Origin: Bacteroidota bacterium
Lineage (GTDB): Bacteria; Bacteroidota; Bacteroidia; B-17B0; Aurantibacillaceae
DNA: 64,000 bases
Direction of reading: 5' to 3'
Assembly: GCA_021155905.1 (NCBI GenBank)
Contig: JAJNBG010000010.1
Location: 62,001-126,000, forward strand
Under the pieces are notes generated by a model, which did no database searches, was not told where the DNA came from, and saw nothing but the letters and a program-made list of their open reading frames with translations. Shown here piece after piece: positions 1 to 64,000 of the stretch (within the stretch, counting starts at the first letter, position 1; each line of letters begins with the position of its first letter). The position numbers were made by a program, and so were the translations under genes.

Positions 1-345
1 TTCCGTTTTTATGGATGGAACAGCGAGGGATCAGGTGGAACTTTCAGTATTGACAACGTGGTATTCGATGGTACAATGACTTCCTTGTCAACAGGCGTTA
101 AAGCATTCACAACAGCAGCATTTAATGTGTATCCTAATCCAAACAACGGGTTATTTACTATTCAATCTCCGGTTTTCCCGGCAACAGTGAATGTGTTTGA
201 TGTGAATGGAAAGCAAGTAGCTTCACATACGATTTCATCTAAAGAGAACATGGTAGATTTATCCAAAATGTCAAATGGTGTTTACCAGTTGAACATTTCT
301 GCCGGAACAGATTCTTTCAATCACAAAATCGTGATCAGTAAATAA
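1..345 (+). CDS. C-terminal end of a T9SS-secreted protein (partial)
   Basis: The reading frame is open from base 1, so the gene starts before the window; the first ATG in frame is internal. The visible part reads as the end of a beta-sandwich domain (GSGGTFSIDNVVFDG) followed by a type IX sorting domain: a VYPNPNNGLFTIQ motif, a central VNVFDVNGKQV strand, then NGVYQLNISAG and a basic end (HKIVISK). This is the type A C-terminal signal that sends proteins across the outer membrane, where it is cleaved. The passenger domain cannot be identified from what is visible. A hairpin terminator follows directly. Confidence 0.85.
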   Translation, partial: FRFYGWNSEGSGGTFSIDNVVFDGTMTSLSTGVKAFTTAAFNVYPNPNNGLFTIQSPVFPATVNVFDVNGKQVASHTISSKENMVDLSKMSNGVYQLNISAGTDSFNHKIVISK

Positions 346-363
346 ACTGGTACTATAAAATTG

Positions 364-394
364 AAAAAGGCTTTGTTTTTACAAAGCCTTTTTT
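364..394. terminator. Bidirectional intrinsic terminator
   Basis: A 12-bp stem (AAAAAGGCTTTG / CAAAGCCTTTTT) with a 6-nt loop, with A and T runs on both sides. It lies between two convergent genes (plus gene ending at 345, minus gene whose stop codon begins at 393) and can serve both. Confidence 0.85.
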
Positions 395-809
395 ATTTTC
401 CCATAAAGGACAAATAATCCTGTAAGATAATGGTAGCACTTACCATATCCACGGTATCTTTATTGGCACGGGCTTTTTTCTTTAAACCGCCCATCAGCAT
501 GGTTTGGTGCGCCATGGCGGAGGTAAAGCGCTCATCATAGCGTGCAATTTTAATATGTGGAAATTTGCGTGTTAAATGAGTGACAAAGGGGTCAATGTAA
601 CGGGCACTGTCTGAAGCTTCGTTTTGCAAAGTTTTTGGTTCACCCACCACAATGCATTCGACCTGTTCTTTTTTTAAATACTCTTCCAGGTAAGCAATCA
701 GATCTTTGCTATGAACTGTCGTTAAGCCGGAGGCGATAATTTGCAAGGGATCGGTCACCGCCAAACCAACACGCTTGCTTCCATAATCTATTGCCATGAT
801 TCTTGCCAT
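393..809 (-). CDS. ruvX: RuvX/YqgF family Holliday junction resolvase / pre-16S rRNA nuclease
   Basis: RNase H-fold nuclease family; E. coli YqgF is implicated in 16S rRNA 5' processing and the family was first proposed as a Holliday junction resolvase. The family signature is clear: MAIDYGSKRVGLAVTDP at the N-terminus with the first catalytic Asp, VVGEPKTL in the middle, YDERFTSAMA, and a C-terminal DMVSA Asp. The frame is open to 893, but those 28 extra residues have no family counterpart; starting at the ATG at 809 (MARIMAIDYG) gives 138 aa, the usual length. Single gene on the minus strand, sharing its terminator with the T9SS protein. Confidence 0.9.
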   Translation of the reverse strand: MARIMAIDYGSKRVGLAVTDPLQIIASGLTTVHSKDLIAYLEEYLKKEQVECIVVGEPKTLQNEASDSARYIDPFVTHLTRKFPHIKIARYDERFTSAMAHQTMLMGGLKKKARANKDTVDMVSATIILQDYLSFMGK

Positions 810-1007
810 GAGGTAAAGGTAGGGATTTATGACTTTACCCGGACCAGGTTTTAAAAATAAGATATTTCTAATCAGGGAAAAAGCTTGGAACACTTTCCAG
901 GTATTGTTCGCGACGGAAAAGCGTTATTATTCCTAAGTGTTTAAGGGGAGATGTATAACAAGTATTACATGTTTGAAAAGTATTTTTATTTTTTGCCTGT
1001 GTTTATC

Positions 1008-1015
1008 TACATTTG
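1008..1015 (+). promoter_or_regulatory. Bacteroidota -7 promoter element TACATTTG
   Basis: An exact TAnnTTTG box. It would start transcription near 1022, just before the ATG codons at 1037 and 1043. No -33 TTG was seen at the ideal 17-23 nt spacing; the nearest T-rich TTTTG (991-995) is too close. The box overlaps a possible TTG start at 1013 and so argues against that start. Confidence 0.45.
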
Positions 1016-1042
1016 AAACAGATACACGTTAACGACATGCTT

Positions 1043-1606
1043 ATGAAACAGATTCTTGCAATAATTTTCCTGATAGGAAGCTTTTCGCTTAGTTTTGGCC
1101 AGGAAAAAAGTAAACGATCAAACACGTATATTGATACTTACTACCATGGAGAAAAGCACTTTTCAATTAAAGATGCGTCAGTAATATCATTTAATGAAGG
1201 CAATTCGGAACTAACTTTAGTCATCGATTTTGCCAGTCTTAAAAGCGGTGTCGATAGTTTGGACGAATGGTTGCTCGACTTAACAGACAGCAAATTTGTT
1301 TTTAAAGGCTTTTTACCGCCTGGTGATTTGTTAACGCTTTCGCATCATAATTTGAAATCACTTGAGATTACGGGAATTGCCGAATTCAACGGAATAACAC
1401 ATCGGCAGGAAGTTCTTATAAGTTTTTATGAAGTCTCAATGGATGGCATGCTGTTCATAAACAGTGGAGCGGATTACTATGATAGAATTGCAGCAAATAT
1501 TCAATTGACTTTCCTGCCAAAGTTTTTTGGTGTTGATAAAAAACCCCATCACTTAAAGAAGCAAATATCAATTGCCATAGGGAGGGGAATTATCAATAAA
1601 GTGTAA
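1043..1606 (+). CDS. Secreted YceI-like domain protein
   Basis: From ATG 1043 the product is 187 aa with a signal peptide (MKQILAIIFLIGSFSLSFGQ). The rest has the alternating strand pattern of YceI-type lipocalin-like barrels: an early VISFNEGNSELTLVIDFASLK strand pair, a DSKFVFKGFLPPG segment, LEITGIAEFNGITHRQEV, and a closing LTFLPKFFGVD block. YceI proteins bind isoprenoid or lipid ligands in the periplasm; the ligand cannot be told from sequence. An ATG at 1037 and a TTG at 1013 are alternative starts, but the TTG overlaps a -7 promoter box. The gene stands alone on the plus strand. The family assignment is by pattern only. Confidence 0.65.
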   Translation: MKQILAIIFLIGSFSLSFGQEKSKRSNTYIDTYYHGEKHFSIKDASVISFNEGNSELTLVIDFASLKSGVDSLDEWLLDLTDSKFVFKGFLPPGDLLTLSHHNLKSLEITGIAEFNGITHRQEVLISFYEVSMDGMLFINSGADYYDRIAANIQLTFLPKFFGVDKKPHHLKKQISIAIGRGIINKV

Positions 1607-1689
1607 GTTGACAAATTCGGTCACGTAGCCTTGCGATTTCCTGTTTTGTTTAAATGAGTGATCTTCCACAAAATTATTGTTAAAATAAA

Positions 1690-1719
1690 TTGCCGGTATC
1701 CAAATTCCTTATAACTTTG
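1690..1719 (+). promoter_or_regulatory. Bacteroidota promoter (-33 TTG, -7 TAACTTTG)
   Basis: TTG at 1690-1692, a 19-nt spacer and TAACTTTG at 1712-1719 match the Bacteroidota primary-sigma consensus. Expected start of transcription is about 1726, inside the right half of the palindrome at 1714-1730, so a repressor bound there would block the promoter. Confidence 0.65.
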
Positions 1720-1730
1720 TATCTCAAAGT
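1714..1730. promoter_or_regulatory. Palindromic operator candidate ACTTTG-N5-CAAAGT, copy 1
   Basis: A perfect 6+6 inverted repeat with a 5-nt spacer (TATCT), overlapping the -7 box and the expected transcription start. The flanking CTTTTA on the right is also shared with copy 2 at 2783-2799. Likely bound by the winged-helix regulator encoded at 2467; the link is inferred from position and symmetry. Confidence 0.55.
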
Positions 1731-1739
1731 GCTTTTATT

Positions 1740-2402
1740 ATGACAACAGAAAACCTTGAACACCTCGAAGCGATACAGGATATTCGCCAGATGATGAAGA
1801 AATCAACCCGTTTTTTATCACTCAGTGGTTTATCGGGAGTCTTTGCCGGGATCTTTGCGTTAGCGGGAGCGGCAGTAGGTTATCTCTACTTAAACTCCAT
1901 TTATGAAAATTGGGTGAAAGGAAATTCAGAAGCCCTGAACCGAAATGAAATTTACCTGAATTTTATTTTAATTGCTGCCGTCGTTTTAGTCTTGTCTATT
2001 TCAACGGCTTATTTTTTTTCCAACCGCAAAGCAAAGCGAGCAGGACAGAACTTATTTGACCATACCGCTATCCGAGTGTTAATCAATCTAGCGATTCCTT
2101 TGATAGCCGGCGGTGTTTTTTGTATTGCTTTATTATTCCACGGCGCCATAGTTTATATTGCTCCTGCCATGTTGTTGTTTTATGGTTTAGCGTTAATTAA
2201 TGCGAGTAAGTACACTTACGATGATATTCGCTATTTTGGGATCTGTGAAATAGTGCTGGGCCTTATCAATGCTTTTAATTTAGGGAACGGTTTGCTATAT
2301 TGGGCCCTTGGTTTTGGAGTATTGCATATTGTTTACGGAACCATGATGTGGATTAAATACGAGAAAAAAGATAGAACAGAATTAAAGATTAATGACAAAT
2401 GA
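1740..2402 (+). CDS. Conserved membrane protein of unknown function
   Basis: A 220-aa protein with a short soluble N-terminus (TENLEHLEAIQDIRQMMKKSTRF) followed by about six hydrophobic segments, the first starting LSLSGLSGVFAGIFALAGAA, with a polar loop near residues 60-70 and a basic C-terminus. I know similar proteins only as hypothetical membrane proteins encoded next to PF13601-type winged-helix regulators in Bacteroidota. It is the first gene of the regulated cluster; the regulator follows after 64 nt, so the two are probably cotranscribed from the promoter at 1690-1719. No catalytic motif was recognised. Confidence 0.7.
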   Translation: MTTENLEHLEAIQDIRQMMKKSTRFLSLSGLSGVFAGIFALAGAAVGYLYLNSIYENWVKGNSEALNRNEIYLNFILIAAVVLVLSISTAYFFSNRKAKRAGQNLFDHTAIRVLINLAIPLIAGGVFCIALLFHGAIVYIAPAMLLFYGLALINASKYTYDDIRYFGICEIVLGLINAFNLGNGLLYWALGFGVLHIVYGTMMWIKYEKKDRTELKINDK

Positions 2403-2406
2403 CAAA

Positions 2407-2440
2407 TGATAAATGATAGGAACAGTTCATGTGTCCTAAA
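2407..2440. repeat. Near-perfect inverted repeat between two genes
   Basis: The arms TGATAAATGATAGGA and TCCTAAATCATTTATCA pair almost completely around a short loop. The left flank carries short direct repeats of the type ACAAATGA. It sits between the membrane protein and the winged-helix gene and has no T-run, so it looks like an mRNA hairpin or a small dispersed repeat unit more than a terminator. Confidence 0.5.
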
Positions 2441-2466
2441 TCATTTATCATAAATCAAAAAAAGAA

Positions 2467-2763
2467 TTGAAAAGCTACATACATAATTTAAATAAAGCAT
2501 TTGAGAACAGGATCCGTTTGGGCATCATGAGTGTATTGATGGTGAACGACAGTGTGGATTTCAGTACCATGAAAGAAACCCTGGAGCTAACGGATGGAAA
2601 CCTGGCCAGTCATGTAACGGCCTTAGAAAAGGAAGGATACATCCATGTTAAGAAAGAATTTGTAGGTAAGAAACCCTTAACGACTTATTCCGTTACTAAG
2701 ATTGGAATGAAAGCTTTTAATGATCACCTGGATGCACTGGAAAAATTACTGAAAGGACGATAA
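2467..2763 (+). CDS. Winged-helix transcriptional regulator (HTH_34/PF13601 type)
   Basis: A 98-aa single-domain winged-helix protein. The pattern NLNKAFENRIRLGIMSVLMVND, FSTMKETLELTDGNLASHVTALEKEGYI (helix 2 and recognition helix) and KPLTTYSVTKIGMKAF (wing and C-terminal helix) is the typical PF13601 form, related to MarR/ArsR. The start is the TTG at 2467; no ATG lies early enough to keep the first helix. It probably binds as a dimer to ACTTTG-N5-CAAAGT, present upstream of the first gene (1714) and of the following gene (2783), giving autoregulation of the cluster. No metal-binding or redox Cys residues are visible, so the signal is unknown. Confidence 0.85.
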   Translation: MKSYIHNLNKAFENRIRLGIMSVLMVNDSVDFSTMKETLELTDGNLASHVTALEKEGYIHVKKEFVGKKPLTTYSVTKIGMKAFNDHLDALEKLLKGR

Positions 2764-2782
2764 TCCTTTTTTTTGTACATAA

Positions 2783-2799
2783 ACTTTGAAATACAAAGT
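2783..2799. promoter_or_regulatory. Palindromic operator candidate ACTTTG-N5-CAAAGT, copy 2
   Basis: Same 6-5-6 architecture as copy 1, with spacer AAATA and the same CTTTTA on its right side. It lies in the 55-nt gap between the winged-helix gene and the next membrane protein, 20 nt before that ATG. A -7-like TAAACTTTG (one nucleotide longer than consensus) overlaps the left half. Confidence 0.55.
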
Positions 2800-2818
2800 A
2801 CTTTTAAATAGATAAATT

Positions 2819-3313
2819 ATGAAAACGCGAACAATCAAAAACATCCGCAGAGTGGTTATGGTATTTATGATTCTGTTAGTACTAAGTGGCGTCACTGCTT
2901 TCCCTTTAGTAACGGAAGTTGATTTTATGATCACTCATATGCATTGGTTTCCTGCGTTCTTTCATTCCTGGATCAGAACGGTTTATGAGTCGGTTCACCA
3001 AACGCCCTCTATCGTGCTGTATGGCACCGACTGGCTGGCCTTTGCGCATCTCATTATCGCCTTATTTTTTGTGGGTGTTTATTTAGATCCGGTCAGAAAT
3101 AAATTTATCATACTGGTTGGAATCGTATCCTGCCTGGCAGTTTTTCCTTTGGCACTGATTTGTGGACCAATACGTCACATCCCTTTTTATCACCAGGTGA
3201 TTGATTGCTGTTTCGGATTGCTGGGATTGGTTCCTTTATTCTACATCAGAAACAAAATAAAATTAATAGAGAAGATGTGTCCGGCAGATGGCGAAGCTGA
3301 AACAGCTGTATAA
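2819..3313 (+). CDS. Small conserved membrane protein of unknown function
   Basis: A 164-aa protein with four predicted membrane segments: about residues 12-30 (VVMVFMILLVLSGVTAFPLV), 72-90, 96-115 and 127-145. A periplasmic-side loop between the first two holds aromatic and His residues (HMHWFPAFFHSWIRTVYESV) and a YGTDWLAFAHL motif. The C-terminus is charged and cytoplasmic. I recognise it only as a hypothetical protein that accompanies this type of winged-helix regulator. It has its own operator copy just upstream and is followed after 34 nt by the next membrane gene. Confidence 0.7.
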   Translation: MKTRTIKNIRRVVMVFMILLVLSGVTAFPLVTEVDFMITHMHWFPAFFHSWIRTVYESVHQTPSIVLYGTDWLAFAHLIIALFFVGVYLDPVRNKFIILVGIVSCLAVFPLALICGPIRHIPFYHQVIDCCFGLLGLVPLFYIRNKIKLIEKMCPADGEAETAV

Positions 3314-3347
3314 ACAAGATGACATACCGAAACTTAATTAGAAGAAA

Positions 3348-4100
3348 ATGAAACAAGAAACTAAAAAAATTATTATCTGGACCATCCTTTTTGCAATCGC
3401 CATGGGATTTATGGAAACTGCTGTTGTTGTTTATTTACGTGAGCTGTATTACCCGGATGGTTTTAAATTTCCCTTAACCGTTATTCCCAACAAAGTGGCC
3501 GTCACTGAATTCTGGCGTGAAATCGCCACGATCATTATGCTGGTGGGTACAGGAATCATTGCCGGTAAAACCAAACTGACGCGCTTTGCTTATTTTATTA
3601 TGGCCTTTGCGATATGGGATATTTTTTATTATGTGTTCTTGTATGTGTTAATTGCCTGGCCACAATCTTTACTCACCTGGGACATTTTATTCCTGGTGCC
3701 GGTTCCATGGGTTGGCCCTGTGCTGGCACCCTGCCTCGTTTCCCTGGAAATGATCGTTTTCGCTTACTGCATCATTTATTTCAAAGAAAAAGACAGCCGC
3801 ATAAAAGTTTCGGTGTCCCAATGGTTATTACTTATCAGTGGTGTGCTGGTCATCATCATGTCCTTCACCACCGATTATATCGAACAGGTCTCACAAAGTT
3901 CCGTTGACAATTGGAATATATTTTCCGAATCCCAGTTATTTGAAGAACTGAAAACCTATACGCCAAAAGAATTTTGCTGGTGGCTTTTTTGGGTGGGTGA
4001 TGCCTTGTGTGCCTTGGGAGTTTTGAGTTTTGTAAAAACCTGCGTGAGGGATTGCAGCGGAAATCCTTTTTTGAGGAACGAAAAAAAGAGTGAAGCGTAA
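3348..4100 (+). CDS. Conserved polytopic membrane protein of unknown function
   Basis: A 250-aa protein with about six membrane segments. The first carries a conserved-looking FMETAVVVYLRELYYPDGF block that runs from the membrane into a loop; others are at about 58-76, 80-105, 118-145 and 155-172, with a last one near 208-230 (WWLFWVGDALCALGVLSF). No cofactor or transporter signature was seen. It sits in a row of same-strand membrane genes (34 nt after the previous gene, 42 nt before the DUF4173 gene) and is presumably under the same regulator. Confidence 0.7.
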   Translation: MKQETKKIIIWTILFAIAMGFMETAVVVYLRELYYPDGFKFPLTVIPNKVAVTEFWREIATIIMLVGTGIIAGKTKLTRFAYFIMAFAIWDIFYYVFLYVLIAWPQSLLTWDILFLVPVPWVGPVLAPCLVSLEMIVFAYCIIYFKEKDSRIKVSVSQWLLLISGVLVIIMSFTTDYIEQVSQSSVDNWNIFSESQLFEELKTYTPKEFCWWLFWVGDALCALGVLSFVKTCVRDCSGNPFLRNEKKSEA

Positions 4101-4142
4101 AGCCCGTCCAAAACATCATTTAAAAATATAAAAATACAAACC

Positions 4143-5696
4143 ATGAAAAAAAACGATTATCTATTGCTAACAGCCACAGGCGCTTATAGCTTTTTATTTT
4201 ACCAACAAAATGCAGGAATTAATTTCTTCCTCTTCAACCTGGTTTTTTTGTCCGTATTGCTGCTGCGAAACAGAGAGCTATTAAAATCAAAAAAATGGTG
4301 TTGGGCGGCAGCCATGTGTCTGATCAGTTCTGCCTGCATCTTTATTCACTCCAGCGCGTTAAGTATAGTGGCCAATGTGTTCAGTTTGATATTACTAGCA
4401 GGCGTTTCATTTAATACCCTTACCTCGGCTTTATTTGCGTTTCTGTTCAGTGGATTTTCCGTCGCAAGTTCTGTGGTCTTTATGGTGATTGATGCGATCC
4501 GGCGTTCACAAATGCGTGAAGGCGAAGCTGAAAATAAAAAGAACTATAAAGTGTTTGCCGGCTTCATCGTGTTGTTTTTGACGATATTGTTTTTCGTGAT
4601 GTATAAATCCGCCAATCCTTTGTTCGCGGAGAATACAAAATGGATCAACCTGGATTTTCTGAGTTTTCAATGGATTGCCTTTACCATTGGTGGCTTTATT
4701 TTAGTGTATGGATTGTTTTACCATCAAACCATTTCCTTCATAGCCGACTGGGAAAATAACCTGAGCCTTCATAATACGCCTGCCACGTCTCTATTAAACC
4801 TGAAACAATTTGAAGCGGAGCGTTTTGCCGGCGTCTTGTTATTTGTGATGTTGAACCTGATGCTCCTGGTACTGAACATCGGTGATATTAATACTTTGTA
4901 CTTTTTAGGGATCCTGCCTAAAGGAATTTCCCATTCAGATTTTGTGCACAATGGAGTAGGGGTGATCATATTTTCCATTGTAGTAGCCACGGCCCTGATT
5001 ATGTATTTGTTCAGGAAGGATTTTAAGCCGGTGAAACACAATGCCTTGTTTAAAGCATTAGCCTATGCCTGGATTTTTCAAAACATCCTGATGTTATCAT
5101 CGACTCTGGTTCGAAACCAAATGTACATTCATACCTTCGATTTTACCTATAAACGGATAGGTGTATATGTGTGGTTAATTTTAGCCGTTATAGGCTTGGT
5201 GATTATGTTTTTGAAATTAAAACAGGAACGTTCCAATTGGTATTTAGTAAAGAGCAATGTGGCGGTTTGGTTTTCGGTTTTAACATTGAGCTCCTGTTTT
5301 AATTGGGATAAAATAATTACGAATTATAATTTGCATAACAAGCCATTAAGCCAGGTTGATTTTTCTTATTTGTTGTCTTTATCAGAGGCTAATATTCCTG
5401 AATTGAAAGCCATTTCTGAAACTAAAGACTTTAAAACATTGTATGAAAAAGAAACGAGAATACTGATGGCTTACCAGACAGAACTAAAAAACTTGACTGC
5501 ACTGAATAACTATTCAACACCACGAATGAAGGAGCTTGAAGAACAAATCAAACTAAACCATAATTTATTCAGCGGAGACAGGAACTATTATGATTGCTTA
5601 ACGGACAAGATCAAAGAGTATGTAGAGTCTTATACTAATGACTGGAGAAGCTTTGATTTAAGAGATAAGGAAATTACAAAAAGTATTTATAAATAA
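4143..5696 (+). CDS. DUF4173 (DUF4153-like) membrane protein
   Basis: A 517-aa protein. Residues 1 to about 385 hold roughly ten membrane helices, including FVGF-type helices in the middle and the DFTYKRIGVYVWLILAVIGL stretch typical of DUF4173. The last ~130 residues are soluble and charged, rich in Leu/Glu heptads (LKNLTALNNYSTPRMKELEEQI), a probable cytoplasmic helical domain. A small Cys (SSCFNWDK) follows the last membrane segment. Function of the family is unknown. It is part of the membrane-protein row that begins at 1740. Confidence 0.75.
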   Translation: MKKNDYLLLTATGAYSFLFYQQNAGINFFLFNLVFLSVLLLRNRELLKSKKWCWAAAMCLISSACIFIHSSALSIVANVFSLILLAGVSFNTLTSALFAFLFSGFSVASSVVFMVIDAIRRSQMREGEAENKKNYKVFAGFIVLFLTILFFVMYKSANPLFAENTKWINLDFLSFQWIAFTIGGFILVYGLFYHQTISFIADWENNLSLHNTPATSLLNLKQFEAERFAGVLLFVMLNLMLLVLNIGDINTLYFLGILPKGISHSDFVHNGVGVIIFSIVVATALIMYLFRKDFKPVKHNALFKALAYAWIFQNILMLSSTLVRNQMYIHTFDFTYKRIGVYVWLILAVIGLVIMFLKLKQERSNWYLVKSNVAVWFSVLTLSSCFNWDKIITNYNLHNKPLSQVDFSYLLSLSEANIPELKAISETKDFKTLYEKETRILMAYQTELKNLTALNNYSTPRMKELEEQIKLNHNLFSGDRNYYDCLTDKIKEYVESYTNDWRSFDLRDKEITKSIYK

Positions 5697-5707
5697 GACT
5701 CAAGCAC

Positions 5708-6325
5708 ATGAAAACAAATTTCAGAAAACTGCTGTACCTGTTTACCGCCTTTACATTGGTCTTATTAACTTATCGCATCTTTAGAAGCGGGAGCATAAGC
5801 TATATTTTCCTGGTTTGGAACCTCTTCCTGGCTTTTATTCCATGGTGGATCAGTAATTATATTAAAAAACAACAGCTCAATTTCAGACACCTGCCTTTAT
5901 TGGGTGCGTGGCTCCTGTTTATTCCGAATGCGCCCTATATTTTAACGGATCTGTTTCATTTAAAGCAACGTTCCTATTTACCGCTTTGGTTCGACCTGAT
6001 CCTCGTATTATCCTTTGCCTTAATCGGAATGATTTTGTTTTTAAAATCATTGAAAGATATGTTGACTTTATTGAAGAACTATGTGAGTCCGATTCATTTT
6101 ACCTTCATAACGCCGGTTATTTTCTGGCTCATTTCCTTTGGTTTATATCTGGGAAGATACCTGCGCTTTAACAGTTGGGATATTGTTCATCCACTCCATT
6201 TGGCAAAAGCAAGTTTTGGAATTTTGTTGGAGAAGGATACGATTGGTTTCACCTGCATTTTCAGTGTATTTATATGGTTTTTGTATTATATCACCCTGTG
6301 CCTGGATCAAAATGAAAAAGCATAA
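5708..6325 (+). CDS. DUF1361 membrane protein
   Basis: A 205-aa protein with six membrane segments. The DUF1361 hallmarks are visible: FLVWNLFLAFIPWWIS, then LLFIPNAPYILTDLFHL at about residues 70-88, a WFDLILVLSFALIG helix, and an SFGLYLGRYLRFNSWD motif near 142-158. The conserved Asn/Pro/Tyr and Arg-rich loop residues suggest a binding site, but no function is established for the family. It follows the DUF4173 gene after 11 nt, so the two are probably cotranscribed and translated together. Confidence 0.8.
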   Translation: MKTNFRKLLYLFTAFTLVLLTYRIFRSGSISYIFLVWNLFLAFIPWWISNYIKKQQLNFRHLPLLGAWLLFIPNAPYILTDLFHLKQRSYLPLWFDLILVLSFALIGMILFLKSLKDMLTLLKNYVSPIHFTFITPVIFWLISFGLYLGRYLRFNSWDIVHPLHLAKASFGILLEKDTIGFTCIFSVFIWFLYYITLCLDQNEKA

Positions 6326-6368
6326 TAGTATGTTTGTTCTGATCCATCATTTTAATTATATTTAGTTT

Positions 6369-6731
6369 ATGATTTCATTTTTCAGATCCTTTGGTTTTGC
6401 CTTTAAAGGAATTAATTTCAGTTTGATGCAGCGTAACATGAAAATCATGCTGATCTGTGCTTTTCTGGCTGTTATTTTAGGATTTATTTTACACATCACT
6501 TCCATGGAATGGTGCGTGATATTGATCTGTATAGGATTAGTGCTGGCGTTGGAAACTATGAATACAGCCATCGAGGCTTTTGTTGACCTGGTGCAGCCCA
6601 ATCACCATCCCGTTGCGGGAAAGATCAAAGACCTGTCAGCAGGAGCAGTTTTCATATTTTGCCTCCTTGCTTTTGCCTGTGGTGTACTGATTTTTGGGAA
6701 ATATATCTTAGATTTGCTTTCTATAATATAA
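6369..6731 (+). CDS. dgkA: Diacylglycerol/undecaprenol kinase family protein
   Basis: A 120-aa small membrane kinase with three helices. The family signature is intact: ETMNTAIEAFVDLV (the E-x-x-N-T-A-I-E metal and ATP site) followed by KIKDLSAGAVFIF (the K-D-x-x-A-G-A-V motif). The start of the first amphipathic helix (SFFRSFGFAFKGINF) fits the ATG at 6369. In bacteria with this type the substrate is often undecaprenol, giving undecaprenyl phosphate for cell-wall and glycan synthesis, though diacylglycerol recycling is equally possible from sequence. It ends 18 nt before the nucleoside phosphorylase. Confidence 0.88.
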   Translation: MISFFRSFGFAFKGINFSLMQRNMKIMLICAFLAVILGFILHITSMEWCVILICIGLVLALETMNTAIEAFVDLVQPNHHPVAGKIKDLSAGAVFIFCLLAFACGVLIFGKYILDLLSII

Positions 6732-6749
6732 TTTTAATAATAGTTTAAT

Positions 6750-7622
6750 ATGTCACAATTTCCTGAAACCGAACTGATCATTACTAAAGAAAACCGTGTT
6801 TACCACATTAATTTAAAGGGTGAAGACATTGCAGATGATGTGATTGTTGTGGGAGATCAGTACAGGGTGGCCCAAATTTCAAAGCTTTTCAGTAAAATTG
6901 AATTTGAAATTCATCACCGGGAATTTGTGACCCACACCGGGATTTTTAACGGAAGAAGGATTACTGTTTTATCAACAGGCATCGGAACAGATAATATTGA
7001 TATTGTGATGAATGAGTTGGATGCCGCCGTTAATATCAATTTGGAGACCAGGACCTTGAATCCTGTGCACCGTAAATTAAATGTGATTCGCTTAGGAACC
7101 AGTGGTGCTTTGCAGGCGGACATTCCTGTGAACGGCATTGTGGTTAGTTCTCATGGTTTGGGTCTGGATGGTTTATTGAATTTCTATGATAACTGGGAGA
7201 GTGTAGGGGAGAGAGACCTCAGTGAGGCTTTTATTAAACATACGGGATGGTTGCCAAATTTGCCTTATCCTTATTGTGTTAAAGCATCTGATCAACTACT
7301 TTCTAAGTTTCGCGAAGGTACCCATATTGGAATCACTGCGACAGCTCCGGGTTTTTACGGGCCACAGGGTCGCCAGATCCGTTTAAAGGCTGCCATGCCT
7401 AATCTGAACGAGTTATTGACGGATTTCCGTCTGGGAGAGCATCGAATCACCAATTTTGAAATGGAGACATCCGCTTTATACGGCTTAGGAAAGTTATTAA
7501 ACCACAATTGTTTAACAGCCTGCGTGATCATCGCAAACCGCGTACGCAAGGAGTTTACCTCGGATTACGCTAAAAGTGTAGAGATATTAATAGAAGAAAG
7601 TTTACAACGATTAACATCATGA
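6750..7622 (+). CDS. Nucleoside phosphorylase (uridine phosphorylase-like)
   Basis: A 290-aa enzyme of the purine/uridine phosphorylase superfamily, catalysing phosphorolysis of a nucleoside to base and ribose-1-phosphate. Visible motifs: VVGDQYRVAQI (phosphate-binding, family form GDPxR with D-Q-Y-R here), VLSTGIGTDNIDIVMNEL, RLGTSGALQADIPVNGIV (second phosphate-site Arg and Ser), and NFEMETSALYGL (ribose-binding Glu-Met-Glu). The nucleoside specificity is not resolvable by eye. It follows dgkA closely and is followed by a strong hairpin terminator at 7650, which ends the transcript. Confidence 0.85.
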   Translation: MSQFPETELIITKENRVYHINLKGEDIADDVIVVGDQYRVAQISKLFSKIEFEIHHREFVTHTGIFNGRRITVLSTGIGTDNIDIVMNELDAAVNINLETRTLNPVHRKLNVIRLGTSGALQADIPVNGIVVSSHGLGLDGLLNFYDNWESVGERDLSEAFIKHTGWLPNLPYPYCVKASDQLLSKFREGTHIGITATAPGFYGPQGRQIRLKAAMPNLNELLTDFRLGEHRITNFEMETSALYGLGKLLNHNCLTACVIIANRVRKEFTSDYAKSVEILIEESLQRLTS

Positions 7623-7649
7623 TTGTTAAAAAAAACAAATCCTGACTAT

Positions 7650-7680
7650 AAAATGGCTCCATATCGGGGCTATTTTTGTT
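7650..7680 (+). terminator. Intrinsic terminator
   Basis: An 11-bp stem with two G-U pairs (AAAATGGCTCC / GGGGCTATTTT), a 5-nt loop, and a T-rich tail, 28 nt after the nucleoside phosphorylase stop codon. Confidence 0.7.
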
Positions 7681-7769
7681 TATGTATGAAATGTACATCA
7701 GCCATTGAATCAGTAGACTCAAAATGATGAATATTCCCTACAGACATTGATATAATATCAAAAACCTGT

Positions 7770-8660
7770 ATGAGACCTAAGAAAAATGAAATGAACCTAA
7801 AGGAAGTGATTGCCTTAATTACTTTATTGGATGATCCGGATGACGGAATTTATTCTGAGGTAAAAAACAGGTTCATTATTCTTGGTCCGCCGGCGATTCC
7901 TCATTTGGAAACTGCCTGGGAAAATAGCTTTGATGCTTTAATGCAGAAACGTATTGAAGGCATCATTCACACCATTCAGTTCCAGGCATTACAAAACGCC
8001 TTGAAAAACTGGGCGGAAAATGAGCAGGATGATTTATTTAAAGGTTGTTGTATTATTGCCCGTTACCAATATCCTGACCTGGACGAGAATAAACTGAAAA
8101 AACAGCTTCACCAGATCAAACAGGATGTGTGGTTAGAATTACATGATGACCTGACCGCTATTGAAAAGGTAAAGATCATAAACCATATTATGTTTGAAGT
8201 GCACCAGTTCGGTGGGAATATTACGAACTACCATGCGCCTCAAAATTCATTTATCAATGTTGTTTTAGAAACTAAAAAAGGAAACCCGGTAATGCTAAGT
8301 GTTATTTATGCTTTGGTGTGTAAAGAATTGGGCATTCCTATTTATGGGGTTAATTTACCGCAGCATTTTGTTTTGGCATACGTAAATGATTTCACCAATC
8401 TGTTTGATCCTTCCCATAAAACCTTATCAGATAATATTTTGTTCTATGTGAACCCATTCAGTAAAGGACTGATCTTTAACCAGGGCGATGTGGATTCCTT
8501 TATCAAGCAATTAAACGTAGAGCCTGAAACTAAATATTATTTACCATGTTCTAACCTGGATATCATCAAACGCATCATTAATAATTTAATTTATTCGTTT
8601 GATAAAATGGGTTATGCCGAAAAGGTTCAGGAATTGAAAGAGTTGGAAAAGAATCTATAA
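7770..8660 (+). CDS. SirB1-type transglutaminase-like protein
   Basis: A 296-aa protein of the SirB1 N-terminal / Transglut_core2 type. Residues about 1-80 form a helical HEAT-like region (ALITLLDDPDDGIYSEVKNRF, PPAIPHLETAWE). The core follows with LEDLTAIEKV-like helices, INHIMFEVHQFGGNITNYHAPQNSFINVVLETKKG, then VMLSVIYALVCKELGIPIYGVNLPQHFVLAYV. The positions usually holding Cys-His-Asp in true transglutaminases are S/N-rich here, with His in LPQHFVL and Asp in NLFDPSH, so classical transglutaminase activity is doubtful. Single gene after a terminator. Confidence 0.8.
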   Translation: MRPKKNEMNLKEVIALITLLDDPDDGIYSEVKNRFIILGPPAIPHLETAWENSFDALMQKRIEGIIHTIQFQALQNALKNWAENEQDDLFKGCCIIARYQYPDLDENKLKKQLHQIKQDVWLELHDDLTAIEKVKIINHIMFEVHQFGGNITNYHAPQNSFINVVLETKKGNPVMLSVIYALVCKELGIPIYGVNLPQHFVLAYVNDFTNLFDPSHKTLSDNILFYVNPFSKGLIFNQGDVDSFIKQLNVEPETKYYLPCSNLDIIKRIINNLIYSFDKMGYAEKVQELKELEKNL

Positions 8661-8718
8661 TTTGGGTTTCTCCTTAATATTTGGCTGAAAAAATGATTTC
8701 CTGTTTTTTGATTAAACG

Positions 8719-10191
8719 TTATTTGCCTTTCAATTCTGTATCATAAATATATTTTGCATCCAATTCGATCATTTCTGCTTCTGTTACATTGTTTGCTTTA
8801 GCTTTGGTTTTTATCTGATCCATCCACTCTTTAGTGTTTTTAATGCGACTAATCGTATTTTCAATCGCGGCAACAACTTCCGGTTTACAATATTCAGTTT
8901 CATAAATGTAAATAGCATCGAGAGTAATCATTTCATCAACACTAACGTTCCTGATTTTTGCTTTCTTCTTTATTTCTTTCATCCATTCAGGTGTTAGAAA
9001 AATGCGTTCTTTAATGTTTTTGACATAAATGTTTTGTCTCGGTGAATTTGTATTTTTTGTTTCAAGGCCAGCTAAGGCCTTATCCACAAATCCCCATCCT
9101 ATATCGTGGATATTTGTTTCTGTCGCCATCAATACAATAACCTGTTGTTTCTTAATTTCTTCCGATATATTTAGTTGATTTACATCTCTTATGGGCTCGC
9201 TTTCCGGATAGACTGTTTGGTTATAATACCAGAATTTACAATCTGTAAACAGATTATTGGTTAAGCCCTGGTAGTATATATTCCAAAAATAGCTATCACC
9301 GATAAATAATGCCCGAGGTTTTATAGCGGACTGATCTTCTTTCCAATAATAATTTGCATAGGGCATCGGTAATTTTTTTACCGGAGATAATAAATTCATC
9401 GCTTCACCCATATCATCGTCAGGTGAAATTAAGGAATCGGAAAACGCAATGTTTTTTATGACAAAATCCCTAAGGTTAAAATGAGTCATATGTTCAATGT
9501 GCCTTTTAAGAGAGTCAGTTGCAATTAAGGCTCCGTAATTGCTCCAGTGTATTCCTGTCTTTGGATATAGATCATAAGGAGAAATGTTTTTCTGATCCCT
9601 GAACCATTTGCTGAAATCAATACAATTGATACTTAGTTTTTTGCACAACGCTGCTGCACATTCATAGTTGCTCACTTTTTTTTGTGATATCCAGGTATCC
9701 GGAATAAACTCAGGATAAAAAGATGCTTTGCTTGGGGTAAAGACAATTTCCAAATCAATTCCGTTTGAAGCCAGCTTATCCTGTAGTTCCTTTATTTTTT
9801 TGAACCTGTTTATTAGTTCTGTCGTACCGATATAATTATTTCCATAATAAGATTCAATATAATTGGTTTCATATAAAAAGTCTCCCTTACCAATAATAAC
9901 TTTGTCGACATTCGCGATTTTGAATAATTTATAATCCAGTTGATTGTTTAATCTCACATAATAATTACGCAGTCCAAAATTCTGGGTCAAATGTTTATCT
10001 TTTATTTCCTGGTAACTCCCATTCAACCACGTATTCATAGTAATAACAGTATCAGGAGCTTCTATATAGGCACCCTTCAATGGCTTAATGTATTTCTTAA
10101 AGTGAATTTGGTTTTGTATAATCGGAACAAATAGAAATATGAGTATTCCAACCAGGATGAATAAATATGGAGATTGCTTAACAGTATTCAT
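8719..10191 (-). CDS. AlgJ/AlgX-like SGNH acetyl-transfer protein with two C-terminal EW-KAK motifs
   Basis: A 490-aa protein with one N-terminal membrane anchor (SPYLFILVGILIFLFVPII) and a periplasmic SGNH-like domain of the alginate O-acetylation type. The catalytic set is visible: TGIHWSNYGA with His215 and FIGDSYFWN with Ser300. In alginate systems such proteins move the acetyl group supplied by the MBOAT partner onto the glycan. Unusual is the C-terminus: two copies of a ~35-residue motif (EWMKEIKKKAKIRNV.. at about 400-435 and EWMDQIKTKAKANNV.. at about 453-488), each ending LDAxYIYxTE. Last gene of a three-gene operon; it starts 1 nt after the acyltransferase stop. Confidence 0.85.
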   Translation of the reverse strand: MNTVKQSPYLFILVGILIFLFVPIIQNQIHFKKYIKPLKGAYIEAPDTVITMNTWLNGSYQEIKDKHLTQNFGLRNYYVRLNNQLDYKLFKIANVDKVIIGKGDFLYETNYIESYYGNNYIGTTELINRFKKIKELQDKLASNGIDLEIVFTPSKASFYPEFIPDTWISQKKVSNYECAAALCKKLSINCIDFSKWFRDQKNISPYDLYPKTGIHWSNYGALIATDSLKRHIEHMTHFNLRDFVIKNIAFSDSLISPDDDMGEAMNLLSPVKKLPMPYANYYWKEDQSAIKPRALFIGDSYFWNIYYQGLTNNLFTDCKFWYYNQTVYPESEPIRDVNQLNISEEIKKQQVIVLMATETNIHDIGWGFVDKALAGLETKNTNSPRQNIYVKNIKERIFLTPEWMKEIKKKAKIRNVSVDEMITLDAIYIYETEYCKPEVVAAIENTISRIKNTKEWMDQIKTKAKANNVTEAEMIELDAKYIYDTELKGK

Positions 10192-10192
10192 A

Positions 10193-11620
10193 TTAAAATC
10201 TAAAATAGATGAATGGATTAAATCCGGAAGAGGTAATGGATGCTAACGATAAAGTAAATAAAACACAGGCTATAAACGAAAACGCAAGGTTTCCGGTTAA
10301 ACCATAATATGAATAGTAGACTTTTTGTTGAATCCTGTTTCCAATCGTAAAACTTGTAAAAAAAGAAAACAGAACAGCCAGAAAGAGATAAAATAAAAAT
10401 TCAGTATTGATGAAATGAGCGGGAAGAGAAAAATCGAAAGAGAATAGTTTTTGGATAAAAGCGAAAGCTCCGGAAATGTTATCAGCTCTGAAAAACACCC
10501 ATCCAATCGCTATTAAAAGAAAGCAAATCAATGTCGAGAGTAGTTTTCCGATTTTAGCATATACCTTTAGAAGGAATACACGCTCTAAAACCAGCCATAA
10601 TCCGTGGTAAGCGCCCCAAAAAATAAAGGTCCACGCGGCGCCATGCCAAAAGCCTGAGATTAAAAATACTATACATAAGTTAAGGTACAATCGTGCATTG
10701 CTGCTAACCTTATTACCCCCCAATGGGATATATAAATAGTTTTTCATCCAGTTTCCTAATGTCATATGCCAGCGTCGCCAGAATTCAGTGATGCTTTTGG
10801 AGGTATAGGGATTGTCGAAATTTTCGGGAAATTTGAACCCAAGCATTTTGCCTAATCCAATTGCCATATCAGAGTAACCGGAGAAGTCAAAATAAATTTG
10901 AAAGGTATAGGCTAACATTCCAACCCAGGCCAATCCTGAAGTCAGATCATTGGTTGACATATTAAATACTTCGTCAGCTTTAAAGGCCATAGTGTTCGCA
11001 ATTAAAACTTTTTTTCCAAGGCCGAGACAAAACCGGTAAAAGCCCGTCAGTTTATTATCAACAGTATCATTAATACTTCTGTCCGGAATTTGGTCATGGA
11101 TTTCATGGTAACGAATAATTGGCCCGGCAATTAATTTAGGGAACATGATAATGTACATCTGATACTGAAGGAAATTATCCAGCGGTTTGTGGATCTTCCT
11201 GTAAACATCCACTACATAAGTAATGCTCTCAAATGTATAAAACGAAATCCCGATCGGCAGAATGATATTTACCCAGGTAATTTCCTTTGATCCAGTGAAC
11301 GATAAAATAGAATTTACATTGTCGATGAAGAAATTACAGTATTTGAAATAGAATAACAGTCCGAGGTTTAAACATAATGACAAGACCAAATATAGTTTCC
11401 TTTTTTTTTCAGAGACTGAGTTGTATAAAAGCTTTACGAGGTAAAAATCCAGGGTAGTGGTTCCTAAGATTACGAAAATAAACCGGGGTGCGCCCCAACT
11501 GTAAAATAAGATACTTGAAATAAGAAGCACAATATTTTTGAACTTTTGAGGCGTCAGGAAATAAAGCACCAAAAAAATGGGTAAAAAATAGACTAAAAAC
11601 GTAACACTGCTAAATACCAT
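10193..11620 (-). CDS. MBOAT O-acyltransferase (AlgI/DltB-like)
   Basis: A 475-aa membrane-bound O-acyltransferase with about eleven membrane segments. It starts MVFSSVTFLVYFLPIFLVLYF as AlgI-type proteins do, has NPYTSKSITEFWRRWHMTLGNWMKNYLYIPLGG in the middle, and carries the invariant MBOAT His at residue 326 in SGFWHGAAWTF. Family members pass acetyl groups from cytoplasmic acetyl-CoA across the membrane to a periplasmic acceptor. Here the acceptor partner is the adjacent AlgJ-like protein. Preceded 6 nt upstream by the GH16 lipoprotein gene, so all three genes are one transcript. Confidence 0.92.
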   Translation of the reverse strand: MVFSSVTFLVYFLPIFLVLYFLTPQKFKNIVLLISSILFYSWGAPRFIFVILGTTTLDFYLVKLLYNSVSEKKRKLYLVLSLCLNLGLLFYFKYCNFFIDNVNSILSFTGSKEITWVNIILPIGISFYTFESITYVVDVYRKIHKPLDNFLQYQMYIIMFPKLIAGPIIRYHEIHDQIPDRSINDTVDNKLTGFYRFCLGLGKKVLIANTMAFKADEVFNMSTNDLTSGLAWVGMLAYTFQIYFDFSGYSDMAIGLGKMLGFKFPENFDNPYTSKSITEFWRRWHMTLGNWMKNYLYIPLGGNKVSSNARLYLNLCIVFLISGFWHGAAWTFIFWGAYHGLWLVLERVFLLKVYAKIGKLLSTLICFLLIAIGWVFFRADNISGAFAFIQKLFSFDFSLPAHFINTEFLFYLFLAVLFSFFTSFTIGNRIQQKVYYSYYGLTGNLAFSFIACVLFTLSLASITSSGFNPFIYFRF

Positions 11621-11626
11621 AATTTT

Positions 11627-13666
11627 TTATTCGATTGTGATTTCTAAAATTTCCCCGACAAGTTCTTTTTTAGGAAAAGGAATATGATTTTGTTTAAAAG
11701 GGGCTGTAGGCCACCACTCTTCGTTATGCCATTCCTGAGTAAAGATGATCATCATTTGGTTGTTAGGAACGGAAGTCACATTTTTATCCATAACAGCGAT
11801 AACACGCATTTTATCTTTTTCAGGACCAATTTTCCAAATTATTTTTTCAGGAAGCCATTCTATTTCAAAATAGTAATAAGGTGCTCCAAATATTTCATCA
11901 TGTTTAACAGGCCTCTTGGTTGATAGTGCTTTGTAAAAGTGATCCCAACGATGAAGCACAGCAGTTGTACTATCTATTTTGAATTCTTTGGCGCCTATAC
12001 TGAATTTTTTTGGTTCATGGCATGCCATGTCCCAGTTAGTGCAGGTTACCATTATATTGTCACTAATCGCAGCATCCTCTGTTTTATAAGGGATGTTTGA
12101 ATTTTTATAAGAAGTTTTAGGCCAGTGTTGGGACTCTTTTACGATTTCGAAATCTATTTCTGAGTACGGAATTGTTTTTTTACTATGCTTTAAAGCTTCA
12201 TAATTATCAGGTTCTGATTTTGGGATATATCCTATTTCTGCATTGCAATCTCTTCGGTTATTCCATTCATTTTCACTTTGATATAAAAGCCAGAACGCAT
12301 TAGTAATTCCATTCCAGACATTATCCTTGCTCAGCATTTTTGGGAATTTCACTTTCGCTCTGATTTTCCCATAAGTAAAACCTAAACGTGAAGAAATTCC
12401 AACATGCTCTTTTCTATAATTATCCGGCGTAACCGATGGATTAATCATAGTAATGGATTTTTTGACAGGATTTGAAATAACGGTTTTGCAGGGACAGTCG
12501 GTGGAACTTACGTACATTTGTATGCGTTTCTCTTTTGTATCATATTTGGTTTTAAAATCGTTGTATTCTTTTCTTGTTAAGTTTTCACCGGTTACGTCTT
12601 TTATTTCCGGAATATTGTACACTGTAAAATCTTTATCGATGTTATGAAAATATTGCTGGAAGTTTGCTTTATGATACAATTCAGCGCTGGTATTACAATT
12701 CGACCCAAAAGCATCAGTCGTAAAATTTGATTTATTAACGCTTAGTTTATCTATATAGATACCTGCACCAAGATCCATTGTTGAAGATATCTTTAGTTTT
12801 TTTTCTGAAACAAGAACAGTAGTGTTTTTTAAATCTTTACCTTCTTTAAATAGAAAATATCCAAAAGGGTTATTATAGTGTTCATCCTTATTTACGAGTT
12901 GGAGATCCCTGATTTCCATTGGTATTTTCCCGATATCTTCCGGAGATGTCACAACTAACATGAATTCATAATTCCCCATTCTTGGATTTCTTTTCCAACG
13001 GTTATTTACAGCTACTTCATGTTCTTTTTCGTAGTTAATAGCCCATAAGGCATCCAGGTATATCTGTTCGTTAACGGTACCTCCAAATCTTTTTGCTTTT
13101 TGGGTGATTTGGCTTAGCCACTCAGGAACAGTTTTGATGTACTCCATCTTTCTAATGATTAGTTCATCAATATTTAAATATTTTTCCGGGTCGGCACCAA
13201 AATATTTCTTTTCATTCCTTGGATTACCAACGATTTTGAAACTATCTCTTATGATAATTTCTTCTCCAGGAAATAGAAATTTTGTTGGTTTAAATGTATA
13301 AAGCCCTTCGGCCCAACTTCCATAAAAATTTTCTTCGGCCAAACGCAATGTATCAACAAACTTATAATCCTGGTTTTGATAAAATATTTTGTAATAATAT
13401 TTTTTAATTTCAGAAGACGTGTTTTCTACCTTAAATGTAAAAGTAAAATAGCCGTTTTTCGTTTGCTTTTTTGTTGGTATTTCAATACCGTTTAGAACCG
13501 CATCTGATAAGTCGGTATTTATTCGGTATAAGGTATCCTTTGTGTTTTCCTGGTAATTTGCGAGAGGATCAAAATCTTCAATTTTTAATCCATTATTTCT
13601 GCAACTTGAAACAAACAGGACCAATACCAGAAAAGAATATTTAGCAAGACGCAAAATAAATGACAT
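11627..13666 (-). CDS. GH16-domain lipoprotein with an EW-KAK motif
   Basis: A 679-aa lipoprotein: signal MSFILRLAKYSFLVLVLFVSSC with lipobox Cys22. The N-terminal third looks like a beta-sandwich (YFTFTFKVENTSSEIKKYYYKIFY). At about 180-215 there is an EWLSQITQKAKR..YLDALW motif matching the two motifs of the AlgJ-like protein in this operon. Residues ~430-679 read as a family 16 glycoside hydrolase: LGFTYGKIRAKVKFPK, a catalytic EIDFE with Glu503, Asp505 and Glu507, and YYYFEIEWLPEKIIWKIG. GH16 enzymes cut or transfer beta-1,3/1,4-glucans or galactans. First gene of the O-acetylation operon. Activity is inferred. Confidence 0.8.
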   Translation of the reverse strand: MSFILRLAKYSFLVLVLFVSSCRNNGLKIEDFDPLANYQENTKDTLYRINTDLSDAVLNGIEIPTKKQTKNGYFTFTFKVENTSSEIKKYYYKIFYQNQDYKFVDTLRLAEENFYGSWAEGLYTFKPTKFLFPGEEIIIRDSFKIVGNPRNEKKYFGADPEKYLNIDELIIRKMEYIKTVPEWLSQITQKAKRFGGTVNEQIYLDALWAINYEKEHEVAVNNRWKRNPRMGNYEFMLVVTSPEDIGKIPMEIRDLQLVNKDEHYNNPFGYFLFKEGKDLKNTTVLVSEKKLKISSTMDLGAGIYIDKLSVNKSNFTTDAFGSNCNTSAELYHKANFQQYFHNIDKDFTVYNIPEIKDVTGENLTRKEYNDFKTKYDTKEKRIQMYVSSTDCPCKTVISNPVKKSITMINPSVTPDNYRKEHVGISSRLGFTYGKIRAKVKFPKMLSKDNVWNGITNAFWLLYQSENEWNNRRDCNAEIGYIPKSEPDNYEALKHSKKTIPYSEIDFEIVKESQHWPKTSYKNSNIPYKTEDAAISDNIMVTCTNWDMACHEPKKFSIGAKEFKIDSTTAVLHRWDHFYKALSTKRPVKHDEIFGAPYYYFEIEWLPEKIIWKIGPEKDKMRVIAVMDKNVTSVPNNQMMIIFTQEWHNEEWWPTAPFKQNHIPFPKKELVGEILEITIE

Positions 13667-13686
13667 ACAAACAATAGCTTAAGCAA

Positions 13687-13694
13687 CAAATATA
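13687..13694 (-). promoter_or_regulatory. -7 promoter element TATATTTG for the O-acetylation operon
   Basis: Exact TAnnTTTG match on the minus strand, 21-28 nt upstream of the GH16 lipoprotein start codon, giving a very short 5' leader. No -33 TTG at standard spacing was seen, so the promoter may be weak or need an activator. Confidence 0.4.
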
Positions 13695-13756
13695 CTTTAA
13701 AGGCTATTAATTTGACCTGAAAACCAATTAATGAATTAACATTTTATTAAGAGTCG

Positions 13757-16700
13757 TTAATTCCCTACTTTCACCCTGATTCCTTCACTATAGCTTGTAA
13801 ATTCTGGCGCATACATACATTGAATAGTGGTAATACCATTACTGAAATCTCCTGAATGATTAACAACCAAAGGATATTCAAATACATAGGCTCCTTTGTT
13901 CAGATAAGAGAAGAAAAAATTAGTAGCCGCATCCCTGGTGCTTTCATAATATCCTAATCCATCCTGGTATTTATAGCCACTAAATACATTAGTAGGTTCA
14001 AACCCCGAAGCACGCATGTCTTTCATGTGAACGTAACTCATGTCGCGATCAACCCTTAATTCGATTCTTACTTTTATTTTGTCACCTGGTTTTAATCTGG
14101 TAGTGGCTGTAATCGGTTCCATTACCGGCCCGCTGGCTGTGTTTTTCTGGAGGAATAAGTGTTTTTTTATTTTTAAAGGTGTTTCATGTGGCGTAATTTT
14201 ATCCAATTGCTCAAAGTATTGCCAGTACATGGCGCCATAACTCACACCGACATCCTGTTTTACCACTTTTACTTTACCCATGGCTGCTGGTTTAATGTCA
14301 GAGCCATTCCATGTTTTTTTGAAGTAGCCGGTTCCTGGTTCCGCATTTAAAGACTTATCTGTTTTAGGCTTTAAAGTCACGTCACCCACCGTTATTTCTA
14401 TATTTGGTTCTGTTGCCAGCCAGTCTGTACCTTTCAATAACAAAGCGTATACCGCATCTGTGGTTGAACGAGTTGTTCCCCAGTGTTGCGTTTGCTTGCT
14501 TTTTATCAGCCATGTTTTTAAGTCATCAACAGATTTTGTATCGTTGTTGATTTCATCAAATGCTTCGATCATTAAGGCCTGCATTTCAATAGGCGCTTCA
14601 TACCAATAGTATCCGTAATTTTCTTTCCAGTACATGCCCATTTCTTCATTATTGATGCTGTTTTCTTTTAATGATTTTAAAATGTCCTTTGCCGTTTTCG
14701 TGTCATCGTACCTGTGTAGACTCAAGGCAATCATCCCCTGCATATATCTTCCATTTTGCAGCCAATAAGTTTGCCCCTGTTTTTTGTAATAATCGAAATG
14801 TTCCTTATTGTTTTTCGCAATGTCAATGTCTTTGAAATTGCTGCGCATGTACAAATACTGAATCGCCATATCACTCAGGTGATTTTCAGTTTTGTACTTA
14901 GGGCTGTATTTTTTCATGTGTTCGTATTCTTCACGCATTCTGTTGTCACAATAGGATACAGCTTTAGTAATCATGTTCCACACTTCGTTGTCTTCTCTCG
15001 CCTTGATCACACCTAATTTATCCAGGTGAGAAAACCCAGTAATGATGTGTTGAGTTATATACCAATCATCTGGTCCCCCATCAAACCATACAAAGCCGCC
15101 GTTTGAAGATTGTTTTTTTAATAATTTTTTAAAGGCCTGTGTCTGCTCATGACTCATTTTATTTAGGTCGAATAATAAACCAACGCGTTTTTTATTTTCA
15201 TTTTCGTTTTTGGATTGTAATACCCATGGTGTTTCTTCTAGTACCACCGCTTTTAATTCCTGGTTCTTTTCAAGGTTAGACAGGAATGCATCAGGACTTA
15301 AGGTTTTCCAGGCCTCAAAAACTTCTTTCATTTTCGGTTTGGAATTCACAACAAAGGTTGCCAAGCTGTTGGCATAGTAACGGGCAAAAGTCTGCTCCGC
15401 GCATTCGTATGGATATTCCATTAAATAAGGTAATGCCTGCAGGGCATACCATGCCGGGTTAGCGGTAAATTCTAAAGTGTATGAATGATTCTTTAACGTG
15501 TTTGATCCATTATTCTGGTTAATGAATTTGCTAAAATTAAATTCTTTGGTTTGATTGCTTCGTACCGGCATTGGCATGCTTTCCGTAATCAGCATTCGGT
15601 TGGTTAATACTGGTACAGCTACTTCTTCGCCGTCTGTAAAATTACCGGACTTCGCAACAATTTTATATTTAATGGCTGAGTATCCTTCCGGAATATGAAG
15701 GTTCCATTCAATAGAAGTACTTAATCCTTTCTTAACGGAAAAATCCCTGTAACCGATTGTCGGAAAATTACCATGCAGGGCTTCTATAAATGAAGCTGAT
15801 ATTTCTTTATCGGTTAATGCATCGTATATTTTTAATTCCGCATTTCCGGCGAGGTCTTTTTCAGATAAATTGGAAATTTTAGAAATGAAGGTGATCTTAT
15901 CGCCTTCTCTGAAAAAACGTGGCGCGTTGGGTTGGACCATCAGTTCTTTCTGAGTAATGACTTCCTTTTCAAATTGCCCGATTTTAAGATCCTTGGTATG
16001 CGCCAGGCCCATGACTTTCCATTTTGTCAGACTTTCAGGGACGGTGAATTTGATAATGATCTCACCCTTTTCATTCGTTTGTAACTGTGGGAAGAAAAAG
16101 GCTGTTTCATTAAAATTGGAACGGGCTTTTATCTGTGATAAATCTCCACGGCCCTGTTCTTTTCCCTCACCTTCGCCACTTTTTACACCACCTGCTATAT
16201 TTTTATTTTCTGCCCTTGAGGTATTTCCGGTTGTAATTGTTTCCAGGTCCTTATCGGCTTTCTTTTCACTTACTTCTTTTACTGCCATCATCCTTGGGGC
16301 TGCCGCACTTTTGGTTTGACTAACAGACACCTCATCCAACATGCCACCCGATTCAGATGCAAAATTTCCATCACCATATCCATAATAGTTACTGTGATTA
16401 TAAAACCCAAGTCCGAAATAGTTTAGTACATCATAATAACGAGAAGGTAATGTTTTGTAGTCTGAAGGAATCTCATTAAATTCAGTGGATTTGGCAACCC
16501 GTGACAAGCTGGAGGTCCAGTTTAAACGTGAGTAGTAATTCTGGTAGATGTTCAAATACCAGTTGTTAGGCTTGAAAGCATCTAAAGAAGCATCATACAT
16601 GCCGGCCACCAGCTCTGCCGCCACTTTTTCTCCTTTTTTATCTTTTAAAATAAGTTTCCATTCTTCTGCCTGACCTGGTAATAATTTATTTCTGAAAGTT

Positions 16701-19700
16701 TCAAACTGTATATCCAGCTCTTTGTTCGTATAGGGCACATTCACAATATTATTTCGTGTGTAAAGCCTGTTGTATTTTATGAAAGAAGTATGGAATGCAA
16801 AGTTTCCCCTATGGGCTTCTTCCACTGATATTTCATTGGTCGTCATGGAAGCTTGTAAGATTTTTGTTGCCTGTGGTTTTCCCTGGTGTTCCGTTTCAAA
16901 CAAATAATTGACATTAGAATAACCTGAAGCCAAAATAAAATCTACTTTTTCCCCGGGCTCAGCTTTTGTTTTAGGGTAATAAAACCATTCAGCGGATTGT
17001 TCCGGTATGACATCAGAATTTTTATTGAATATTGTAATGTATTGAAAGGCTTTGATTTCTTCTCCGAATTTATCTTTACATATGGCTTCGATTATGTATA
17101 CACCAGGAGCAAATGATTTTAATTCAGAAGACAGGTCGTACTCTTTTTTAGAACCAGTGTCAAAAGGTTTTTCTAATACTTTTTTTTCTTTTTCCCATTT
17201 ATATTTATTGCTCTCGTCTGCGTATAGGTCATTTGGGAACGTTTTGTAATATTCCTCCTGTGTTAAGGTATGTTGGTCAGGTTGAGTCCATAATCGTGCC
17301 CTGAAAACTTTTTGCGGCTGTTTCAGTTTGTGGATTGTAAATGTGCCTTTCGTATTTTCATCCACTCCATTTAAATTGGTGGTAGAAATACGAATTGGTT
17401 TGGAATTATTGATCTCAATAATGTCGTCGCTGGAAACCGATAATTGCAATGCCTGGTAACCAACCCTTACATAGGTTTGAGTACTGTGAGTTTCTCCATT
17501 GATATCAGTGACATCAGCGCTGACTTCGTAATTGTAAGTGGCAAAGCTCGTTTTTGATACGGATTCATCCGGTAAGGCTTTGAATTTAATGATATACGCT
17601 CCGGTATCATTGGTGACGGTTTCTCCGTTTGTAATTTCTGTTTCTGATGCATTATTTTGCGGCCTGTACCACCAATACCAATACGGATAGTTTACCTTTC
17701 TAACTACTCTGTATTTTACGCTCGCACCATCGACCACATTTCCGGCATAGGCTTTAGCTTTACCTGTAACTACCACTTCATCATTCAATTTGAAGCTGCC
17801 TTTCACAGGGGAGAATTCTGTTTCAAATTTCGGGCGCTTATAATCTTCTACCGATACGTATGCATTGCCATGGGCATCCGTGATGCGCATCTGGCCATTT
17901 AGACCATTTTGAGGTGCGATGAAAGAGCCGGAAACAGTTCCAAACTCATTACTCGTTAAATCCAGCGCGCTTACTTTTTGGTAATTGACGTCATAAAAAG
18001 TAACGGTTACGGGGTAATTTGTTTTTAGCGTATGATTTTGATTATTGGTTGATTCCAATAAAACGGATTTAAAGTAAACAGTTTGTCCTGGCCTGTAAAT
18101 CGCTCGGTCTGTAAAAATAAACGATTGGACACGTGTGTAATTTTTCTCGTTGGGTTTATAAGTGTAGTAACTGTTGTTATTGAAATAGGTGTCATTACCA
18201 TTAGTAAACTCAATGAAAAATTGCTTGTCGTTTAAAGAGCTATAACTTACATTCAGAAAACCTTTGTCATCTGTTTTAAATGCCGGCCCTTTGTTGATCT
18301 TATATTCTCGGTCTTTGTAATCGTAGTGTTCAAACCACACCTGCGCAGAAATGTTTTTCAAAGGATCCCCTGTCTGCCGATGAATAGCATAGAAATCGTA
18401 AGAACCATCATCTCTCCTTCGTTCAGTACTGGCGATGTCGGAAATAATGCAGGTACTGTAGGCGGTCATGTTATTGTTATACTTAAAATCTTCTGTTAGA
18501 GAATTCAGAATCACATAATATCCTGACGGTAATTCCGGGAGTTTTATCTCCGTGTTATGAGTTTGGAAATCGCCATCGTTTTCAATTTCCTGAGAAAAGG
18601 AGGTTACCTCGGCAAATGATTTGAACTTTTCATACAACTCTTTGCCGTACTTTTTTCTAAACAATTCCCTTAACTCGTGGCTGGAAGATTTTACAACTTT
18701 AAAATAGAATTTATCAACGTTTTGTGAGCTTACTAAAGCGCGAAACGGTTTGCCGGGCTCATTAACTTCTTCAATCGTGATATTATAAGTTTTTGAAATG
18801 ATAGTACTAATTGCATTTTTACATTGTAATGCACCATAAGAGTCAGGAAACTTGGCTATCGCAGTTTCACAGATTTCTTTCGCTGTTTTTTTATACCATT
18901 TATAGGTGTCGTTTTGAAGTGGCTTGTATTCTCCTGCTTTTAGAAGGTACAAGCTGGCTATTCTAAAGTCAATTTCTGTGACGCGTTTGTTTTTTGCAAA
19001 TTTTGTTTGTAGTGCCTTCAGTGAATTAAAGTATAAGGTGTCCTTTTTTGAGTTTTGAGAGTTAGTGTGCACATAATCCAATCGTAATAATTCTATATCA
19101 ATTAAGGCATTTGGGCTTTCATCATTTTTATGAAATTGAGTTAGTTCCTGCATTAATTTTAATGCGTAGTATTTAGTTTCTAATGAATCAGATGGGTTGG
19201 TGATATTGATGTTCAAAAAATCGGGGTATGGTTTTGAAAATTCATCCGCATTGATGGTAAAACGGTTTGCGGGCCTGGATACATCAGATTCAGAATTTAT
19301 AAAATAGGATAGGGCGCGGTGTCCCAGGAAATCATATAAGGTTGGGCGCCATTGACGACATTCGTCTGTTCCTTTTTGTAAGATATCGTCATAAAGATCA
19401 ATTTTAGTTCTTTTAAGGCTATCCTTATTGTTTAAGGACGCTTTATAATTGGTAATGATTGCATAATTAATGGTCTTCAGGTCCCAGGTTTCGATGTCAT
19501 CATTTTTGAAGTTTGTAGTTGTTGTCCTGTTATAAAATCGCCCGCGGTTATTCTGAAAATACTGGTAAAATGCATCTGCTAAAATGCTCTGTAAAACAGG
19601 TTTGATGGGAAATTTGGCTTCATTAGCCTCGTCCTGAAGTTTAAAAATTGATTTCTCCAGCGAGTATTCTTCTTTGTAGCTTTCAAATTTCATGCGGTGT

Positions 19701-19963
19701 AAAATGGATTTTACGAATTGAGGCGCATTATTTTCAGTTTTGGATTTACTATAGATACCATTGATTATTTGCAGCGCCGATTCTGTCAATCCTTTTGTTT
19801 CACAACTATCCACTCGTTTCCAGAGTTTTTCGTAGCTATCACCTTTATTAAAACTTAATAATGATTCTGTTTTTTTTGTAAAGGTGGTTGAGAAAAATCC
19901 CAATGAAATAAGTGCTGTTGCAATCATTAGAAGAACAGCAGTCATAATGTTTTTAATCTTCAT
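13757..19963 (-). CDS. Bacterial alpha-2-macroglobulin family protein
   Basis: A 2068-aa exported protein (signal MKIKNIMTAVLLMIATALIS). About 400 N-terminal residues are helical and repeat-like and precede the macroglobulin domains. MG2-type motifs appear as FIFTDRAIYRPGQTVYFKSV (about residues 620-640). A low-complexity Gly/Glu/Lys/Ser stretch before FFFPQLQTNEKGEI is a plausible bait region. The thioester motif CAEQ is intact with Cys1521 (YPYECAEQTFARYY), followed by the thioester helical domain and a C-terminal receptor-like domain. Such proteins trap proteases in the periplasm. The usual partner PbpC is absent here; YdcF is 55 nt upstream. Confidence 0.9.
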   Translation of the reverse strand: MKIKNIMTAVLLMIATALISLGFFSTTFTKKTESLLSFNKGDSYEKLWKRVDSCETKGLTESALQIINGIYSKSKTENNAPQFVKSILHRMKFESYKEEYSLEKSIFKLQDEANEAKFPIKPVLQSILADAFYQYFQNNRGRFYNRTTTTNFKNDDIETWDLKTINYAIITNYKASLNNKDSLKRTKIDLYDDILQKGTDECRQWRPTLYDFLGHRALSYFINSESDVSRPANRFTINADEFSKPYPDFLNINITNPSDSLETKYYALKLMQELTQFHKNDESPNALIDIELLRLDYVHTNSQNSKKDTLYFNSLKALQTKFAKNKRVTEIDFRIASLYLLKAGEYKPLQNDTYKWYKKTAKEICETAIAKFPDSYGALQCKNAISTIISKTYNITIEEVNEPGKPFRALVSSQNVDKFYFKVVKSSSHELRELFRKKYGKELYEKFKSFAEVTSFSQEIENDGDFQTHNTEIKLPELPSGYYVILNSLTEDFKYNNNMTAYSTCIISDIASTERRRDDGSYDFYAIHRQTGDPLKNISAQVWFEHYDYKDREYKINKGPAFKTDDKGFLNVSYSSLNDKQFFIEFTNGNDTYFNNNSYYTYKPNEKNYTRVQSFIFTDRAIYRPGQTVYFKSVLLESTNNQNHTLKTNYPVTVTFYDVNYQKVSALDLTSNEFGTVSGSFIAPQNGLNGQMRITDAHGNAYVSVEDYKRPKFETEFSPVKGSFKLNDEVVVTGKAKAYAGNVVDGASVKYRVVRKVNYPYWYWWYRPQNNASETEITNGETVTNDTGAYIIKFKALPDESVSKTSFATYNYEVSADVTDINGETHSTQTYVRVGYQALQLSVSSDDIIEINNSKPIRISTTNLNGVDENTKGTFTIHKLKQPQKVFRARLWTQPDQHTLTQEEYYKTFPNDLYADESNKYKWEKEKKVLEKPFDTGSKKEYDLSSELKSFAPGVYIIEAICKDKFGEEIKAFQYITIFNKNSDVIPEQSAEWFYYPKTKAEPGEKVDFILASGYSNVNYLFETEHQGKPQATKILQASMTTNEISVEEAHRGNFAFHTSFIKYNRLYTRNNIVNVPYTNKELDIQFETFRNKLLPGQAEEWKLILKDKKGEKVAAELVAGMYDASLDAFKPNNWYLNIYQNYYSRLNWTSSLSRVAKSTEFNEIPSDYKTLPSRYYDVLNYFGLGFYNHSNYYGYGDGNFASESGGMLDEVSVSQTKSAAAPRMMAVKEVSEKKADKDLETITTGNTSRAENKNIAGGVKSGEGEGKEQGRGDLSQIKARSNFNETAFFFPQLQTNEKGEIIIKFTVPESLTKWKVMGLAHTKDLKIGQFEKEVITQKELMVQPNAPRFFREGDKITFISKISNLSEKDLAGNAELKIYDALTDKEISASFIEALHGNFPTIGYRDFSVKKGLSTSIEWNLHIPEGYSAIKYKIVAKSGNFTDGEEVAVPVLTNRMLITESMPMPVRSNQTKEFNFSKFINQNNGSNTLKNHSYTLEFTANPAWYALQALPYLMEYPYECAEQTFARYYANSLATFVVNSKPKMKEVFEAWKTLSPDAFLSNLEKNQELKAVVLEETPWVLQSKNENENKKRVGLLFDLNKMSHEQTQAFKKLLKKQSSNGGFVWFDGGPDDWYITQHIITGFSHLDKLGVIKAREDNEVWNMITKAVSYCDNRMREEYEHMKKYSPKYKTENHLSDMAIQYLYMRSNFKDIDIAKNNKEHFDYYKKQGQTYWLQNGRYMQGMIALSLHRYDDTKTAKDILKSLKENSINNEEMGMYWKENYGYYWYEAPIEMQALMIEAFDEINNDTKSVDDLKTWLIKSKQTQHWGTTRSTTDAVYALLLKGTDWLATEPNIEITVGDVTLKPKTDKSLNAEPGTGYFKKTWNGSDIKPAAMGKVKVVKQDVGVSYGAMYWQYFEQLDKITPHETPLKIKKHLFLQKNTASGPVMEPITATTRLKPGDKIKVRIELRVDRDMSYVHMKDMRASGFEPTNVFSGYKYQDGLGYYESTRDAATNFFFSYLNKGAYVFEYPLVVNHSGDFSNGITTIQCMYAPEFTSYSEGIRVKVGN

Positions 19964-20018
19964 AAAAAAGGTGTTTTGGGTTTAGATGCAGTTTGGAATA
20001 TGATTCCATAAAAATGTT

Positions 20019-20786
20019 CTATAAATAGCCTTTTACTTTATACATCACGTAACCAATAATTTCATGCACTATGAGATTCAGGCTAAAAAGAGCGTCTGTG
20101 TTTGGAATAAAACAATAGTCAAATTCAAATTTTCGTAAACCAGTAATTTTATTTGTAACATAAGGCGTTAGATTTTTATAACCCGCTTTTTGAAATATGG
20201 CTAGTGATCGCCGCATGTGATAGGAGGATGTGACTAAAAGAATAGATCCTTTAAATTGCAGACTATCCAGTATGCGTTTCGTATTAATAGCATTTTCATA
20301 CGTGTTCTTGGAATCATTTTCTATAACAATACTACTGTCGGGTATTGAAATCGCTTCAAGGTATTTTTTGATATAGGCCGCTTCCCGGTGATGAGGTTTA
20401 CTAATACTTCCGGAGCCGCCGGTAATTAATAATTTTGAAACACGTTTTTTGTGATAAAGTTCCAGCGTTTGAAATAACCGATCACCGGCGTAGCCAAAAT
20501 CAAATCTTTCCTGCCGTTCATCAATTCTTCCCATGCCACCTAATACAATAGCAAGGTCATATTTGGTGTCTTTTAAATAAATATCCTCATCCGTATACTC
20601 CCAGGCCCTCACTAATTCGTCTACTAAAAATGAATTGGAAATAATAAACATGAATACTGTCAAGCCAAGTATCCATTTTTTGTATGTTGTATGCCATAAC
20701 TTAACTAATAAATAAACAAGGCCAAAAAAAAGCCAGATGTATGGAGTAATTAGAAAAGCGAATATTTTAGAGAAGTAGAAAAACAT
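20019..20786 (-). CDS. YdcF/SanA-like DUF218 protein
   Basis: A 255-aa protein with two N-terminal membrane segments (residues ~5-27 and 35-53) and a DUF218 domain. Motifs: DLAIVLGGMGRIDERQERFDFGYAGDRL, LLITGGSGSISKPHHREA, VIENDSKNTYENAINTKRIL and LLVTSSYHMRRSLAIFQKAG. Relatives SanA and ElyC affect envelope permeability and lipid-carrier metabolism, but the reaction is not settled. Divergent from clpB and 55 nt upstream of the macroglobulin gene, with which it may form a transcript. Confidence 0.88.
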   Translation of the reverse strand: MFFYFSKIFAFLITPYIWLFFGLVYLLVKLWHTTYKKWILGLTVFMFIISNSFLVDELVRAWEYTDEDIYLKDTKYDLAIVLGGMGRIDERQERFDFGYAGDRLFQTLELYHKKRVSKLLITGGSGSISKPHHREAAYIKKYLEAISIPDSSIVIENDSKNTYENAINTKRILDSLQFKGSILLVTSSYHMRRSLAIFQKAGYKNLTPYVTNKITGLRKFEFDYCFIPNTDALFSLNLIVHEIIGYVMYKVKGYL

Positions 20787-20976
20787 AATCTAAAGTACTT
20801 AAAAAATAATAATTGATTATGTTATTTCATTATTCACACATTGCAAATTTGTAAATTTCGTCAGTAAGTATGATAAATATCAGACAATTAGGCAACTTAA
20901 GCTCTAATTTCACGACTAAATTTCAGTTATTTTCGACTGGAATGTAATTTGACGACACCTCAAAAAAAATACAATT

Positions 20977-23571
20977 ATGAATTTAAATAACTTTACTATA
21001 AAATCTCAGGAAGCCATTCAGCATGCCATGCAAATTGCTACCATTAATGGTAACCAGGCAATCGAGAATGGTCACATATTAAAAGCGATCCTGGAGGTTG
21101 ATGAAAACGTAACCCCTTTTATTTTGAAAAAATTAGGCGTTAACCAATCTGTTTTTTCGAAAACAGTTGATGCCATCGTTAATTCTTATCCTAAAGTAAG
21201 CGGTGGGCAACCTTATTTATCCAATTCAGCGAATCAAGCTGTTGCTAAAGCAACCAATTATTTAAAGGAGTTTAAGGATGAATACGTTTCAATAGAACAT
21301 TTATTATTAGGAATTTTAGGAAGTAATGATTCGGTTTCCCAGCTATTAAAAGATAATGGAATTAAGGAGAAGGAATTAAAAGCCGCTATCACCGAATTGC
21401 GTAAAGGTTCCAACGTTACCAGTCAATCCGCAGAAGAGACTTATAATTCTTTAAGTAAATACGCCATTAACTTAAATACACAAGCCAGGAACGGAAAACT
21501 AGATCCGGTGATCGGGCGCGACGAGGAGATTCGACGGGTGCTTCAGATTTTATCAAGACGCACTAAGAACAATCCTATTTTAGTGGGTGAGCCTGGCGTG
21601 GGTAAAACGGCGATAGCTGAAGGTTTGGCGCACCGTATTATTTCCGGCGACGTTCCTGACAATCTGAAATCCAAACAGGTGTATGCTCTGGATATGGGAG
21701 CATTAATTGCAGGTGCAAAATATAAAGGTGAATTTGAAGAACGTTTAAAAGCTGTGGTGAAAGAGGTGATAGGAAGTGACGGTGACGTTGTCTTATTCAT
21801 TGATGAGATCCATACGTTGGTTGGTGCAGGCGGAGGAGAAGGTGCCATGGACGCGGCTAACATTTTAAAACCAGCTTTGGCGAGAGGTGAACTAAGAGCG
21901 ATTGGTGCTACTACTCTAAATGAATATCAGAAGTATTTTGAAAAGGATAAAGCTTTGGAACGTCGTTTTCAGAAGGTCATGGTTGAGGAACCTTCCGAAG
22001 AAGATGCGATATCCATCTTAAGAGGCATTAAGGAGAAATACGAGGCACATCATAAAGTACGTATTAAGGATGAGGCTATTATTGCTGCAGTTGAATTATC
22101 TCAGCGTTATATCAGTGATCGTTTCCTTCCGGATAAAGCAATTGATTTAATGGATGAAGCTGCTTCTAAATTACGAATGCAGATCAATTCCATGCCTATT
22201 GAATTAGATGAACTGGAGCGTAAGATCATGCAATTGGAAATAGAGCGCGAGGCCATGAAAAGAGAGAATGAGGACGCGAAGGTGGAGGCATTGAATCAGG
22301 AATTAGCGAATTATAACGACAAGCGCATTGCCTTAAAAGCAAAGTGGCAAAGTGAAAAAGAAGCAATTGAAGGTGTGCAAAAAGTCAAGAAGCAAATAGA
22401 AGACTATAAACACGAAGCTTCCAATTATGAGAAACAAGGTGATTTTGGTAAAGTAGCAGAGATCCGTTATGGAAAGATCCAGGAAGCAGAAGCTCAACTA
22501 AAGTCCCTGGAAGAAAAGCTAAGCGAAGCAAAAGCCAGTGGTTCTCAATTATTGAAAGAGGAGGTGGATAGCGAAGACATTGCGGACGTAATTGCGGCCT
22601 GGACAGGAATTCCGGTTTCAAGAATGTTGCAGAGTGAAAGAGAAAAATTATTAACGCTGGAAGATGAATTGCACAAACGGGTAGTAGGCCAGCACCAGGC
22701 GATTGAATCCATTGCTGATGCTGTTCGAAGAAGCCGGGCTGGGTTACAGGATGCTAAAAAACCAATTGGTTCATTTATTTTCCTGGGCACAACCGGTGTT
22801 GGTAAAACGGAGTTGGCAAAGGCATTGGCAGACTATTTATTTAATAATGAAAATGCTATGACCCGTATTGATATGAGTGAATACCAGGAACGACATGCAG
22901 TGAGTCGCTTAATTGGAGCGCCTCCCGGTTATGTAGGATTTGATGAAGGCGGGCAATTGACTGAAGCTGTAAGAAGAAGACCATATTCTGTGATCTTATT
23001 GGATGAAATTGAGAAAGCACATCCGGATGTATTTAATATTTTGTTGCAGGTATTAGATGATGGCCGCTTAACAGATAATAAAGGCAGAACGGTTAATTTC
23101 AAAAACACGATCATAATTATGACGTCTAATATCGGATCACATTTGATACAGGAAAATTTCGATAGCCTTGATGAATTCAATAAAGATGAAGTGTTGGCAA
23201 AAACAAAGTCGGAAGTTTTTGAATTATTGAAGAAGACAATTCGTCCTGAATTCCTGAACAGAATTGATGAAGTAATTATGTTTGAACCATTGAATCGTGA
23301 CGATGTCAATAACATTGTAAAGATTCAGTTTAAACAAATTGCGGACCGGTTAGCGGAACAGCATATTTCGATCTCTGCCACAGATGAAGCGATTGACTGG
23401 CTGGCGCAATTAGGATATGATCCTCACTACGGTGCACGACCTGTAAAGCGTGTGCTGCAGAAGAATCTCCTGAATGAGTTGTCGAAGCAATTATTAGCCA
23501 ACACAATTAATAAAGACAAGGAGATTGTCGTTGATATGATGGATAATAAATTCATCTTCCTGAATAAATAA
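20977..23571 (+). CDS. clpB: ClpB protein disaggregase
   Basis: An 864-aa AAA+ disaggregase that, with DnaK, rescues aggregated proteins. Order: Clp N-domain (1 to ~145); NBD1 with Walker A GEPGVGKT near 203-211 and [16 protein letters not shown]; a coiled-coil M-domain at about 410-530, which separates ClpB from ClpC/ClpA; NBD2 with GTTGVGKTE near 604 and [17 protein letters not shown]-terminal D2-small domain ending in [21 protein letters not shown]. Full length. No CIRCE element was seen in the 190-nt upstream region. Ends in a strong terminator. Confidence 0.97.
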
Positions 23572-23572
23572 T

Positions 23573-23602
23573 AAAAAAGCCCTCATTAACGAGGGCTTTT
23601 TT
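23573..23602. terminator. Intrinsic terminator after clpB
   Basis: Perfect stem AAAAAAGCCCTC / GAGGGCTTTTTT with a 6-nt loop. A and T runs on both sides make it usable from both directions; the convergent PrsW-like gene ends at 23644. Confidence 0.9.
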
Positions 23603-23643
23603 ATAGGTGGTGCTTTTCATCAGAGAATATTCGAGGAAAATTA

Positions 23644-25002
23644 TTACTCCGGAGTTTTTATGTAAACCAGTTCAATTTTTTTTAATTCACTATACGCAGG
23701 TTTTTCCGGTGTTTGTTGAGTGCTGTTCCGTTCATTGTCCATCAGGATGGCCACCGGGTACTTATGTTTCATATCGGTAAATCTGGTTGTTTTGGGTTTC
23801 AAAATGTACATGTCGCTTTTGGAATTGTTTTCATTGAATATTTCAACCAGGTAGGTAACGACATCATTTTTTAAAAAATATTTTTTTATCACGCGTGCGT
23901 GACGGTCTGTTTTTATAATGGTCTGATTTTGATCAACGGGACATATGAGAATATCTTTTCCGAGAAATTGAAGAAACCGGAACTCTTTTTCGTTTTCCCC
24001 TCTTATTTTTATTGGTAATCCCAGAAACAGAATATCCTCGTCATCGTTTTTTGTAAAATGAAAAGGCAGTTGTAGCCTCACCCTTAAATATTTTCCTTTA
24101 TTAATTCTTAAACGGCTTGTTCGCAAAGCAACGATCACCAGAAGAAATCCTTCCTTGAGGAAGTTTTTAGAAATTTCGGTTAATGCAAAAATGATGTCTT
24201 TGTAATAATACGCATAGCTGAATTCGACAAGCACGATAATAGCATACCAGGTGAATATCGTAGTATATAATTTTGTTGTGGATGCTATTTTTTCATAGCT
24301 AAAAAAAGGAGAAAAATTAATGGAGTTATTAATCATTTGCATCCAAAAATTAATGCCGATCAGGTAAACTAAACTTGAAAGTAGGGGTGTAAAGTCACCT
24401 AAGAATAGTTGGGTGAGGAAAAAATCAAATAATCCATGGGAGAGGATAGCAATGCTTACACCAGCGATTGAATTTACATATGGATTTCCTTTGTTGAAAA
24501 TTTTGTTTCTGTATATGCCATAGACGCAGATGCTTGTATTGATGATGTGAACCAGACTGCTGATATATGTTCGTCCGGTAATTATTTGAGAGCCGTAGTT
24601 ATGATAATAGATGAAATTTTCCCTCACTGAGAATCCCAGTGCTACAATGCCGGCAAATACCAGATAATCTATCGGTTCATTAATTCTTTTCTTAAGAAGT
24701 CTGAAGGCGATAAACACGCCCATGAGTTTGGAAAGCTCTTCAGCCATTCCCACTCCGAAAAGTGAATATAGAAAGTCATTGGTGAAATCCCCGTTAATCT
24801 TAATATCAAATACCCCTAATCCATAATAGATCCATAAAGTAAGGCTGGGCGTAAGAAATCCGATAATAAAAGCAATGACGACATCTCTGACGCGTTCACC
24901 TTCTAATAGATCTATTCGCTTGAAATAGGTTAACCATAGCATAGCACCGCAAATAGACCCGAGAATGGGAAATATGAGGTAAATCTGCAGAGGTGTTAGC
25001 AT
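23644..25002 (-). CDS. PrsW-family intramembrane protease-like protein
   Basis: A 452-aa membrane protein. Its N-terminal ~270 residues hold about eight helices with the PrsW metalloprotease motifs: MAEELSKLMG (EExxK-type), ALGFSVRENFIYY, SSLVHIINTSICVYG and ILSHGLFDFFL, giving the expected Glu and His ligands. PrsW-type enzymes cut anti-sigma factors or other membrane proteins. The C-terminal ~170 residues are a soluble extension with no domain I recognise. Convergent with clpB; next to dnaA on the same strand but separated by a terminator at 25011-25046. Confidence 0.8.
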   Translation of the reverse strand: MLTPLQIYLIFPILGSICGAMLWLTYFKRIDLLEGERVRDVVIAFIIGFLTPSLTLWIYYGLGVFDIKINGDFTNDFLYSLFGVGMAEELSKLMGVFIAFRLLKKRINEPIDYLVFAGIVALGFSVRENFIYYHNYGSQIITGRTYISSLVHIINTSICVYGIYRNKIFNKGNPYVNSIAGVSIAILSHGLFDFFLTQLFLGDFTPLLSSLVYLIGINFWMQMINNSINFSPFFSYEKIASTTKLYTTIFTWYAIIVLVEFSYAYYYKDIIFALTEISKNFLKEGFLLVIVALRTSRLRINKGKYLRVRLQLPFHFTKNDDEDILFLGLPIKIRGENEKEFRFLQFLGKDILICPVDQNQTIIKTDRHARVIKKYFLKNDVVTYLVEIFNENNSKSDMYILKPKTTRFTDMKHKYPVAILMDNERNSTQQTPEKPAYSELKKIELVYIKTPE

Positions 25003-25010
25003 ATTGGTTT

Positions 25011-25046
25011 AAAAAAAAATCCCTCAGCCGGTAGCTAAGGGATTTT
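25011..25046 (-). terminator. Intrinsic terminator after dnaA
   Basis: On the minus strand: AAAATCCCT, one mismatch, GCT, 5-nt loop, AGC, one mismatch, AGGGATTTT, then a run of T. It follows the dnaA stop by about 20 nt. Confidence 0.8.
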
Positions 25047-25064
25047 AAATTTATTAATTAGGAA

Positions 25065-26411
25065 TTAGTTGTTGATGCTTATCTTTTTATCTAATTCTTC
25101 AATATAAGCTTTAAAGCGTTTATCAGTATCCATTAAATTGTTGACAGTACGACAAGCGTGCAATACAGTCGCGTGATCTTTTCCACCACAATGCATACCA
25201 ATAGTCGCTAATGAAGACTTAGTCATACACTTGGCAAAATACATGGCAATCTGACGGGCCTGAACCACTTCACGTTTACGCGTTTTAGATTTCATTAGAT
25301 CGATGTTCAGATCAAAATAATCGCAAACCACTTTTTGGATATAATCGATAGAAACTTCGCGTGCAGTTGACTTAACAAATTTGTCAATCATCTGTTTAGC
25401 TAATTCTAACGTAATTGTTTTTTTGTTTAAAGAAGACTGTGCTAATAATGAAATTAAAGCTCCTTCTAATTCACGTACGTTTGAAGTGATGCTATATGCT
25501 AAATACTCACATACTTCTTTTGGTAATTGAATTCCTTCGTTGTAAACTTTCTTTTCAAGGATAGCAATACGTGTTTCCAAGCCTGGAGTTTGTAAGTCTG
25601 CACTTAAGCCCCATTTGAAACGTGATAATAAACGTTGTTCAATACCCTGCATTTCAACCGGCGCTCTATCTGCTGTTAGGATGATTTGTTTGCCTAATTG
25701 ATGTAAGTGATTGAAAATATGGAAGAATACATCCTGAGTTTTTTCTTTTCCTGCTAAGTACTGAATATCATCAATAATTAATGTGTCGATCATCTGGTAG
25801 AAATGAACGAAATCATTCTGGTTATTATTTTTGATTGAATCAATGAACTGTGCAATGAACTTTTCTGATTGAACATAAAGAACAGTTTTGTTCGGGAAGT
25901 TCTTTTTGATGTCAATACCGATCGCCTGAGCTAAGTGAGTTTTACCTAAACCAACACCACCGTATAACAGTAATGGGTTAAAGGCAGTACCGCCTGGTTT
26001 TTGAGAAACAGCATAACCGGCAGAACGAGCTAAACGGTTACAATCACCTTCTACGAAGTTATCAAAGCAGTAGTTTGGATTCAGTTGAGATTCAACCGAA
26101 ACTTTTTTAAGTCCTGGAATAATAAATGGGTTTCTGATCGATCCGCTATCAATGGGCATCGAAACAGGGTTGTTTCTTAAATTCGTGTTAATGTTTGGAA
26201 CTTTAAGCATAACTGCTTTTTCAGATTTACCTGTTCCGTTATCCATTACAATGCTGTATTCAATTCTTCCTTCTGCACCTAATTCTTTGCGGATAACTTT
26301 TTTAATAATTGTAATATAATGCTCTTCTAGCCATTCATAAAAAAACTGTGAGGGTACTTGAATGTTTAAAACGTTGTCTTGAATTTTATTACCCTTAGGC
26401 AATTCTTCCAC
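25065..26411 (-). CDS. dnaA: DnaA replication initiator (N-terminally truncated reading frame)
   Basis: The 448-aa frame covers the end of domain I (IQVPSQFFYEWLEEHYI), the linker, the AAA+ domain with Walker A GGVGLGKTH and Walker B TLIIDDIQYLAG, and domain IV with the DNA-binding signature GGKDHATVLHACRTV. It binds DnaA boxes and opens oriC. The frame begins at a GTG with no family counterpart, while the true DnaA N-terminus (MKEKSAETVWKNCL) lies just upstream in another frame (26437-26399). About 20 residues of domain I, usually containing KTWFEPI, are missing between them. This is a deletion/frameshift or an assembly error. No DnaA-box cluster flanks the gene. Confidence 0.9.
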   Translation of the reverse strand: MEELPKGNKIQDNVLNIQVPSQFFYEWLEEHYITIIKKVIRKELGAEGRIEYSIVMDNGTGKSEKAVMLKVPNINTNLRNNPVSMPIDSGSIRNPFIIPGLKKVSVESQLNPNYCFDNFVEGDCNRLARSAGYAVSQKPGGTAFNPLLLYGGVGLGKTHLAQAIGIDIKKNFPNKTVLYVQSEKFIAQFIDSIKNNNQNDFVHFYQMIDTLIIDDIQYLAGKEKTQDVFFHIFNHLHQLGKQIILTADRAPVEMQGIEQRLLSRFKWGLSADLQTPGLETRIAILEKKVYNEGIQLPKEVCEYLAYSITSNVRELEGALISLLAQSSLNKKTITLELAKQMIDKFVKSTAREVSIDYIQKVVCDYFDLNIDLMKSKTRKREVVQARQIAMYFAKCMTKSSLATIGMHCGGKDHATVLHACRTVNNLMDTDKRFKAYIEELDKKISINN

Positions 26412-26437
26412 ACCGTTTCAGCTGACTTTTCCTTCAT
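26399..26437 (-). pseudogene. dnaA: Out-of-frame 5' fragment of dnaA
   Basis: From ATG 26437 the frame reads MKEKSAETVWKNCL, matching the start of DnaA domain I (family form AxxVWxNCL), and then runs to a stop after 'RVIKFKTTF'. The main dnaA frame resumes one nucleotide register away. The missing length must be 1 modulo 3; about 55-61 nt would restore a normal domain I. Confidence 0.7.
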
Positions 26438-26454
26438 AGTATTAAATAAGTTAT

Positions 26455-26484
26455 TAAATATATAGTGTTTAGTGTTATTAACAA
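26455..26484 (-). promoter_or_regulatory. Possible dnaA promoter
   Basis: On the minus strand TTG (26484-26482), 17-nt spacer, then TATATATTTA (26464-26455), close to but not matching TAnnTTTG. It is 18 nt before the ATG at 26437, which supports that codon as the original dnaA start. Confidence 0.3.
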
Positions 26485-26576
26485 GTTCGAGTTTGTAAAT
26501 ATATACTGATTATTTAATCTCGCAAGGAAAAATTGAATAAATAATTTCAGAAAATTTTCGTTTCGGGCTTGCTTTT

Positions 26577-27506
26577 TTAAATTTTTCTATTATTTGAATT
26601 ATGTGAGATTTTTTTCTTATTATAAGAGAAATAAACATCTAATTTACCCAGCCAAATTCCTGCCCAGCCAACTTGTGTCACATAAACTTCTTTGCCAGCC
26701 CTGTTGGCCATTTTTATGGGATGTTCAAGGAAAGTATGAGAGTGTCCACCGATAATCAAATCGATATTTTCTGTTTGAGGAGCCATGCTCATATCACTTA
26801 TTTTTTTATCGTCTTTAAATCCTAAATGAGATAGAGCAATTACATAATCGCAACCCAAATCATGCTTCAATAATCTAGCGGTAGCGTTTGCAATCGGCAA
26901 AGGATTTCGGTAAATCGTTTCTTTATACATTTTTTTATCAACCAGTCCTTCCAGTTCTACTCCATATCCCAATACACCGATTTTAATACCCTGCTTTTCA
27001 AATATTTTATAGGGCATTATTTTATCATGTAAACTGGTATTGGAGAAATCGTAATTACAATTGATAAACGCAAAATTAGCATGAGGGATTTGTTTGGTTA
27101 TGTTATCAATTCCCAAATCAAAATCATGATTGCCAATGGTGGTTGCGTCATATTTCATCATACTCATTAATTTATATTCCAGTTCGCCACTGTATAAATT
27201 AAAGTAAGGTGTGCCCTGGAAAATGTCGCCGGCATCCAATAATAAAATATTATCATTCTCTTTCCTGATCTCATCAATCACAGCGGCCCTTCTTGCAAAG
27301 CCACCCTGATTTGCAAACTTCGGGTCATTGGTTGGAAACGGTTCTATTCTGCTATGAATATCATTCGTGTACAAAATGGTTAATCTCGATAGGTCTTTGC
27401 TTTTTAGTACTTCTTTTGAAAGTGCTGGAAAGCCTGATAATACAGCAGATGTTCCAATAAAGTATTTTAGAAAATCGCGTCTATTTTGATATTTGAATTC
27501 GGCCAT
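26577..27506 (-). CDS. Tat-exported metallophosphatase, 5'-nucleotidase catalytic half
   Basis: A 309-aa protein beginning with a twin-arginine signal (NRRDFLKYFIGTSAVLSGFPA). The calcineurin-like dimetal motifs follow in order: YTNDIHSR, LLDAGDIFQGT, TIGNHDFD, ALSHLGF and GGHSHTF. This is the N-terminal catalytic half of UshA/5'-nucleotidase enzymes, which release phosphate from nucleotides in the periplasm. The C-terminal nucleotide-binding half is encoded by the upstream gene, which overlaps it by 26 nt. The C-terminus (YFSYNKKKISHNSNNRK) is short and basic. Confidence 0.9.
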   Translation of the reverse strand: MAEFKYQNRRDFLKYFIGTSAVLSGFPALSKEVLKSKDLSRLTILYTNDIHSRIEPFPTNDPKFANQGGFARRAAVIDEIRKENDNILLLDAGDIFQGTPYFNLYSGELEYKLMSMMKYDATTIGNHDFDLGIDNITKQIPHANFAFINCNYDFSNTSLHDKIMPYKIFEKQGIKIGVLGYGVELEGLVDKKMYKETIYRNPLPIANATARLLKHDLGCDYVIALSHLGFKDDKKISDMSMAPQTENIDLIIGGHSHTFLEHPIKMANRAGKEVYVTQVGWAGIWLGKLDVYFSYNKKKISHNSNNRKI

Positions 27507-28233
27507 CTAATTTCGGTTTTATGGTTTGATCTCGTTTGGTTATGTCTTCACAATAGTTAATGATCATGTTGCGAAGCAACACATTCATTATTTTTCTTTC
27601 TTTGGCATTCTTAAAAAAGTTATAGCTATCACCTCCATTAGCAAGGTAATCCGACGTCACCACCCAGTAATCTTTTGTTTCATCAAATGGTTTCCCATTC
27701 ACAATGATGTCTGTTGGTGTAGTGCCTTTCATGGTTAATCGCATGCCACCAATAGGTATACCACCTTTCTCCACAATTTTATAACACATGTCTTTGAACT
27801 GTGCCCCGCTTAATTTCAATAAAACAACTTCATTATCGAACGGCATGAGTTCAAACACATTGCCAATGGTGATGTTGCCTTTGGGAAGCGAATTTCTTAA
27901 ACCTCCTTTATTGAAGATTGCCACATCCAGCATCGAAGAATCTTTGCCCAGGAGTTTTTTAGTTTCATAAATAACAGCGTCACAGAAAAAATTTCCCAGA
28001 GTGCTTTCAACGTCCGCTTTTACAAGGGCATCTTCACTTTTCGCAATCACGGCATACATTTGCTCATCGTGCGCTTTTTTATAAGGCGACATTACTTTGT
28101 AAATGGAACTGTCAATTTTATTATTATTGACAATAATATGTGATTCAGAAATATTAGTAACAGAAGTTTTTTGTGCACAGGAAAATAAACTCAGGGCTGC
28201 TGAAAAAAAGAGTATTTTTAATTGAAAATTCAT
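27481..28233 (-). CDS. 5'-nucleotidase C-terminal-domain lipoprotein
   Basis: A 250-aa lipoprotein (MNFQLKILFFSAALSLFSC, Cys19). It carries only the 5_nucleotid_C domain: ESTLGNFFCDAV, VAIFNKGGLRNSLPKGNIT, NVFELMPFDNEVVLLKLSG and TSDYLANGGDSYNFF, the residues that hold the nucleoside in UshA. The metal-binding catalytic domain is missing here and is supplied by the next gene, translated from an overlapping start. The two halves probably assemble in the periplasm, one anchored as a lipoprotein. Confidence 0.88.
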   Translation of the reverse strand: MNFQLKILFFSAALSLFSCAQKTSVTNISESHIIVNNNKIDSSIYKVMSPYKKAHDEQMYAVIAKSEDALVKADVESTLGNFFCDAVIYETKKLLGKDSSMLDVAIFNKGGLRNSLPKGNITIGNVFELMPFDNEVVLLKLSGAQFKDMCYKIVEKGGIPIGGMRLTMKGTTPTDIIVNGKPFDETKDYWVVTSDYLANGGDSYNFFKNAKERKIMNVLLRNMIINYCEDITKRDQTIKPKLDGRIQISK

Positions 28234-28279
28234 GAAGTGTCGACTAAATTAGGTGCTTTAAAGATAAGATATAATTTGC

Positions 28280-28696
28280 ATGATTAAAACAGAAACAACG
28301 TTAAGAGTTCGTTACGGGGAAACTGATCAAATGGGCTTTGTTTATTATGGGGTATATGCGCAATACTATGAAGTGGGACGGGTTGAAGCCATGCGCAGCC
28401 TCGGATTTAGTTACCGAGCAATGGAAGAAAGCGGTGTTTTAATGCCAGTCATTAATTTAACAATTAATTATAAGAAGCCGGCTTTATATGATGATGAAGT
28501 ACGGATTGTAACGACTGTAAAGGAAATGCCTGGCGTTAGAATTACCTTTCATTATGAGTGTTTTAATCAAAAAAATGAGTTACTAAATACAGGTTCTGTG
28601 ACGCTTGTCTTTATTGATAAAACAAAAAATAAGCCCATGCAGCCTCCAGCCTGGTTTATGGAAGGATTTATGAAAAGATTTGAGAAAAAGACCTAA
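28280..28696 (+). CDS. Acyl-CoA thioesterase (YbgC/FadM, 4HBT family)
   Basis: A 138-aa hotdog-fold thioesterase. The 4-hydroxybenzoyl-CoA thioesterase signature is plain: LRVRYGETDQMGFVYYGVYAQYYEVGRVEAMR, with the catalytic Asp in ETDQMG. The usual length is 130-140 aa. It hydrolyses acyl-CoA or acyl-ACP thioesters; chain preference is unknown. Divergent from the nucleotidase pair across a 46-nt gap. Confidence 0.88.
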   Translation: MIKTETTLRVRYGETDQMGFVYYGVYAQYYEVGRVEAMRSLGFSYRAMEESGVLMPVINLTINYKKPALYDDEVRIVTTVKEMPGVRITFHYECFNQKNELLNTGSVTLVFIDKTKNKPMQPPAWFMEGFMKRFEKKT

Positions 28697-28774
28697 GAGA
28701 CTTTTTAACTTAAGGGATTTTAGAGATCTTTCAGTTCGAGCGTTGTCGAGAGCAAATTTGTGCTATGTGAAAAA

Positions 28775-29626
28775 TTAAAAACGTATTTCGCAGCCCGGCA
28801 ACAAAGCCTTCAACTCTTCCAGATATTCCTGGGAAAACCCATTTCCCCTCACATCCAATAGTGTAAGATTTTCTAATTGACAAATGGTGTCTGGTAATTT
28901 TTGAAGATGATTATTTTTGACAGATAGTAATCGTAATTTTTTTGCTTTGTAAATATCAAAAGGGAGGGATTGTAATTGATTGGCGTCCAATACCAATACT
29001 TCCAGATTTACGAAGCGCTCAAAATGCCTGGTAACATAGAAAATATTCGTGTTGGTTAAATTCAGGTAATTCAGGTTTGGAATTTTAAATACATCTTTTG
29101 GAAAGCTATCCAAAACACAATTTTCAATGGTCACATCTTTTAAGTTTTTTAAATATTTTAATGTGGTTGGTAATTTAAGCGTGTCGTTAGTGGTAGAAAG
29201 TTTTAGTGTCTTAAGCTTACTTAAGTATGCAATATCAGCCGGTACGGAGTCAATCTTACTTCCAAAAAATTCCAGATAGTTTAAATTCCCCAATTTTTTC
29301 AACTCGGGAAAGCTTCTAAATTCATTATTATAGCTGGAAAAATAAACGAGGTTATAAAGATCACTAAAACCCGGAGGATAACTATTGATTTCATTTCCAC
29401 TTAGTCTCAGCGCCTGCAGATCTTTTAGTTTGCCTAATTTGACGTATAGCTTTGGCTCTATTTTTTTATAGCTCAGATCCAGTTTGTATACGCCCTTTTC
29501 AATCTCTAATGCGACCTTCAAATCCGTATGAACCTGTGATCCAAACGGCCCATACTTATCAAATTCGTTTGGCTGGGATTTACAAATCAGGCTTGTAAAT
29601 AAAAATATGAAAGAGAGTTTTTGCAT
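28775..29626 (-). CDS. Secreted leucine-rich repeat protein
   Basis: A 283-aa protein with a signal peptide (MQKLSFIFLFTSLICKSQ). From about residue 60 it consists of leucine-rich repeats of ~23 residues of the form LxxLxxLxLxxNxLxxLPxx, e.g. LKDLQALRLSGNEINSYPPG and LEVLVLDANQLQSLPFDIY, about nine in all, ending LLDVRGNGFSQEYLEELKAL. Such repeats bind proteins. There is no T9SS or lipobox signal, so a periplasmic location is likely. Single gene; no partner suggested by neighbours. Confidence 0.85.
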   Translation of the reverse strand: MQKLSFIFLFTSLICKSQPNEFDKYGPFGSQVHTDLKVALEIEKGVYKLDLSYKKIEPKLYVKLGKLKDLQALRLSGNEINSYPPGFSDLYNLVYFSSYNNEFRSFPELKKLGNLNYLEFFGSKIDSVPADIAYLSKLKTLKLSTTNDTLKLPTTLKYLKNLKDVTIENCVLDSFPKDVFKIPNLNYLNLTNTNIFYVTRHFERFVNLEVLVLDANQLQSLPFDIYKAKKLRLLSVKNNHLQKLPDTICQLENLTLLDVRGNGFSQEYLEELKALLPGCEIRF

Positions 29627-29685
29627 TTCGGGTATTAACGAATATACAAACTTTTCGTCAAGATAAAATCTGTTCTTTCACAAAA

Positions 29686-29723
29686 TTTTGGAGATTTTTT
29701 ACCGGGCAATTAATGTATCTTTG
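29686..29723 (+). promoter_or_regulatory. Promoter of the methyltransferase gene
   Basis: TATCTTTG at 29716-29723 is an exact -7 element; TTTTG at 29686-29690 is a -33 candidate with a spacing of 25, slightly long. Transcription would start about 20 nt before the ATG at 29750. Confidence 0.45.
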
Positions 29724-29749
29724 GTTTTTCTAATTTTTATCTTTTTCAA

Positions 29750-30925
29750 ATGAATCATCAAAAAGATTTTATTTCCTTATTTAATAAATCCCTGGAGGAA
29801 AATACATTTGTGAAGGTATCTTTGGCCAATTACAATGGTTTAACAGAAGGCTTGAAAAATTGCTATATAAAAAAAGCAAGAATTCAGAACGAGGATAAAT
29901 TGAGCTTTACATTCCGTTATCAAACAAAAGATATTGTCAAAAATTATTCAATAAAGGAAGGTTTGAGCTTAGCGGATGAATGGCTCGATAAAAAGGAATT
30001 CAGACATGCTTCGCTTTTTGCGTTAGAATTTGACGCTGTGTTTGAATCTAATAAAGATAAAACGACACTGAAAAAAAATAAGCCAACTCATTACGAGTTG
30101 CCTTCTCTCGAGCACAATATAAAAAAGAACCGCTTAATTGCAGCGGAAGGAAAGCCTTATTTAAAGTGGTTGAAAATTACAGATGAAAAGGGAAATGTTT
30201 TTAATCATGCCCAGGATAAGTATAAGCAAATCAATCATTATGTTGAAGTATTGAGCCCCTTAATTAAGAATTTGCCAAAACATGATGTGCTTCATGTTCT
30301 GGATATGGGGGCCGGTAAAGGGTATCTGACCTTTGCCCTCTATGATTATCTGGCAGATGTTTTAAATTTAAAGACTGAAGTAAATGGTGTTGAGTATCGT
30401 AAAGATCTTGTCGACATCTGTAATGACATTGCTGTTAAATCGAAATTTGAAGGCTTGAGTTTTGTTCAGGGAACGATTATGGATTATGATGTTAAACAGG
30501 TAAATGTGCTTATTGCTTTGCATGCCTGTGATACAGCGACCGATGATGCCATTTATAAAGGTATTCTTTCAGGGGCGGAGTTAATTGTGGTAGCGCCCTG
30601 TTGTCATAAACAAATCAGAAGAGAACTGGAACAAAGTAAAGCAAAGAATGAATTGGATTTTTTATTGAAACATGGTATATATCTTGAACGTGAAGCCGAA
30701 ATGGTAACGGATGGTTTGCGATCATTGTTGTTGGAGTATGCAGGTTACACAACCAGGGTGTTCGAATTTATTTCGGGTGAGCATACACCAAAAAATGTCA
30801 TGATCGTTGCCGAGAAGAAAAGTAAAACGGAAGCACAAAAGAAAGAATTACTGGTTAAAATAAATGAAACAAAAGCTTATTTTGGAATCAGGAACCACCA
30901 CCTGGAGAAGTTAATGGGACTATAA
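29750..30925 (+). CDS. SAM-dependent methyltransferase (Methyltransf_32 / GSTCD-like)
   Basis: A 391-aa protein. The N-terminal ~170 residues have no catalytic motif and may bind substrate. The Rossmann methyltransferase core starts at about residue 183 with VLDMGAGKGYLTFAL (SAM-binding motif I), then EVNGVEYRKDLV, NVLIALHACDTATD and VVAPCCHKQIRREL, a Cys-Cys-His motif typical of PF13679 enzymes. The target, presumably RNA, is not known. It stands alone with its own promoter. Confidence 0.8.
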   Translation: MNHQKDFISLFNKSLEENTFVKVSLANYNGLTEGLKNCYIKKARIQNEDKLSFTFRYQTKDIVKNYSIKEGLSLADEWLDKKEFRHASLFALEFDAVFESNKDKTTLKKNKPTHYELPSLEHNIKKNRLIAAEGKPYLKWLKITDEKGNVFNHAQDKYKQINHYVEVLSPLIKNLPKHDVLHVLDMGAGKGYLTFALYDYLADVLNLKTEVNGVEYRKDLVDICNDIAVKSKFEGLSFVQGTIMDYDVKQVNVLIALHACDTATDDAIYKGILSGAELIVVAPCCHKQIRRELEQSKAKNELDFLLKHGIYLEREAEMVTDGLRSLLLEYAGYTTRVFEFISGEHTPKNVMIVAEKKSKTEAQKKELLVKINETKAYFGIRNHHLEKLMGL

Positions 30926-31076
30926 TCACAATTTCATTTTCTCAAGGATCTCCAGTTTATAATGCATGTCAAGTGAATAGGTGAGGGTTGCATGCTCCTT
31001 TAGAAATAAATAGATTACCAAACTTTTTTTGTAACAATTATTGGATTCTATTTCAGTTGTATGGGTAGCTGAATAG

Positions 31077-31340
31077 TTAATTTCCTTTTTCAAAAAGTAA
31101 ACCTCCCAGCATTTTTAATTGTTCGTCAGTTAATTTTTTTTCCTGGGTCAGGATGTCGATTAAATTTTCATCTTTCATTGATTCCACATAATCGATTTCT
31201 GTAGGAGTATATTTTTTTACCGATTCACTGAGGAGTTCAGATAACTCAGAGAACTTGTTTTCTTTTCTAAGGCCGAGGATCACACCCATCACCCTGCCAA
31301 ATTCTTCGAATTGTTTTACAAGGTAATCGCGTTTATGCAT
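31077..31340 (-). CDS. DUF6483-like small protein
   Basis: An 87-aa helical, highly charged protein. MHKRDYLVKQFEEFGRVMGVILGLRKE resembles the opening of DUF6483 proteins as I recall them; the rest is helices rich in Leu, Glu and Lys (LSELLSESVKKYTPTEIDYV, LTDEQLKMLGGLLFE). No signal peptide. Its start overlaps the end of coaE by 8 nt, so it is the last gene of the nusB-coaE transcript and translationally coupled. Function unknown. Confidence 0.65.
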   Translation of the reverse strand: MHKRDYLVKQFEEFGRVMGVILGLRKENKFSELSELLSESVKKYTPTEIDYVESMKDENLIDILTQEKKLTDEQLKMLGGLLFEKGN

Positions 31341-31917
31341 CTTTTTTTAAAGTTTCGATAATGGATAAAACCTGTGGAATCAAAGCCGAGTCCTTGTCAT
31401 TGGAAATAACATAATTGGCCAAAGGAATTTTTTGCTCATCCGTCAGCTGAGATAGCATTCGTTTTTCAATTTCTTCTTTTGACATTGAGTTACGCTTCAT
31501 CACCCTCGCTATTTTTGTTTCCGTGGAGGCAGTTACCACGATATTACGATCTAGTTCTCTGTAAATTCCTGTTTCAAACAGGAGAGCACTTTCCTTAATA
31601 ATCAATGTTCCTGGTCTAACTTTGTGGGCAAATTGAGCAAAGTCATTTTTAACTGCCGGATGAATGATCTGATTTAATTGAAGCAATAAATCAGAGTCAG
31701 AAAAAACTTTTTCGGAAATATATTTCCGGTTTATTTCTGTCTCATTCAAATAGGATTCCTTTCCGAGTAATTTTATAATCTCCAGCTTAATGGCTGTATT
31801 AAAATAAAGGGCTTTTGCTCTTTCATCAGAATTATAAATCGCACAGCCCATTGTTTCGAGCAGTTTCGCCACAGTTGATTTTCCGCTACCAATGCCTCCT
31901 GTAAGACCTATGTTCAT
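31333..31917 (-). CDS. coaE: Dephospho-CoA kinase
   Basis: A 194-aa P-loop kinase catalysing the last step of coenzyme A synthesis, phosphorylation of dephospho-CoA. MNIGLTGGIGSGKSTVAKLLE holds the P-loop; DERAKALY, FQ-type IIHPAVKNDFAQF and VVTASTETKIARVMKRN (CoA/lid Arg) follow in order. Normal length. Start overlaps the stop of the YbbR-like gene by 1 nt, and its end overlaps the small downstream gene. Confidence 0.95.
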   Translation of the reverse strand: MNIGLTGGIGSGKSTVAKLLETMGCAIYNSDERAKALYFNTAIKLEIIKLLGKESYLNETEINRKYISEKVFSDSDLLLQLNQIIHPAVKNDFAQFAHKVRPGTLIIKESALLFETGIYRELDRNIVVTASTETKIARVMKRNSMSKEEIEKRMLSQLTDEQKIPLANYVISNDKDSALIPQVLSIIETLKKDA

Positions 31918-32882
31918 TATTTATAAATTAAATATGAAACGCTCGCCGGCTCAATTTTTTTAATCTTAACTTCTGAAGGAGATCGGATGATGGCTACCTG
32001 CAGTTTCTGTTGTTTTTCTTTGATGTGGTCGTAATTAACAATGGCCTTAAAAGAATTTGTACTAATGTTTTCGTAATCTTTCATGGCCACAAGGTATTTT
32101 ATAGTCACAAAACCCGGCAATAATTTAATTTCGTCGCGCCCTGTATTGTTCATGATACTAATCGGAACCTGTATAGTCGATTCAGTTAATTTATCAACTT
32201 CAAAGCTTAATTGAACATCTTTGGTACTGTAGCTTATCGTAGAAAAAGGTTTTTTTAATGGAATTGGTGAAGAGAAATTCTGGTGAATATCTTTTAAATT
32301 TAAAAAGTAAGTATATACTGTATCCATTTTTTTTAGATCCATACTATCTCCGGTTACCGTAATATATGCGGGAATGATGGTTGGTTTTGAAATAACAGAG
32401 TAACCCGGAAGGCAAGCGACCTTTAAATTGGCTTTTACAGGCAACAGTTTCGAATTGCCTTTACCCACAGAAAAAAATAAGGTATCGGGACGGATTTTGA
32501 TAATTTCAACGTCAAAGTTGATGACGCTTCTTAAATTGAAATTTCCATTGCTAATAGAGTAGGCCTGGGATTTTGCATTGGTTTTAAGGAGATTAAAGTC
32601 AATAACCACCCTGTCAATTCTTTTTTGAAGAGAAATGAATAAGAGCTTTAAGCCGCTCGTTTTGATTTCAACATCCAGTGATTCCGGAAGTTCGCCAACA
32701 ATCAATTTGTTGGTGGGGAGGTTTAAAAAAGTTACCGGAACCTTAAGGGTGTATTTGTAATTTCTGTTTAAAGCATGCACCACCCATAATAGTGATGCAA
32801 TGCTTAAACAGATTAAAAAAGTGATTACTTTTTTGCTAATCAGCAAGCGCCTAATGCGTGTAATGGCATTTGACGACCTCAT
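31917..32882 (-). CDS. YbbR-like (CdaR-type) membrane-anchored protein
   Basis: A 321-aa protein with one N-terminal membrane segment (VITFLICLSIASLLWVVHALN) and an extracytoplasmic region of two or three YbbR-like beta repeats (e.g. KVPVTFLNLPTNKLIVGELPESLDVEIKTSG). In Firmicutes such proteins regulate the diadenylate cyclase CdaA, but in Bacteroidota the gene typically sits, as here, between yajC and coaE, and its role is not established. It begins 3 nt from the yajC stop. Confidence 0.85.
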   Translation of the reverse strand: MRSSNAITRIRRLLISKKVITFLICLSIASLLWVVHALNRNYKYTLKVPVTFLNLPTNKLIVGELPESLDVEIKTSGLKLLFISLQKRIDRVVIDFNLLKTNAKSQAYSISNGNFNLRSVINFDVEIIKIRPDTLFFSVGKGNSKLLPVKANLKVACLPGYSVISKPTIIPAYITVTGDSMDLKKMDTVYTYFLNLKDIHQNFSSPIPLKKPFSTISYSTKDVQLSFEVDKLTESTIQVPISIMNNTGRDEIKLLPGFVTIKYLVAMKDYENISTNSFKAIVNYDHIKEKQQKLQVAIIRSPSEVKIKKIEPASVSYLIYK

Positions 32883-32885
32883 GGA

Positions 32886-33209
32886 TTAAGAAGTTTGATT
32901 TAAAGTGGAAGTAGCGTCCTGGGAAACCGCATTTTTAGAGATCTTCATTTTAGACCCATCTTCTACTGCGATGATAATTGTTCCGTCATCATTCATTTTA
33001 CTGATAGTACCATAGATACCACCGATGGTTAGGATCTTATCATTTACTTTTAAAGCTTCAATGTATTTTTTGGTTTCTTTTGCTTTTTTCATCTGAGGAC
33101 GGATCATGAAAAAGTAAAATACGATCACGATTAAAACTAATGGTACTATTTGTGTTATTGGATTTCCACCCTGAGCTCCACCGCCCATTAAAATTACTAA
33201 GTTGTTCAT
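32886..33209 (-). CDS. yajC: Preprotein translocase subunit YajC
   Basis: A 107-aa protein: a short N-terminus with a Gly-rich stretch, a single membrane helix (ITQIVPLVLIVIVFYFFMIRP) and a small cytoplasmic domain with the motif RPQMKKAKETKKYIEALKVNDKILTIGGIYGTI, diagnostic of YajC. It associates with SecDF at the Sec translocon. Part of the conserved Bacteroidota run DUF1573-yajC-ybbR-coaE. Confidence 0.95.
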   Translation of the reverse strand: MNNLVILMGGGAQGGNPITQIVPLVLIVIVFYFFMIRPQMKKAKETKKYIEALKVNDKILTIGGIYGTISKMNDDGTIIIAVEDGSKMKISKNAVSQDATSTLNQTS

Positions 33210-33249
33210 GTTTTGTGTTTATGTTATTATTGGTTTATTTTTTAATTGA

Positions 33250-33729
33250 TTAATGTGCTGTTGGCAACTCGCTTGGATTTGCGCTTGTTGGAACGATGAT
33301 GTTCGCCTTAATGTAAATGATGCGGGTGCTGGGCTCACAGTTGGTCACAATAGTAACAGATTTTTCTACGATGCCAGATTTACCTTCACTTGCAAATACA
33401 ACATTAATATTTGCTTCTTCACCCGGAAGAATTGGTTTTTTAGGATAGTCAGGAATCGTACAGCCGCAACTTCCACTCGCAGAAGAGATGATTAAGTTTG
33501 CACCCCCCGTATTTTTGAACTTAAAATTATAAGTTACTTTTTCTCCCTGGGTAATGCGCCCAAAGTCATGAGTTTCTTCTTCAAATTTAATTTCTGGTAA
33601 ATCAGCGTTTGAATTTCCATCAGCGGACTTGGTGTTAACGATATCATTTGTAGACACATCCGTTCTTTGTTCTTTACAGGATGATGTAATGATAATCAGG
33701 CTTAAAGCTAAAATGGATAGTACTCTCAT
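33250..33729 (-). CDS. DUF1573 lipoprotein
   Basis: A 159-aa lipoprotein (MRVLSILALSLIIITSSC, Cys18). A DUF1573 domain fills the mature part: IKFEEETHDFGRITQGEKVTYNFKFKNTG and SSASGSCGCTIPDYPKKPILPGEEANI, an immunoglobulin-like fold with a GCGCT-type Cys pair. The function is unknown; the gene is nearly always next to yajC in Bacteroidota. It has its own promoter at 33747-33775 and heads the yajC-ybbR-coaE transcript. Confidence 0.9.
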   Translation of the reverse strand: MRVLSILALSLIIITSSCKEQRTDVSTNDIVNTKSADGNSNADLPEIKFEEETHDFGRITQGEKVTYNFKFKNTGGANLIISSASGSCGCTIPDYPKKPILPGEEANINVVFASEGKSGIVEKSVTIVTNCEPSTRIIYIKANIIVPTSANPSELPTAH

Positions 33730-33746
33730 AGTTAATTTATTGATAG

Positions 33747-33775
33747 CAAATTTAGGATTTTATACCAATCTGCAA
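33747..33775 (-). promoter_or_regulatory. Promoter of the DUF1573-yajC-ybbR-coaE operon
   Basis: On the minus strand: TTG (33775-33773), 18-nt spacer, TAAATTTG (33754-33747), a full match to the Bacteroidota consensus. Transcription would start about 10 nt upstream of the ATG at 33729. Confidence 0.7.
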
Positions 33776-33876
33776 TAGATAATAATTTATAAAAAAATAA
33801 CAAAAAAGGACTGATTGTTAGCCAATTAGAGATTGTAAAAATTCAGTCATAAAATCGCACCATCTGTTTCGTGAAA

Positions 33877-34446
33877 TCAACTGGTCTCAAGCCAATTTCT
33901 CATTATTGTTTCTCCATATTCAGAAAGAATTGATTCGGGATGGAACTGGACACCACGCACATTAAATGTTTTGTGTCTGCCCGCCATGATATTTCCTTCT
34001 TCGTCAACGGCTGTAATTTCAAAATCATGAGGAACTGATTGATTATCTATAACCCATGAATGATAACGACCGACAGTAAAAGAACCGGGACAATTCTTAA
34101 ATAAGATGTCTTCCTGTAATACTGTGATCGGTGTCGCTAAGCCATGAAAAACGGTAGGCAGATTTTTAAGTGATGCTCCGTAAGCTTCACCAATAGCTTG
34201 AAATCCAAGGCAAACACCTAAAATATTTTTGGCAGGTCCATAGTATTGAAGGACTTCAGGCATAATCCCTGCATCTTTTGGTAAACCCGGACCGGGGGAC
34301 AATAAAATTTTGTCAAAGTCATTTACATCCTGTAACGAAATTTGATCATTTCGAAAAACTTCAAATGAAATGTCACTAACCTTCTCAATTAAGTGAACAA
34401 GGTTGTATGTAAAGCTGTCATAATTATCGAGAATTAATAATTTCAA
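33877..34446 (-). CDS. Anthranilate/aminodeoxychorismate synthase glutamine amidotransferase component
   Basis: A 189-aa class I glutamine amidotransferase, TrpG/PabA type: ILDNYDSFTYNLVHLIE at the start, LLSPGPGLP, GVCLGFQAIGEAYG with the catalytic Cys, RYHSWVID, and VQFHPESILSEYG with the catalytic His and Glu. It supplies ammonia to TrpE or PabB. No partner is next to it, so TrpG and PabA cannot be told apart; a dual role is possible. Its position between nusB and DUF1573 interrupts an otherwise common gene order. Confidence 0.9.
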   Translation of the reverse strand: MKLLILDNYDSFTYNLVHLIEKVSDISFEVFRNDQISLQDVNDFDKILLSPGPGLPKDAGIMPEVLQYYGPAKNILGVCLGFQAIGEAYGASLKNLPTVFHGLATPITVLQEDILFKNCPGSFTVGRYHSWVIDNQSVPHDFEITAVDEEGNIMAGRHKTFNVRGVQFHPESILSEYGETIMRNWLETS

Positions 34447-34506
34447 TTCGCTTGTTTCAGGTTTTCAAAGTTATTAATAATGCTCAGAGCATTAAACTTC
34501 AACATG

Positions 34507-35448
34507 CTAATTTCCCTCCATCAGGCCTCTTCCGGTCTTTTGAATTTTATTGTCACGTTTCAGATCGGCAATGATTTTATCTAATACACCATTTATAAAT
34601 GTTTTACTATTTGGTGTGCTGTATTCTTTTGAAATGTCAATGTATTCATTCAAAGAAACTTTTACAGGTACGTTGCTTACATGCATGAATTCAGCTAATG
34701 CCATTTTCATTAATAGAACATCCATGGATGCAATTCGTTCTAATTCCCAGTTCTTGGTTTTTTCATCGATTAGTTTATCATATTCTTTATCTCCGGCAAT
34801 TGTTTTTCTGAAAAGCGTGGAAATAAATTGCTGATCATCTTCCTTGTCTTTATATAATGGAACTAATTTTAACGTCCCGCTGAAATTTTCGAAAGTTCTG
34901 GAGACCATAGAAAACGCTCCAAAAGTGTCATCAGCCCAGTGGATATTTTTTTCTTCAAAAAGGTGGTTTAATAAATCATGCTCGTATAAAAATTCAGTGG
35001 CAACCGAAATTAAAAACTGCTTGTCTTCTTTTGCCGAAGGAGTGGTGGACGCCATATAGTTTTTATACAATTCAGTCGCCCTTAGTTCAGCATATAATTT
35101 ACGGACAAGGTCAAAATCACTCTGCCATGAAATTTTCCGATTGGTAACTTCTTTTTTTAATTCGTCGCTATTGGTTAAAGCAACCAAAACCACATTTTCA
35201 ATGAAACGTAAGTTTGGTTCAAGATCTTCTTTACTGGGTAAACGTTTGTTTTTGTTTTCTTCGGTTACCAACAGAGACGTGTGGTGGATGTCTGTAAATA
35301 GAACAAGAACATAAATATAGAGGTCGTAAATTTTATCTAAACTTTTAAATAATTCTTTTTCGTAAAAACCTATGTCAGCCTTTTCATTTTGAAAATAGGA
35401 GTACAAAGTCTGCATTGTTTTTATTCGAAGGTAACGTCTGTTTAGCAT
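34507..35448 (-). CDS. nusB: Transcription antitermination factor NusB (long Bacteroidota form)
   Basis: A 313-aa protein. It starts MLNRRYLRIKTMQTLYSYFQ, the NusB opening, with a long N-terminal half (~160 aa) typical of Bacteroidota. The canonical NusB core is in the C-terminal third: WELERIASMDVLLMKMALAEFMHVSNVPVKVSLNEYIDISKEYSTPNSKTFINGVLDKI. It joins NusA, NusE and NusG in rRNA transcription antitermination. Located between leucine dehydrogenase and pabA/trpG. Confidence 0.95.
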   Translation of the reverse strand: MLNRRYLRIKTMQTLYSYFQNEKADIGFYEKELFKSLDKIYDLYIYVLVLFTDIHHTSLLVTEENKNKRLPSKEDLEPNLRFIENVVLVALTNSDELKKEVTNRKISWQSDFDLVRKLYAELRATELYKNYMASTTPSAKEDKQFLISVATEFLYEHDLLNHLFEEKNIHWADDTFGAFSMVSRTFENFSGTLKLVPLYKDKEDDQQFISTLFRKTIAGDKEYDKLIDEKTKNWELERIASMDVLLMKMALAEFMHVSNVPVKVSLNEYIDISKEYSTPNSKTFINGVLDKIIADLKRDNKIQKTGRGLMEGN

Positions 35449-35562
35449 AAAGAACGAGTTTTAGTTTGTTGAGTTCGTGATTTGAAATTATAAAGTGTAA
35501 AGGTAATGAATGTTTGAATATGTTTTTAAATTCATTTACTCAAACATTCATTAATTCACTAA

Positions 35563-36666
35563 TTATAACACGGCATTAATTCTTGCAATACTTTCTATGC
35601 GTTGTTCGGCAATTTTGTTAGCTGCAGCATATGTAGGAATATTTTGTGCTTTAGCCGTCTGGATAATATTCCAGGTGGTTCCGTAGATTTTCTCAGCATG
35701 TGCCATGGCGCGTTCCCTGTTATAACCTTCCAGTTCATAAAATACATTGATAATCCCACCAGCATTTACGACAAAATCAGGAGCATAAAGGATCCCTTTT
35801 GATAACACCATTTCTCCGTGTTTTTTTTCATCTGCTAACTGGTTATTGGCAGCACCACAAATCACTTTGCATTTTAATTTTGATAATGTATCATCATTTA
35901 CAGTTGCTCCTAAAGCACAAGGGGCATAAATATCCATATCAAGATCAAACATTTTATCGGCTTCAACAAATTCCGCCTTGTATTTATCTACCGCTGTCTT
36001 AATGCGTTCTTCGCTAATGTCGTAAACATAAACTTTAGCACCTTCCTTGCTGATGTGCTCTACTAAATGCATTCCAACGTTACCAATACCCTGCACCAAG
36101 ATTTTTTTTCCGGCTAAACTATCGCTTCCAAAAGCTTCTTTCGCACTGGCTTTCATGCTTACATAAACGCCATAAGCAGTTACCGGAGAAGGATCTCCGC
36201 TGCCACCCATATTTTCAGGTAAACCACTTACGTAGTCAGTTTCCATTTTAATAATCTCCATATCACGGCTATTCATGGCAACATCTTCTGCCGTAATGTA
36301 TTTTCCACCAAGACTATTCACAAATTTCCCAAATCGGCGTAATAAAGCTTCTGACTTAAGTTTGCCTGCATCACCAATGATTACAGCTTTTCCTCCGCCT
36401 AAATTTAATCCTGCCACAGAAGATTTATAAGTCATTCCGCGGGAAAGACGTAAAACATCCGTTAAAGCCTCCATTTCATTGTTATAATTCCACATACGGG
36501 TACCACCTAATGACGGCCCTAAAACTGTATTGTGAATGGCAATGATTGCTTTTAAGCCTGTGGCATTATCATTGCAAAACAATATTTGCTCATGATTGTT
36601 CACAAGCATTTGTCCGATAACCGGATTTTGAGCTAAACTCGAATCTTTAATGTCTTTTACTTCCAT
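35563..36666 (-). CDS. Glu/Leu/Phe/Val dehydrogenase (leucine dehydrogenase type)
   Basis: A 367-aa NAD-dependent amino acid dehydrogenase that interconverts branched-chain amino acids and 2-oxo acids. Motifs: GPSLGGTRMWNY, SRGMTYKSSVAGLNLGGGKAVI (the catalytic Lys in the GGGKAVI segment), TAEDVAMNSRDME, and the NAD-binding GQGIGNVGMHLV-type VQGIGNVGMHLVEHI. Length and motifs fit leucine/valine dehydrogenases more than glutamate dehydrogenases. Divergent from the PagL-like gene. Confidence 0.92.
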   Translation of the reverse strand: MEVKDIKDSSLAQNPVIGQMLVNNHEQILFCNDNATGLKAIIAIHNTVLGPSLGGTRMWNYNNEMEALTDVLRLSRGMTYKSSVAGLNLGGGKAVIIGDAGKLKSEALLRRFGKFVNSLGGKYITAEDVAMNSRDMEIIKMETDYVSGLPENMGGSGDPSPVTAYGVYVSMKASAKEAFGSDSLAGKKILVQGIGNVGMHLVEHISKEGAKVYVYDISEERIKTAVDKYKAEFVEADKMFDLDMDIYAPCALGATVNDDTLSKLKCKVICGAANNQLADEKKHGEMVLSKGILYAPDFVVNAGGIINVFYELEGYNRERAMAHAEKIYGTTWNIIQTAKAQNIPTYAAANKIAEQRIESIARINAVL

Positions 36667-36728
36667 TACGCGGAGGGTTAAATTTCGCCGCTAATTTAAG
36701 GTTTTTATGCGGAAAATAACATTTTAAA

Positions 36729-37898
36729 ATGAAGAGAATTCGAAATCTATCATTAAATTCGGGACTTATTTTGGTAAAGTCCGTTAAATATTTATTTCTA
36801 TTAATTCCTTTGTTTGGAATTGCCCAAAAAAGCATAACCGGGAGCAAAGATTTTTACATCAAAATTGCTCCAACCTATGGTTTTGTTTTCGAACATAAAA
36901 GCACCATTGGTAATTTAGTTAAAGGTTTTATACCGGGTATAGAGGTCGATTTTGTAAAGCCTACTAACGGAAGTAAACGTTGGCATCGTGAGAATAATTT
37001 CCCCGATGTTGGCTTATCTTTTAATTTCATTGACTTTGCCAACACCGGTCAATTAGGTTATTGCTATGCACTTTCTCCCTATGTGGAAATTCCTTTAAAT
37101 AAGAAAGTGAGAGCTTCAAGACCGGTTTTGAGAATTTGCTGGGGAGTTTCTTATGTCACGAAAAAATTTGATATTGATCATAATCCAAAAAACATTGCCA
37201 TTGCCAGTCACTGGAACACATTTGTTCAGTGGAAAGTATTATGGCATCTGAATCTGAGTAACAAATTCAGATTGGAACCGGGGTTATCTTTTGCTCATGC
37301 ATCTAATGGACGATCGCAGGTTCCCAATTTAGGATTGAATGTTGTATCGTTGAATTTAGGATTGACTTATAAATTAAATGGAGAGGTTGTAAAATCTGAA
37401 CTACTGGATTCGTCCGTTGTATGGCCAAGTAAACATGAAATTCTTGTTTGGGACGCAGTAGGGTTTAATGAGCATGAGCCACCTGGTGGGCCGAAATATT
37501 TTGCGAATACATTTGGCGCGAATTATTATTATAATGTCCGGAACACTCATAAATGGGGTGGAGGACTTGACGTGAGTTATGATACCCAAAATGCTTATCA
37601 TTTGGAGACCTCCGGTCATCCGGCTCAAAGCTGGTTAGATGTTATGCAGTTGGGGGTAAAAGCGTGTTATGCCTATAACATTGGCAGGATTAGCTTACCG
37701 ATTGAGATGGGGTATTATGCAATTTCTAAGCCTAAAGAGGATGGCCCTATTTTTCACAGAATCGGCATCCGTTATTTTTGCAAAAATGGTCTGATGATCA
37801 ACTTCACCATGAAATCGCATTGGGCTGTAGCAGCACACTTTGATTATGGTATTGGTTACCGTTTCAGTATTAAAAAGAAAAAGATAAATGCGTTATAA
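36729..37898 (+). CDS. Acyloxyacyl hydrolase / lipid A deacylase (PagL-like)
   Basis: A 389-aa protein with a signal-like stretch (YLFLLIPLFGIAQ near residues 20-33) and an outer-membrane beta-barrel pattern. The PagL signature is visible: LSFAHASNGRSQVPNLGLN, with the catalytic His190 and Ser192. PagL removes the 3-O-acyl chain of lipid A. Compared with short PagL proteins (~150-190 aa mature), this one has roughly 170 additional residues after the active site, making further strands. A later ATG may be the true start; 36729 is the longest. Overlaps the next gene by 11 nt. Confidence 0.85.
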   Translation: MKRIRNLSLNSGLILVKSVKYLFLLIPLFGIAQKSITGSKDFYIKIAPTYGFVFEHKSTIGNLVKGFIPGIEVDFVKPTNGSKRWHRENNFPDVGLSFNFIDFANTGQLGYCYALSPYVEIPLNKKVRASRPVLRICWGVSYVTKKFDIDHNPKNIAIASHWNTFVQWKVLWHLNLSNKFRLEPGLSFAHASNGRSQVPNLGLNVVSLNLGLTYKLNGEVVKSELLDSSVVWPSKHEILVWDAVGFNEHEPPGGPKYFANTFGANYYYNVRNTHKWGGGLDVSYDTQNAYHLETSGHPAQSWLDVMQLGVKACYAYNIGRISLPIEMGYYAISKPKEDGPIFHRIGIRYFCKNGLMINFTMKSHWAVAAHFDYGIGYRFSIKKKKINAL

Positions 37899-38625
37899 AT
37901 TAGCCATACTTTTTTGCTGGATTTTACTGTTCAACTCCTGTAAGAAGGAGAGTATGTGCGATTGCCTGAAATCGACGCGTGCTACTAATGTTATCTACCA
38001 TGATGTGAAAGATTTTAATTCCATTTTCATAAGGGATAAAATGGATTTGTATCTGACTCAGGGGCCGGAGTTTGAAGTGAAGGTGGAAGCAGGGGAAAAC
38101 CTACAGCGATTAATAAAAACTGAATTAGAAGGAGAAACACTGAAAGTGTTTAATAACAATCGATGTAATTGGGTAAGGGGTTACGATCGAAAGATAAGGG
38201 TGTATATTACGGCCCCCTATTTTAAATATATTCGGAATGCGGGTCTGGGCACAATTGAAACAACGGGGACAATTGTTCAGGATGAAATTAAATTAAGAAC
38301 GGAGAATTCAGGTGATATAAGACTTGATTTAAGTGTACATAAAATTGTTGCCAGTGCTCATGGAAACGGAGATATGTATTTATCAGGTTCGACCGATATA
38401 TTTGAACATGATTATACAGGAACAAATTACCTGTTTGCGACCGGTCTTTATATTTCTAGCTACGCTTACCTACATAGTGTTTCGATAGGACATGCATATA
38501 TCAATGCACCGGAAAATGGTTTAATGGATATTATTATTGATCGGTCAGGAGACATATACTTTAAAGGAAATCCTGCAAACATTCGTTTAACAAAAAATGG
38601 CAAAGGAGAATTGATCAGGGAGTAA
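37888..38625 (+). CDS. DUF2807 (head GIN domain) lipoprotein
   Basis: A 245-aa lipoprotein (MRYKLAILFCWILLFNSC, Cys18). The DUF2807 beta-solenoid is present: FNSIFIRDKMDLYLTQGPEFEVKVEAGENLQRLIKTELEGETLKV, with repeating short strands afterwards (e.g. IVASAHGNGDMYLSG). A second Cys cluster (CDCL) follows the lipobox. Role unknown; related proteins are surface or periplasmic adhesin-like. Starts inside the end of the PagL-like gene, so the two are cotranslated. Confidence 0.85.
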   Translation: MRYKLAILFCWILLFNSCKKESMCDCLKSTRATNVIYHDVKDFNSIFIRDKMDLYLTQGPEFEVKVEAGENLQRLIKTELEGETLKVFNNNRCNWVRGYDRKIRVYITAPYFKYIRNAGLGTIETTGTIVQDEIKLRTENSGDIRLDLSVHKIVASAHGNGDMYLSGSTDIFEHDYTGTNYLFATGLYISSYAYLHSVSIGHAYINAPENGLMDIIIDRSGDIYFKGNPANIRLTKNGKGELIRE

Positions 38626-38669
38626 TGATTGATACTAAATTGCATGTAAATTCGTTTACGCATTAATCT

Positions 38670-39968
38670 TTGAAGAAAATCATACATATCTTATTTTTGG
38701 TTTTTAGCCTTTTGTCGTTAAAGTCATTAGGTCAGGATGATTATGTGAATGATGGCCAGATGCGTTATGAGGACTGGACCTATAAACCGTATATCAAAAC
38801 GGTTCAGCTTCACGAATCCTCTTTTGATGCAAATCCTGCTATGCTGCAGTTTAATGGCGAAGAACAATTGGAATTAAGTTTTGACGATCTGGAAGCAGAT
38901 AGAAAAAGTTATTCGATTAGTTTTGTGCATTGTGATGCTAATTGGGAACCGTCAAACCTGGTGAGTGCGGAATTCATGAATGGTTTTTTTGAAGCTAATA
39001 TTTTAAATTTTAATTTCTCCACGAACACCGTTCAAAAGTTCACCCATTATTCAGTTTTGTTTCCTCAGACCAATATGCAGTTTTCAAAAACCGGCAATTA
39101 TGTGGTATTTGTATACCAGGACAATGATAAAGAGAAAATAGTCATCACTAAGCGGTTTATGATCTACGAAAATAAAATCACAGTCGTTGCAAACGTGAGG
39201 CAGGCAATTGGGAATGATGAGCAATATGAAAAACAGCACATTGATTTCAACCTGATTAACAGCCAGTATGAACTGACAAATCCGTTTACCGACCTGCATG
39301 TTATTATTACGCAGAATAACCGTTGGGACAACGCCGTCAACAATATCAAGCCAACGTTCGTTGAGCCAAGGCAATTAACGTATTCACTAGATGATAAATC
39401 AACGTTTAACGGCGGCAATGAATTCAGGTATTTCGATACGCGGTCATTAAGAACCTATACGGAAAGAGTAGCTAATATTAACAGGGACAGCTCTTTCAAG
39501 TACCATATAGAATTAAAAACGGATGAACTGAAAACATTTAAAAGTTATTCGTTTTATAATGATCTGAATGGCGGCTTCCTAATTAAAAACAGGGATATGG
39601 TTGGAAATCCTGACCTGGAATCGGATTATGCCTGGGTGCATTTCTTTCTGCCATATGATAACGCGCAGGGTTCCGGCAATTTCTATGTACTGGGTAAGCT
39701 AACTGAGTGGCGTTTAAGTAAAACAAACCGTATGACGTATAATTATAAAAAAATGGGATATGAATGCGCGCTCTATATTAAACAGGGATATTATAATTAT
39801 ACATATGTCTATTTAAAAGATGATAAAAAGGGTGGCGATGAAACTTTTAGTGAGGGCAATCATTGGGAGACGGAGAACGACTATACCATTTACGTTTACC
39901 ACCGCCAACGTGGAACTTATTATGATCAGCTAGTGGCAGTGAAGCGCTTTAATTCTTTGAGAAAATAA
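38670..39968 (+). CDS. T9SS plug domain (DUF5103) protein
   Basis: A 432-aa exported protein with a signal peptide (MKKIIHILFLVFSLLSLKSLGQ). The DUF5103 pattern is clear: IKTVQLHESSFDANPAMLQFNGEEQLELSFDDLEAD, SFVHCDANWEPSNLVSAEFMNGF, and a final DYTIYVYHRQRGTYYDQLVAVKRFNS. In the T9SS, the Plug protein closes the periplasmic side of the SprA translocon when no cargo is bound. The start is a TTG, the only start that keeps the signal peptide. Convergent with mgtE, ending 6 nt from it. Confidence 0.9.
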   Translation: MKKIIHILFLVFSLLSLKSLGQDDYVNDGQMRYEDWTYKPYIKTVQLHESSFDANPAMLQFNGEEQLELSFDDLEADRKSYSISFVHCDANWEPSNLVSAEFMNGFFEANILNFNFSTNTVQKFTHYSVLFPQTNMQFSKTGNYVVFVYQDNDKEKIVITKRFMIYENKITVVANVRQAIGNDEQYEKQHIDFNLINSQYELTNPFTDLHVIITQNNRWDNAVNNIKPTFVEPRQLTYSLDDKSTFNGGNEFRYFDTRSLRTYTERVANINRDSSFKYHIELKTDELKTFKSYSFYNDLNGGFLIKNRDMVGNPDLESDYAWVHFFLPYDNAQGSGNFYVLGKLTEWRLSKTNRMTYNYKKMGYECALYIKQGYYNYTYVYLKDDKKGGDETFSEGNHWETENDYTIYVYHRQRGTYYDQLVAVKRFNSLRK

Positions 39969-39974
39969 GTTTTC

Positions 39975-41330
39975 TTACAGGATCCCGTAAAGAATTCTCC
40001 CTACTAAAAAGTAAATAGAGATCCCGATAATATCATTTAAGGTAGTGACAAAAGGGCCCGTTGCTAAAGCAGGATTTATTTTAAAACGATTCATCATCAA
40101 TGGCACAAATGTTCCCAGGAAAGAAGCACATAAAATAACCGTTAACAGCGCCACGCTTACCGTTCCTGCTAAGGCCCAGGATTCGCTGATAAGTAAATTA
40201 TAACCCAAAATTAATCCGGAGCAAATAAGCCCGTTGATTAAACCAACACCTAATTCCTTTAATAGTTTCGGTGCTATTTTATCAGTGATCAAAGTATTAT
40301 TTGCCAAACCCTGAACAATGATAGCGGAAGATTGTACACCTACATTTCCACCGGTAGCCCCAATAAGTGGAATGAAAAAAGCCATCTCCGGGCGTATCTG
40401 GATCTGGTCTTCGTAACTTCCAATAATTCTAGACCCCACAATACCACCGCACATTCCAACCAGCAACCATGGAATGCGTGCTCTGGATAAACGCCATAAA
40501 CTATCATTACTGTCAACATCGTCTGTAATACCACTCATGAGCTGAATATCTTTTTCAGCTTCTTCTCGCATCACATCCACCACATCATCAACCGTGATCC
40601 TTCCAACCAATCTTCCCAACTGGTCGATTACCGGTAATACAACCAGGTCATATTTCCTAATCAGTTCAGCAACATCTTCACTGGAAGTGGACGTTTTAAC
40701 GGATATAATATCGGCATCATAAATTTCCTGTATAAGTGCCAGAGGATGCGAAACAATTAATTTTTTCAAAGAAAGCATCCCGATGAGTTTCTCGTTATCA
40801 TCAACCACGTACACAGCATACAATACATCTACGCTTTCGGTTTGTCGTCTGATTTCATCGATACATGCACTCACCGTTTCATGAGCATAAACACTCACTA
40901 ATTCCTTTGCCATCAAAGACCCCGCTGTTCCTTCTTCAAAGCTCATCAGGTCTGCGATGTCGCTTGCCTGTTCAATGTCTTCGATATGAGATAAAACTTC
41001 CTCCTGGATATCTTCCGGTAATTCGTTGATGACGTCAGCGGCATCATCCGAATCCATGTTGTCCAGTTGTTCGGCAATTTCTTTGGTAGAGAAGGTGGCT
41101 AACAGTGCTTCACGCTTTTCATCCTCCATTTCCAATAACACATCTGATGAAATGTCTTCATCAATCTGGTCATACAGGTAAATGGATTCTTCTAAATAAA
41201 GCTGATTTAAAATTAAGGCAATATCAACCGCGTACAACTCTTTAAGTTGCTCTTTAATATAGTCATCGTTTTTTTCAGCGATGGCGTTTTTTAAATGGTC
41301 AAGATATTCAGAGCTAAGCTCAAACTGCAT
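39975..41330 (-). CDS. mgtE: Magnesium transporter MgtE
   Basis: A 451-aa MgtE. Order: N-domain (about 1-130, with EEVLSHIEDIEQASDIADLM), two CBS domains (about 130-260: FEEGTAGSLMAKELVSV, LIGMLSLKKLI, VVLPVIDQLGRLVGRITVDDVVDVM), and the five-helix pore from about 285, with the conserved IGATGGNVGVQSSAIIVQGLA and the final TTLNDIIGISIYF. The CBS domains sense cytoplasmic Mg2+ and close the pore. Full length. Confidence 0.96.
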   Translation of the reverse strand: MQFELSSEYLDHLKNAIAEKNDDYIKEQLKELYAVDIALILNQLYLEESIYLYDQIDEDISSDVLLEMEDEKREALLATFSTKEIAEQLDNMDSDDAADVINELPEDIQEEVLSHIEDIEQASDIADLMSFEEGTAGSLMAKELVSVYAHETVSACIDEIRRQTESVDVLYAVYVVDDNEKLIGMLSLKKLIVSHPLALIQEIYDADIISVKTSTSSEDVAELIRKYDLVVLPVIDQLGRLVGRITVDDVVDVMREEAEKDIQLMSGITDDVDSNDSLWRLSRARIPWLLVGMCGGIVGSRIIGSYEDQIQIRPEMAFFIPLIGATGGNVGVQSSAIIVQGLANNTLITDKIAPKLLKELGVGLINGLICSGLILGYNLLISESWALAGTVSVALLTVILCASFLGTFVPLMMNRFKINPALATGPFVTTLNDIIGISIYFLVGRILYGIL

Positions 41331-41381
41331 AACCTTAATTTTTTTACATCGCTAAAGTAAGGTTTTTATGTTTCAATTTGG

Positions 41382-42275
41382 TTATGCTTTGCTAAACTTT
41401 TGTTTGAGAACGCCATTTAGAAAAATTACAGATAGTATGATGCAAAAACCTACGTAGAATGTAATAGACAGGTCTTTATTTTCATGGAATAAAATCCCTG
41501 CCAGGATGATCCCATAGACACCCTCCAGGTTTACGGTTAAATTAATGGTGTACGGTGATAAATGTTTCATTAAGTTGACGCTGGCGATAAAAGGATATAC
41601 TGTGCATACACCAGCTAAGATGGTAATTAATAAGATGTCCTGATTGGTAAGACTGAAAAATGAACCGGAGAAACTTCCATTGAAGAGAAGAAAAATACTT
41701 AATCCAACGAGGGCCGCGGATAACTCAATAAAGGACAAAACCGGCGAACTGATTTTTTCTTTTTCGTTTTGAATAAGCACCCCGTTTAATACACTGAAAA
41801 CAGAAGCAGTTAAAGCTGCCAGGATTCCCAATAAAATTCCCAGTCCATATTTTATTTCAACTGAAAAAATAAGACAGATGGCGGCAATAATAATAACTCC
41901 AATCACCAGTTCATACCAAATGAATTTGCGTTTATAAATCAATGGCTCGGTGATAGCGGTGAATAAGGTTCCTGTACTGAAAGCCGCCATGGTAACAGAT
42001 ACATTGGAGACTTTGATGGCTCCATAAAAGCAAAGCCAGTGTACGCAGATAATGAGTCCTACCGCGCTGAGCTGCATTAATTTTTTAAATGAAACCAATA
42101 AATTGGCTTTAATGTATACTAAGTAAAAAGCCATTAAAAATAAAGTGATGGCAATCCGAAACCAAACTAATTGCAATGCATCTGCACTTATTCCCTTTCC
42201 AAGAATAGGTGACCAGCCCCAGATAAATACAATGAAGTGTAATAAAAAATGATGTTTATTGATGTTTTTAAGCAC
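41382..42275 (-). CDS. EamA/DMT superfamily transporter
   Basis: A 297-aa protein with ten membrane segments arranged as two EamA repeats (e.g. FIVFIWGWSPILGKGIS and IAVTLF-type helices, with AAFSTGTLFTAITEPLI and LTVNLEGVYGIILAGILFHE). These transporters export amino acids, nucleotides or other metabolites; substrate unknown. The start is a GTG. Preceded by the terminator of the SBBP-repeat gene. Confidence 0.88.
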   Translation of the reverse strand: MLKNINKHHFLLHFIVFIWGWSPILGKGISADALQLVWFRIAITLFLMAFYLVYIKANLLVSFKKLMQLSAVGLIICVHWLCFYGAIKVSNVSVTMAAFSTGTLFTAITEPLIYKRKFIWYELVIGVIIIAAICLIFSVEIKYGLGILLGILAALTASVFSVLNGVLIQNEKEKISSPVLSFIELSAALVGLSIFLLFNGSFSGSFFSLTNQDILLITILAGVCTVYPFIASVNLMKHLSPYTINLTVNLEGVYGIILAGILFHENKDLSITFYVGFCIILSVIFLNGVLKQKFSKA

Positions 42276-42319
42276 GCGTAAATGTAAGGTTTTGCTTTTT
42301 CATTAAAGATGTAAATGAA

Positions 42320-42347
42320 AAAAACCTTGTCAACAGACAAGGTTTTT
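42320..42347 (-). terminator. Intrinsic terminator after the SBBP-repeat gene
   Basis: Perfect 12-bp stem AAAAACCTTGTC / GACAAGGTTTTT with a 4-nt loop, and A-rich flanks that give a U-run on the minus transcript. Confidence 0.88.
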
Positions 42348-42372
42348 AGAAAAATGAACAGACCTTTGTTAT

Positions 42373-44307
42373 TTATTGAATAACGACTTTGTCTTCATAT
42401 ATTATTTTTTCTCCTTTTCGGATAATCATCAGGTAAACTCCGGCACTTAGATTATTAACGTCAATGACGGATTCACCATAATTAATTTCTGATCGCTTTT
42501 GCTCATTGCCCTGGGTGTCATACATAATGGTTGTAAATGAATTATCCAGTTCTTTCCCAAAAGGTTTCATGGAGATTACGAAGGAATTTTTTGTTGGGTT
42601 AGGATAAACCGCGCATTGGAAACAATTGTCCATATTTATTTCAACACCGATGACATTAGAGCTGATTTGTTCGCCTGATCCATTCACTTTGGTGACACGG
42701 TAATAGGAATTGCCATGATCCCTTTTTGAAAGGCCATCTTTAAAAGAATATTCAGTCGTCTGCTGCGCATCAATTTTTGCTATTGTTTCAAAATGGCTGG
42801 AGTCAACCCCTTTTTCAACAAGGAAGTAGACACTGTCTGTTTTGTCAGGCGCAGGCCAGTTAAGCATAACATTACTTTCTGAGATTTGCCCATCAAGCAC
42901 TATCGATTCAGTGCTTTCATCCGTTCTGGCGATATAATTATTTTTTAGTCGTGTAATGAACATATCCGTTCTGGAATAGGCGGAAAGATAGGTGCTTCCG
43001 AATGATGCGCCGTTTAGCATGGCACCTGTAGCATATACATTACCATTGGGTTGAGCACAGACAGCAATTCCTGATTCATAACCTAGATCCTCCGGCGCGT
43101 CTGCACCTCCTCCGGCCGTCGTCGTCCATAAAAACTGGCCGCTATTGCTTAAACAGGAAATAAAAATATCCGAGTTATCTGCGGCCGTTTTAGTGGTCGA
43201 CCCAAAGGTTGCTGTTCCTCCGTATTGCCCGGTCAGGTAAATATAATTACCGTCGGTTCCAACACCTCTGGCGAGATCGTTCCCATATCCTCCAGCTTTT
43301 TTGGCCCAATAGGCATAACCGTTGACATCATAGGATACTACAAATACATCAGCGTTACCGGTTGTGTATAAATTAGTACTTCCAAAATTCATAGAGGAAT
43401 TAAATTGTCCCGTCATGATGATCCTGTTATTATTGTCTCTTGTCAGCCCCCAGGCAACGTCGTCATATTTGCCTCCCACTGATTTTGCCCATACCAACGC
43501 TCCGTTGGTGGTATATTTAGCTATGTAACCATTCACATATCCATCGGGTGTATATAAGGTTTGACCACTAAATACAGCTCCGTTGGCATGCATACCACAG
43601 ATATATACATTTCCCTGAGCGTCACATTTAATGTCTTTGGCTTCATCTCTTCCGGTTCCGCCTGCTTTTTTGGCCCATAGGAAGTTTCCGTTCCGGTCCA
43701 ACTTAGCAATAAATATTTCATAATTGCCACTGCTGTAAAGGGTCGTGTTTCCTATAACAGTGCTGTTTTTAAAATACCCGCAGATAAAAACATTTCCGTA
43801 TTGGTCGGATGTTACACCCAGCGCCTTTTCTCCATTCCAGGAACCGGCACTTTTTGCCCAAATGATATTTCCATTAAAGTCGTACTTGGCAACGAAAATG
43901 TCATTATCACCTTTTGGATAAAGTGTTATGGTTGATCCGATAAATTTTACGGGATTACCCGAACCTTCAATCTCTCCGGCGATATATACATAAGAGTTGT
44001 CGGTTGCTAAACAGTGTGCGTAGTCTCCCGTGTGTCCTCCCCCTGTTCTGATCCAACTCATATTTCCGGATGGATCATATTTCGCCAGAAAAATATCGTG
44101 GTTACCCTGACAGGGAAGGGTCACATTGTTAAAAACTGCGTTCATTTCATATTTACCTGCCACATAAACATTTCCCGCTGGATCGTTGGCAATACCGTTG
44201 CCATAATCGTAAGCCCATAACCCTCCTTTTTTGGCCCAATTGTAGGTCTGGCTTTCCATATTAATAAACCCAAGGCTTATTAAAATAGTAATTACTAGAT
44301 TTTTCAT
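42373..44307 (-). CDS. SBBP-repeat protein with T9SS sorting domain
   Basis: A 644-aa secreted protein (signal MKNLVITILISLGFINMESQ). Residues ~20-460 are seven or so SBBP beta-propeller repeats of 55-60 residues, each with WAKxAGG, a GNVYVAGxF strand and a DIFxAKYDxxGN turn. An FN3-like domain spans ~470-555 (VMLNWPAPDKTDSVYFLVEKG). Residues ~565-644 are a T9SS type A sorting domain (AVYPNPTKNSFVIS, SAGVYLMIIRKGEKIIYEDKVVIQ). It is cargo for the cell surface, function unknown. Confidence 0.88.
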   Translation of the reverse strand: MKNLVITILISLGFINMESQTYNWAKKGGLWAYDYGNGIANDPAGNVYVAGKYEMNAVFNNVTLPCQGNHDIFLAKYDPSGNMSWIRTGGGHTGDYAHCLATDNSYVYIAGEIEGSGNPVKFIGSTITLYPKGDNDIFVAKYDFNGNIIWAKSAGSWNGEKALGVTSDQYGNVFICGYFKNSTVIGNTTLYSSGNYEIFIAKLDRNGNFLWAKKAGGTGRDEAKDIKCDAQGNVYICGMHANGAVFSGQTLYTPDGYVNGYIAKYTTNGALVWAKSVGGKYDDVAWGLTRDNNNRIIMTGQFNSSMNFGSTNLYTTGNADVFVVSYDVNGYAYWAKKAGGYGNDLARGVGTDGNYIYLTGQYGGTATFGSTTKTAADNSDIFISCLSNSGQFLWTTTAGGGADAPEDLGYESGIAVCAQPNGNVYATGAMLNGASFGSTYLSAYSRTDMFITRLKNNYIARTDESTESIVLDGQISESNVMLNWPAPDKTDSVYFLVEKGVDSSHFETIAKIDAQQTTEYSFKDGLSKRDHGNSYYRVTKVNGSGEQISSNVIGVEINMDNCFQCAVYPNPTKNSFVISMKPFGKELDNSFTTIMYDTQGNEQKRSEINYGESVIDVNNLSAGVYLMIIRKGEKIIYEDKVVIQ

Positions 44308-44372
44308 AATATGTTGTTTTAATGATTAAGTCTTGTTTTGCTTCAATGTGTTTTCAATTGAAATAAGTATTA

Positions 44373-44380
44373 CAAAGGTA
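44373..44380 (-). promoter_or_regulatory. -7 promoter element TACCTTTG for the SBBP-repeat gene
   Basis: Exact TAnnTTTG on the minus strand, about 66 nt upstream of the start codon at 44307. No clear -33 TTG. Confidence 0.4.
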
Positions 44381-44574
44381 AAGCAGGGATTACCGCATTG
44401 AATCTCATTTTCGTTAAACACAATTTTTGATTTCGCAAAATGGATTAATACAAAGGCAGAGACGCTGTTTAATTAATTTTATTTTTCAAGATATTTTTTC
44501 GACCGATCAATAACCCGTGTTCACCTTCCTTTTTAGTCATAAGAGTTAGGGTTCCTATTTTAATTTGAAAATTG
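44381..44574. other. Intergenic stretch with nothing recognised
   Basis: Part of the long gap (44308-44781) between the divergent SBBP-repeat gene and the methionine operon. AT-rich; apart from the promoters on each side and the riboswitch, no open frame, repeat or tRNA was seen. Confidence 0.6.
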
Positions 44575-44607
44575 TTTGGAAGTATAAAACAAAATAACTT
44601 AGATTTG
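44575..44607 (+). promoter_or_regulatory. Promoter of the SAM-riboswitch / methionine operon
   Basis: TTTG at 44575-44578, 21-nt spacer, TAGATTTG at 44600-44607. Expected transcription start is near 44614, about 27 nt before the first helix of the riboswitch. Confidence 0.65.
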
Positions 44608-44640
44608 CTGCAGAATTAGTTACCTCTTATGTGTGTAATT

Positions 44641-44768
44641 AATTTATTAAGAAGTGGCGAGAGAATAGGCTCTATGACCCACTGGCAACCAACTAAAAGT
44701 CGAGGTAAAATGCGATTGGAAAACCGGTGCCAACTCCTACTCTGATGAAAAACAGGGGCAGATAAATT
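44641..44768 (+). ncRNA. SAM riboswitch (SAM-I/SAM-IV clan)
   Basis: The conserved core of the SAM-I clan is present in order: GAGAATAGGCTC followed by TATGACCC, CTGGCAACC at 44682-44690, and CCGGTGCCAACTCC at 44724-44737. Closing helix P1 is AATTTAT (44641-44647) with ATAAATT (44762-44768), and a P4-like CTCTG/CAGGG hairpin lies near the 3' end. It binds S-adenosylmethionine and reduces expression of methionine genes. No terminator hairpin was seen after it; P1 ends 13 nt before the ATG of a small ORF, which favours control of translation. The exact subtype (SAM-I or SAM-I/IV variant) is not decided. Confidence 0.85.
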
Positions 44769-44781
44769 AAAAACAATAAAA

Positions 44782-44904
44782 ATGAAACACACGACTTCAA
44801 AAACAAAACTATCTACTAGCCTTATTATCTTTTATTCTGCCATGCCATTTTTCATGGTGGCTTGTATGTGGTGCGGCATGCGCCAGTTTGGTTTTTCTTT
44901 TTAG
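44782..44904 (+). CDS. 40-aa Met-rich small ORF between the SAM riboswitch and metX
   Basis: ATG 13 nt after the riboswitch P1 helix, 40 codons, stop TAG. The N-terminus is polar and basic (MKHTTSKTKLSTS); the C-terminal half is hydrophobic (LIIFYSAMPFFMVACMW, then CGMRQFGFSF) and could span a membrane. Met residues fall at 21, 25, 29 and 33, exactly every fourth position, so they line one face of a helix; Cys are at 28 and 31. I do not recognise a family. It could be a SAM-controlled leader peptide whose Met codons sense charged tRNA-Met, or a small membrane protein. metX starts 123 nt further on. Confidence 0.6.
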   Translation: MKHTTSKTKLSTSLIIFYSAMPFFMVACMWCGMRQFGFSF

Positions 44905-45027
44905 ATAATCGAAAAATTAAATCCCTGTCAAAGGCGCAAGTAAATTAATTCGTTTTCAATCAAATCATTTAAAACAAAAACACTAATCACATTCACCATG
45001 TGAGCATGTGGTTAAAAATAAACAAGT

Positions 45028-46062
45028 ATGAATCAAAATACATATATATACAACAAAAGGTTTCAGTTGGAAAGCGGTCTTTCATTGCCCGGATTAGAAA
45101 TTGCTTATCATACTTATGGTGCCTTAAACAGGGATAAGAGTAATGTGATATGGGTTGCCCATGCATTAACTGCTAACAGCGATGTGTTGGATTGGTGGAA
45201 GGGTTTATTCGGTGAAAATGAATTATTTGATCCTGAAGACTATTTTATTGTGTGTGCCAATAATTTGGGGTCCTGTTATGGAACAACCGGTCCCTTGAGT
45301 ATCAATCCTGATACTAATGAACCCTGGTTTAGCTACTTCCCGCAGATTACCATCAGGGATATGGCCAACACGTTACATATATTGAGACAACACCTCGGGA
45401 TAGAAAAAATTCATACACTTATTGGCGGCTCACAAGGGGGGCAAATAGCACAAGAATGGATAATACAAAATTCTGGCATAGCACAAAACCTGATTTTGAT
45501 CGCCACGAATGCACAGCATTCTCCATGGGGCATAGCTTTTAATGAATCTCAGCGTTTGGCCATTAAAGCAGACCGGACCTATTTTTCAAATTCCGTAAAT
45601 GGTGGCGAAAAAGGACTTCAGGCAGCCAGAAGTATTGCTTTATTAAGCTATAGGAACTATCATACTTATAACAGCACTCAAAAAAATACGGATCGGAACG
45701 ATATCAATAACCATGCGGCCTCCTCATATCAGCGCTACCAGGGTGAGAAACTAGTGAAGCGTTTCAATGCGTACTCTTATGTGCGTTTGTCTGAAGCCAT
45801 GGATTCCCATCAGGTGGCAAGAGAACGGGCATATAGTCTTGAAACTGTTTTAAATGAGATCGATATTCCTACATTGGTTATTGGTGTAACATCTGATGTA
45901 CTGTTCCCGTTATGCGAGCAGCAGTTATTGGCAAGGTATATTAAGAACGCTGTTTATGAGGAAATAGATTCGTTTCACGGACATGATGGTTTCCTAATAG
46001 AAACTAAGCAAATAGCAGAACGAATCGATCATTTTTATAAAAAAGCAAAGAAAAAAATCTGA
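45028..46062 (+). CDS. metX: Homoserine O-acetyltransferase
   Basis: A 344-aa alpha/beta hydrolase-fold enzyme that acetylates homoserine using acetyl-CoA, the first committed step of methionine synthesis. Motifs: LPGLEIAYHTYGALN, VWVAHALTANSDVLDWW, NLGSCYGTTGPLSINP, IGGSQGGQIAQEW with the nucleophilic Ser near 135, TSDVLFP (Asp) and SFHGHDGFL (His near 315). Shorter than the ~370-aa proteobacterial form, as usual in Bacteroidota. First enzyme gene of the SAM-controlled operon; hom follows after 26 nt. Some MetX-like enzymes use succinyl-CoA, which sequence alone does not exclude. Confidence 0.92.
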   Translation: MNQNTYIYNKRFQLESGLSLPGLEIAYHTYGALNRDKSNVIWVAHALTANSDVLDWWKGLFGENELFDPEDYFIVCANNLGSCYGTTGPLSINPDTNEPWFSYFPQITIRDMANTLHILRQHLGIEKIHTLIGGSQGGQIAQEWIIQNSGIAQNLILIATNAQHSPWGIAFNESQRLAIKADRTYFSNSVNGGEKGLQAARSIALLSYRNYHTYNSTQKNTDRNDINNHAASSYQRYQGEKLVKRFNAYSYVRLSEAMDSHQVARERAYSLETVLNEIDIPTLVIGVTSDVLFPLCEQQLLARYIKNAVYEEIDSFHGHDGFLIETKQIAERIDHFYKKAKKKI

Positions 46063-46088
46063 AAAAAATCACTTTAAATACTTAAACA

Positions 46089-47339
46089 ATGAGCAAGAAA
46101 TTAAAAATTGGATTATTCGGTTTTGGTTGTGTAGGGCAAGGGCTTTATCACGTATTAAATAACAGCACCGGTTTCAAAGCCGACATTATAAAAATTGCAG
46201 TGAAGGACAAAAACAAAACACGCACCGTTGGGTCGGATCTCATTACCTACGATAAATGGGAAATTCTAAATAATCCGGAAATTGATGTAGTTGTGGAACT
46301 GATCGATGATGCTGAAGAAGCGTTTCATATTGTGAGTGAAGCATTGAGGAGAGGAAAACATGTGGTAACAGCCAATAAAAAATTACTGGCTACACATCTG
46401 GAGGAACTGTATTGTTTACAAAAGGAGAATAATGTATCATTATTATATGAAGCTTCGGCATGCGGAAGTATTCCTATCATACGTTCCCTGGAAGAATATT
46501 TTGATAATGAAGAACTGGAGAAAGTATCAGGAATTTTTAACGGAACCAGTAATTATATTTTATCGAAAACAATTAATGAGAAATTGTCCTATGGGGAGGC
46601 TTTAAAACAGGCTCAGGAGAAGGGTTTCGCGGAAACTGATCCGACCAATGATGTTGAAGGATTTGACCCTAAATTCAAAGCAATCATTATCGCGTTACAT
46701 GCTTTTGGATTGATTATTAAACCGGAGAATGTGCTGAATATTGGTATCACTACACTCGACGAACATGATATCAGATATGCTTCTGAAAAAGGTTATAAAA
46801 TTAAACTGACGCCTGTTATACAGCGTCTGGAGGGTAATCAGGTGAGCGTATTTGTGGCTCCCCGTTTTATTAAAGAGCAGGATCAATTGTTCAATGTGGA
46901 AAATGAATTTAATGGTGTAGTTGTGGAAGGCAAATTTTCAGGAGAACAGTTCCTGCAGGGGCGGGGTGCGGGGAGTTTGCCAACAGGTGCGGCGGTGTTA
47001 TCAGATATTTCGGCTTTATCGCATGGATACAGGTATGAATTTAAAAAATACCTTCAAAAAAATGCGCCGGTTTTTACCAATGATGTGCTGGTTCATTTAT
47101 ATATTAGATATAATAGAGAAGAGGATCTGAACCATTTATTTTTTGATGAGGTCAATGAAAAGTATACAGGAAGCACTTACCATTACATTGTCGGTAAGAT
47201 TAACCTCAAAAAAATAATTGAAGCAAGGGAATTTATATTGACACATAATTTATTTATTGCCTTGGTTGATGAAAAAGTAACACTGGACAGAACTGTGAAT
47301 AATAAAGAAATTGTGGAAGAACTGCAAATGGTTGGGTAG
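46089..47339 (+). CDS. hom: Homoserine dehydrogenase
   Basis: A 416-aa enzyme that reduces aspartate semialdehyde to homoserine. The NAD(P)-binding fold opens with IGLFGFGCVGQGLYHVL; then VTANKKLLATH, YEASACGSIPIIRSLEEYF, SGIFNGTSNYIL, and GFAETDPTNDVEGFDPKFKAIIIA with the catalytic Asp/Lys. The C-terminal ~80 residues may be a regulatory tail, without the separate aspartokinase domain found in ThrA. Following metX, it supplies that enzyme's substrate. Confidence 0.93.
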   Translation: MSKKLKIGLFGFGCVGQGLYHVLNNSTGFKADIIKIAVKDKNKTRTVGSDLITYDKWEILNNPEIDVVVELIDDAEEAFHIVSEALRRGKHVVTANKKLLATHLEELYCLQKENNVSLLYEASACGSIPIIRSLEEYFDNEELEKVSGIFNGTSNYILSKTINEKLSYGEALKQAQEKGFAETDPTNDVEGFDPKFKAIIIALHAFGLIIKPENVLNIGITTLDEHDIRYASEKGYKIKLTPVIQRLEGNQVSVFVAPRFIKEQDQLFNVENEFNGVVVEGKFSGEQFLQGRGAGSLPTGAAVLSDISALSHGYRYEFKKYLQKNAPVFTNDVLVHLYIRYNREEDLNHLFFDEVNEKYTGSTYHYIVGKINLKKIIEAREFILTHNLFIALVDEKVTLDRTVNNKEIVEELQMVG

Positions 47340-47344
47340 AAAAT

Positions 47345-47378
47345 GAAATGAAAGAGGCCAATGGCGCCTGCTCATTTC
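47345..47378 (+). repeat. Intercistronic hairpin between hom and the OsmC-family gene
   Basis: GAAATGA (47345-47351) pairs with TCATTTC (47372-47378), with further pairing of AGG to CCT inside. There is no T-run. It may stabilise or punctuate the mRNA. A -7-like TATATTTG follows at 47398-47405. Confidence 0.4.
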
Positions 47379-47414
47379 TCGGGAAAACTAAAATCATTAT
47401 ATTTGAAATAAAAC

Positions 47415-47840
47415 ATGGCTATGCGTATAAAATTGAAAAGAATCGATGCTGATTTTAATTTTGAAGCGGTAAATTTAGATGGGAACACTATTTCAATAGA
47501 CGCAGCTCCTGCCATCGGAGGACACAATAAAGGAATGAGGCCCATGCAATTATTGTTAGCCGCAATAGGTGGTTGTAGCGCGATGGATATCATTTCGATA
47601 TTAAGAAAACAAAAACAGGAGATTGATTCCTTCGAAATTGAAGTGCATGGAAAACGTGAAGAAACGGGCACCAAGGGATATTCTTTATTTCAAACGATAG
47701 AAGTTCACTATATTTTAAAAGGAAAAGTGAAAAAGGATAAAGCTGAACGGGCTGTGAAATTATCTATGGAAAAATATTGTTCAGTCACCAAAATCCTGGA
47801 ACCGACAGCAAAAATTACATATAACGTGAGTGTGAATTAA
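47415..47840 (+). CDS. OsmC family protein
   Basis: A 141-aa protein of the OsmC/Ohr superfamily. RPMQLLLAAIGGCSAMDIISILRKQK holds the peroxidatic Cys54; the resolving Cys122 is in MEKYCSVTKILEPTAKI. The family reduces organic or lipid hydroperoxides; some members have other thiol roles. It lies inside the methionine/sulfate operon, 5 nt before metZ, which suggests a link to sulfur or thiol metabolism. A -7-like TATATTTG at 47398-47405 may give an internal, nearly leaderless promoter. Confidence 0.9.
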   Translation: MAMRIKLKRIDADFNFEAVNLDGNTISIDAAPAIGGHNKGMRPMQLLLAAIGGCSAMDIISILRKQKQEIDSFEIEVHGKREETGTKGYSLFQTIEVHYILKGKVKKDKAERAVKLSMEKYCSVTKILEPTAKITYNVSVN

Positions 47841-47845
47841 TTAAA

Positions 47846-49018
47846 ATGATGAAAGATAAACAGTTTGAAACAAGAGCTATCAGGGCGCAGCTGGAACGCA
47901 CCGACTACAACGAGCATTCGTCTCCTTTGTTTCTGACTTCCAGTTTTGTATTTGATTCGGCAGAAGAAATGCGTGCGGCATTTAACGACGAATCGGATGA
48001 TTATATTTACTCCCGATACATTAATCCAAACACCAATGAATTTATCAATAAGGTGTGTTTGCTGGAAGGAGCGGAAGCCGGTTTTGCAACGGCTTCAGGG
48101 ATGGCAGCCATTTATACTACATTTATGGCCTTGCTAAAGTCTGGAGATCATGTTATTTCCTGCTCATCTGTTTTTGGCGCCACGCACGCTATTTTTACCA
48201 GGTATTTTCCTAAATGGAATATGAGTCATTCGTACTTCCATACCAACCATGTGGAAGAAATCGAACAACTTATTAAACCGGAAACCAGATTTATTTACCT
48301 GGAGACTCCTACTAACCCTGCCATAGAGTTGATCGACCTGGAACTGGTCGCCGGTATTGCTAAAAAGTACCACATTTTATTGATCGTTGATAATTGTTTT
48401 GCTACACCCTATTTACAGCAACCTGTGAAGTTTGGAGCGGATCTGGTGATTCATTCTGCTACTAAATACATGGATGGGCAAGGCCGGGTACTCGGTGGAG
48501 TAGTTGTTGGAAAGAAAGAATTAATAAATGAAATCTATTTATTTGGAAGATTAACCGGGCCATCTATGAGTCCGTTTAATGCCTGGGTCTTAAGTAAAAG
48601 TTTAGAAACTCTTGCATTGCGAATGGACAGGCATTGTGAAAATGCCTTGTTTGTTGCTCAGAAACTGGAGGGACATCATCAACTCGAAAACGTATCCTAT
48701 CCTTTTTTAAAGTCGCATCCAAATTATGAAATCGCTAAAAAACAAATGAGCGCAGGTGGCGGTATTCTTACCGTGACTTTAAAGGGCGGTTACGAGGCCG
48801 CAAAAAAATTCCTGGATAACTTACAAATGATAAAAATATCTCCTAACTTAGGTGATGCAAGAAGTATTGTGACGCATCCTGCTTCAAGTACGCATTGTAA
48901 ACTAAGTGAACAGGAGCGTTTAGCTGTTGGGATAAAACCTGGTTTAATACGTATATCGGTTGGCCTGGAAAATAGGGAAGATATTTTAAATGATTTGTTA
49001 CAAGCACTGAATGGGTAA
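47846..49018 (+). CDS. metZ: O-acetyl/succinyl-homoserine sulfhydrylase (trans-sulfuration PLP enzyme)
   Basis: A 390-aa Cys/Met-metabolism PLP enzyme. Motifs: ETRAIRAQLERTDYNEHSSPLFLTSSFVF, YSRYINPNTNEF, ASGMAAIYTTF, YLETPTNPAIELID, LIVDNCFATPYLQQP, and HSATKYMDGQGRVLGG with the PLP Lys. The family is best matched to MetZ, which joins sulfide to the activated homoserine made by MetX to give homocysteine. Its 3' end overlaps cysD by 8 nt. Confidence 0.88.
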   Translation: MMKDKQFETRAIRAQLERTDYNEHSSPLFLTSSFVFDSAEEMRAAFNDESDDYIYSRYINPNTNEFINKVCLLEGAEAGFATASGMAAIYTTFMALLKSGDHVISCSSVFGATHAIFTRYFPKWNMSHSYFHTNHVEEIEQLIKPETRFIYLETPTNPAIELIDLELVAGIAKKYHILLIVDNCFATPYLQQPVKFGADLVIHSATKYMDGQGRVLGGVVVGKKELINEIYLFGRLTGPSMSPFNAWVLSKSLETLALRMDRHCENALFVAQKLEGHHQLENVSYPFLKSHPNYEIAKKQMSAGGGILTVTLKGGYEAAKKFLDNLQMIKISPNLGDARSIVTHPASSTHCKLSEQERLAVGIKPGLIRISVGLENREDILNDLLQALNG

Positions 49019-49919
49019 GTCACTTGATTATTTAGATGAATTGGAATCAGAAGCCATTTACATTCTGAGAGAGGTGGCCGGACAATTTGAAAGGCCTGCT
49101 CTTTTATTTAGTGGCGGGAAAGACAGTATCTGTTTGGTTCATTTGGCTTTAAAAGCTTTCAGGCCGGGAAAATTCCCTTTTCCATTAGTGCATATTGATA
49201 CCGGTCATAATTTTCCGGAGACTTTAATTTTTAGAGATTATTTGGTTAAGAACATCAATGAGCAATTAATTGTTCGTAACGTGGCGGATACGATTCAGAA
49301 AAAACAATTACTGGATGCCAAAGGAAAATTTCCAACACGTAACGCACTGCAAACTTTTACGTTACTGGACATGATTGAAGAGTTTGAGTTTGATGCCTGC
49401 ATTGGCGGGGCCAGGCGTGATGAGGAAAAGGCCCGTGCCAAAGAGCGTGTTTTTTCTGTAAGGGACGAGTTCGGACAGTGGGATCCTAAAAAGCAACGGC
49501 CTGAATTGTGGAATATATATAACGGCAAGATTAACAAAGGAGAAAATGTTCGGGTCTTCCCAATCAGTAACTGGACGGAGCTGGATGTCTGGAATTATAT
49601 TAAACGTGAGAAGATTGAATTGCCTTCCATTTATTTTGCACATGAACGGGAATGCATTGTAACCGTGAGCGGACAGTTAATGAATACGAATGAATTTGTG
49701 ACGAGGGATGAAAAAGATGTGGTTGTAAACAAAATGGTCAGGTACAGAACAGTGGGTGATATGACATGTACATCAGCTATTGAAAGCACTGCTACTACTG
49801 TTGATGCGATTATCAACGAACTACTGGAAACAAATATTAGTGAGCGAGGGGCAACCAGGATGGATGACAGAATAAGTGAGGCAGCCATGGAAGACAGAAA
49901 AAAGAGCGGATATTTTTAA
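49011..49919 (+). CDS. cysD: Sulfate adenylyltransferase subunit 2 (CysD)
   Basis: A 302-aa ATP-pyrophosphatase-like enzyme: LLFSGGKDSICLVHLALKAF is the PP-loop; HIDTGHNFPETLIFRDYLV, IGGARRDEEKARAKERVFSVRDEFGQWDPK and VFPISNWTELDVWNYI follow. With CysN it makes APS from sulfate and ATP. The usual length. Start inside the end of metZ, next gene 2 nt on. No adjacent cysC or cysH was seen. Confidence 0.95.
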   Translation: MGKSLDYLDELESEAIYILREVAGQFERPALLFSGGKDSICLVHLALKAFRPGKFPFPLVHIDTGHNFPETLIFRDYLVKNINEQLIVRNVADTIQKKQLLDAKGKFPTRNALQTFTLLDMIEEFEFDACIGGARRDEEKARAKERVFSVRDEFGQWDPKKQRPELWNIYNGKINKGENVRVFPISNWTELDVWNYIKREKIELPSIYFAHERECIVTVSGQLMNTNEFVTRDEKDVVVNKMVRYRTVGDMTCTSAIESTATTVDAIINELLETNISERGATRMDDRISEAAMEDRKKSGYF

Positions 49920-49921
49920 AG

Positions 49922-51166
49922 ATGAATTTATTACGATTTTTTACAGCGGGTAATGTTGATGATGGTAAAAGTACCCTGATCGGTCGTTTGCTTTTTGATA
50001 GCCAGGCAATCTCGACGGACATTATTGAAACGCTCACCCGTCAAAGCAAAAGTAAAACTGGCAATACCGAAATTGATCTGGCCCTTTTAACGGATGGATT
50101 GAGAGCGGAACGGGAACAGGGCATTACCATCGACGTGGCATATAAATATTTTACGACGGCCAAACGTAAATTTATTATTGCTGATACTCCGGGCCATAGT
50201 CAATATACCCGGAATATGTTTACAGGTGCTTCCAACTCAGACCTCGCGATTATACTGATTGATGCACGTCATGGTGTGACCGAACAAACAAAACGGCATA
50301 CGATTATCTCTTCCATTCTAAGGATTCCGCATATTTTGGTCTGCATTAACAAAATGGACCTGGTGAACTATTCAGAAGAGGATTTCAAAAAAATTGAACG
50401 TGAATATTTGATGTTTGCAAAACAGCTGGATCTAAAGGATATTGTTTTTATACCGGTGAGTGCTTTGGAAGGCGATAACGTTGTTGCTTCTTCTCAGAAA
50501 ATGGTCTGGTATCATGGAAAAACATTACTTGATATATTGGAGACATTGGAAGTGAAAGAATCAGTAGAAAAAGAAAATGCCCGTTTTCAGGTTCAATATG
50601 TGATTCGTCCACAAGCAGATAATTTGCATGATTACAGGGGCTTTGCCGGAAAAGTCCTGAGTGGTGTTTATAAAAAAGGCCAGAGGGTGCTTGTTTTACC
50701 ATCTGCGGTGGAAACTACGATTGATAAAATAGAAATAAACCGTGAAGAAGTTAATGAAGCAGGAGCCAACAGGTCTGTTGTTTTCCACTTAACGGATGAT
50801 GTGGATGTGAGCAGGGGTAATTCAATCGTGCCCCTGGAGGAACTACCGAGTAACGCGAATGAAATAACTGCTACCATTTGTTGGATGGATAATACAGACT
50901 ACATTCCCGGCCAAAAAATACTCTTACAGCAAAATTCCTTTCGTACAAAAGCTGTTATTAAAGAAGTGATTAGTAAATTAGATATCCACTCGTATAAGCA
51001 TATTGAAAACGACAGCTCAATGAAATTAAATGATCTTTGCAAGGTGTTGATTAAAACAGCGGAGCTTGTTAGTTTTGATAGTTTCGCCGATAACAGAAAC
51101 ACGGGCGCATTTATTTTAATTAATGAGAATACTAACAATACGATCGCCGCAGGTACCATAGATTAG
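49922..51166 (+). CDS. cysN: Sulfate adenylyltransferase subunit 1 (CysN), GTPase
   Basis: A 414-aa EF-Tu-like GTPase that drives APS formation by CysD. G-motifs: FFTAGNVDDGKSTLIGRLL (G1, with GNVDDGKST), EQGITIDVAYKYF (G2), IADTPGHSQYTRNMFTGAS (G3), CINKMDL (G4). The beta-barrel domains follow. Not fused to CysC, so APS kinase, if used, is elsewhere. Last gene of the operon. Confidence 0.95.
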   Translation: MNLLRFFTAGNVDDGKSTLIGRLLFDSQAISTDIIETLTRQSKSKTGNTEIDLALLTDGLRAEREQGITIDVAYKYFTTAKRKFIIADTPGHSQYTRNMFTGASNSDLAIILIDARHGVTEQTKRHTIISSILRIPHILVCINKMDLVNYSEEDFKKIEREYLMFAKQLDLKDIVFIPVSALEGDNVVASSQKMVWYHGKTLLDILETLEVKESVEKENARFQVQYVIRPQADNLHDYRGFAGKVLSGVYKKGQRVLVLPSAVETTIDKIEINREEVNEAGANRSVVFHLTDDVDVSRGNSIVPLEELPSNANEITATICWMDNTDYIPGQKILLQQNSFRTKAVIKEVISKLDIHSYKHIENDSSMKLNDLCKVLIKTAELVSFDSFADNRNTGAFILINENTNNTIAAGTID

Positions 51167-51221
51167 GAAGACATTCTTATTTTCTGAATTAAAATATTTT
51201 TTCACTGGAGCGATATTTCTC

Positions 51222-51296
51222 ATGTGGGATTATTGTAACTATGAGAATTGCTTGTGTAACTATACGGATGAAAAATGCTTCACCTTTGATCCATAA
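51222..51296 (+). CDS. Possible 24-aa Cys-rich micro-ORF
   Basis: ATG to TAA, 24 codons: MWDYCNYENCLCNY then TDEKCFTFDP, with Cys at 5, 10, 12 and 19. The frame stays open upstream to about 51165, where ELKYFFTGAIFL would precede it, but no ATG is there. It lies between cysN and the small lipoprotein. No clear ribosome site. Unrecognised; chance is possible. Confidence 0.25.
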   Translation: MWDYCNYENCLCNYTDEKCFTFDP

Positions 51297-51320
51297 ATTA
51301 CACAATTAAAAAAAAGAAAA

Positions 51321-51566
51321 ATGAAAAAAGTATTTTTAGTGGCCGGACTTCTATTAGCCATTGGCTCATCATTGACATCCTGTAAAAAAGATTACGTATG
51401 TAAATGTTCAAAAACTTACACCGGCAATACCAGTACTACTACCAGTGATTATTCCCAATATACTTATAAAGATTCCAGAAAAAGAGCCGAAGATCGTTGT
51501 AACGATAATACAACTTCCGGTAGTGATTTATATGGTGATTATAGTATTAATTGCCAGATACAATAA
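51321..51566 (+). CDS. Small lipoprotein of unknown function
   Basis: An 81-aa lipoprotein (MKKVFLVAGLLLAIGSSLTSC, Cys21). The mature part is short and polar, Thr/Ser/Asp-rich (YTGNTSTTTSDYSQYTYK), with Cys pairs in KDYVCKCSK and later EDRCNDN..YSINCQIQ that could form disulfides. I recognise only the Bacteroidota small-lipoprotein style. It ends before a strong bidirectional terminator. Confidence 0.8.
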   Translation: MKKVFLVAGLLLAIGSSLTSCKKDYVCKCSKTYTGNTSTTTSDYSQYTYKDSRKRAEDRCNDNTTSGSDLYGDYSINCQIQ

Positions 51567-51596
51567 ATTTTAAAGTTTTTTATTGTTTGTTTAGCA

Positions 51597-51635
51597 CAAA
51601 AAGCTTTCTATTACACTAGAAGGCTTTTTGTTTTT
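51597..51635. terminator. Bidirectional intrinsic terminator
   Basis: Stem CAAAAAGCTTTCTA / TAGAAGGCTTTTTG (one G-T pair) with a 6-nt loop and T-rich tail, between the convergent small lipoprotein gene and fahA. Confidence 0.85.
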
Positions 51636-52908
51636 AATTAGCGGGCAATAATTTTGCTTTGCATTCTCCAAAACCAATACGCACTTTGTCATTCTGACAA
51701 TATCCTCTCATAATCACAGTGTCGTTATCATTGATGAATTTGCGTTCAGTCCCATCATTCAATTTCAAAGGTTTTGTACCTTTCCAGCTAAGTTCCATCA
51801 TACTGCCATATTCAGAAGGGTCAGGTCCGCTGATAGTTCCGCTTCCCATTAAATCACCTACATTCACATTACAGCCGTTTACAGTATGATGCGCTAATTG
51901 TTGTTCCATGGTCCAGTACATGTATTTGTAATTGGAACGGCAAACCACTGTTTCTTCCTTATTTTCCGGTTGGATAGCAACTTCCAGTTTTATATCCACA
52001 TTTTTATTTCCTTTATATTCCAGGTAAGGAAATACTTTTGGATCCTGCAAGTAACCTTCAGTACGGTATGGCTCCAGGGCATCAAGGGTAACGATCCACG
52101 GAGAAACAGTGGATGCAAAATTCTTCGAAAGAAATGGTCCCAGCGGCACATATTCCCAGGTCTGAATATCCCGCGCACTCCAGTCGTTAAATAACACCAT
52201 TCCGAAAATATAATCGTCCGCTTGTTCCGTACTGATACTTTCTCCTGATTCAGTGGATTTACCAATGATGTAAGCTGTTTCTAATTCAAAATCCAATAGT
52301 TTACAAGGGCCAAACGTCGGTACTTCTGCGTCCGCCGGTTTCATTTGTCCTTTCGGTCTGTGAAAATTGGTCCCGCTAACCATGATGCTGCTGGCCCTGC
52401 CATGGTAACCCACAGGAATATATTTCCAGTTTGGCATCAGGGCATTCTTTGGATCACGGATCATAGTACCAATATTAGTAGCATGATCAAGACTGCTGTA
52501 AAAATCAGTGTAATCGCCAACTCTAACCGGCAAAAGCAGTTTTACAGAAGATTGCAGTTTAAAAATTTGGTTAAATATCTCTTTCTTATCCTGTAATTCC
52601 TTGTTGGTACCGTCCAATAAAACAGATAATCGATCCCTTAGTGCACGCGTAGTTGTTTTGCCTAATTCAATAAAATCATTCAGGGAAGAACGGTTAAAAA
52701 TTTCTTTGTTAAGGTTCAAAGAGGAAAAGAATCCACAATTCGCTAATTCATATAGATCAATGATGTAGTTTCCAATTGCCGAGCAGGCATGATGGTTCAC
52801 TTGATTATCTGAGTAAATTCCAAAAGGTAAATTCTGAATAGGAAAATCAGAATTTTTTTCGACGTCGATCCATGATGAAAGTGCTGGATTATTGGCTTTT
52901 ATGGTCAT
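51634..52908 (-). CDS. fahA: Fumarylacetoacetase
   Basis: A 424-aa enzyme that cleaves fumarylacetoacetate to fumarate and acetoacetate in tyrosine catabolism. The N-terminal small domain (FPIQNLPFGIYSD) is followed by the FAH core: DYTDFYSSLDHATNIGTMIR, VGYHGRASSIMVSG, LDFELETAYIIGKSTESG, NDWSARDIQTWEYVPLGPFLSKNFASTVSPWIV, and GDLMGSGTISGPD with metal-binding Asp/Glu residues. Full length. No other tyrosine-degradation genes are next to it. Confidence 0.95.
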   Translation of the reverse strand: MTIKANNPALSSWIDVEKNSDFPIQNLPFGIYSDNQVNHHACSAIGNYIIDLYELANCGFFSSLNLNKEIFNRSSLNDFIELGKTTTRALRDRLSVLLDGTNKELQDKKEIFNQIFKLQSSVKLLLPVRVGDYTDFYSSLDHATNIGTMIRDPKNALMPNWKYIPVGYHGRASSIMVSGTNFHRPKGQMKPADAEVPTFGPCKLLDFELETAYIIGKSTESGESISTEQADDYIFGMVLFNDWSARDIQTWEYVPLGPFLSKNFASTVSPWIVTLDALEPYRTEGYLQDPKVFPYLEYKGNKNVDIKLEVAIQPENKEETVVCRSNYKYMYWTMEQQLAHHTVNGCNVNVGDLMGSGTISGPDPSEYGSMMELSWKGTKPLKLNDGTERKFINDNDTVIMRGYCQNDKVRIGFGECKAKLLPAN

Positions 52909-53016
52909 AATATGTTAGTTAAAAAACGAAAAAGAGATGATTTTTAATTTATTAGTTTTTATTTTTAGCAAAATATAAATTTTAACCGATACAAGGCAAA
53001 AATATACATTATTGGC

Positions 53017-53691
53017 ATGCAATTTAAGAAACTTATTCTTCTTTTTTTAATTCATATTTCTGCCGGATTGATTGGACAAGCCCCCAATGATTTTGCTTTC
53101 GTACTGAGTGAAAGAGCCGTTAATAAAGTTTTTATTGCCATTGGAGAGATCAATGGAAAAAGTGCCTATGAAGTTTTAGGAATTGTTGACGGACATTATA
53201 AATGGAAAGTGGTTAATCCTAAAATTAGTTTTAAACCTGATAGCAGTGATTTTACCTGTGACGTCAAAGTGGAGGTGGGACCGTTCGCATATAAATCCCA
53301 GGTGCTTGGCCATGTCAAGATTGGTTATGACAATAAGATGAACCAGATTTCTATAAAAATTGTGGATGCGGTTTTTGAATTATATACCATGGTGCTAAAA
53401 AAGAAAGTTCATATCAAGTACATTCACCTGGAGGAATATTTTAAAGACCCTTTTTTATTTGATGGGCCAAAAAGTTTTGCTACAGATATGTCTTTTACCA
53501 TGCCGGATAGTACCGTGAAACAAATTTACGTGCAGCCATCCGATTGTGTGATGAAGGTAATGAAACAGGTGATAAAAACATCCTGCGATATCGTAGCACA
53601 GGACAAGCCATTTAAAAAAGAAACTAAAGTTACGCCGCCAGTGCAAATTGAGTCGAAAGAAAAGAATACCACTATAAAAAACACCCCGTGA
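53017..53691 (+). CDS. Secreted protein of unknown function, operon with PAP2 and GT39
   Basis: A 224-aa protein with a signal peptide (MQFKKLILLFLIHISAGLIGQ). Residues 25-165 look like one beta-rich fold with an elongated sheet: FVLSERAVNKVFIAIGEINGKS, YKWKVVNPKISFKPDSS, QVLGHVKIGYDNKMNQISIKIVDAVFEL. It recalls lipid-binding tubular folds, but no family is recognised. The C-terminal tail is Lys/Glu/Thr-rich and disordered. Its stop overlaps the PAP2 start (GTGA), so it is cotranslated with the PAP2 and GT39 genes, suggesting a role in lipid or glycolipid processing. Confidence 0.75.
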   Translation: MQFKKLILLFLIHISAGLIGQAPNDFAFVLSERAVNKVFIAIGEINGKSAYEVLGIVDGHYKWKVVNPKISFKPDSSDFTCDVKVEVGPFAYKSQVLGHVKIGYDNKMNQISIKIVDAVFELYTMVLKKKVHIKYIHLEEYFKDPFLFDGPKSFATDMSFTMPDSTVKQIYVQPSDCVMKVMKQVIKTSCDIVAQDKPFKKETKVTPPVQIESKEKNTTIKNTP

Positions 53692-54365
53692 AGCATTTCG
53701 TTAAACAACATTTCATTTATATTGCCTTATACCTTTTGCTTTTTATAGTTCTGGGTTACGTCTTGCTCAACAATGATAAATTTGATATCCATCGTTGGAT
53801 CAATAAACATGTGACAAATGATGCAATCGGAGTTTTGTTCAGTTATCTCACCCATATTGGTGATGGGGTATTTGCAATAGTTCTGGTTATAGTTTTGTTG
53901 TTTTTCAGCGTACGTAATGCAATGTATGTGTTACTTTCTTATGTGGGCGCTTCCTTAATGACTACTATTTTAAAGAATCTCGTTTATTCGGATTACTACA
54001 GGCCTTACTTCATGTTCAAGTATTATACCTCTGATAAACTTAACCTGGTCGATGACGTGGAAATTTTGAGTAAATTTTCCTTTCCAAGTGGACATGCGAC
54101 TTCAGCCTTTGCGGTATTTTTTTGTTTACTCTTCATGACTAAAAATCATTTTCTGAAATTACTGTACTTTGCCATGGCATGCGTCGCGGCATTCAGCCGA
54201 ACCTATTTATCCCAGCACTGGTTGGTGGATATTTATGTAGGATCTTTAATCGGCGTTTCATTTTCGGTATTGATGTACCTTTGGTTTTTCAGTAATATAA
54301 AATGGGCACATCTGAATATCACTTTACAACAATTTTTAGCACAAAGGAAATCGAACCGTGTTTAG
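53688..54365 (+). CDS. PAP2-family phosphatase
   Basis: A 225-aa six-helix membrane phosphatase of the PAP2 type. The three catalytic motifs are complete: KNLVYSDYYRP (C1), FPSGHATSAFA (C2) and SRTYLSQHWLVDIYVG (C3). Family members dephosphorylate undecaprenyl diphosphate, phosphatidate or lipid A. Start is GTG overlapping the previous stop; the end overlaps the GT39 gene by 8 nt. With GT39 it suggests lipid-carrier recycling or lipid A modification. Confidence 0.9.
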   Translation: MKHFVKQHFIYIALYLLLFIVLGYVLLNNDKFDIHRWINKHVTNDAIGVLFSYLTHIGDGVFAIVLVIVLLFFSVRNAMYVLLSYVGASLMTTILKNLVYSDYYRPYFMFKYYTSDKLNLVDDVEILSKFSFPSGHATSAFAVFFCLLFMTKNHFLKLLYFAMACVAAFSRTYLSQHWLVDIYVGSLIGVSFSVLMYLWFFSNIKWAHLNITLQQFLAQRKSNRV

Positions 54366-56118
54366 ATTATTAAATACAGACCTCAAAGCATACGCCTTTA
54401 TCACGATAATGGCATCTTTGCTTTATATCCCTTTTATTGGCAATATGCCACTGTTCGACTGGGACGAAATCAATTTTGCGGAATGTGCACGTGAAATGCT
54501 GGTCTCCAATAATTATTCTGATGTGCAGTTGTATTTTCATCCGTTCTGGGAAAAACCTCCTATGTTTATCTGGTTACAGGCGATGAGCATGAACTTTTTT
54601 GGAGTGAATGAATTTTCCGCGCGTTTTCCGAATGCGCTGTGCGGCGTAGTGACGCTGTTAGTGCTTTATCGAACTGGTAAAGTATTGAATGATGGTAAAT
54701 TTGGATTGACCTGGGCCTTTGTGTATGCCTGCACCTTATTGCCACATTTATTTTTCAAAAGCGGAATCATTGATCCATGGTTTAATTTATTTATTTACAT
54801 ATCTGTCTACCAGCTGATTCGCCATACCGATAATCCGGTAGGTAATTTCGGGTACCGAACGGCTGTCATCTCCGGTTTCTTTTTGGGACTGGCATTGCTA
54901 ACCAAGGGACCTGCCGCTTTGATACTGGTAGGGTTGACCGTGACTGTATTTTTTGCATTGGGAAAATTAAAGAACATCTCCTCCTTCAAATTTATGGCGA
55001 CTTTTTTCTTCGCTTTTCTAATCACTGGCCTAAGCTGGTTTGCGGTCATGTATTTAAAAGGCCACGGACAGGTCATTAAGGAGTTTATCGATTATCAGGT
55101 ACGGTTATTTAATACCGAAGATAGTGATCATGGCGGCCCGTTTATTTACCACTTTGTGGTGTTGCTGATCGGATGTTTTCCTTCTTCTTTGTTTTTAATA
55201 CTGGCCCATAAAAAATCAATTAGCGATACTCCATTTCAGATGCATTCAAAACGCTGGATGATGAGTTTGTTCTGGGTGGTATTGATTCTGTTTTCTATTG
55301 TACAAACCAAAATTGTTCATTATTCATCCCTGTGTTATTTTCCGTTAACCTATTTGGCCACTTACGCCATCCAGAAAATCATGGCAGGACAGTATCAATG
55401 GAAAAAATGGTTGCATGTGTTCTTTATCTGTATCAGTACTTTGTTGGGAATTGCTTTTATTCTGATTGGATGTGTTCCATTTTTAAGAAGCTGGCTGATT
55501 TCTGCTAACCTGATTGCTGATCCATTCGCATTGGAGAATTTAAAAGCAGATGTGTGTTGGACAGGCTATGAATGGCTGATTGGAATCATCTTTTTGGTAA
55601 TTTCTTTTTTCAGCATTATTAAAATCAGGAGAAGCAGCTTTAAGTTTATTTATCTCCTGTGTTTGGGATCATTATTCTCCGTTTATTGTTTAATCATGAT
55701 CATCGCTCCAAAAATTGAGCAGTACTCACAAAGAGCAGCCATTGAGTTTTATAAGCAATGTGCTTTGCACAACTTTAATGTAGAATCGATTGGTTTCAAA
55801 AGTTACGCGACTTTATTTTATGGCCAACTGGAACCTTCATTTAAACAGGACGCTTCATTCACCAATTATCTTAAATTAAAAAGAAAGGTATACGAAGATC
55901 AGGGGATCAATGTGGATATCTCCTATGGTTTAATTCGTACTAATTGGATGAAGGATATGCAGACGCCAAAACCTTCCTGCTTTGTGGCAAAAGTAAATGA
56001 TGAAGAAGTGGTAAAAAGAGATTGCCCTTATTTAAAAGAATTATACCGGCAAAATGGCTTCATTTTTTATATCAGGGTATTTGACGAAAAATACCGTAGC
56101 GGCGATATTTATTATTAA
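54358..56118 (+). CDS. GT39/PMT_2 family glycosyltransferase (ArnT-like)
   Basis: A 586-aa membrane glycosyltransferase of the GT39 (ArnT/PMT-2) type. About eleven membrane helices fill residues 10-440; the first periplasmic loop has the family catalytic pattern FDWDEINFAECAREML followed by FHPFWEKPPMFIWLQAMSM. The C-terminal ~140 residues form a periplasmic domain. Such enzymes transfer a sugar from an undecaprenyl-phosphate carrier to lipid A, a glycan or a protein. GTG start inside the end of the PAP2 gene. The acceptor is not known. Confidence 0.88.
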   Translation: MFRLLNTDLKAYAFITIMASLLYIPFIGNMPLFDWDEINFAECAREMLVSNNYSDVQLYFHPFWEKPPMFIWLQAMSMNFFGVNEFSARFPNALCGVVTLLVLYRTGKVLNDGKFGLTWAFVYACTLLPHLFFKSGIIDPWFNLFIYISVYQLIRHTDNPVGNFGYRTAVISGFFLGLALLTKGPAALILVGLTVTVFFALGKLKNISSFKFMATFFFAFLITGLSWFAVMYLKGHGQVIKEFIDYQVRLFNTEDSDHGGPFIYHFVVLLIGCFPSSLFLILAHKKSISDTPFQMHSKRWMMSLFWVVLILFSIVQTKIVHYSSLCYFPLTYLATYAIQKIMAGQYQWKKWLHVFFICISTLLGIAFILIGCVPFLRSWLISANLIADPFALENLKADVCWTGYEWLIGIIFLVISFFSIIKIRRSSFKFIYLLCLGSLFSVYCLIMIIAPKIEQYSQRAAIEFYKQCALHNFNVESIGFKSYATLFYGQLEPSFKQDASFTNYLKLKRKVYEDQGINVDISYGLIRTNWMKDMQTPKPSCFVAKVNDEEVVKRDCPYLKELYRQNGFIFYIRVFDEKYRSGDIYY

Positions 56119-56130
56119 AAATTTGATGAT

Positions 56131-57147
56131 ATGACAATTGATTTAAGAAGCGATACGGTTACTAAACCTTCGAGGGGCATGCTGGAGGCCATGATGAGTG
56201 CACCAGTTGGAGATGATGTATTTAATGAAGATCCAACCGTTTTGGCATTGGAAGAAAAAACTGCCCGCTTGTTTGATAAAGAGGCTGCATTGTTTGGCCC
56301 GAGTGGAACCATGACGAATCAAATTGCCATTAAATGTCATACGCAACCGGGAGATGAACTGATCTGTGATGTGAATTCCCATATATATAATTATGAAGGT
56401 GGTGGAATCTCTTTTAATTCAGGGGTGCAGGCAAAACTGGTAACGGGTGACAGAGGTAGAATAACTACCAGGCATATTGAAGATAGTATCAATGCGGATT
56501 ATGATTGGTTAACCAAAACAACATTGGTTAGCCTGGAAAATACGGTGAACAGGGCAGGAGGGAGCTGTTACGACCTGGCTACCATGAAAAATATTAAACA
56601 ATTTTGTAAGGAAAAGCAATTGGCTTTGCACCTGGATGGAGCCCGTGTATTTAATGCGATTGCCGAAAATAGTTACTCGGCTGCCGATATCGGTAATCAA
56701 TTCGATTCGGTTTCTATATGCCTGAGCAAAGGACTAGGAGCACCGGTTGGTTCCTTGTTGTTAGGAACAAAAGACCTTATAAAAAAAGCGAGACGTCTCC
56801 GCAAAGTATTTGGCGGTGGGATGCGACAGGCCGGCTTTTTGGCTGCAGCCGGCATTTATGCGTTAGATTATAACCTGGAACGCTTAAAGGATGATCATGT
56901 GAAAGCAAAAGTGTTAGGGAATGAGTTAAGTAAATTGCCTTACGTGGAAAGTGTTATGCCTGTGGATACCAATATCGTAATTTTTAATCTTACAGATAAA
57001 TATACTGCTGTTTCTTTCGAAGCTGCATTGCAACCATACGATATCAAACTTGCGGCTTTTGGTAAACAAACCATTCGTTTTGTAACTCATCTTGATTTCA
57101 CAGATGAGATGTTAGCAAAAGTAGTTGAGGTTTTAAGGAAACTGTAA
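56131..57147 (+). CDS. ltaE: Low-specificity L-threonine aldolase
   Basis: A 338-aa PLP enzyme cleaving L-threonine or allo-threonine to glycine and acetaldehyde. Motifs: IDLRSDTVTKPSRGMLEAMMSAPVGDDVFNEDPT, LFGPSGTMTNQIAI, DVNSHIYNYEGGG, LHLDGARVFNA, and SICLSKGLGAPVGSLL with the PLP Lys. Full length; 12 nt after the GT39 gene but functionally unrelated to it. Confidence 0.93.
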   Translation: MTIDLRSDTVTKPSRGMLEAMMSAPVGDDVFNEDPTVLALEEKTARLFDKEAALFGPSGTMTNQIAIKCHTQPGDELICDVNSHIYNYEGGGISFNSGVQAKLVTGDRGRITTRHIEDSINADYDWLTKTTLVSLENTVNRAGGSCYDLATMKNIKQFCKEKQLALHLDGARVFNAIAENSYSAADIGNQFDSVSICLSKGLGAPVGSLLLGTKDLIKKARRLRKVFGGGMRQAGFLAAAGIYALDYNLERLKDDHVKAKVLGNELSKLPYVESVMPVDTNIVIFNLTDKYTAVSFEAALQPYDIKLAAFGKQTIRFVTHLDFTDEMLAKVVEVLRKL

Positions 57148-57157
57148 GACTATGAAA

Positions 57158-57277
57158 TTAATTGCATTGTCCAAGTAACATCCATAAAAGAAAGAAAACA
57201 AGGACTGTTCCTAAACAGCCGCCGCCTATTTTTGATGCTCCGTAGCCTGCCAGTAGACCTCTGAATAAATTGTTCAT
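57158..57277 (-). CDS. 39-aa Gly-rich small membrane protein
   Basis: ATG at 57277, stop TAA at 57160-57158. The product is MNNLFRGLLAGYGASKIGGG, then CLGTVLVFFLLWMLLGQCN: an amphipathic, Gly-rich start (LLAGYGASKIGGGC) and one hydrophobic helix. I recall similar short proteins of the pattern GYGAxKxGGGCxxTxxxF in other Bacteroidota, usually unannotated. Function unknown. Convergent with ltaE. Confidence 0.65.
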   Translation of the reverse strand: MNNLFRGLLAGYGASKIGGGCLGTVLVFFLLWMLLGQCN

Positions 57278-57373
57278 GGTTAAATATTTAGTTCTGATGC
57301 AATATACTACTCAGCTTTGAAAGATATGTTACATAATTTAGAGAAAAGAAATGTAAAATGTTGCACGAAAGCA

Positions 57374-57721
57374 TTAGGCCATTGCAATCGTGTGATCAAA
57401 TTGAAAAAATTCATAGTAACGGTTAAAAGACCCTAATGCAAACTGGGTAATGGCATTATATTTTGAAGTGATGTTATTGGTGCAATAGTTGGCTGTCATG
57501 ACATACTTTAAATAATTAAAATTATGATTGATTTTAATTTTTAATTTCAATTCTTCATGATTTGAATAATTGCTTTTTTTATAAGTTTCAGTGAGGTCCT
57601 TTACAAGTGAGGCAGCATCCACGAAGGATTTGCCTAGATCGGTATTTCCTATCTTTTTGTAGTCATTACCAAATTCAAGTAATTCATTCTTGATTTCTTC
57701 AAATTTGTCAAATTGCTTCAT
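57374..57721 (-). CDS. Tandem-paralog small protein, copy C
   Basis: A 115-aa soluble helical protein. The N-terminal half aligns with the two upstream genes: FEEIKNELLEFGNDYKK, LGKSFVDAASLVKDLTETY. The C-terminal half is divergent (YNAITQFALGSFNRYYEFFQF). No signal peptide or known domain. Last of three paralogs in tandem on the minus strand, separated by about 135 nt from copy B. Confidence 0.7.
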   Translation of the reverse strand: MKQFDKFEEIKNELLEFGNDYKKIGNTDLGKSFVDAASLVKDLTETYKKSNYSNHEELKLKIKINHNFNYLKYVMTANYCTNNITSKYNAITQFALGSFNRYYEFFQFDHTIAMA

Positions 57722-57856
57722 AACCCTTTTTTTATACTAAAATATAAAGATTTGGAGCTGATGACATTGCAGATTTTTTTACTTTTTAGTAAAAGGTTAC
57801 TGATCAGCATAATACATTGCACCGAAGGAATGAAAGATATATGATTGTTGCAAGTA

Positions 57857-58171
57857 CTAATGAATCATTTTGATAGTGTTTGCATAATTCATGAGGGACC
57901 CCAGAATGTAAATACTGGTTTGATCTTTTTGCAGGGAAGATTTCGCCTTTAATACTCTTTGCAAAGAATACAGTTTCTGCGATACATGCTTGTTCCAGAC
58001 ATCAACCTCATAGCCTTCATAGCCATAGTTGTATACTTTCATAAGGTATTGGATAGCATTCGCTGCATCTTCAAATTCTGTGCTCAGGCCGATTTCGTTC
58101 TGATTTTTATAATTTTTACTGAAGTCGTATAATTCATTCGTGATGGATTCGAGTCGCTGGGTATGTGTCAT
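57857..58171 (-). CDS. Tandem-paralog small protein, copy B
   Basis: A 104-aa helical protein. LESITNELYDFSKNYKNQ and IGLSTEFEDAANAIQYLMKVY match copies A and C; the rest is helical with KLYSLQRVLKAKSSLQKDQ. It has its own -7 box (TAATTTTG at 58186-58193), so each copy may be separately transcribed. Function unknown. Confidence 0.7.
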   Translation of the reverse strand: MTHTQRLESITNELYDFSKNYKNQNEIGLSTEFEDAANAIQYLMKVYNYGYEGYEVDVWNKHVSQKLYSLQRVLKAKSSLQKDQTSIYILGSLMNYANTIKMIH

Positions 58172-58185
58172 AGAAAGGTTTTTTG

Positions 58186-58193
58186 CAAAATTA
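58186..58193 (-). promoter_or_regulatory. -7 element TAATTTTG for paralog copy B
   Basis: Exact TAnnTTTG on the minus strand, 15-22 nt upstream of the start codon of copy B. Confidence 0.4.
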
Positions 58194-58243
58194 GCTAGTG
58201 GAATGTAGGATGACTTACATAATTTTTACTATTTCATTTTTTT

Positions 58244-58591
58244 TTATAACAAGCCTGCCTGATAATGGTGTTGGGTTTTTAGTTCGAGTTCAAAAAAATC
58301 GGTGGCAAATAAATAGGTGTTCAATACTTCTTTCGTTAGCGCTTCGCAGTTTATGTCGGGATTGAATTTCAAAACAGTTTTAAGTGCCATCAGTTTTTGC
58401 TGAATTACCTTTGTCAGGACCAGTACTTCTTTTGTTGAATTTTCTTTCGGATAAACATCAATTAAGTCTTGAATCAAAATGGCGATTCGAATAAATGACT
58501 GGCTGAGCGCAATGTTGTATTGTTCTTTGTATTTTGTGCTGAAATCATAAAGTTCTTTCTTTATAGCTTCAAGTTTTTCAAGATGAATCAT
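58244..58591 (-). CDS. Tandem-paralog small protein, copy A
   Basis: A 115-aa helical protein: LEKLEAIKKELYDFSTKYKEQ, IALSQSFIRIAILIQDLIDVY, then QQKLMALKTVLKFN and a C-terminal EVLNTYLFATDFFELEL helix. The N-terminal ELYDFSxxYK motif is nearly identical to copy B. Own -7 box at 58614. First in the tandem row. No known family. Confidence 0.7.
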   Translation of the reverse strand: MIHLEKLEAIKKELYDFSTKYKEQYNIALSQSFIRIAILIQDLIDVYPKENSTKEVLVLTKVIQQKLMALKTVLKFNPDINCEALTKEVLNTYLFATDFFELELKTQHHYQAGLL

Positions 58592-58613
58592 TTCGTACTC
58601 TAAAATTAAGCCG

Positions 58614-58621
58614 CAAATTTA
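58614..58621 (-). promoter_or_regulatory. -7 element TAAATTTG for paralog copy A
   Basis: Exact TAnnTTTG on the minus strand, about 23-30 nt upstream of the start of copy A; no -33 element at ideal spacing. Confidence 0.4.
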
Positions 58622-58755
58622 AATGATATAAATTGGTTTAGACTTGAATTAATGTTGTATGTTTTTAATCCGGTGGATTATTATCGAATTCCTATTTCCT
58701 TTTTAGTGAGTGACGGTGAAAAAAACCTAATCCCGAGATAAGGAAATTGTTAAAA

Positions 58756-61251
58756 CTAAAACTTCACTTGTAATTTCAGATTCAGCGTGCGCCTTGTAAG
58801 GTAATTAGGCACAGCATACTGGCGGTTGGTGACGTCCGTTATCCATGTGTAGGAAACCGTATTATTCACTTGCAATAAGTTAAAAACCTCAATACTAACG
58901 AACATACCTTTGAGATGATGAAAAATACTGGTTTTCGGTAAAGGTTTATCTTCTTTGATAATCTGGTAAGCAAAACCGATATCCACGCGGCGGTAAGGCG
59001 GCATCCGGAATACCTGTTTCCAACGCTCATGGCCCGGAGGGCCAAATGGCAGGCCTGTGCCAAACTGCATGTTCAGGTACATTTTGCACGAAGGTAACTT
59101 GGGAATATAATCCTGGAAGAACATGCCAAAGGTGACACGCTGATCTGTAGGTCTTGGAATATAACCGGGATAAACTACCGAACTGTCAACGGCTTTGGTA
59201 TTAAACGTATAACCATTTACAATAGTATCACCATCGCTGTTGAAGTATGTCACTTTGCGGTCACCCGAGATATTTTCCATGGTTTTTAAAATACCAATCG
59301 TCGCCCATGATTCTATGCCTTTGATAAATTCACCATTAATTCTTAAATCAATTCCTTCGGTATAACCGATGGAATTATTTTTAGCAAAGTAACGGATGCG
59401 TGTATTGTCAATTTCATAAGGAATCAAATCTTTCATCTCCTTATAATATCCTGCTAAAATAACTTTGAACGGACGGTTCCATAATTTAAAATTGTAATCG
59501 CCGGATAATAAATAGTGTATGGACTGCTGCGCTTTTATGTTTGGGTTCAGTTTCCCGTCGAAGCCACGCATTTCGCGGTAAAAAGGTGGCTGGTAATAAT
59601 AACCCCAGGAGGCTTTAAATACCATATCGCGTTTCCAGTTTGGTTTATAAGACAAAGTCGCACGGGGAGATATAACGGTTTGCTTATTGAAGTCCCAGTA
59701 GTTGGCACGCACGCCGCCGGTTAAGGTCAGTAAAGAAGAATCATTTAATTGCCTGCTGTAAACGTATTGTAAATAACCCTGCACACGATTAGTTTCTAAA
59801 TTTATTTTGGATTTCACCACGTCAATGAGGTTAATTTCAGTAGAACTATATGGAGCCACGTAACCGGCTGAATCAATGGTTCTCCATTCACTTAATTTAT
59901 CCACAATACTTTCATGTTGATAGCGCGCTCCCCATAACACTTCACTGTGACCGCCAAACAGGTGTGAACCCTTATGTTCAATGTTAAAGACCGTAGCATC
60001 AATCCGGTTACGACCATTATTTAAAAAAGTTCCGATCCCGCGGTTAAACGCCACCTGCCCGAAATTGTCTTTTCCGAAATCGGCTTCCAATTGATCAATG
60101 TAATACTGTCCCTGCACCGTAAATTTTTCTTCTTCCTGTGCTTTGTAAGCCGAAGTAATTAATTTGAGCTTTGTCCGGTTATTTGGTTTATAGATGGTAG
60201 ATAGGCCTCCCATAACGGTTGTGTATTGGGTAAGTTCCTGCCCGTCGAAATAGATACTTAGTTTCACCGCGTTGTTCACCGTGCCAAACGTGGTTTCACG
60301 GTTTGCCGGAATTACCAGGTATTGGTTGTTGGAAACGTTGCCTAAAAATTCAATACTCCATTTTTCATTTAAGGTAAAGGTGATAAAGGATTGTACATCA
60401 TAAAAACGCGGACGGTACTCACCTTTGGTGTCCATCCCTTTTAATAAATAGGCATTGGATTTATAGCGCGAACCCAGGCTCCAGGCAATGACCCTGTTTT
60501 TTGAGACGCCCTGCAAATGCAGGCTGCCTCCTAAAAAACCACCGCTCACGGTTCCAGAAAACTTTAATGGTTTTTTATAGGTAATGTCCAGAACGGATGA
60601 CATCTTATCACCATACTTTGCTTCAAAGCCACCCGCCGAAAAGTTAATATTGCTTACCATATCAGGGTTGGCAAAGCTCAGTCCTTCCTGCTGACCGCTC
60701 CTGGCTAAAAATGGACGGTACACTTCAATGTCATTGACGTAAACCAGGTTCTCATCAAAGTTTCCACCACGTACCGAATAGCCACTGCTTAATTCGTTAT
60801 TACTGCTCACACCGATCTGTGTTTTAATAATGTCTTCGATGTTACCACTCGGGCTCGGAATGTAAAAAATGTTTTTAGGATCGATACGGACAATTTCCTG
60901 GTTTCGGTTTTCGGAAATCACGTTCACTTCTCCGATATTATTTTTAACCGCTAACCTGGGGTTAAAAGTTTTCGATTCACCGGCTTTGAGCTTAAATTTT
61001 TGATTAATCTGCTTGTAACTGATATTATATATAGAAAGCGTTATCTCTTTATCGGAAGGGACGTTTAAGGAATAATGTCCATTGGTATCGCTGACGGTTA
61101 ATTTGGAACCATCTTCTAAAACAGCAACTTGTACACCGGGAATACTGATTCCTTCATCATCCCGGATGGTGCCCGAAATAGTGGCGGTTTGCCCGACAGT
61201 AATGAGTCCGATCAGAAAGAGAATATAGGTATAAATGTGTTTTTGCAGCAC
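58756..61251 (-). CDS. TonB-dependent receptor with carboxypeptidase-like N-domain
   Basis: An 831-aa outer-membrane receptor. Signal (YTYILFLIGLITVGQ), then a CarboxypepD_reg-like domain (ATISGTIRDDEGISIPGVQVAVLEDGSKLTVSDTNGHYSL), a plug domain (IKTQIGVSSNNELSSGYSVRGGNFDENLVYVNDIEVYRPFL) and a 22-strand-type barrel to the end, closing with NYLTRRTLNLKLQVKF. It takes up a substrate that cannot be told from sequence; no SusD partner is next to it. The start is a GTG. Standard plug-barrel length. Confidence 0.93.
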   Translation of the reverse strand: MLQKHIYTYILFLIGLITVGQTATISGTIRDDEGISIPGVQVAVLEDGSKLTVSDTNGHYSLNVPSDKEITLSIYNISYKQINQKFKLKAGESKTFNPRLAVKNNIGEVNVISENRNQEIVRIDPKNIFYIPSPSGNIEDIIKTQIGVSSNNELSSGYSVRGGNFDENLVYVNDIEVYRPFLARSGQQEGLSFANPDMVSNINFSAGGFEAKYGDKMSSVLDITYKKPLKFSGTVSGGFLGGSLHLQGVSKNRVIAWSLGSRYKSNAYLLKGMDTKGEYRPRFYDVQSFITFTLNEKWSIEFLGNVSNNQYLVIPANRETTFGTVNNAVKLSIYFDGQELTQYTTVMGGLSTIYKPNNRTKLKLITSAYKAQEEEKFTVQGQYYIDQLEADFGKDNFGQVAFNRGIGTFLNNGRNRIDATVFNIEHKGSHLFGGHSEVLWGARYQHESIVDKLSEWRTIDSAGYVAPYSSTEINLIDVVKSKINLETNRVQGYLQYVYSRQLNDSSLLTLTGGVRANYWDFNKQTVISPRATLSYKPNWKRDMVFKASWGYYYQPPFYREMRGFDGKLNPNIKAQQSIHYLLSGDYNFKLWNRPFKVILAGYYKEMKDLIPYEIDNTRIRYFAKNNSIGYTEGIDLRINGEFIKGIESWATIGILKTMENISGDRKVTYFNSDGDTIVNGYTFNTKAVDSSVVYPGYIPRPTDQRVTFGMFFQDYIPKLPSCKMYLNMQFGTGLPFGPPGHERWKQVFRMPPYRRVDIGFAYQIIKEDKPLPKTSIFHHLKGMFVSIEVFNLLQVNNTVSYTWITDVTNRQYAVPNYLTRRTLNLKLQVKF

Positions 61252-61359
61252 AGGTTAAATAACGGGTGTTTCATGCAAATATTGCAAAAAGAAATGGAAT
61301 TTTAGTGCTTTAATGCATCTTAGGCACAGGAATTTGATGCACCCAGTAAATACTAGTTG

Positions 61360-63339
61360 TTATATTCTGATACCGATCACACACACATCATCCACTTGTT
61401 CTAAATTGCCTTTCCACTCATCAAAAATTGTTGCTAATTCATTCTTTTGAGTTTCTAAAGGCTTATCATACAGGTTTATCAGTTTTTCCTGCATAGATTT
61501 ATATTTAAACTTTTTTCCTTTCGGACCCCCGAACTGATCGGCATAACCATCTGTAAAGAGATAATAGGTGCAATTTTTTTCAATAAATGTATGATTGGTA
61601 AAAGGTTTGTAAACATCTGTATAACCTATAGGCTGTTTATCGGCTTTTATTTCTTTTAGCTCTTTGTTCCCGAATCCGCCCGGACTCGAAGAGCTTTGAA
61701 TGGACCATAAAGGATTATTAGCGCCAGCCCACTCTAATGCTCTTGTTTCTAAATTTATTTTACAAAGTGAAATATCCATTCCGTCTTTCGTTTGCCCGGA
61801 TGATCCTAATTCTTTAACTACCTTATCTCTTAAGCGGTTCAATATTTCCGCAGGAGAAAGTAATTCGTTCGTACCATTAATTTCATTTAAAAAGGCAATA
61901 CCCAGCATACTCATCATGGCACCCGGAACTCCATGTCCGGTGCAGTCTGCCGCTGCCAGATATAGATGACCTTGTTTTTCTAAAGCCCAATAAAAATCCC
62001 CGGAAATAATATCCTTTGGTTTAAACAATACAAAGTGTTCAGGCAAATGGTTGCTCACATGCTGTTCTTCTTTTAACAGGGCTTCCTGTATACGTTTGGC
62101 ATAATGAATCGAATCCAGAATATGCTTTTGTTTTTCTTCGATGGTATTCTTTTGCAGGCTGATTAGCTCATTGGCTATCTTCTTATTGCGATAACTCCTG
62201 AAAATAACAATAGACAATACAAACAACAGCACAAAGCCGCCCATAAATGAGTTACGTATGACCTTTTGTTTTTTCTGTTCCTCTAAAGCAAGGGCATCTT
62301 TTTTTTCCTGTTCCAATTTTGAGGCCTGTTCCTTTTTTTCGTAATCAAACTTTAATTCGCTTTGTAATAGTTTTTTGGTGTTCTTTTCATTAAACAGGCT
62401 ATCGCGTGCATTAATAAAGGCTTTGTAATGCTCAAAAGCTTTTTGATGCTGATTGGTTTTTGCGTATGCGTTACTTAAAAATTCATTAGCAGTTTTAATT
62501 AAATCGAGGGCTTCAATTTCATTGGCAAGAGATAGCGCTTTTATTTCATATTCAATCGCAAGGGTTTCGTTGCCGATTTTCAAATAAGTATCCCCTAAAT
62601 TAATATATGATGAGGCAAGGCCATTTTTGTCCCCAATCTCTTCATTGATTTTTAAAGAATGTAAATAATATTCCAGAGCTTTGGGGTAATGTCCCTGTTC
62701 AAAATAAATGTTTCCAATGTTGTTGACGCAACTGGCAATGCCTTTTTTGTCGTCAATTGTTTCCCTTATTTTTAATGCACGAAAATAATGTTCAAGCGCC
62801 TTTGCATGCTCCCCCTGGTTTTTATAAATAATTCCGATATTGTTGAGACAAGTGGCGATACCATTTTCATCCTTAATCTCTTCCCTTATTTTTAAGGAGC
62901 GTGAATAATTGTTGAGCGCTTTGGGATAATCGCGCTGATAATAATAAATAATTCCAATATTGTTAAGGGAGTTAGCAATACCTTTTTTATCTCCTATTTC
63001 CTCCCTTATCTTTAATGAGCGTAAATAATAGTCAAGTGCTTTTGGGTAACTACCTTGAATCTCATAAATTACTCCACTGGCATTTAAAGCTTTCGCCAGT
63101 CCTTTTTTAAAATTCAGTTTTGTCGCAAGTGTTTCTGCTTGTTTAGAATAAGAAATTGCAAATTCGTAGTCTCCGGTATTTCTATATTCCTTGCTTATGT
63201 CATTCAGGATATTTATACGGAAGGTATCTTGTTTGTTTGTTTTTAATAGTTTTAAAAGGGAGTCGGTTATCGGATTTTGGGCAAGCGTGATATGCTGAAA
63301 CAGGTTCAGAATGATTAACAATAATATAAGTTTCTTCAT
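61360..63339 (-). CDS. TPR sensor-SpoIIE (PP2C) phosphatase
   Basis: A 659-aa membrane protein: signal peptide (MKKLILLLIILNLFQHITLA), periplasmic TPRs at about 45-320, a coiled coil, one membrane helix (SFMGGFVLLFVLSIVIFRSY), a linker with the QKHILDSIHYAKRIQEALL motif, and a SpoIIE phosphatase domain to the end. PP2C residues are in ISGDFYWA, AADCTGHGVPGAMMSML, FTDGYADQFGG and VDDVCVIGIRI. It likely senses a periplasmic cue through the TPRs and dephosphorylates an anti-sigma-factor antagonist, as SpoIIE/RsbU do; the partner is not here. Just upstream is a fragment of a similar gene. Confidence 0.9.
   Translation of the reverse strand: MKKLILLLIILNLFQHITLAQNPITDSLLKLLKTNKQDTFRINILNDISKEYRNTGDYEFAISYSKQAETLATKLNFKKGLAKALNASGVIYEIQGSYPKALDYYLRSLKIREEIGDKKGIANSLNNIGIIYYYQRDYPKALNNYSRSLKIREEIKDENGIATCLNNIGIIYKNQGEHAKALEHYFRALKIRETIDDKKGIASCVNNIGNIYFEQGHYPKALEYYLHSLKINEEIGDKNGLASSYINLGDTYLKIGNETLAIEYEIKALSLANEIEALDLIKTANEFLSNAYAKTNQHQKAFEHYKAFINARDSLFNEKNTKKLLQSELKFDYEKKEQASKLEQEKKDALALEEQKKQKVIRNSFMGGFVLLFVLSIVIFRSYRNKKIANELISLQKNTIEEKQKHILDSIHYAKRIQEALLKEEQHVSNHLPEHFVLFKPKDIISGDFYWALEKQGHLYLAAADCTGHGVPGAMMSMLGIAFLNEINGTNELLSPAEILNRLRDKVVKELGSSGQTKDGMDISLCKINLETRALEWAGANNPLWSIQSSSSPGGFGNKELKEIKADKQPIGYTDVYKPFTNHTFIEKNCTYYLFTDGYADQFGGPKGKKFKYKSMQEKLINLYDKPLETQKNELATIFDEWKGNLEQVDDVCVIGIRI
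62580..63110 (-). repeat. 120-bp tandem repeats encoding TPRs
   Basis: Four to five 40-residue TPR units inside the SpoIIE-phosphatase gene. The marker CTTATTTTTAA-like block recurs at about 62646, 62766, 62886 and 63006, exactly 120 nt apart, with similar flanking DNA (LNNIGIIY..KALxYYxRSLKIREE). Such repeats can gain or lose units by recombination. Confidence 0.75.
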
Positions 63340-63351
63340 TTGGTATTATTT

Positions 63352-63435
63352 TTAAATTTTAATTCCAATTATGCACACCTCATCTACTGTTCCAAAGTCT
63401 GTTTTTATTTTGTGCATATGCGTTCATTCCCACTC
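63352..63435 (-). pseudogene. 3' remnant of a second SpoIIE-type phosphatase gene
   Basis: On the minus strand the frame ending at TAA (63354-63352) reads ..KIKTDFGTVDEVCIIGIKI, which matches the C-terminus of the neighbouring phosphatase (..QVDDVCVIGIRI) including the stop position. Further upstream EWE (63435-63427) matches the EWK of the intact gene, then a TGA (63424-63426) interrupts it. It lies upstream of the intact gene, in the same orientation, as expected after tandem duplication and partial deletion. Confidence 0.55.
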
Positions 63436-63584
63436 AATATGGTGAGTAATTCAATATTTAAATAGAATTTTGAAATAATTTTCATTCAGCTTAGATTAGT
63501 TTATACACACTAGCTAAACTAAGAAAAATATGGAAAGAAATGAGGAAATGTTATTTAATAATATCGGATTTGCTATAAGCAAAC

Positions 63585-64000
63585 TTATTTAATCTTGAGC
63601 TTGCCTTTTCTCCAGGCATCAATAAACTGAGCCCAGGCTACTGGATTTAATAGACTCACACTTGGATATTGCCCTGCCTGGTATAGGCGGGTGTATTGCT
63701 GCTGCATTCTCACACGGTAATTTGCTGCTGCATCCATGGATCCTCCTTTAATGGAAGCACGTACATCTTCGTTATCCATATTTTTGTAAGCACGTTCTAT
63801 ATCTGAGTCACTCAGGTCTAAATTAAGGATGGCGCGTTTGAACTGTTCTTTACTAGGCCATGGAAAAACGTTTACCTGCGCTAGCTGAATAGTATCTTTA
63901 GTGAGGATCTGAATAATTGAATAATGTTTGCCGGTCAGGGTATCTGATAAATTATAGGATTTGCTTTTGTGGTTTACGGAAAAGAACTGCATTTCATCAC
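63585..64000 (-). CDS. CarboxypepD_reg-like protein, C-terminal part (runs off the window)
   Basis: The frame is open to the end of the window; MQFFSVNHK is not a start but an internal Met (DEM before it). The start YNLSDTLTGKHYSIIQILTKDTIQLAQVNVFPWPSKEQFKRAIL resembles the end of a carboxypeptidase-regulatory-like domain of Bacteroidota surface proteins (strand..DTL..Y.I.Q.L..DT..L..V.V.PWP). The C-terminal ~80 residues are helical and charged, and end YPSVSLLNPVAWAQFIDAWRKGKLKIK. Function unknown. Confidence 0.65.
   Translation of the reverse strand, partial: DEMQFFSVNHKSKSYNLSDTLTGKHYSIIQILTKDTIQLAQVNVFPWPSKEQFKRAILNLDLSDSDIERAYKNMDNEDVRASIKGGSMDAAANYRVRMQQQYTRLYQAGQYPSVSLLNPVAWAQFIDAWRKGKLKIK

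Follow-up and report, generated by a model that had tools for sequence, protein, structure and literature searches.

In mycobacteria, runs of cysteine codons were predicted in the leader ORFs of cys operons in 2005, without conserved terminators in the accessible part of that report (PMC1262725), and these poly-Cys leaders have since been reported to be cysteine-responsive attenuators (Canestrari 2020, as cited in excerpts of PMC13236596, PMC9094748 and PMC9031893). The leader ORFs described here resemble those of mycobacteria, as the excerpts present them, in being short, in having a Cys-codon run close to the stop codon and in standing ahead of sulfur genes. They differ in that they occur in Bacteroidota, in that Met residues flank the Cys run and in that a U-tract often lies past the stop codon. 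The mycobacterial poly-Cys leaders that were tested are leaderless and the excerpts mention no aptamer, whereas here a SAM-I aptamer precedes the leader. In the window (the whole stretch of 64,000 nucleotides of Bacteroidota DNA that was analysed), the ATG of the leader ORF lies 13 nt past the end of a 128-nt aptamer, and its start is not a leaderless one if the aptamer is co-transcribed.

A further related system is the uORFC-8-2 motif upstream of cysS in Rhodobacterales, for which the accessible text proposes that stalling at Cys codons results in read-through (PMC8632094). As in the leaders described here, that motif has a stem which contains Cys codons and a U run at its end, but it has two Cys codons, precedes a tRNA-synthetase gene and comes with no mention of a riboswitch in the portion of the paper available. 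The Salmonella mgtCBR leader with its tandem attenuators is comparable in that a single leader contains two short ORFs which control transcription of the operon, according to the available portion of PMC3641672. Closer in phylogeny, leader-peptide attenuation is mentioned in general terms for a flavobacterium in the accessible part of PMC9723704, and leader-like small ORFs are described for Bacteroides thetaiotaomicron in that of PMC7366714. The aptamer itself belongs to the SAM-I class (RF00162), as do those at the other SAM sites of the family. A SAM-I riboswitch of the familiar kind is followed by an intrinsic terminator, as seen at 25 of 42 non-leader sites of the family, whereas at the sites considered here a leader ORF, which we read as translated, replaces the terminator. 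The mgtCBR leader presumably has neither a SAM aptamer nor a poly-Cys ORF and responds to other signals. Searches of open-access full text turned up no description of a SAM riboswitch followed by a poly-Cys leader. Both kinds of component are already known, and it is their combination that is apparently unreported in the open-access literature searched.

The SAM-I aptamer and the operon downstream of it

The features of the locus are listed in Table 1. The segment assigned to the aptamer is a predicted SAM-I riboswitch with a score of 66.2 bits (E 3.2e-13) against the RF00162 gathering cut-off of 44.4, a covariance-model check that bears out the original prediction of a SAM-I-clan aptamer at this place. 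The 40-aa ATG ORF was correctly described as following the aptamer directly, and metX indeed starts 123 nt past the stop codon of the ORF. The aptamer thereby precedes a set of methionine and sulfur genes in the order metX, homoserine dehydrogenase, osmC, sulfhydrylase-like enzyme, cysD and cysN. The score of metX is below the curated TIGR01392 cut-off of 500 bits, and that of the sulfhydrylase-like enzyme is just short of the NF006003 cut-off of 522. Dual control by SAM and cysteine fits the gene set of this operon. The host genome has one further RF00162 match, which adjoins a gene that reads as metH-like. Elsewhere in the window, positions 4033-4113 of the + strand match the Flavo-1 RNA (RF01705, 49.5 bits).

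Table 1. Features of the window from the SAM-I aptamer to cysN
Feature	Position	Strand	Evidence
Predicted SAM-I (S-box) riboswitch aptamer	44641..44768	+	RF00162 covariance model
Putative leader-peptide ORF, 40 aa, degenerate member of the poly-Cys leader family	44782..44904	+	ORF call; 48 same-place relatives
Predicted hairpin in 3' end of ORF (TGGC..GTATGT / GCATGC..GCCA)	44858..44885	+	fold; shorter alternative 44869-44885
U-rich tract 3' of hairpin, GTTTGGTTTTTCTTTTTAG	44886..44904	+	sequence
Shortened spacer, retains part of conserved post-ORF segment CGAAAAATTAAAT	44905..45027	+	alignment A3
metX, homoserine O-acetyltransferase, first gene after leader	45028..46062	+	TIGR01392, E 5.8e-102, 341 bits
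Homoserine dehydrogenase	46089..47339	+	NF004976, 340 bits (above cut-off 205); PF00742
OsmC family protein	47415..47840	+	PF02566
Homoserine-ester sulfhydrylase-like Cys/Met PLP enzyme	47846..49018	+	NF006003 best, 513.6 bits; PF01053
cysD, sulfate adenylyltransferase small subunit	49011..49919	+	TIGR02039, 410.8 bits (above cut-off 396.6)
cysN, sulfate adenylyltransferase large subunit	49922..51166	+	TIGR02034, 517 bits (above cut-off 336)

Leader ORFs at SAM sites of the family

A search of 87 genomes of the family with RF00162, under filtering strict enough to miss some weak matches, gave 130 matches in 77 genomes. The sites were inspected by script (90 loci and the window, then 38 more) except for the other match of the host, which was inspected by eye. 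Judged by the next large ORF, 52 of the 130 sites precede metX or metY and 57 of the other 78 read as metH-like, labels that at the sites of relatives rest on short motifs in that ORF or on reading. Besides the window there are 51 metX/metY sites, and 48 of these have a Cys-ending leader ORF downstream of the aptamer; the 78 remaining SAM sites have none, although contig ends truncate two of them (L291 and L296). A leader was called when at least 3 of the last 12 residues were Cys; the window ORF was exempted from this rule and is counted as the 49th leader. The family relatives do not count as independent observations. Because related genomes keep an ORF at the matching position, the original idea that a leader peptide acts in series with the riboswitch is supported and withstands the comparative half of the refutation test set for it.

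The leaders of the relatives are ATG ORFs of 29-54 codons that start 3-15 nt past the aptamer and have an end like MACMCCCCCMC-stop. The spacing between aptamer and ATG is 11-15 nt in 43 of the 49 leaders, and so close and steady a distance suggests control of leader translation. Three metX sites have no called leader; at one of these (G100) the sequence is N-masked after a leader-like start, and the other two (G073 and G074) have plain terminators. An ORF of 28-60 codons with no Cys run stands close after the aptamer at two non-leader sites (G025 L041 and G064 L042). The DNA pattern for MCCC-x-MC-stop has 28 matches in 28 of the 87 family genomes, 27 of which follow a SAM aptamer by their coordinates, and the reversed control of these genomes has none. 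Midway through the peptide, two leaders (L097 of G026 and L079 of G103) have the in-frame insertion GDVxIAIASxASR, which the close relative G032 lacks and which is perhaps a small mobile repeat. At two other sites (L284 and L295), long SAM aptamers are followed by a gene which starts like MNKENQNIEYKEAWHDECLKWVAGFCNANGGKIYIG and is not metH, an unusual target for a SAM switch.

In most relatives a second ORF, of about 75 aa, separates the leader from metX/metY: a motif filter picks it out in 40 of the 48, and inspection by eye adds a 41st. It has the conserved motif NLIG...QRGG...RLVSDVNIL...N (L265-L269 and others, e.g. G017:C198:8174-8407). Searching 60 related genomes for the second ORF gave 18 strong matches, all beside a leader by coordinates, and two weak ones; one match, with an E value of 1.2e-8, is in another family (G047). 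The whole genome from which the window comes gave no match to it. Neither the leader nor the second ORF has a convincing match in Pfam or NCBIfam (best E 0.016), which agrees with the original statement that no family has been described for the 40-aa ORF. The alignments used here cover 39 of the 49 leaders (A1), 21 of the 40 second ORFs (A2), and 19 of the 49 together with the window (A3).

The copy of the leader in the window departs from this pattern. Its residues had been listed correctly (Met at 21, 25, 29 and 33, Cys at 28 and 31), and the Met at every fourth residue that drew attention to the ORF is present, but this spacing is not what the relatives conserve, as the Cys run dominates there. 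Met 25, 29 and 33 align with Met residues of the relatives and Met 21 has no counterpart. In the leader alignment the C-terminus FFMVACMWCGM is matched with FFMMACMCCCCCMC of the congeners, as is the leader segment FFMVACMWCGMRQFGFSF. There is no Cys run near the stop codon, Cys being found only at 28 and 31 of the 40 residues. On our reading, Arg has replaced the final Cys and a Gln codon stands in place of the stop codon, which extends the frame by six codons. The spacer downstream has no counterpart of the second ORF found in most relatives. Because its Cys run is reduced, its stop codon is lost and the second ORF is missing, the copy looks like a worn-down, degenerate version of the leader. 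It keeps a hairpin and a U-rich tract despite the loss of the Cys run and stop codon. The last 54 nt of the ORF plus 12 nt fold with -15.7 kcal/mol at the same place as the hairpin of the relatives, and a terminator-like scan under a looser rule matches 44869-44885; the single-sequence fold of the whole window leader is no stabler than shuffles (z -0.51). The cysteine input has probably been lost or weakened in this copy because the Cys run is largely gone, with the aptamer and the terminator-like hairpin kept. The ORF of the window may now be dead. A search of 60 related genomes with the 40-aa peptide returned mostly noise except for the congeners (the context of 11 matches was inspected), and a search of the host genome for another Cys run gave 14 matches, mostly simple repeats, versus 12 in the reversed control.

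A putative attenuator and its alternatives

Terminators occur within 115 nt of the aptamer at 25 of 42 non-leader sites versus 3 of 49 leader sites; of those three, one coincides with the leader hairpin, another overlaps the Cys run and the third is that of the window. Given how rare terminators are at leader sites, a different mode of action is likely for the aptamer there. A stricter scan, which spanned the leader, the ORF and a further 560 nt, detected perfect-stem terminators at 5 of the 49 sites, one of which (G075) is the leader hairpin, under a rule that allowed no bulges, although the leader hairpin is often bulged. Runs of T are frequent past the leader stop codon. Within the first 16 nt, 32 of the 48 relatives have a run of at least 4 (5.8 expected from shuffles) and 21 a run of at least 5 (1.8 expected); in the subsequent 16-nt steps T-runs are found in 17, 2, 13 and 7 of the 48. 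In folds, the Met-Cys codons that flank the Cys run of the relatives can pair. Pairing of the Met-Cys-stop codons is possible in 34 of 49 leaders versus 31.2 expected under synonymous shuffling, a nearly null result for a pairing that is largely forced by the codons, and the excess of leader fold energy over synonymous shuffles is modest (mean z -0.98, n=49, with 10 below -1.65). RNAalifold predicts 14 pairs on alignment A3, none of which is the leader hairpin, and no antiterminator pairing was found in single-sequence folds and one consensus fold.

The ORF probably belongs to a conserved poly-Cys leader family that is joined to a SAM-I riboswitch before Bacteroidota metX/metY operons and works as an attenuator. 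The position of the leader, its conservation, its coding for Cys, the sequence of the hairpin and U-tract and the gene context are all seen directly. As to how such a leader would operate, we infer that SAM blocks the leader start, that ribosomes stall and that transcription terminates. SAM-bound P1 would hinder initiation at the leader ORF, because the aptamer mostly ends 11-15 nt before the ATG and is usually without a terminator of its own within 115 nt. The Cys and Met codons of the leader, together with bases past the stop codon, would form a putative attenuator hairpin, after which a U-tract follows in most relatives. When SAM is low and charged tRNA-Cys is scarce, ribosomes would stall on the Cys codons and mask this hairpin, allowing transcription to reach metX and the sulfate-assimilation genes. 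When SAM is high the leader would go untranslated, and when Cys is plentiful the ribosome would finish the leader and leave; in either case the hairpin would form and transcription would stop.

Alternatively, the poly-Cys leader could act through translational attenuation or Rho-dependent termination, with stalling refolding the spacer and freeing the start of the next gene, a mode of action that we regard as plausible though somewhat doubtful. It would be consistent with the small number of textbook terminators at leader sites (3 of 49 within 115 nt, and 5 of 49 over the longer span under the stricter rule) and with the further hairpin-like segments that can be read in the post-ORF spacer. 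Mycobacterial poly-Cys leaders are likewise without conserved terminators in the accessible part of PMC1262725, and the genes for cysteine in mycobacteria are described as being under translation attenuation in the excerpt of PMC13236596. The T-runs enriched just past the leader stop codon, however, are a feature that a translation-only mechanism does not need.

The choice of cysteine over methionine as the signal rests on the composition of the leader end. In the 48 relatives, Cys makes up 312 of the 576 residues in the last 12 positions versus 8 of the 1350 residues upstream, and at least 5 of the last 12 residues are Cys in 47 relatives, the remaining one having 3; leaders and columns were selected for Cys, which biases the data toward high Cys counts and low pN, although only 3 of the 51 sites failed the rule. 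Codons at the last nine positions include TGC 155 times, TGT 132 times and TGG 8 times. With 21 independent pairs, taken after L097 (a near-copy of L096) had been dropped from the 49 leaders, pN/pS is 0.06 at these Cys-selected columns versus 0.66 elsewhere in the leader. All three frames were checked because a TGY run reads as Leu in the third frame; a reading of at least 20 codons that starts with ATG precedes the run in the Cys frame of 49 of 49 leaders (by construction), in frame 2 of two and in frame 3 of none.

The original prediction had charged tRNA-Met as the second signal, placing two methionine signals in series. The leader ends do contain 132 Met residues in the last 12 positions of the 48 relatives; in 42 of these leaders a Met immediately precedes the Cys run, and 40 finish with Met-Cys or something close to it. 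Sensing of tRNA-Met is nevertheless unlikely given that Cys outnumbers Met 312 to 132, the ground on which Met was rejected as the main signal, and given that pure Cys runs, such as MRMCCCCCCCCC, form the end of certain other poly-Cys leaders in the phylum. Charged tRNA-Cys is more likely to be the signal because Cys exceeds Met in number and the Cys columns change mostly synonymously, and Met would be at most a helper. Judged from the sequences, the most suitable reading of the ORF is a leader peptide that senses cysteine and is coupled to a SAM riboswitch, rather than one that counts methionine.

It had also been suggested that the ORF encodes a small SAM-controlled membrane protein. A functional product of this kind, whether in the membrane or binding metal, is very unlikely because the peptide varies outside its Cys-rich columns (pN/pS 0.66) and ranges in length from 29 to 54 residues; the Cys-rich end could bind metal and the window copy has a hydrophobic stretch, but the ORF keeps a strict position behind the aptamer, and the candidate was rejected for its variable body and its want of a convincing match in Pfam or NCBIfam. 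That the ORF overlies an RNA expression platform by chance is highly improbable and was rejected for the family, since the window copy taken alone is unremarkable and overlaps the hairpin but the conservation of the family (48 of 51 versus 0 of 78 sites), the pN/pS of 0.06 and the frame counts contradict it.

Occurrence in the phylum and significance

Across 84,980 species genomes, the pattern MCCCC-x-MC-stop matched 37 times, at loci that overlap the 87 family genomes and are not independent. A SAM aptamer is present at 29 of these, 25 of them recognised by core motif and a further 4 by covariance model; 21 of the 37 matches were run against the covariance model, and 14 of these gave an aptamer. 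Of the remainder, seven have no aptamer by covariance model, one of them being out of frame, and one locus begins at the match. By reading, the next gene is metX or metY at 28 matches and another gene at three, with no large ORF in view at six. The same layout, with a spacing of 7-10 nt, is found in Mucilaginibacter rivuli (L254) and in MAGs of Crocinitomicaceae (L244), Flavobacteriales (L227) and Bacteroidales (L232).

In 296 genomes drawn from the phylum, the pattern MCCC-x-MC-stop had no match, and the looser pattern MCCCC had 39 matches in 37 genomes versus one in the reversed control. Loci were inspected for 30 of the 39 matches, with an RNA-family scan of 20 of them. Three loci of another family (L200-L202) have the order SAM, leader and metY, with a spacing of 7-9 and with aptamers confirmed by the RNA-family scan. 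A different arrangement occurs at L137 (1500-1950, the same locus as L194), where a SAM aptamer with its own GC-rich terminator is followed by a separate poly-Cys ORF and then metY. Poly-Cys ORFs without SAM before other genes are also among the MCCCC contexts. The combination of SAM and poly-Cys is scattered in the phylum and not general, because L137 was the only one of 70 printed SAM loci of other families with a Cys run among its listed ORFs.

Two groups of poly-Cys ORFs were observed apart from metX and metY. At L196-L199 (f27 g37), poly-Cys ORFs such as MRMCCCCCCCCC-stop lie 52-53 nt before a 268-aa gene, which we take from its appearance to be a phytanoyl-CoA dioxygenase, and no SAM aptamer was found in those four loci. 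At L203, L205, L206 and L209-L217 (f38 g78), poly-Cys ORFs of mostly about 30 aa stand a short way upstream of a gene, mostly of about 150 aa, whose product looks like a membrane protein. No SAM aptamer was found in the five of these f38 g78 loci that were scanned, and their ORFs are perhaps another cysteine attenuator.

For the leaders joined to a SAM-I aptamer, a broader proposal, which we put forward tentatively and rate as slightly less likely than not, is that a translated sensor serves as the expression platform of the riboswitch. SAM would gate translation of the leader and charged tRNA-Cys would gate progress of the ribosome, so that an attenuator built from codons of the leader itself would form a two-input gate, in a design that recurs in several families of Bacteroidota. 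The tandem of separate sensors at L137/L194 hints at how the SAM and Cys units were combined.

If the proposed mechanism is true, it would mean that a single RNA combines a metabolite riboswitch with ribosome-mediated attenuation, and it would explain the missing terminator at the metX/metY SAM sites as compared with many other SAM sites of the family. The leader also supplies a peptide family for which there is no Pfam or NCBIfam model. Sulfur metabolism would receive a single decision from its end product, SAM, and an intermediate, cysteine, and cultured and uncultured Bacteroidota alike would have a defined cysteine sensor.
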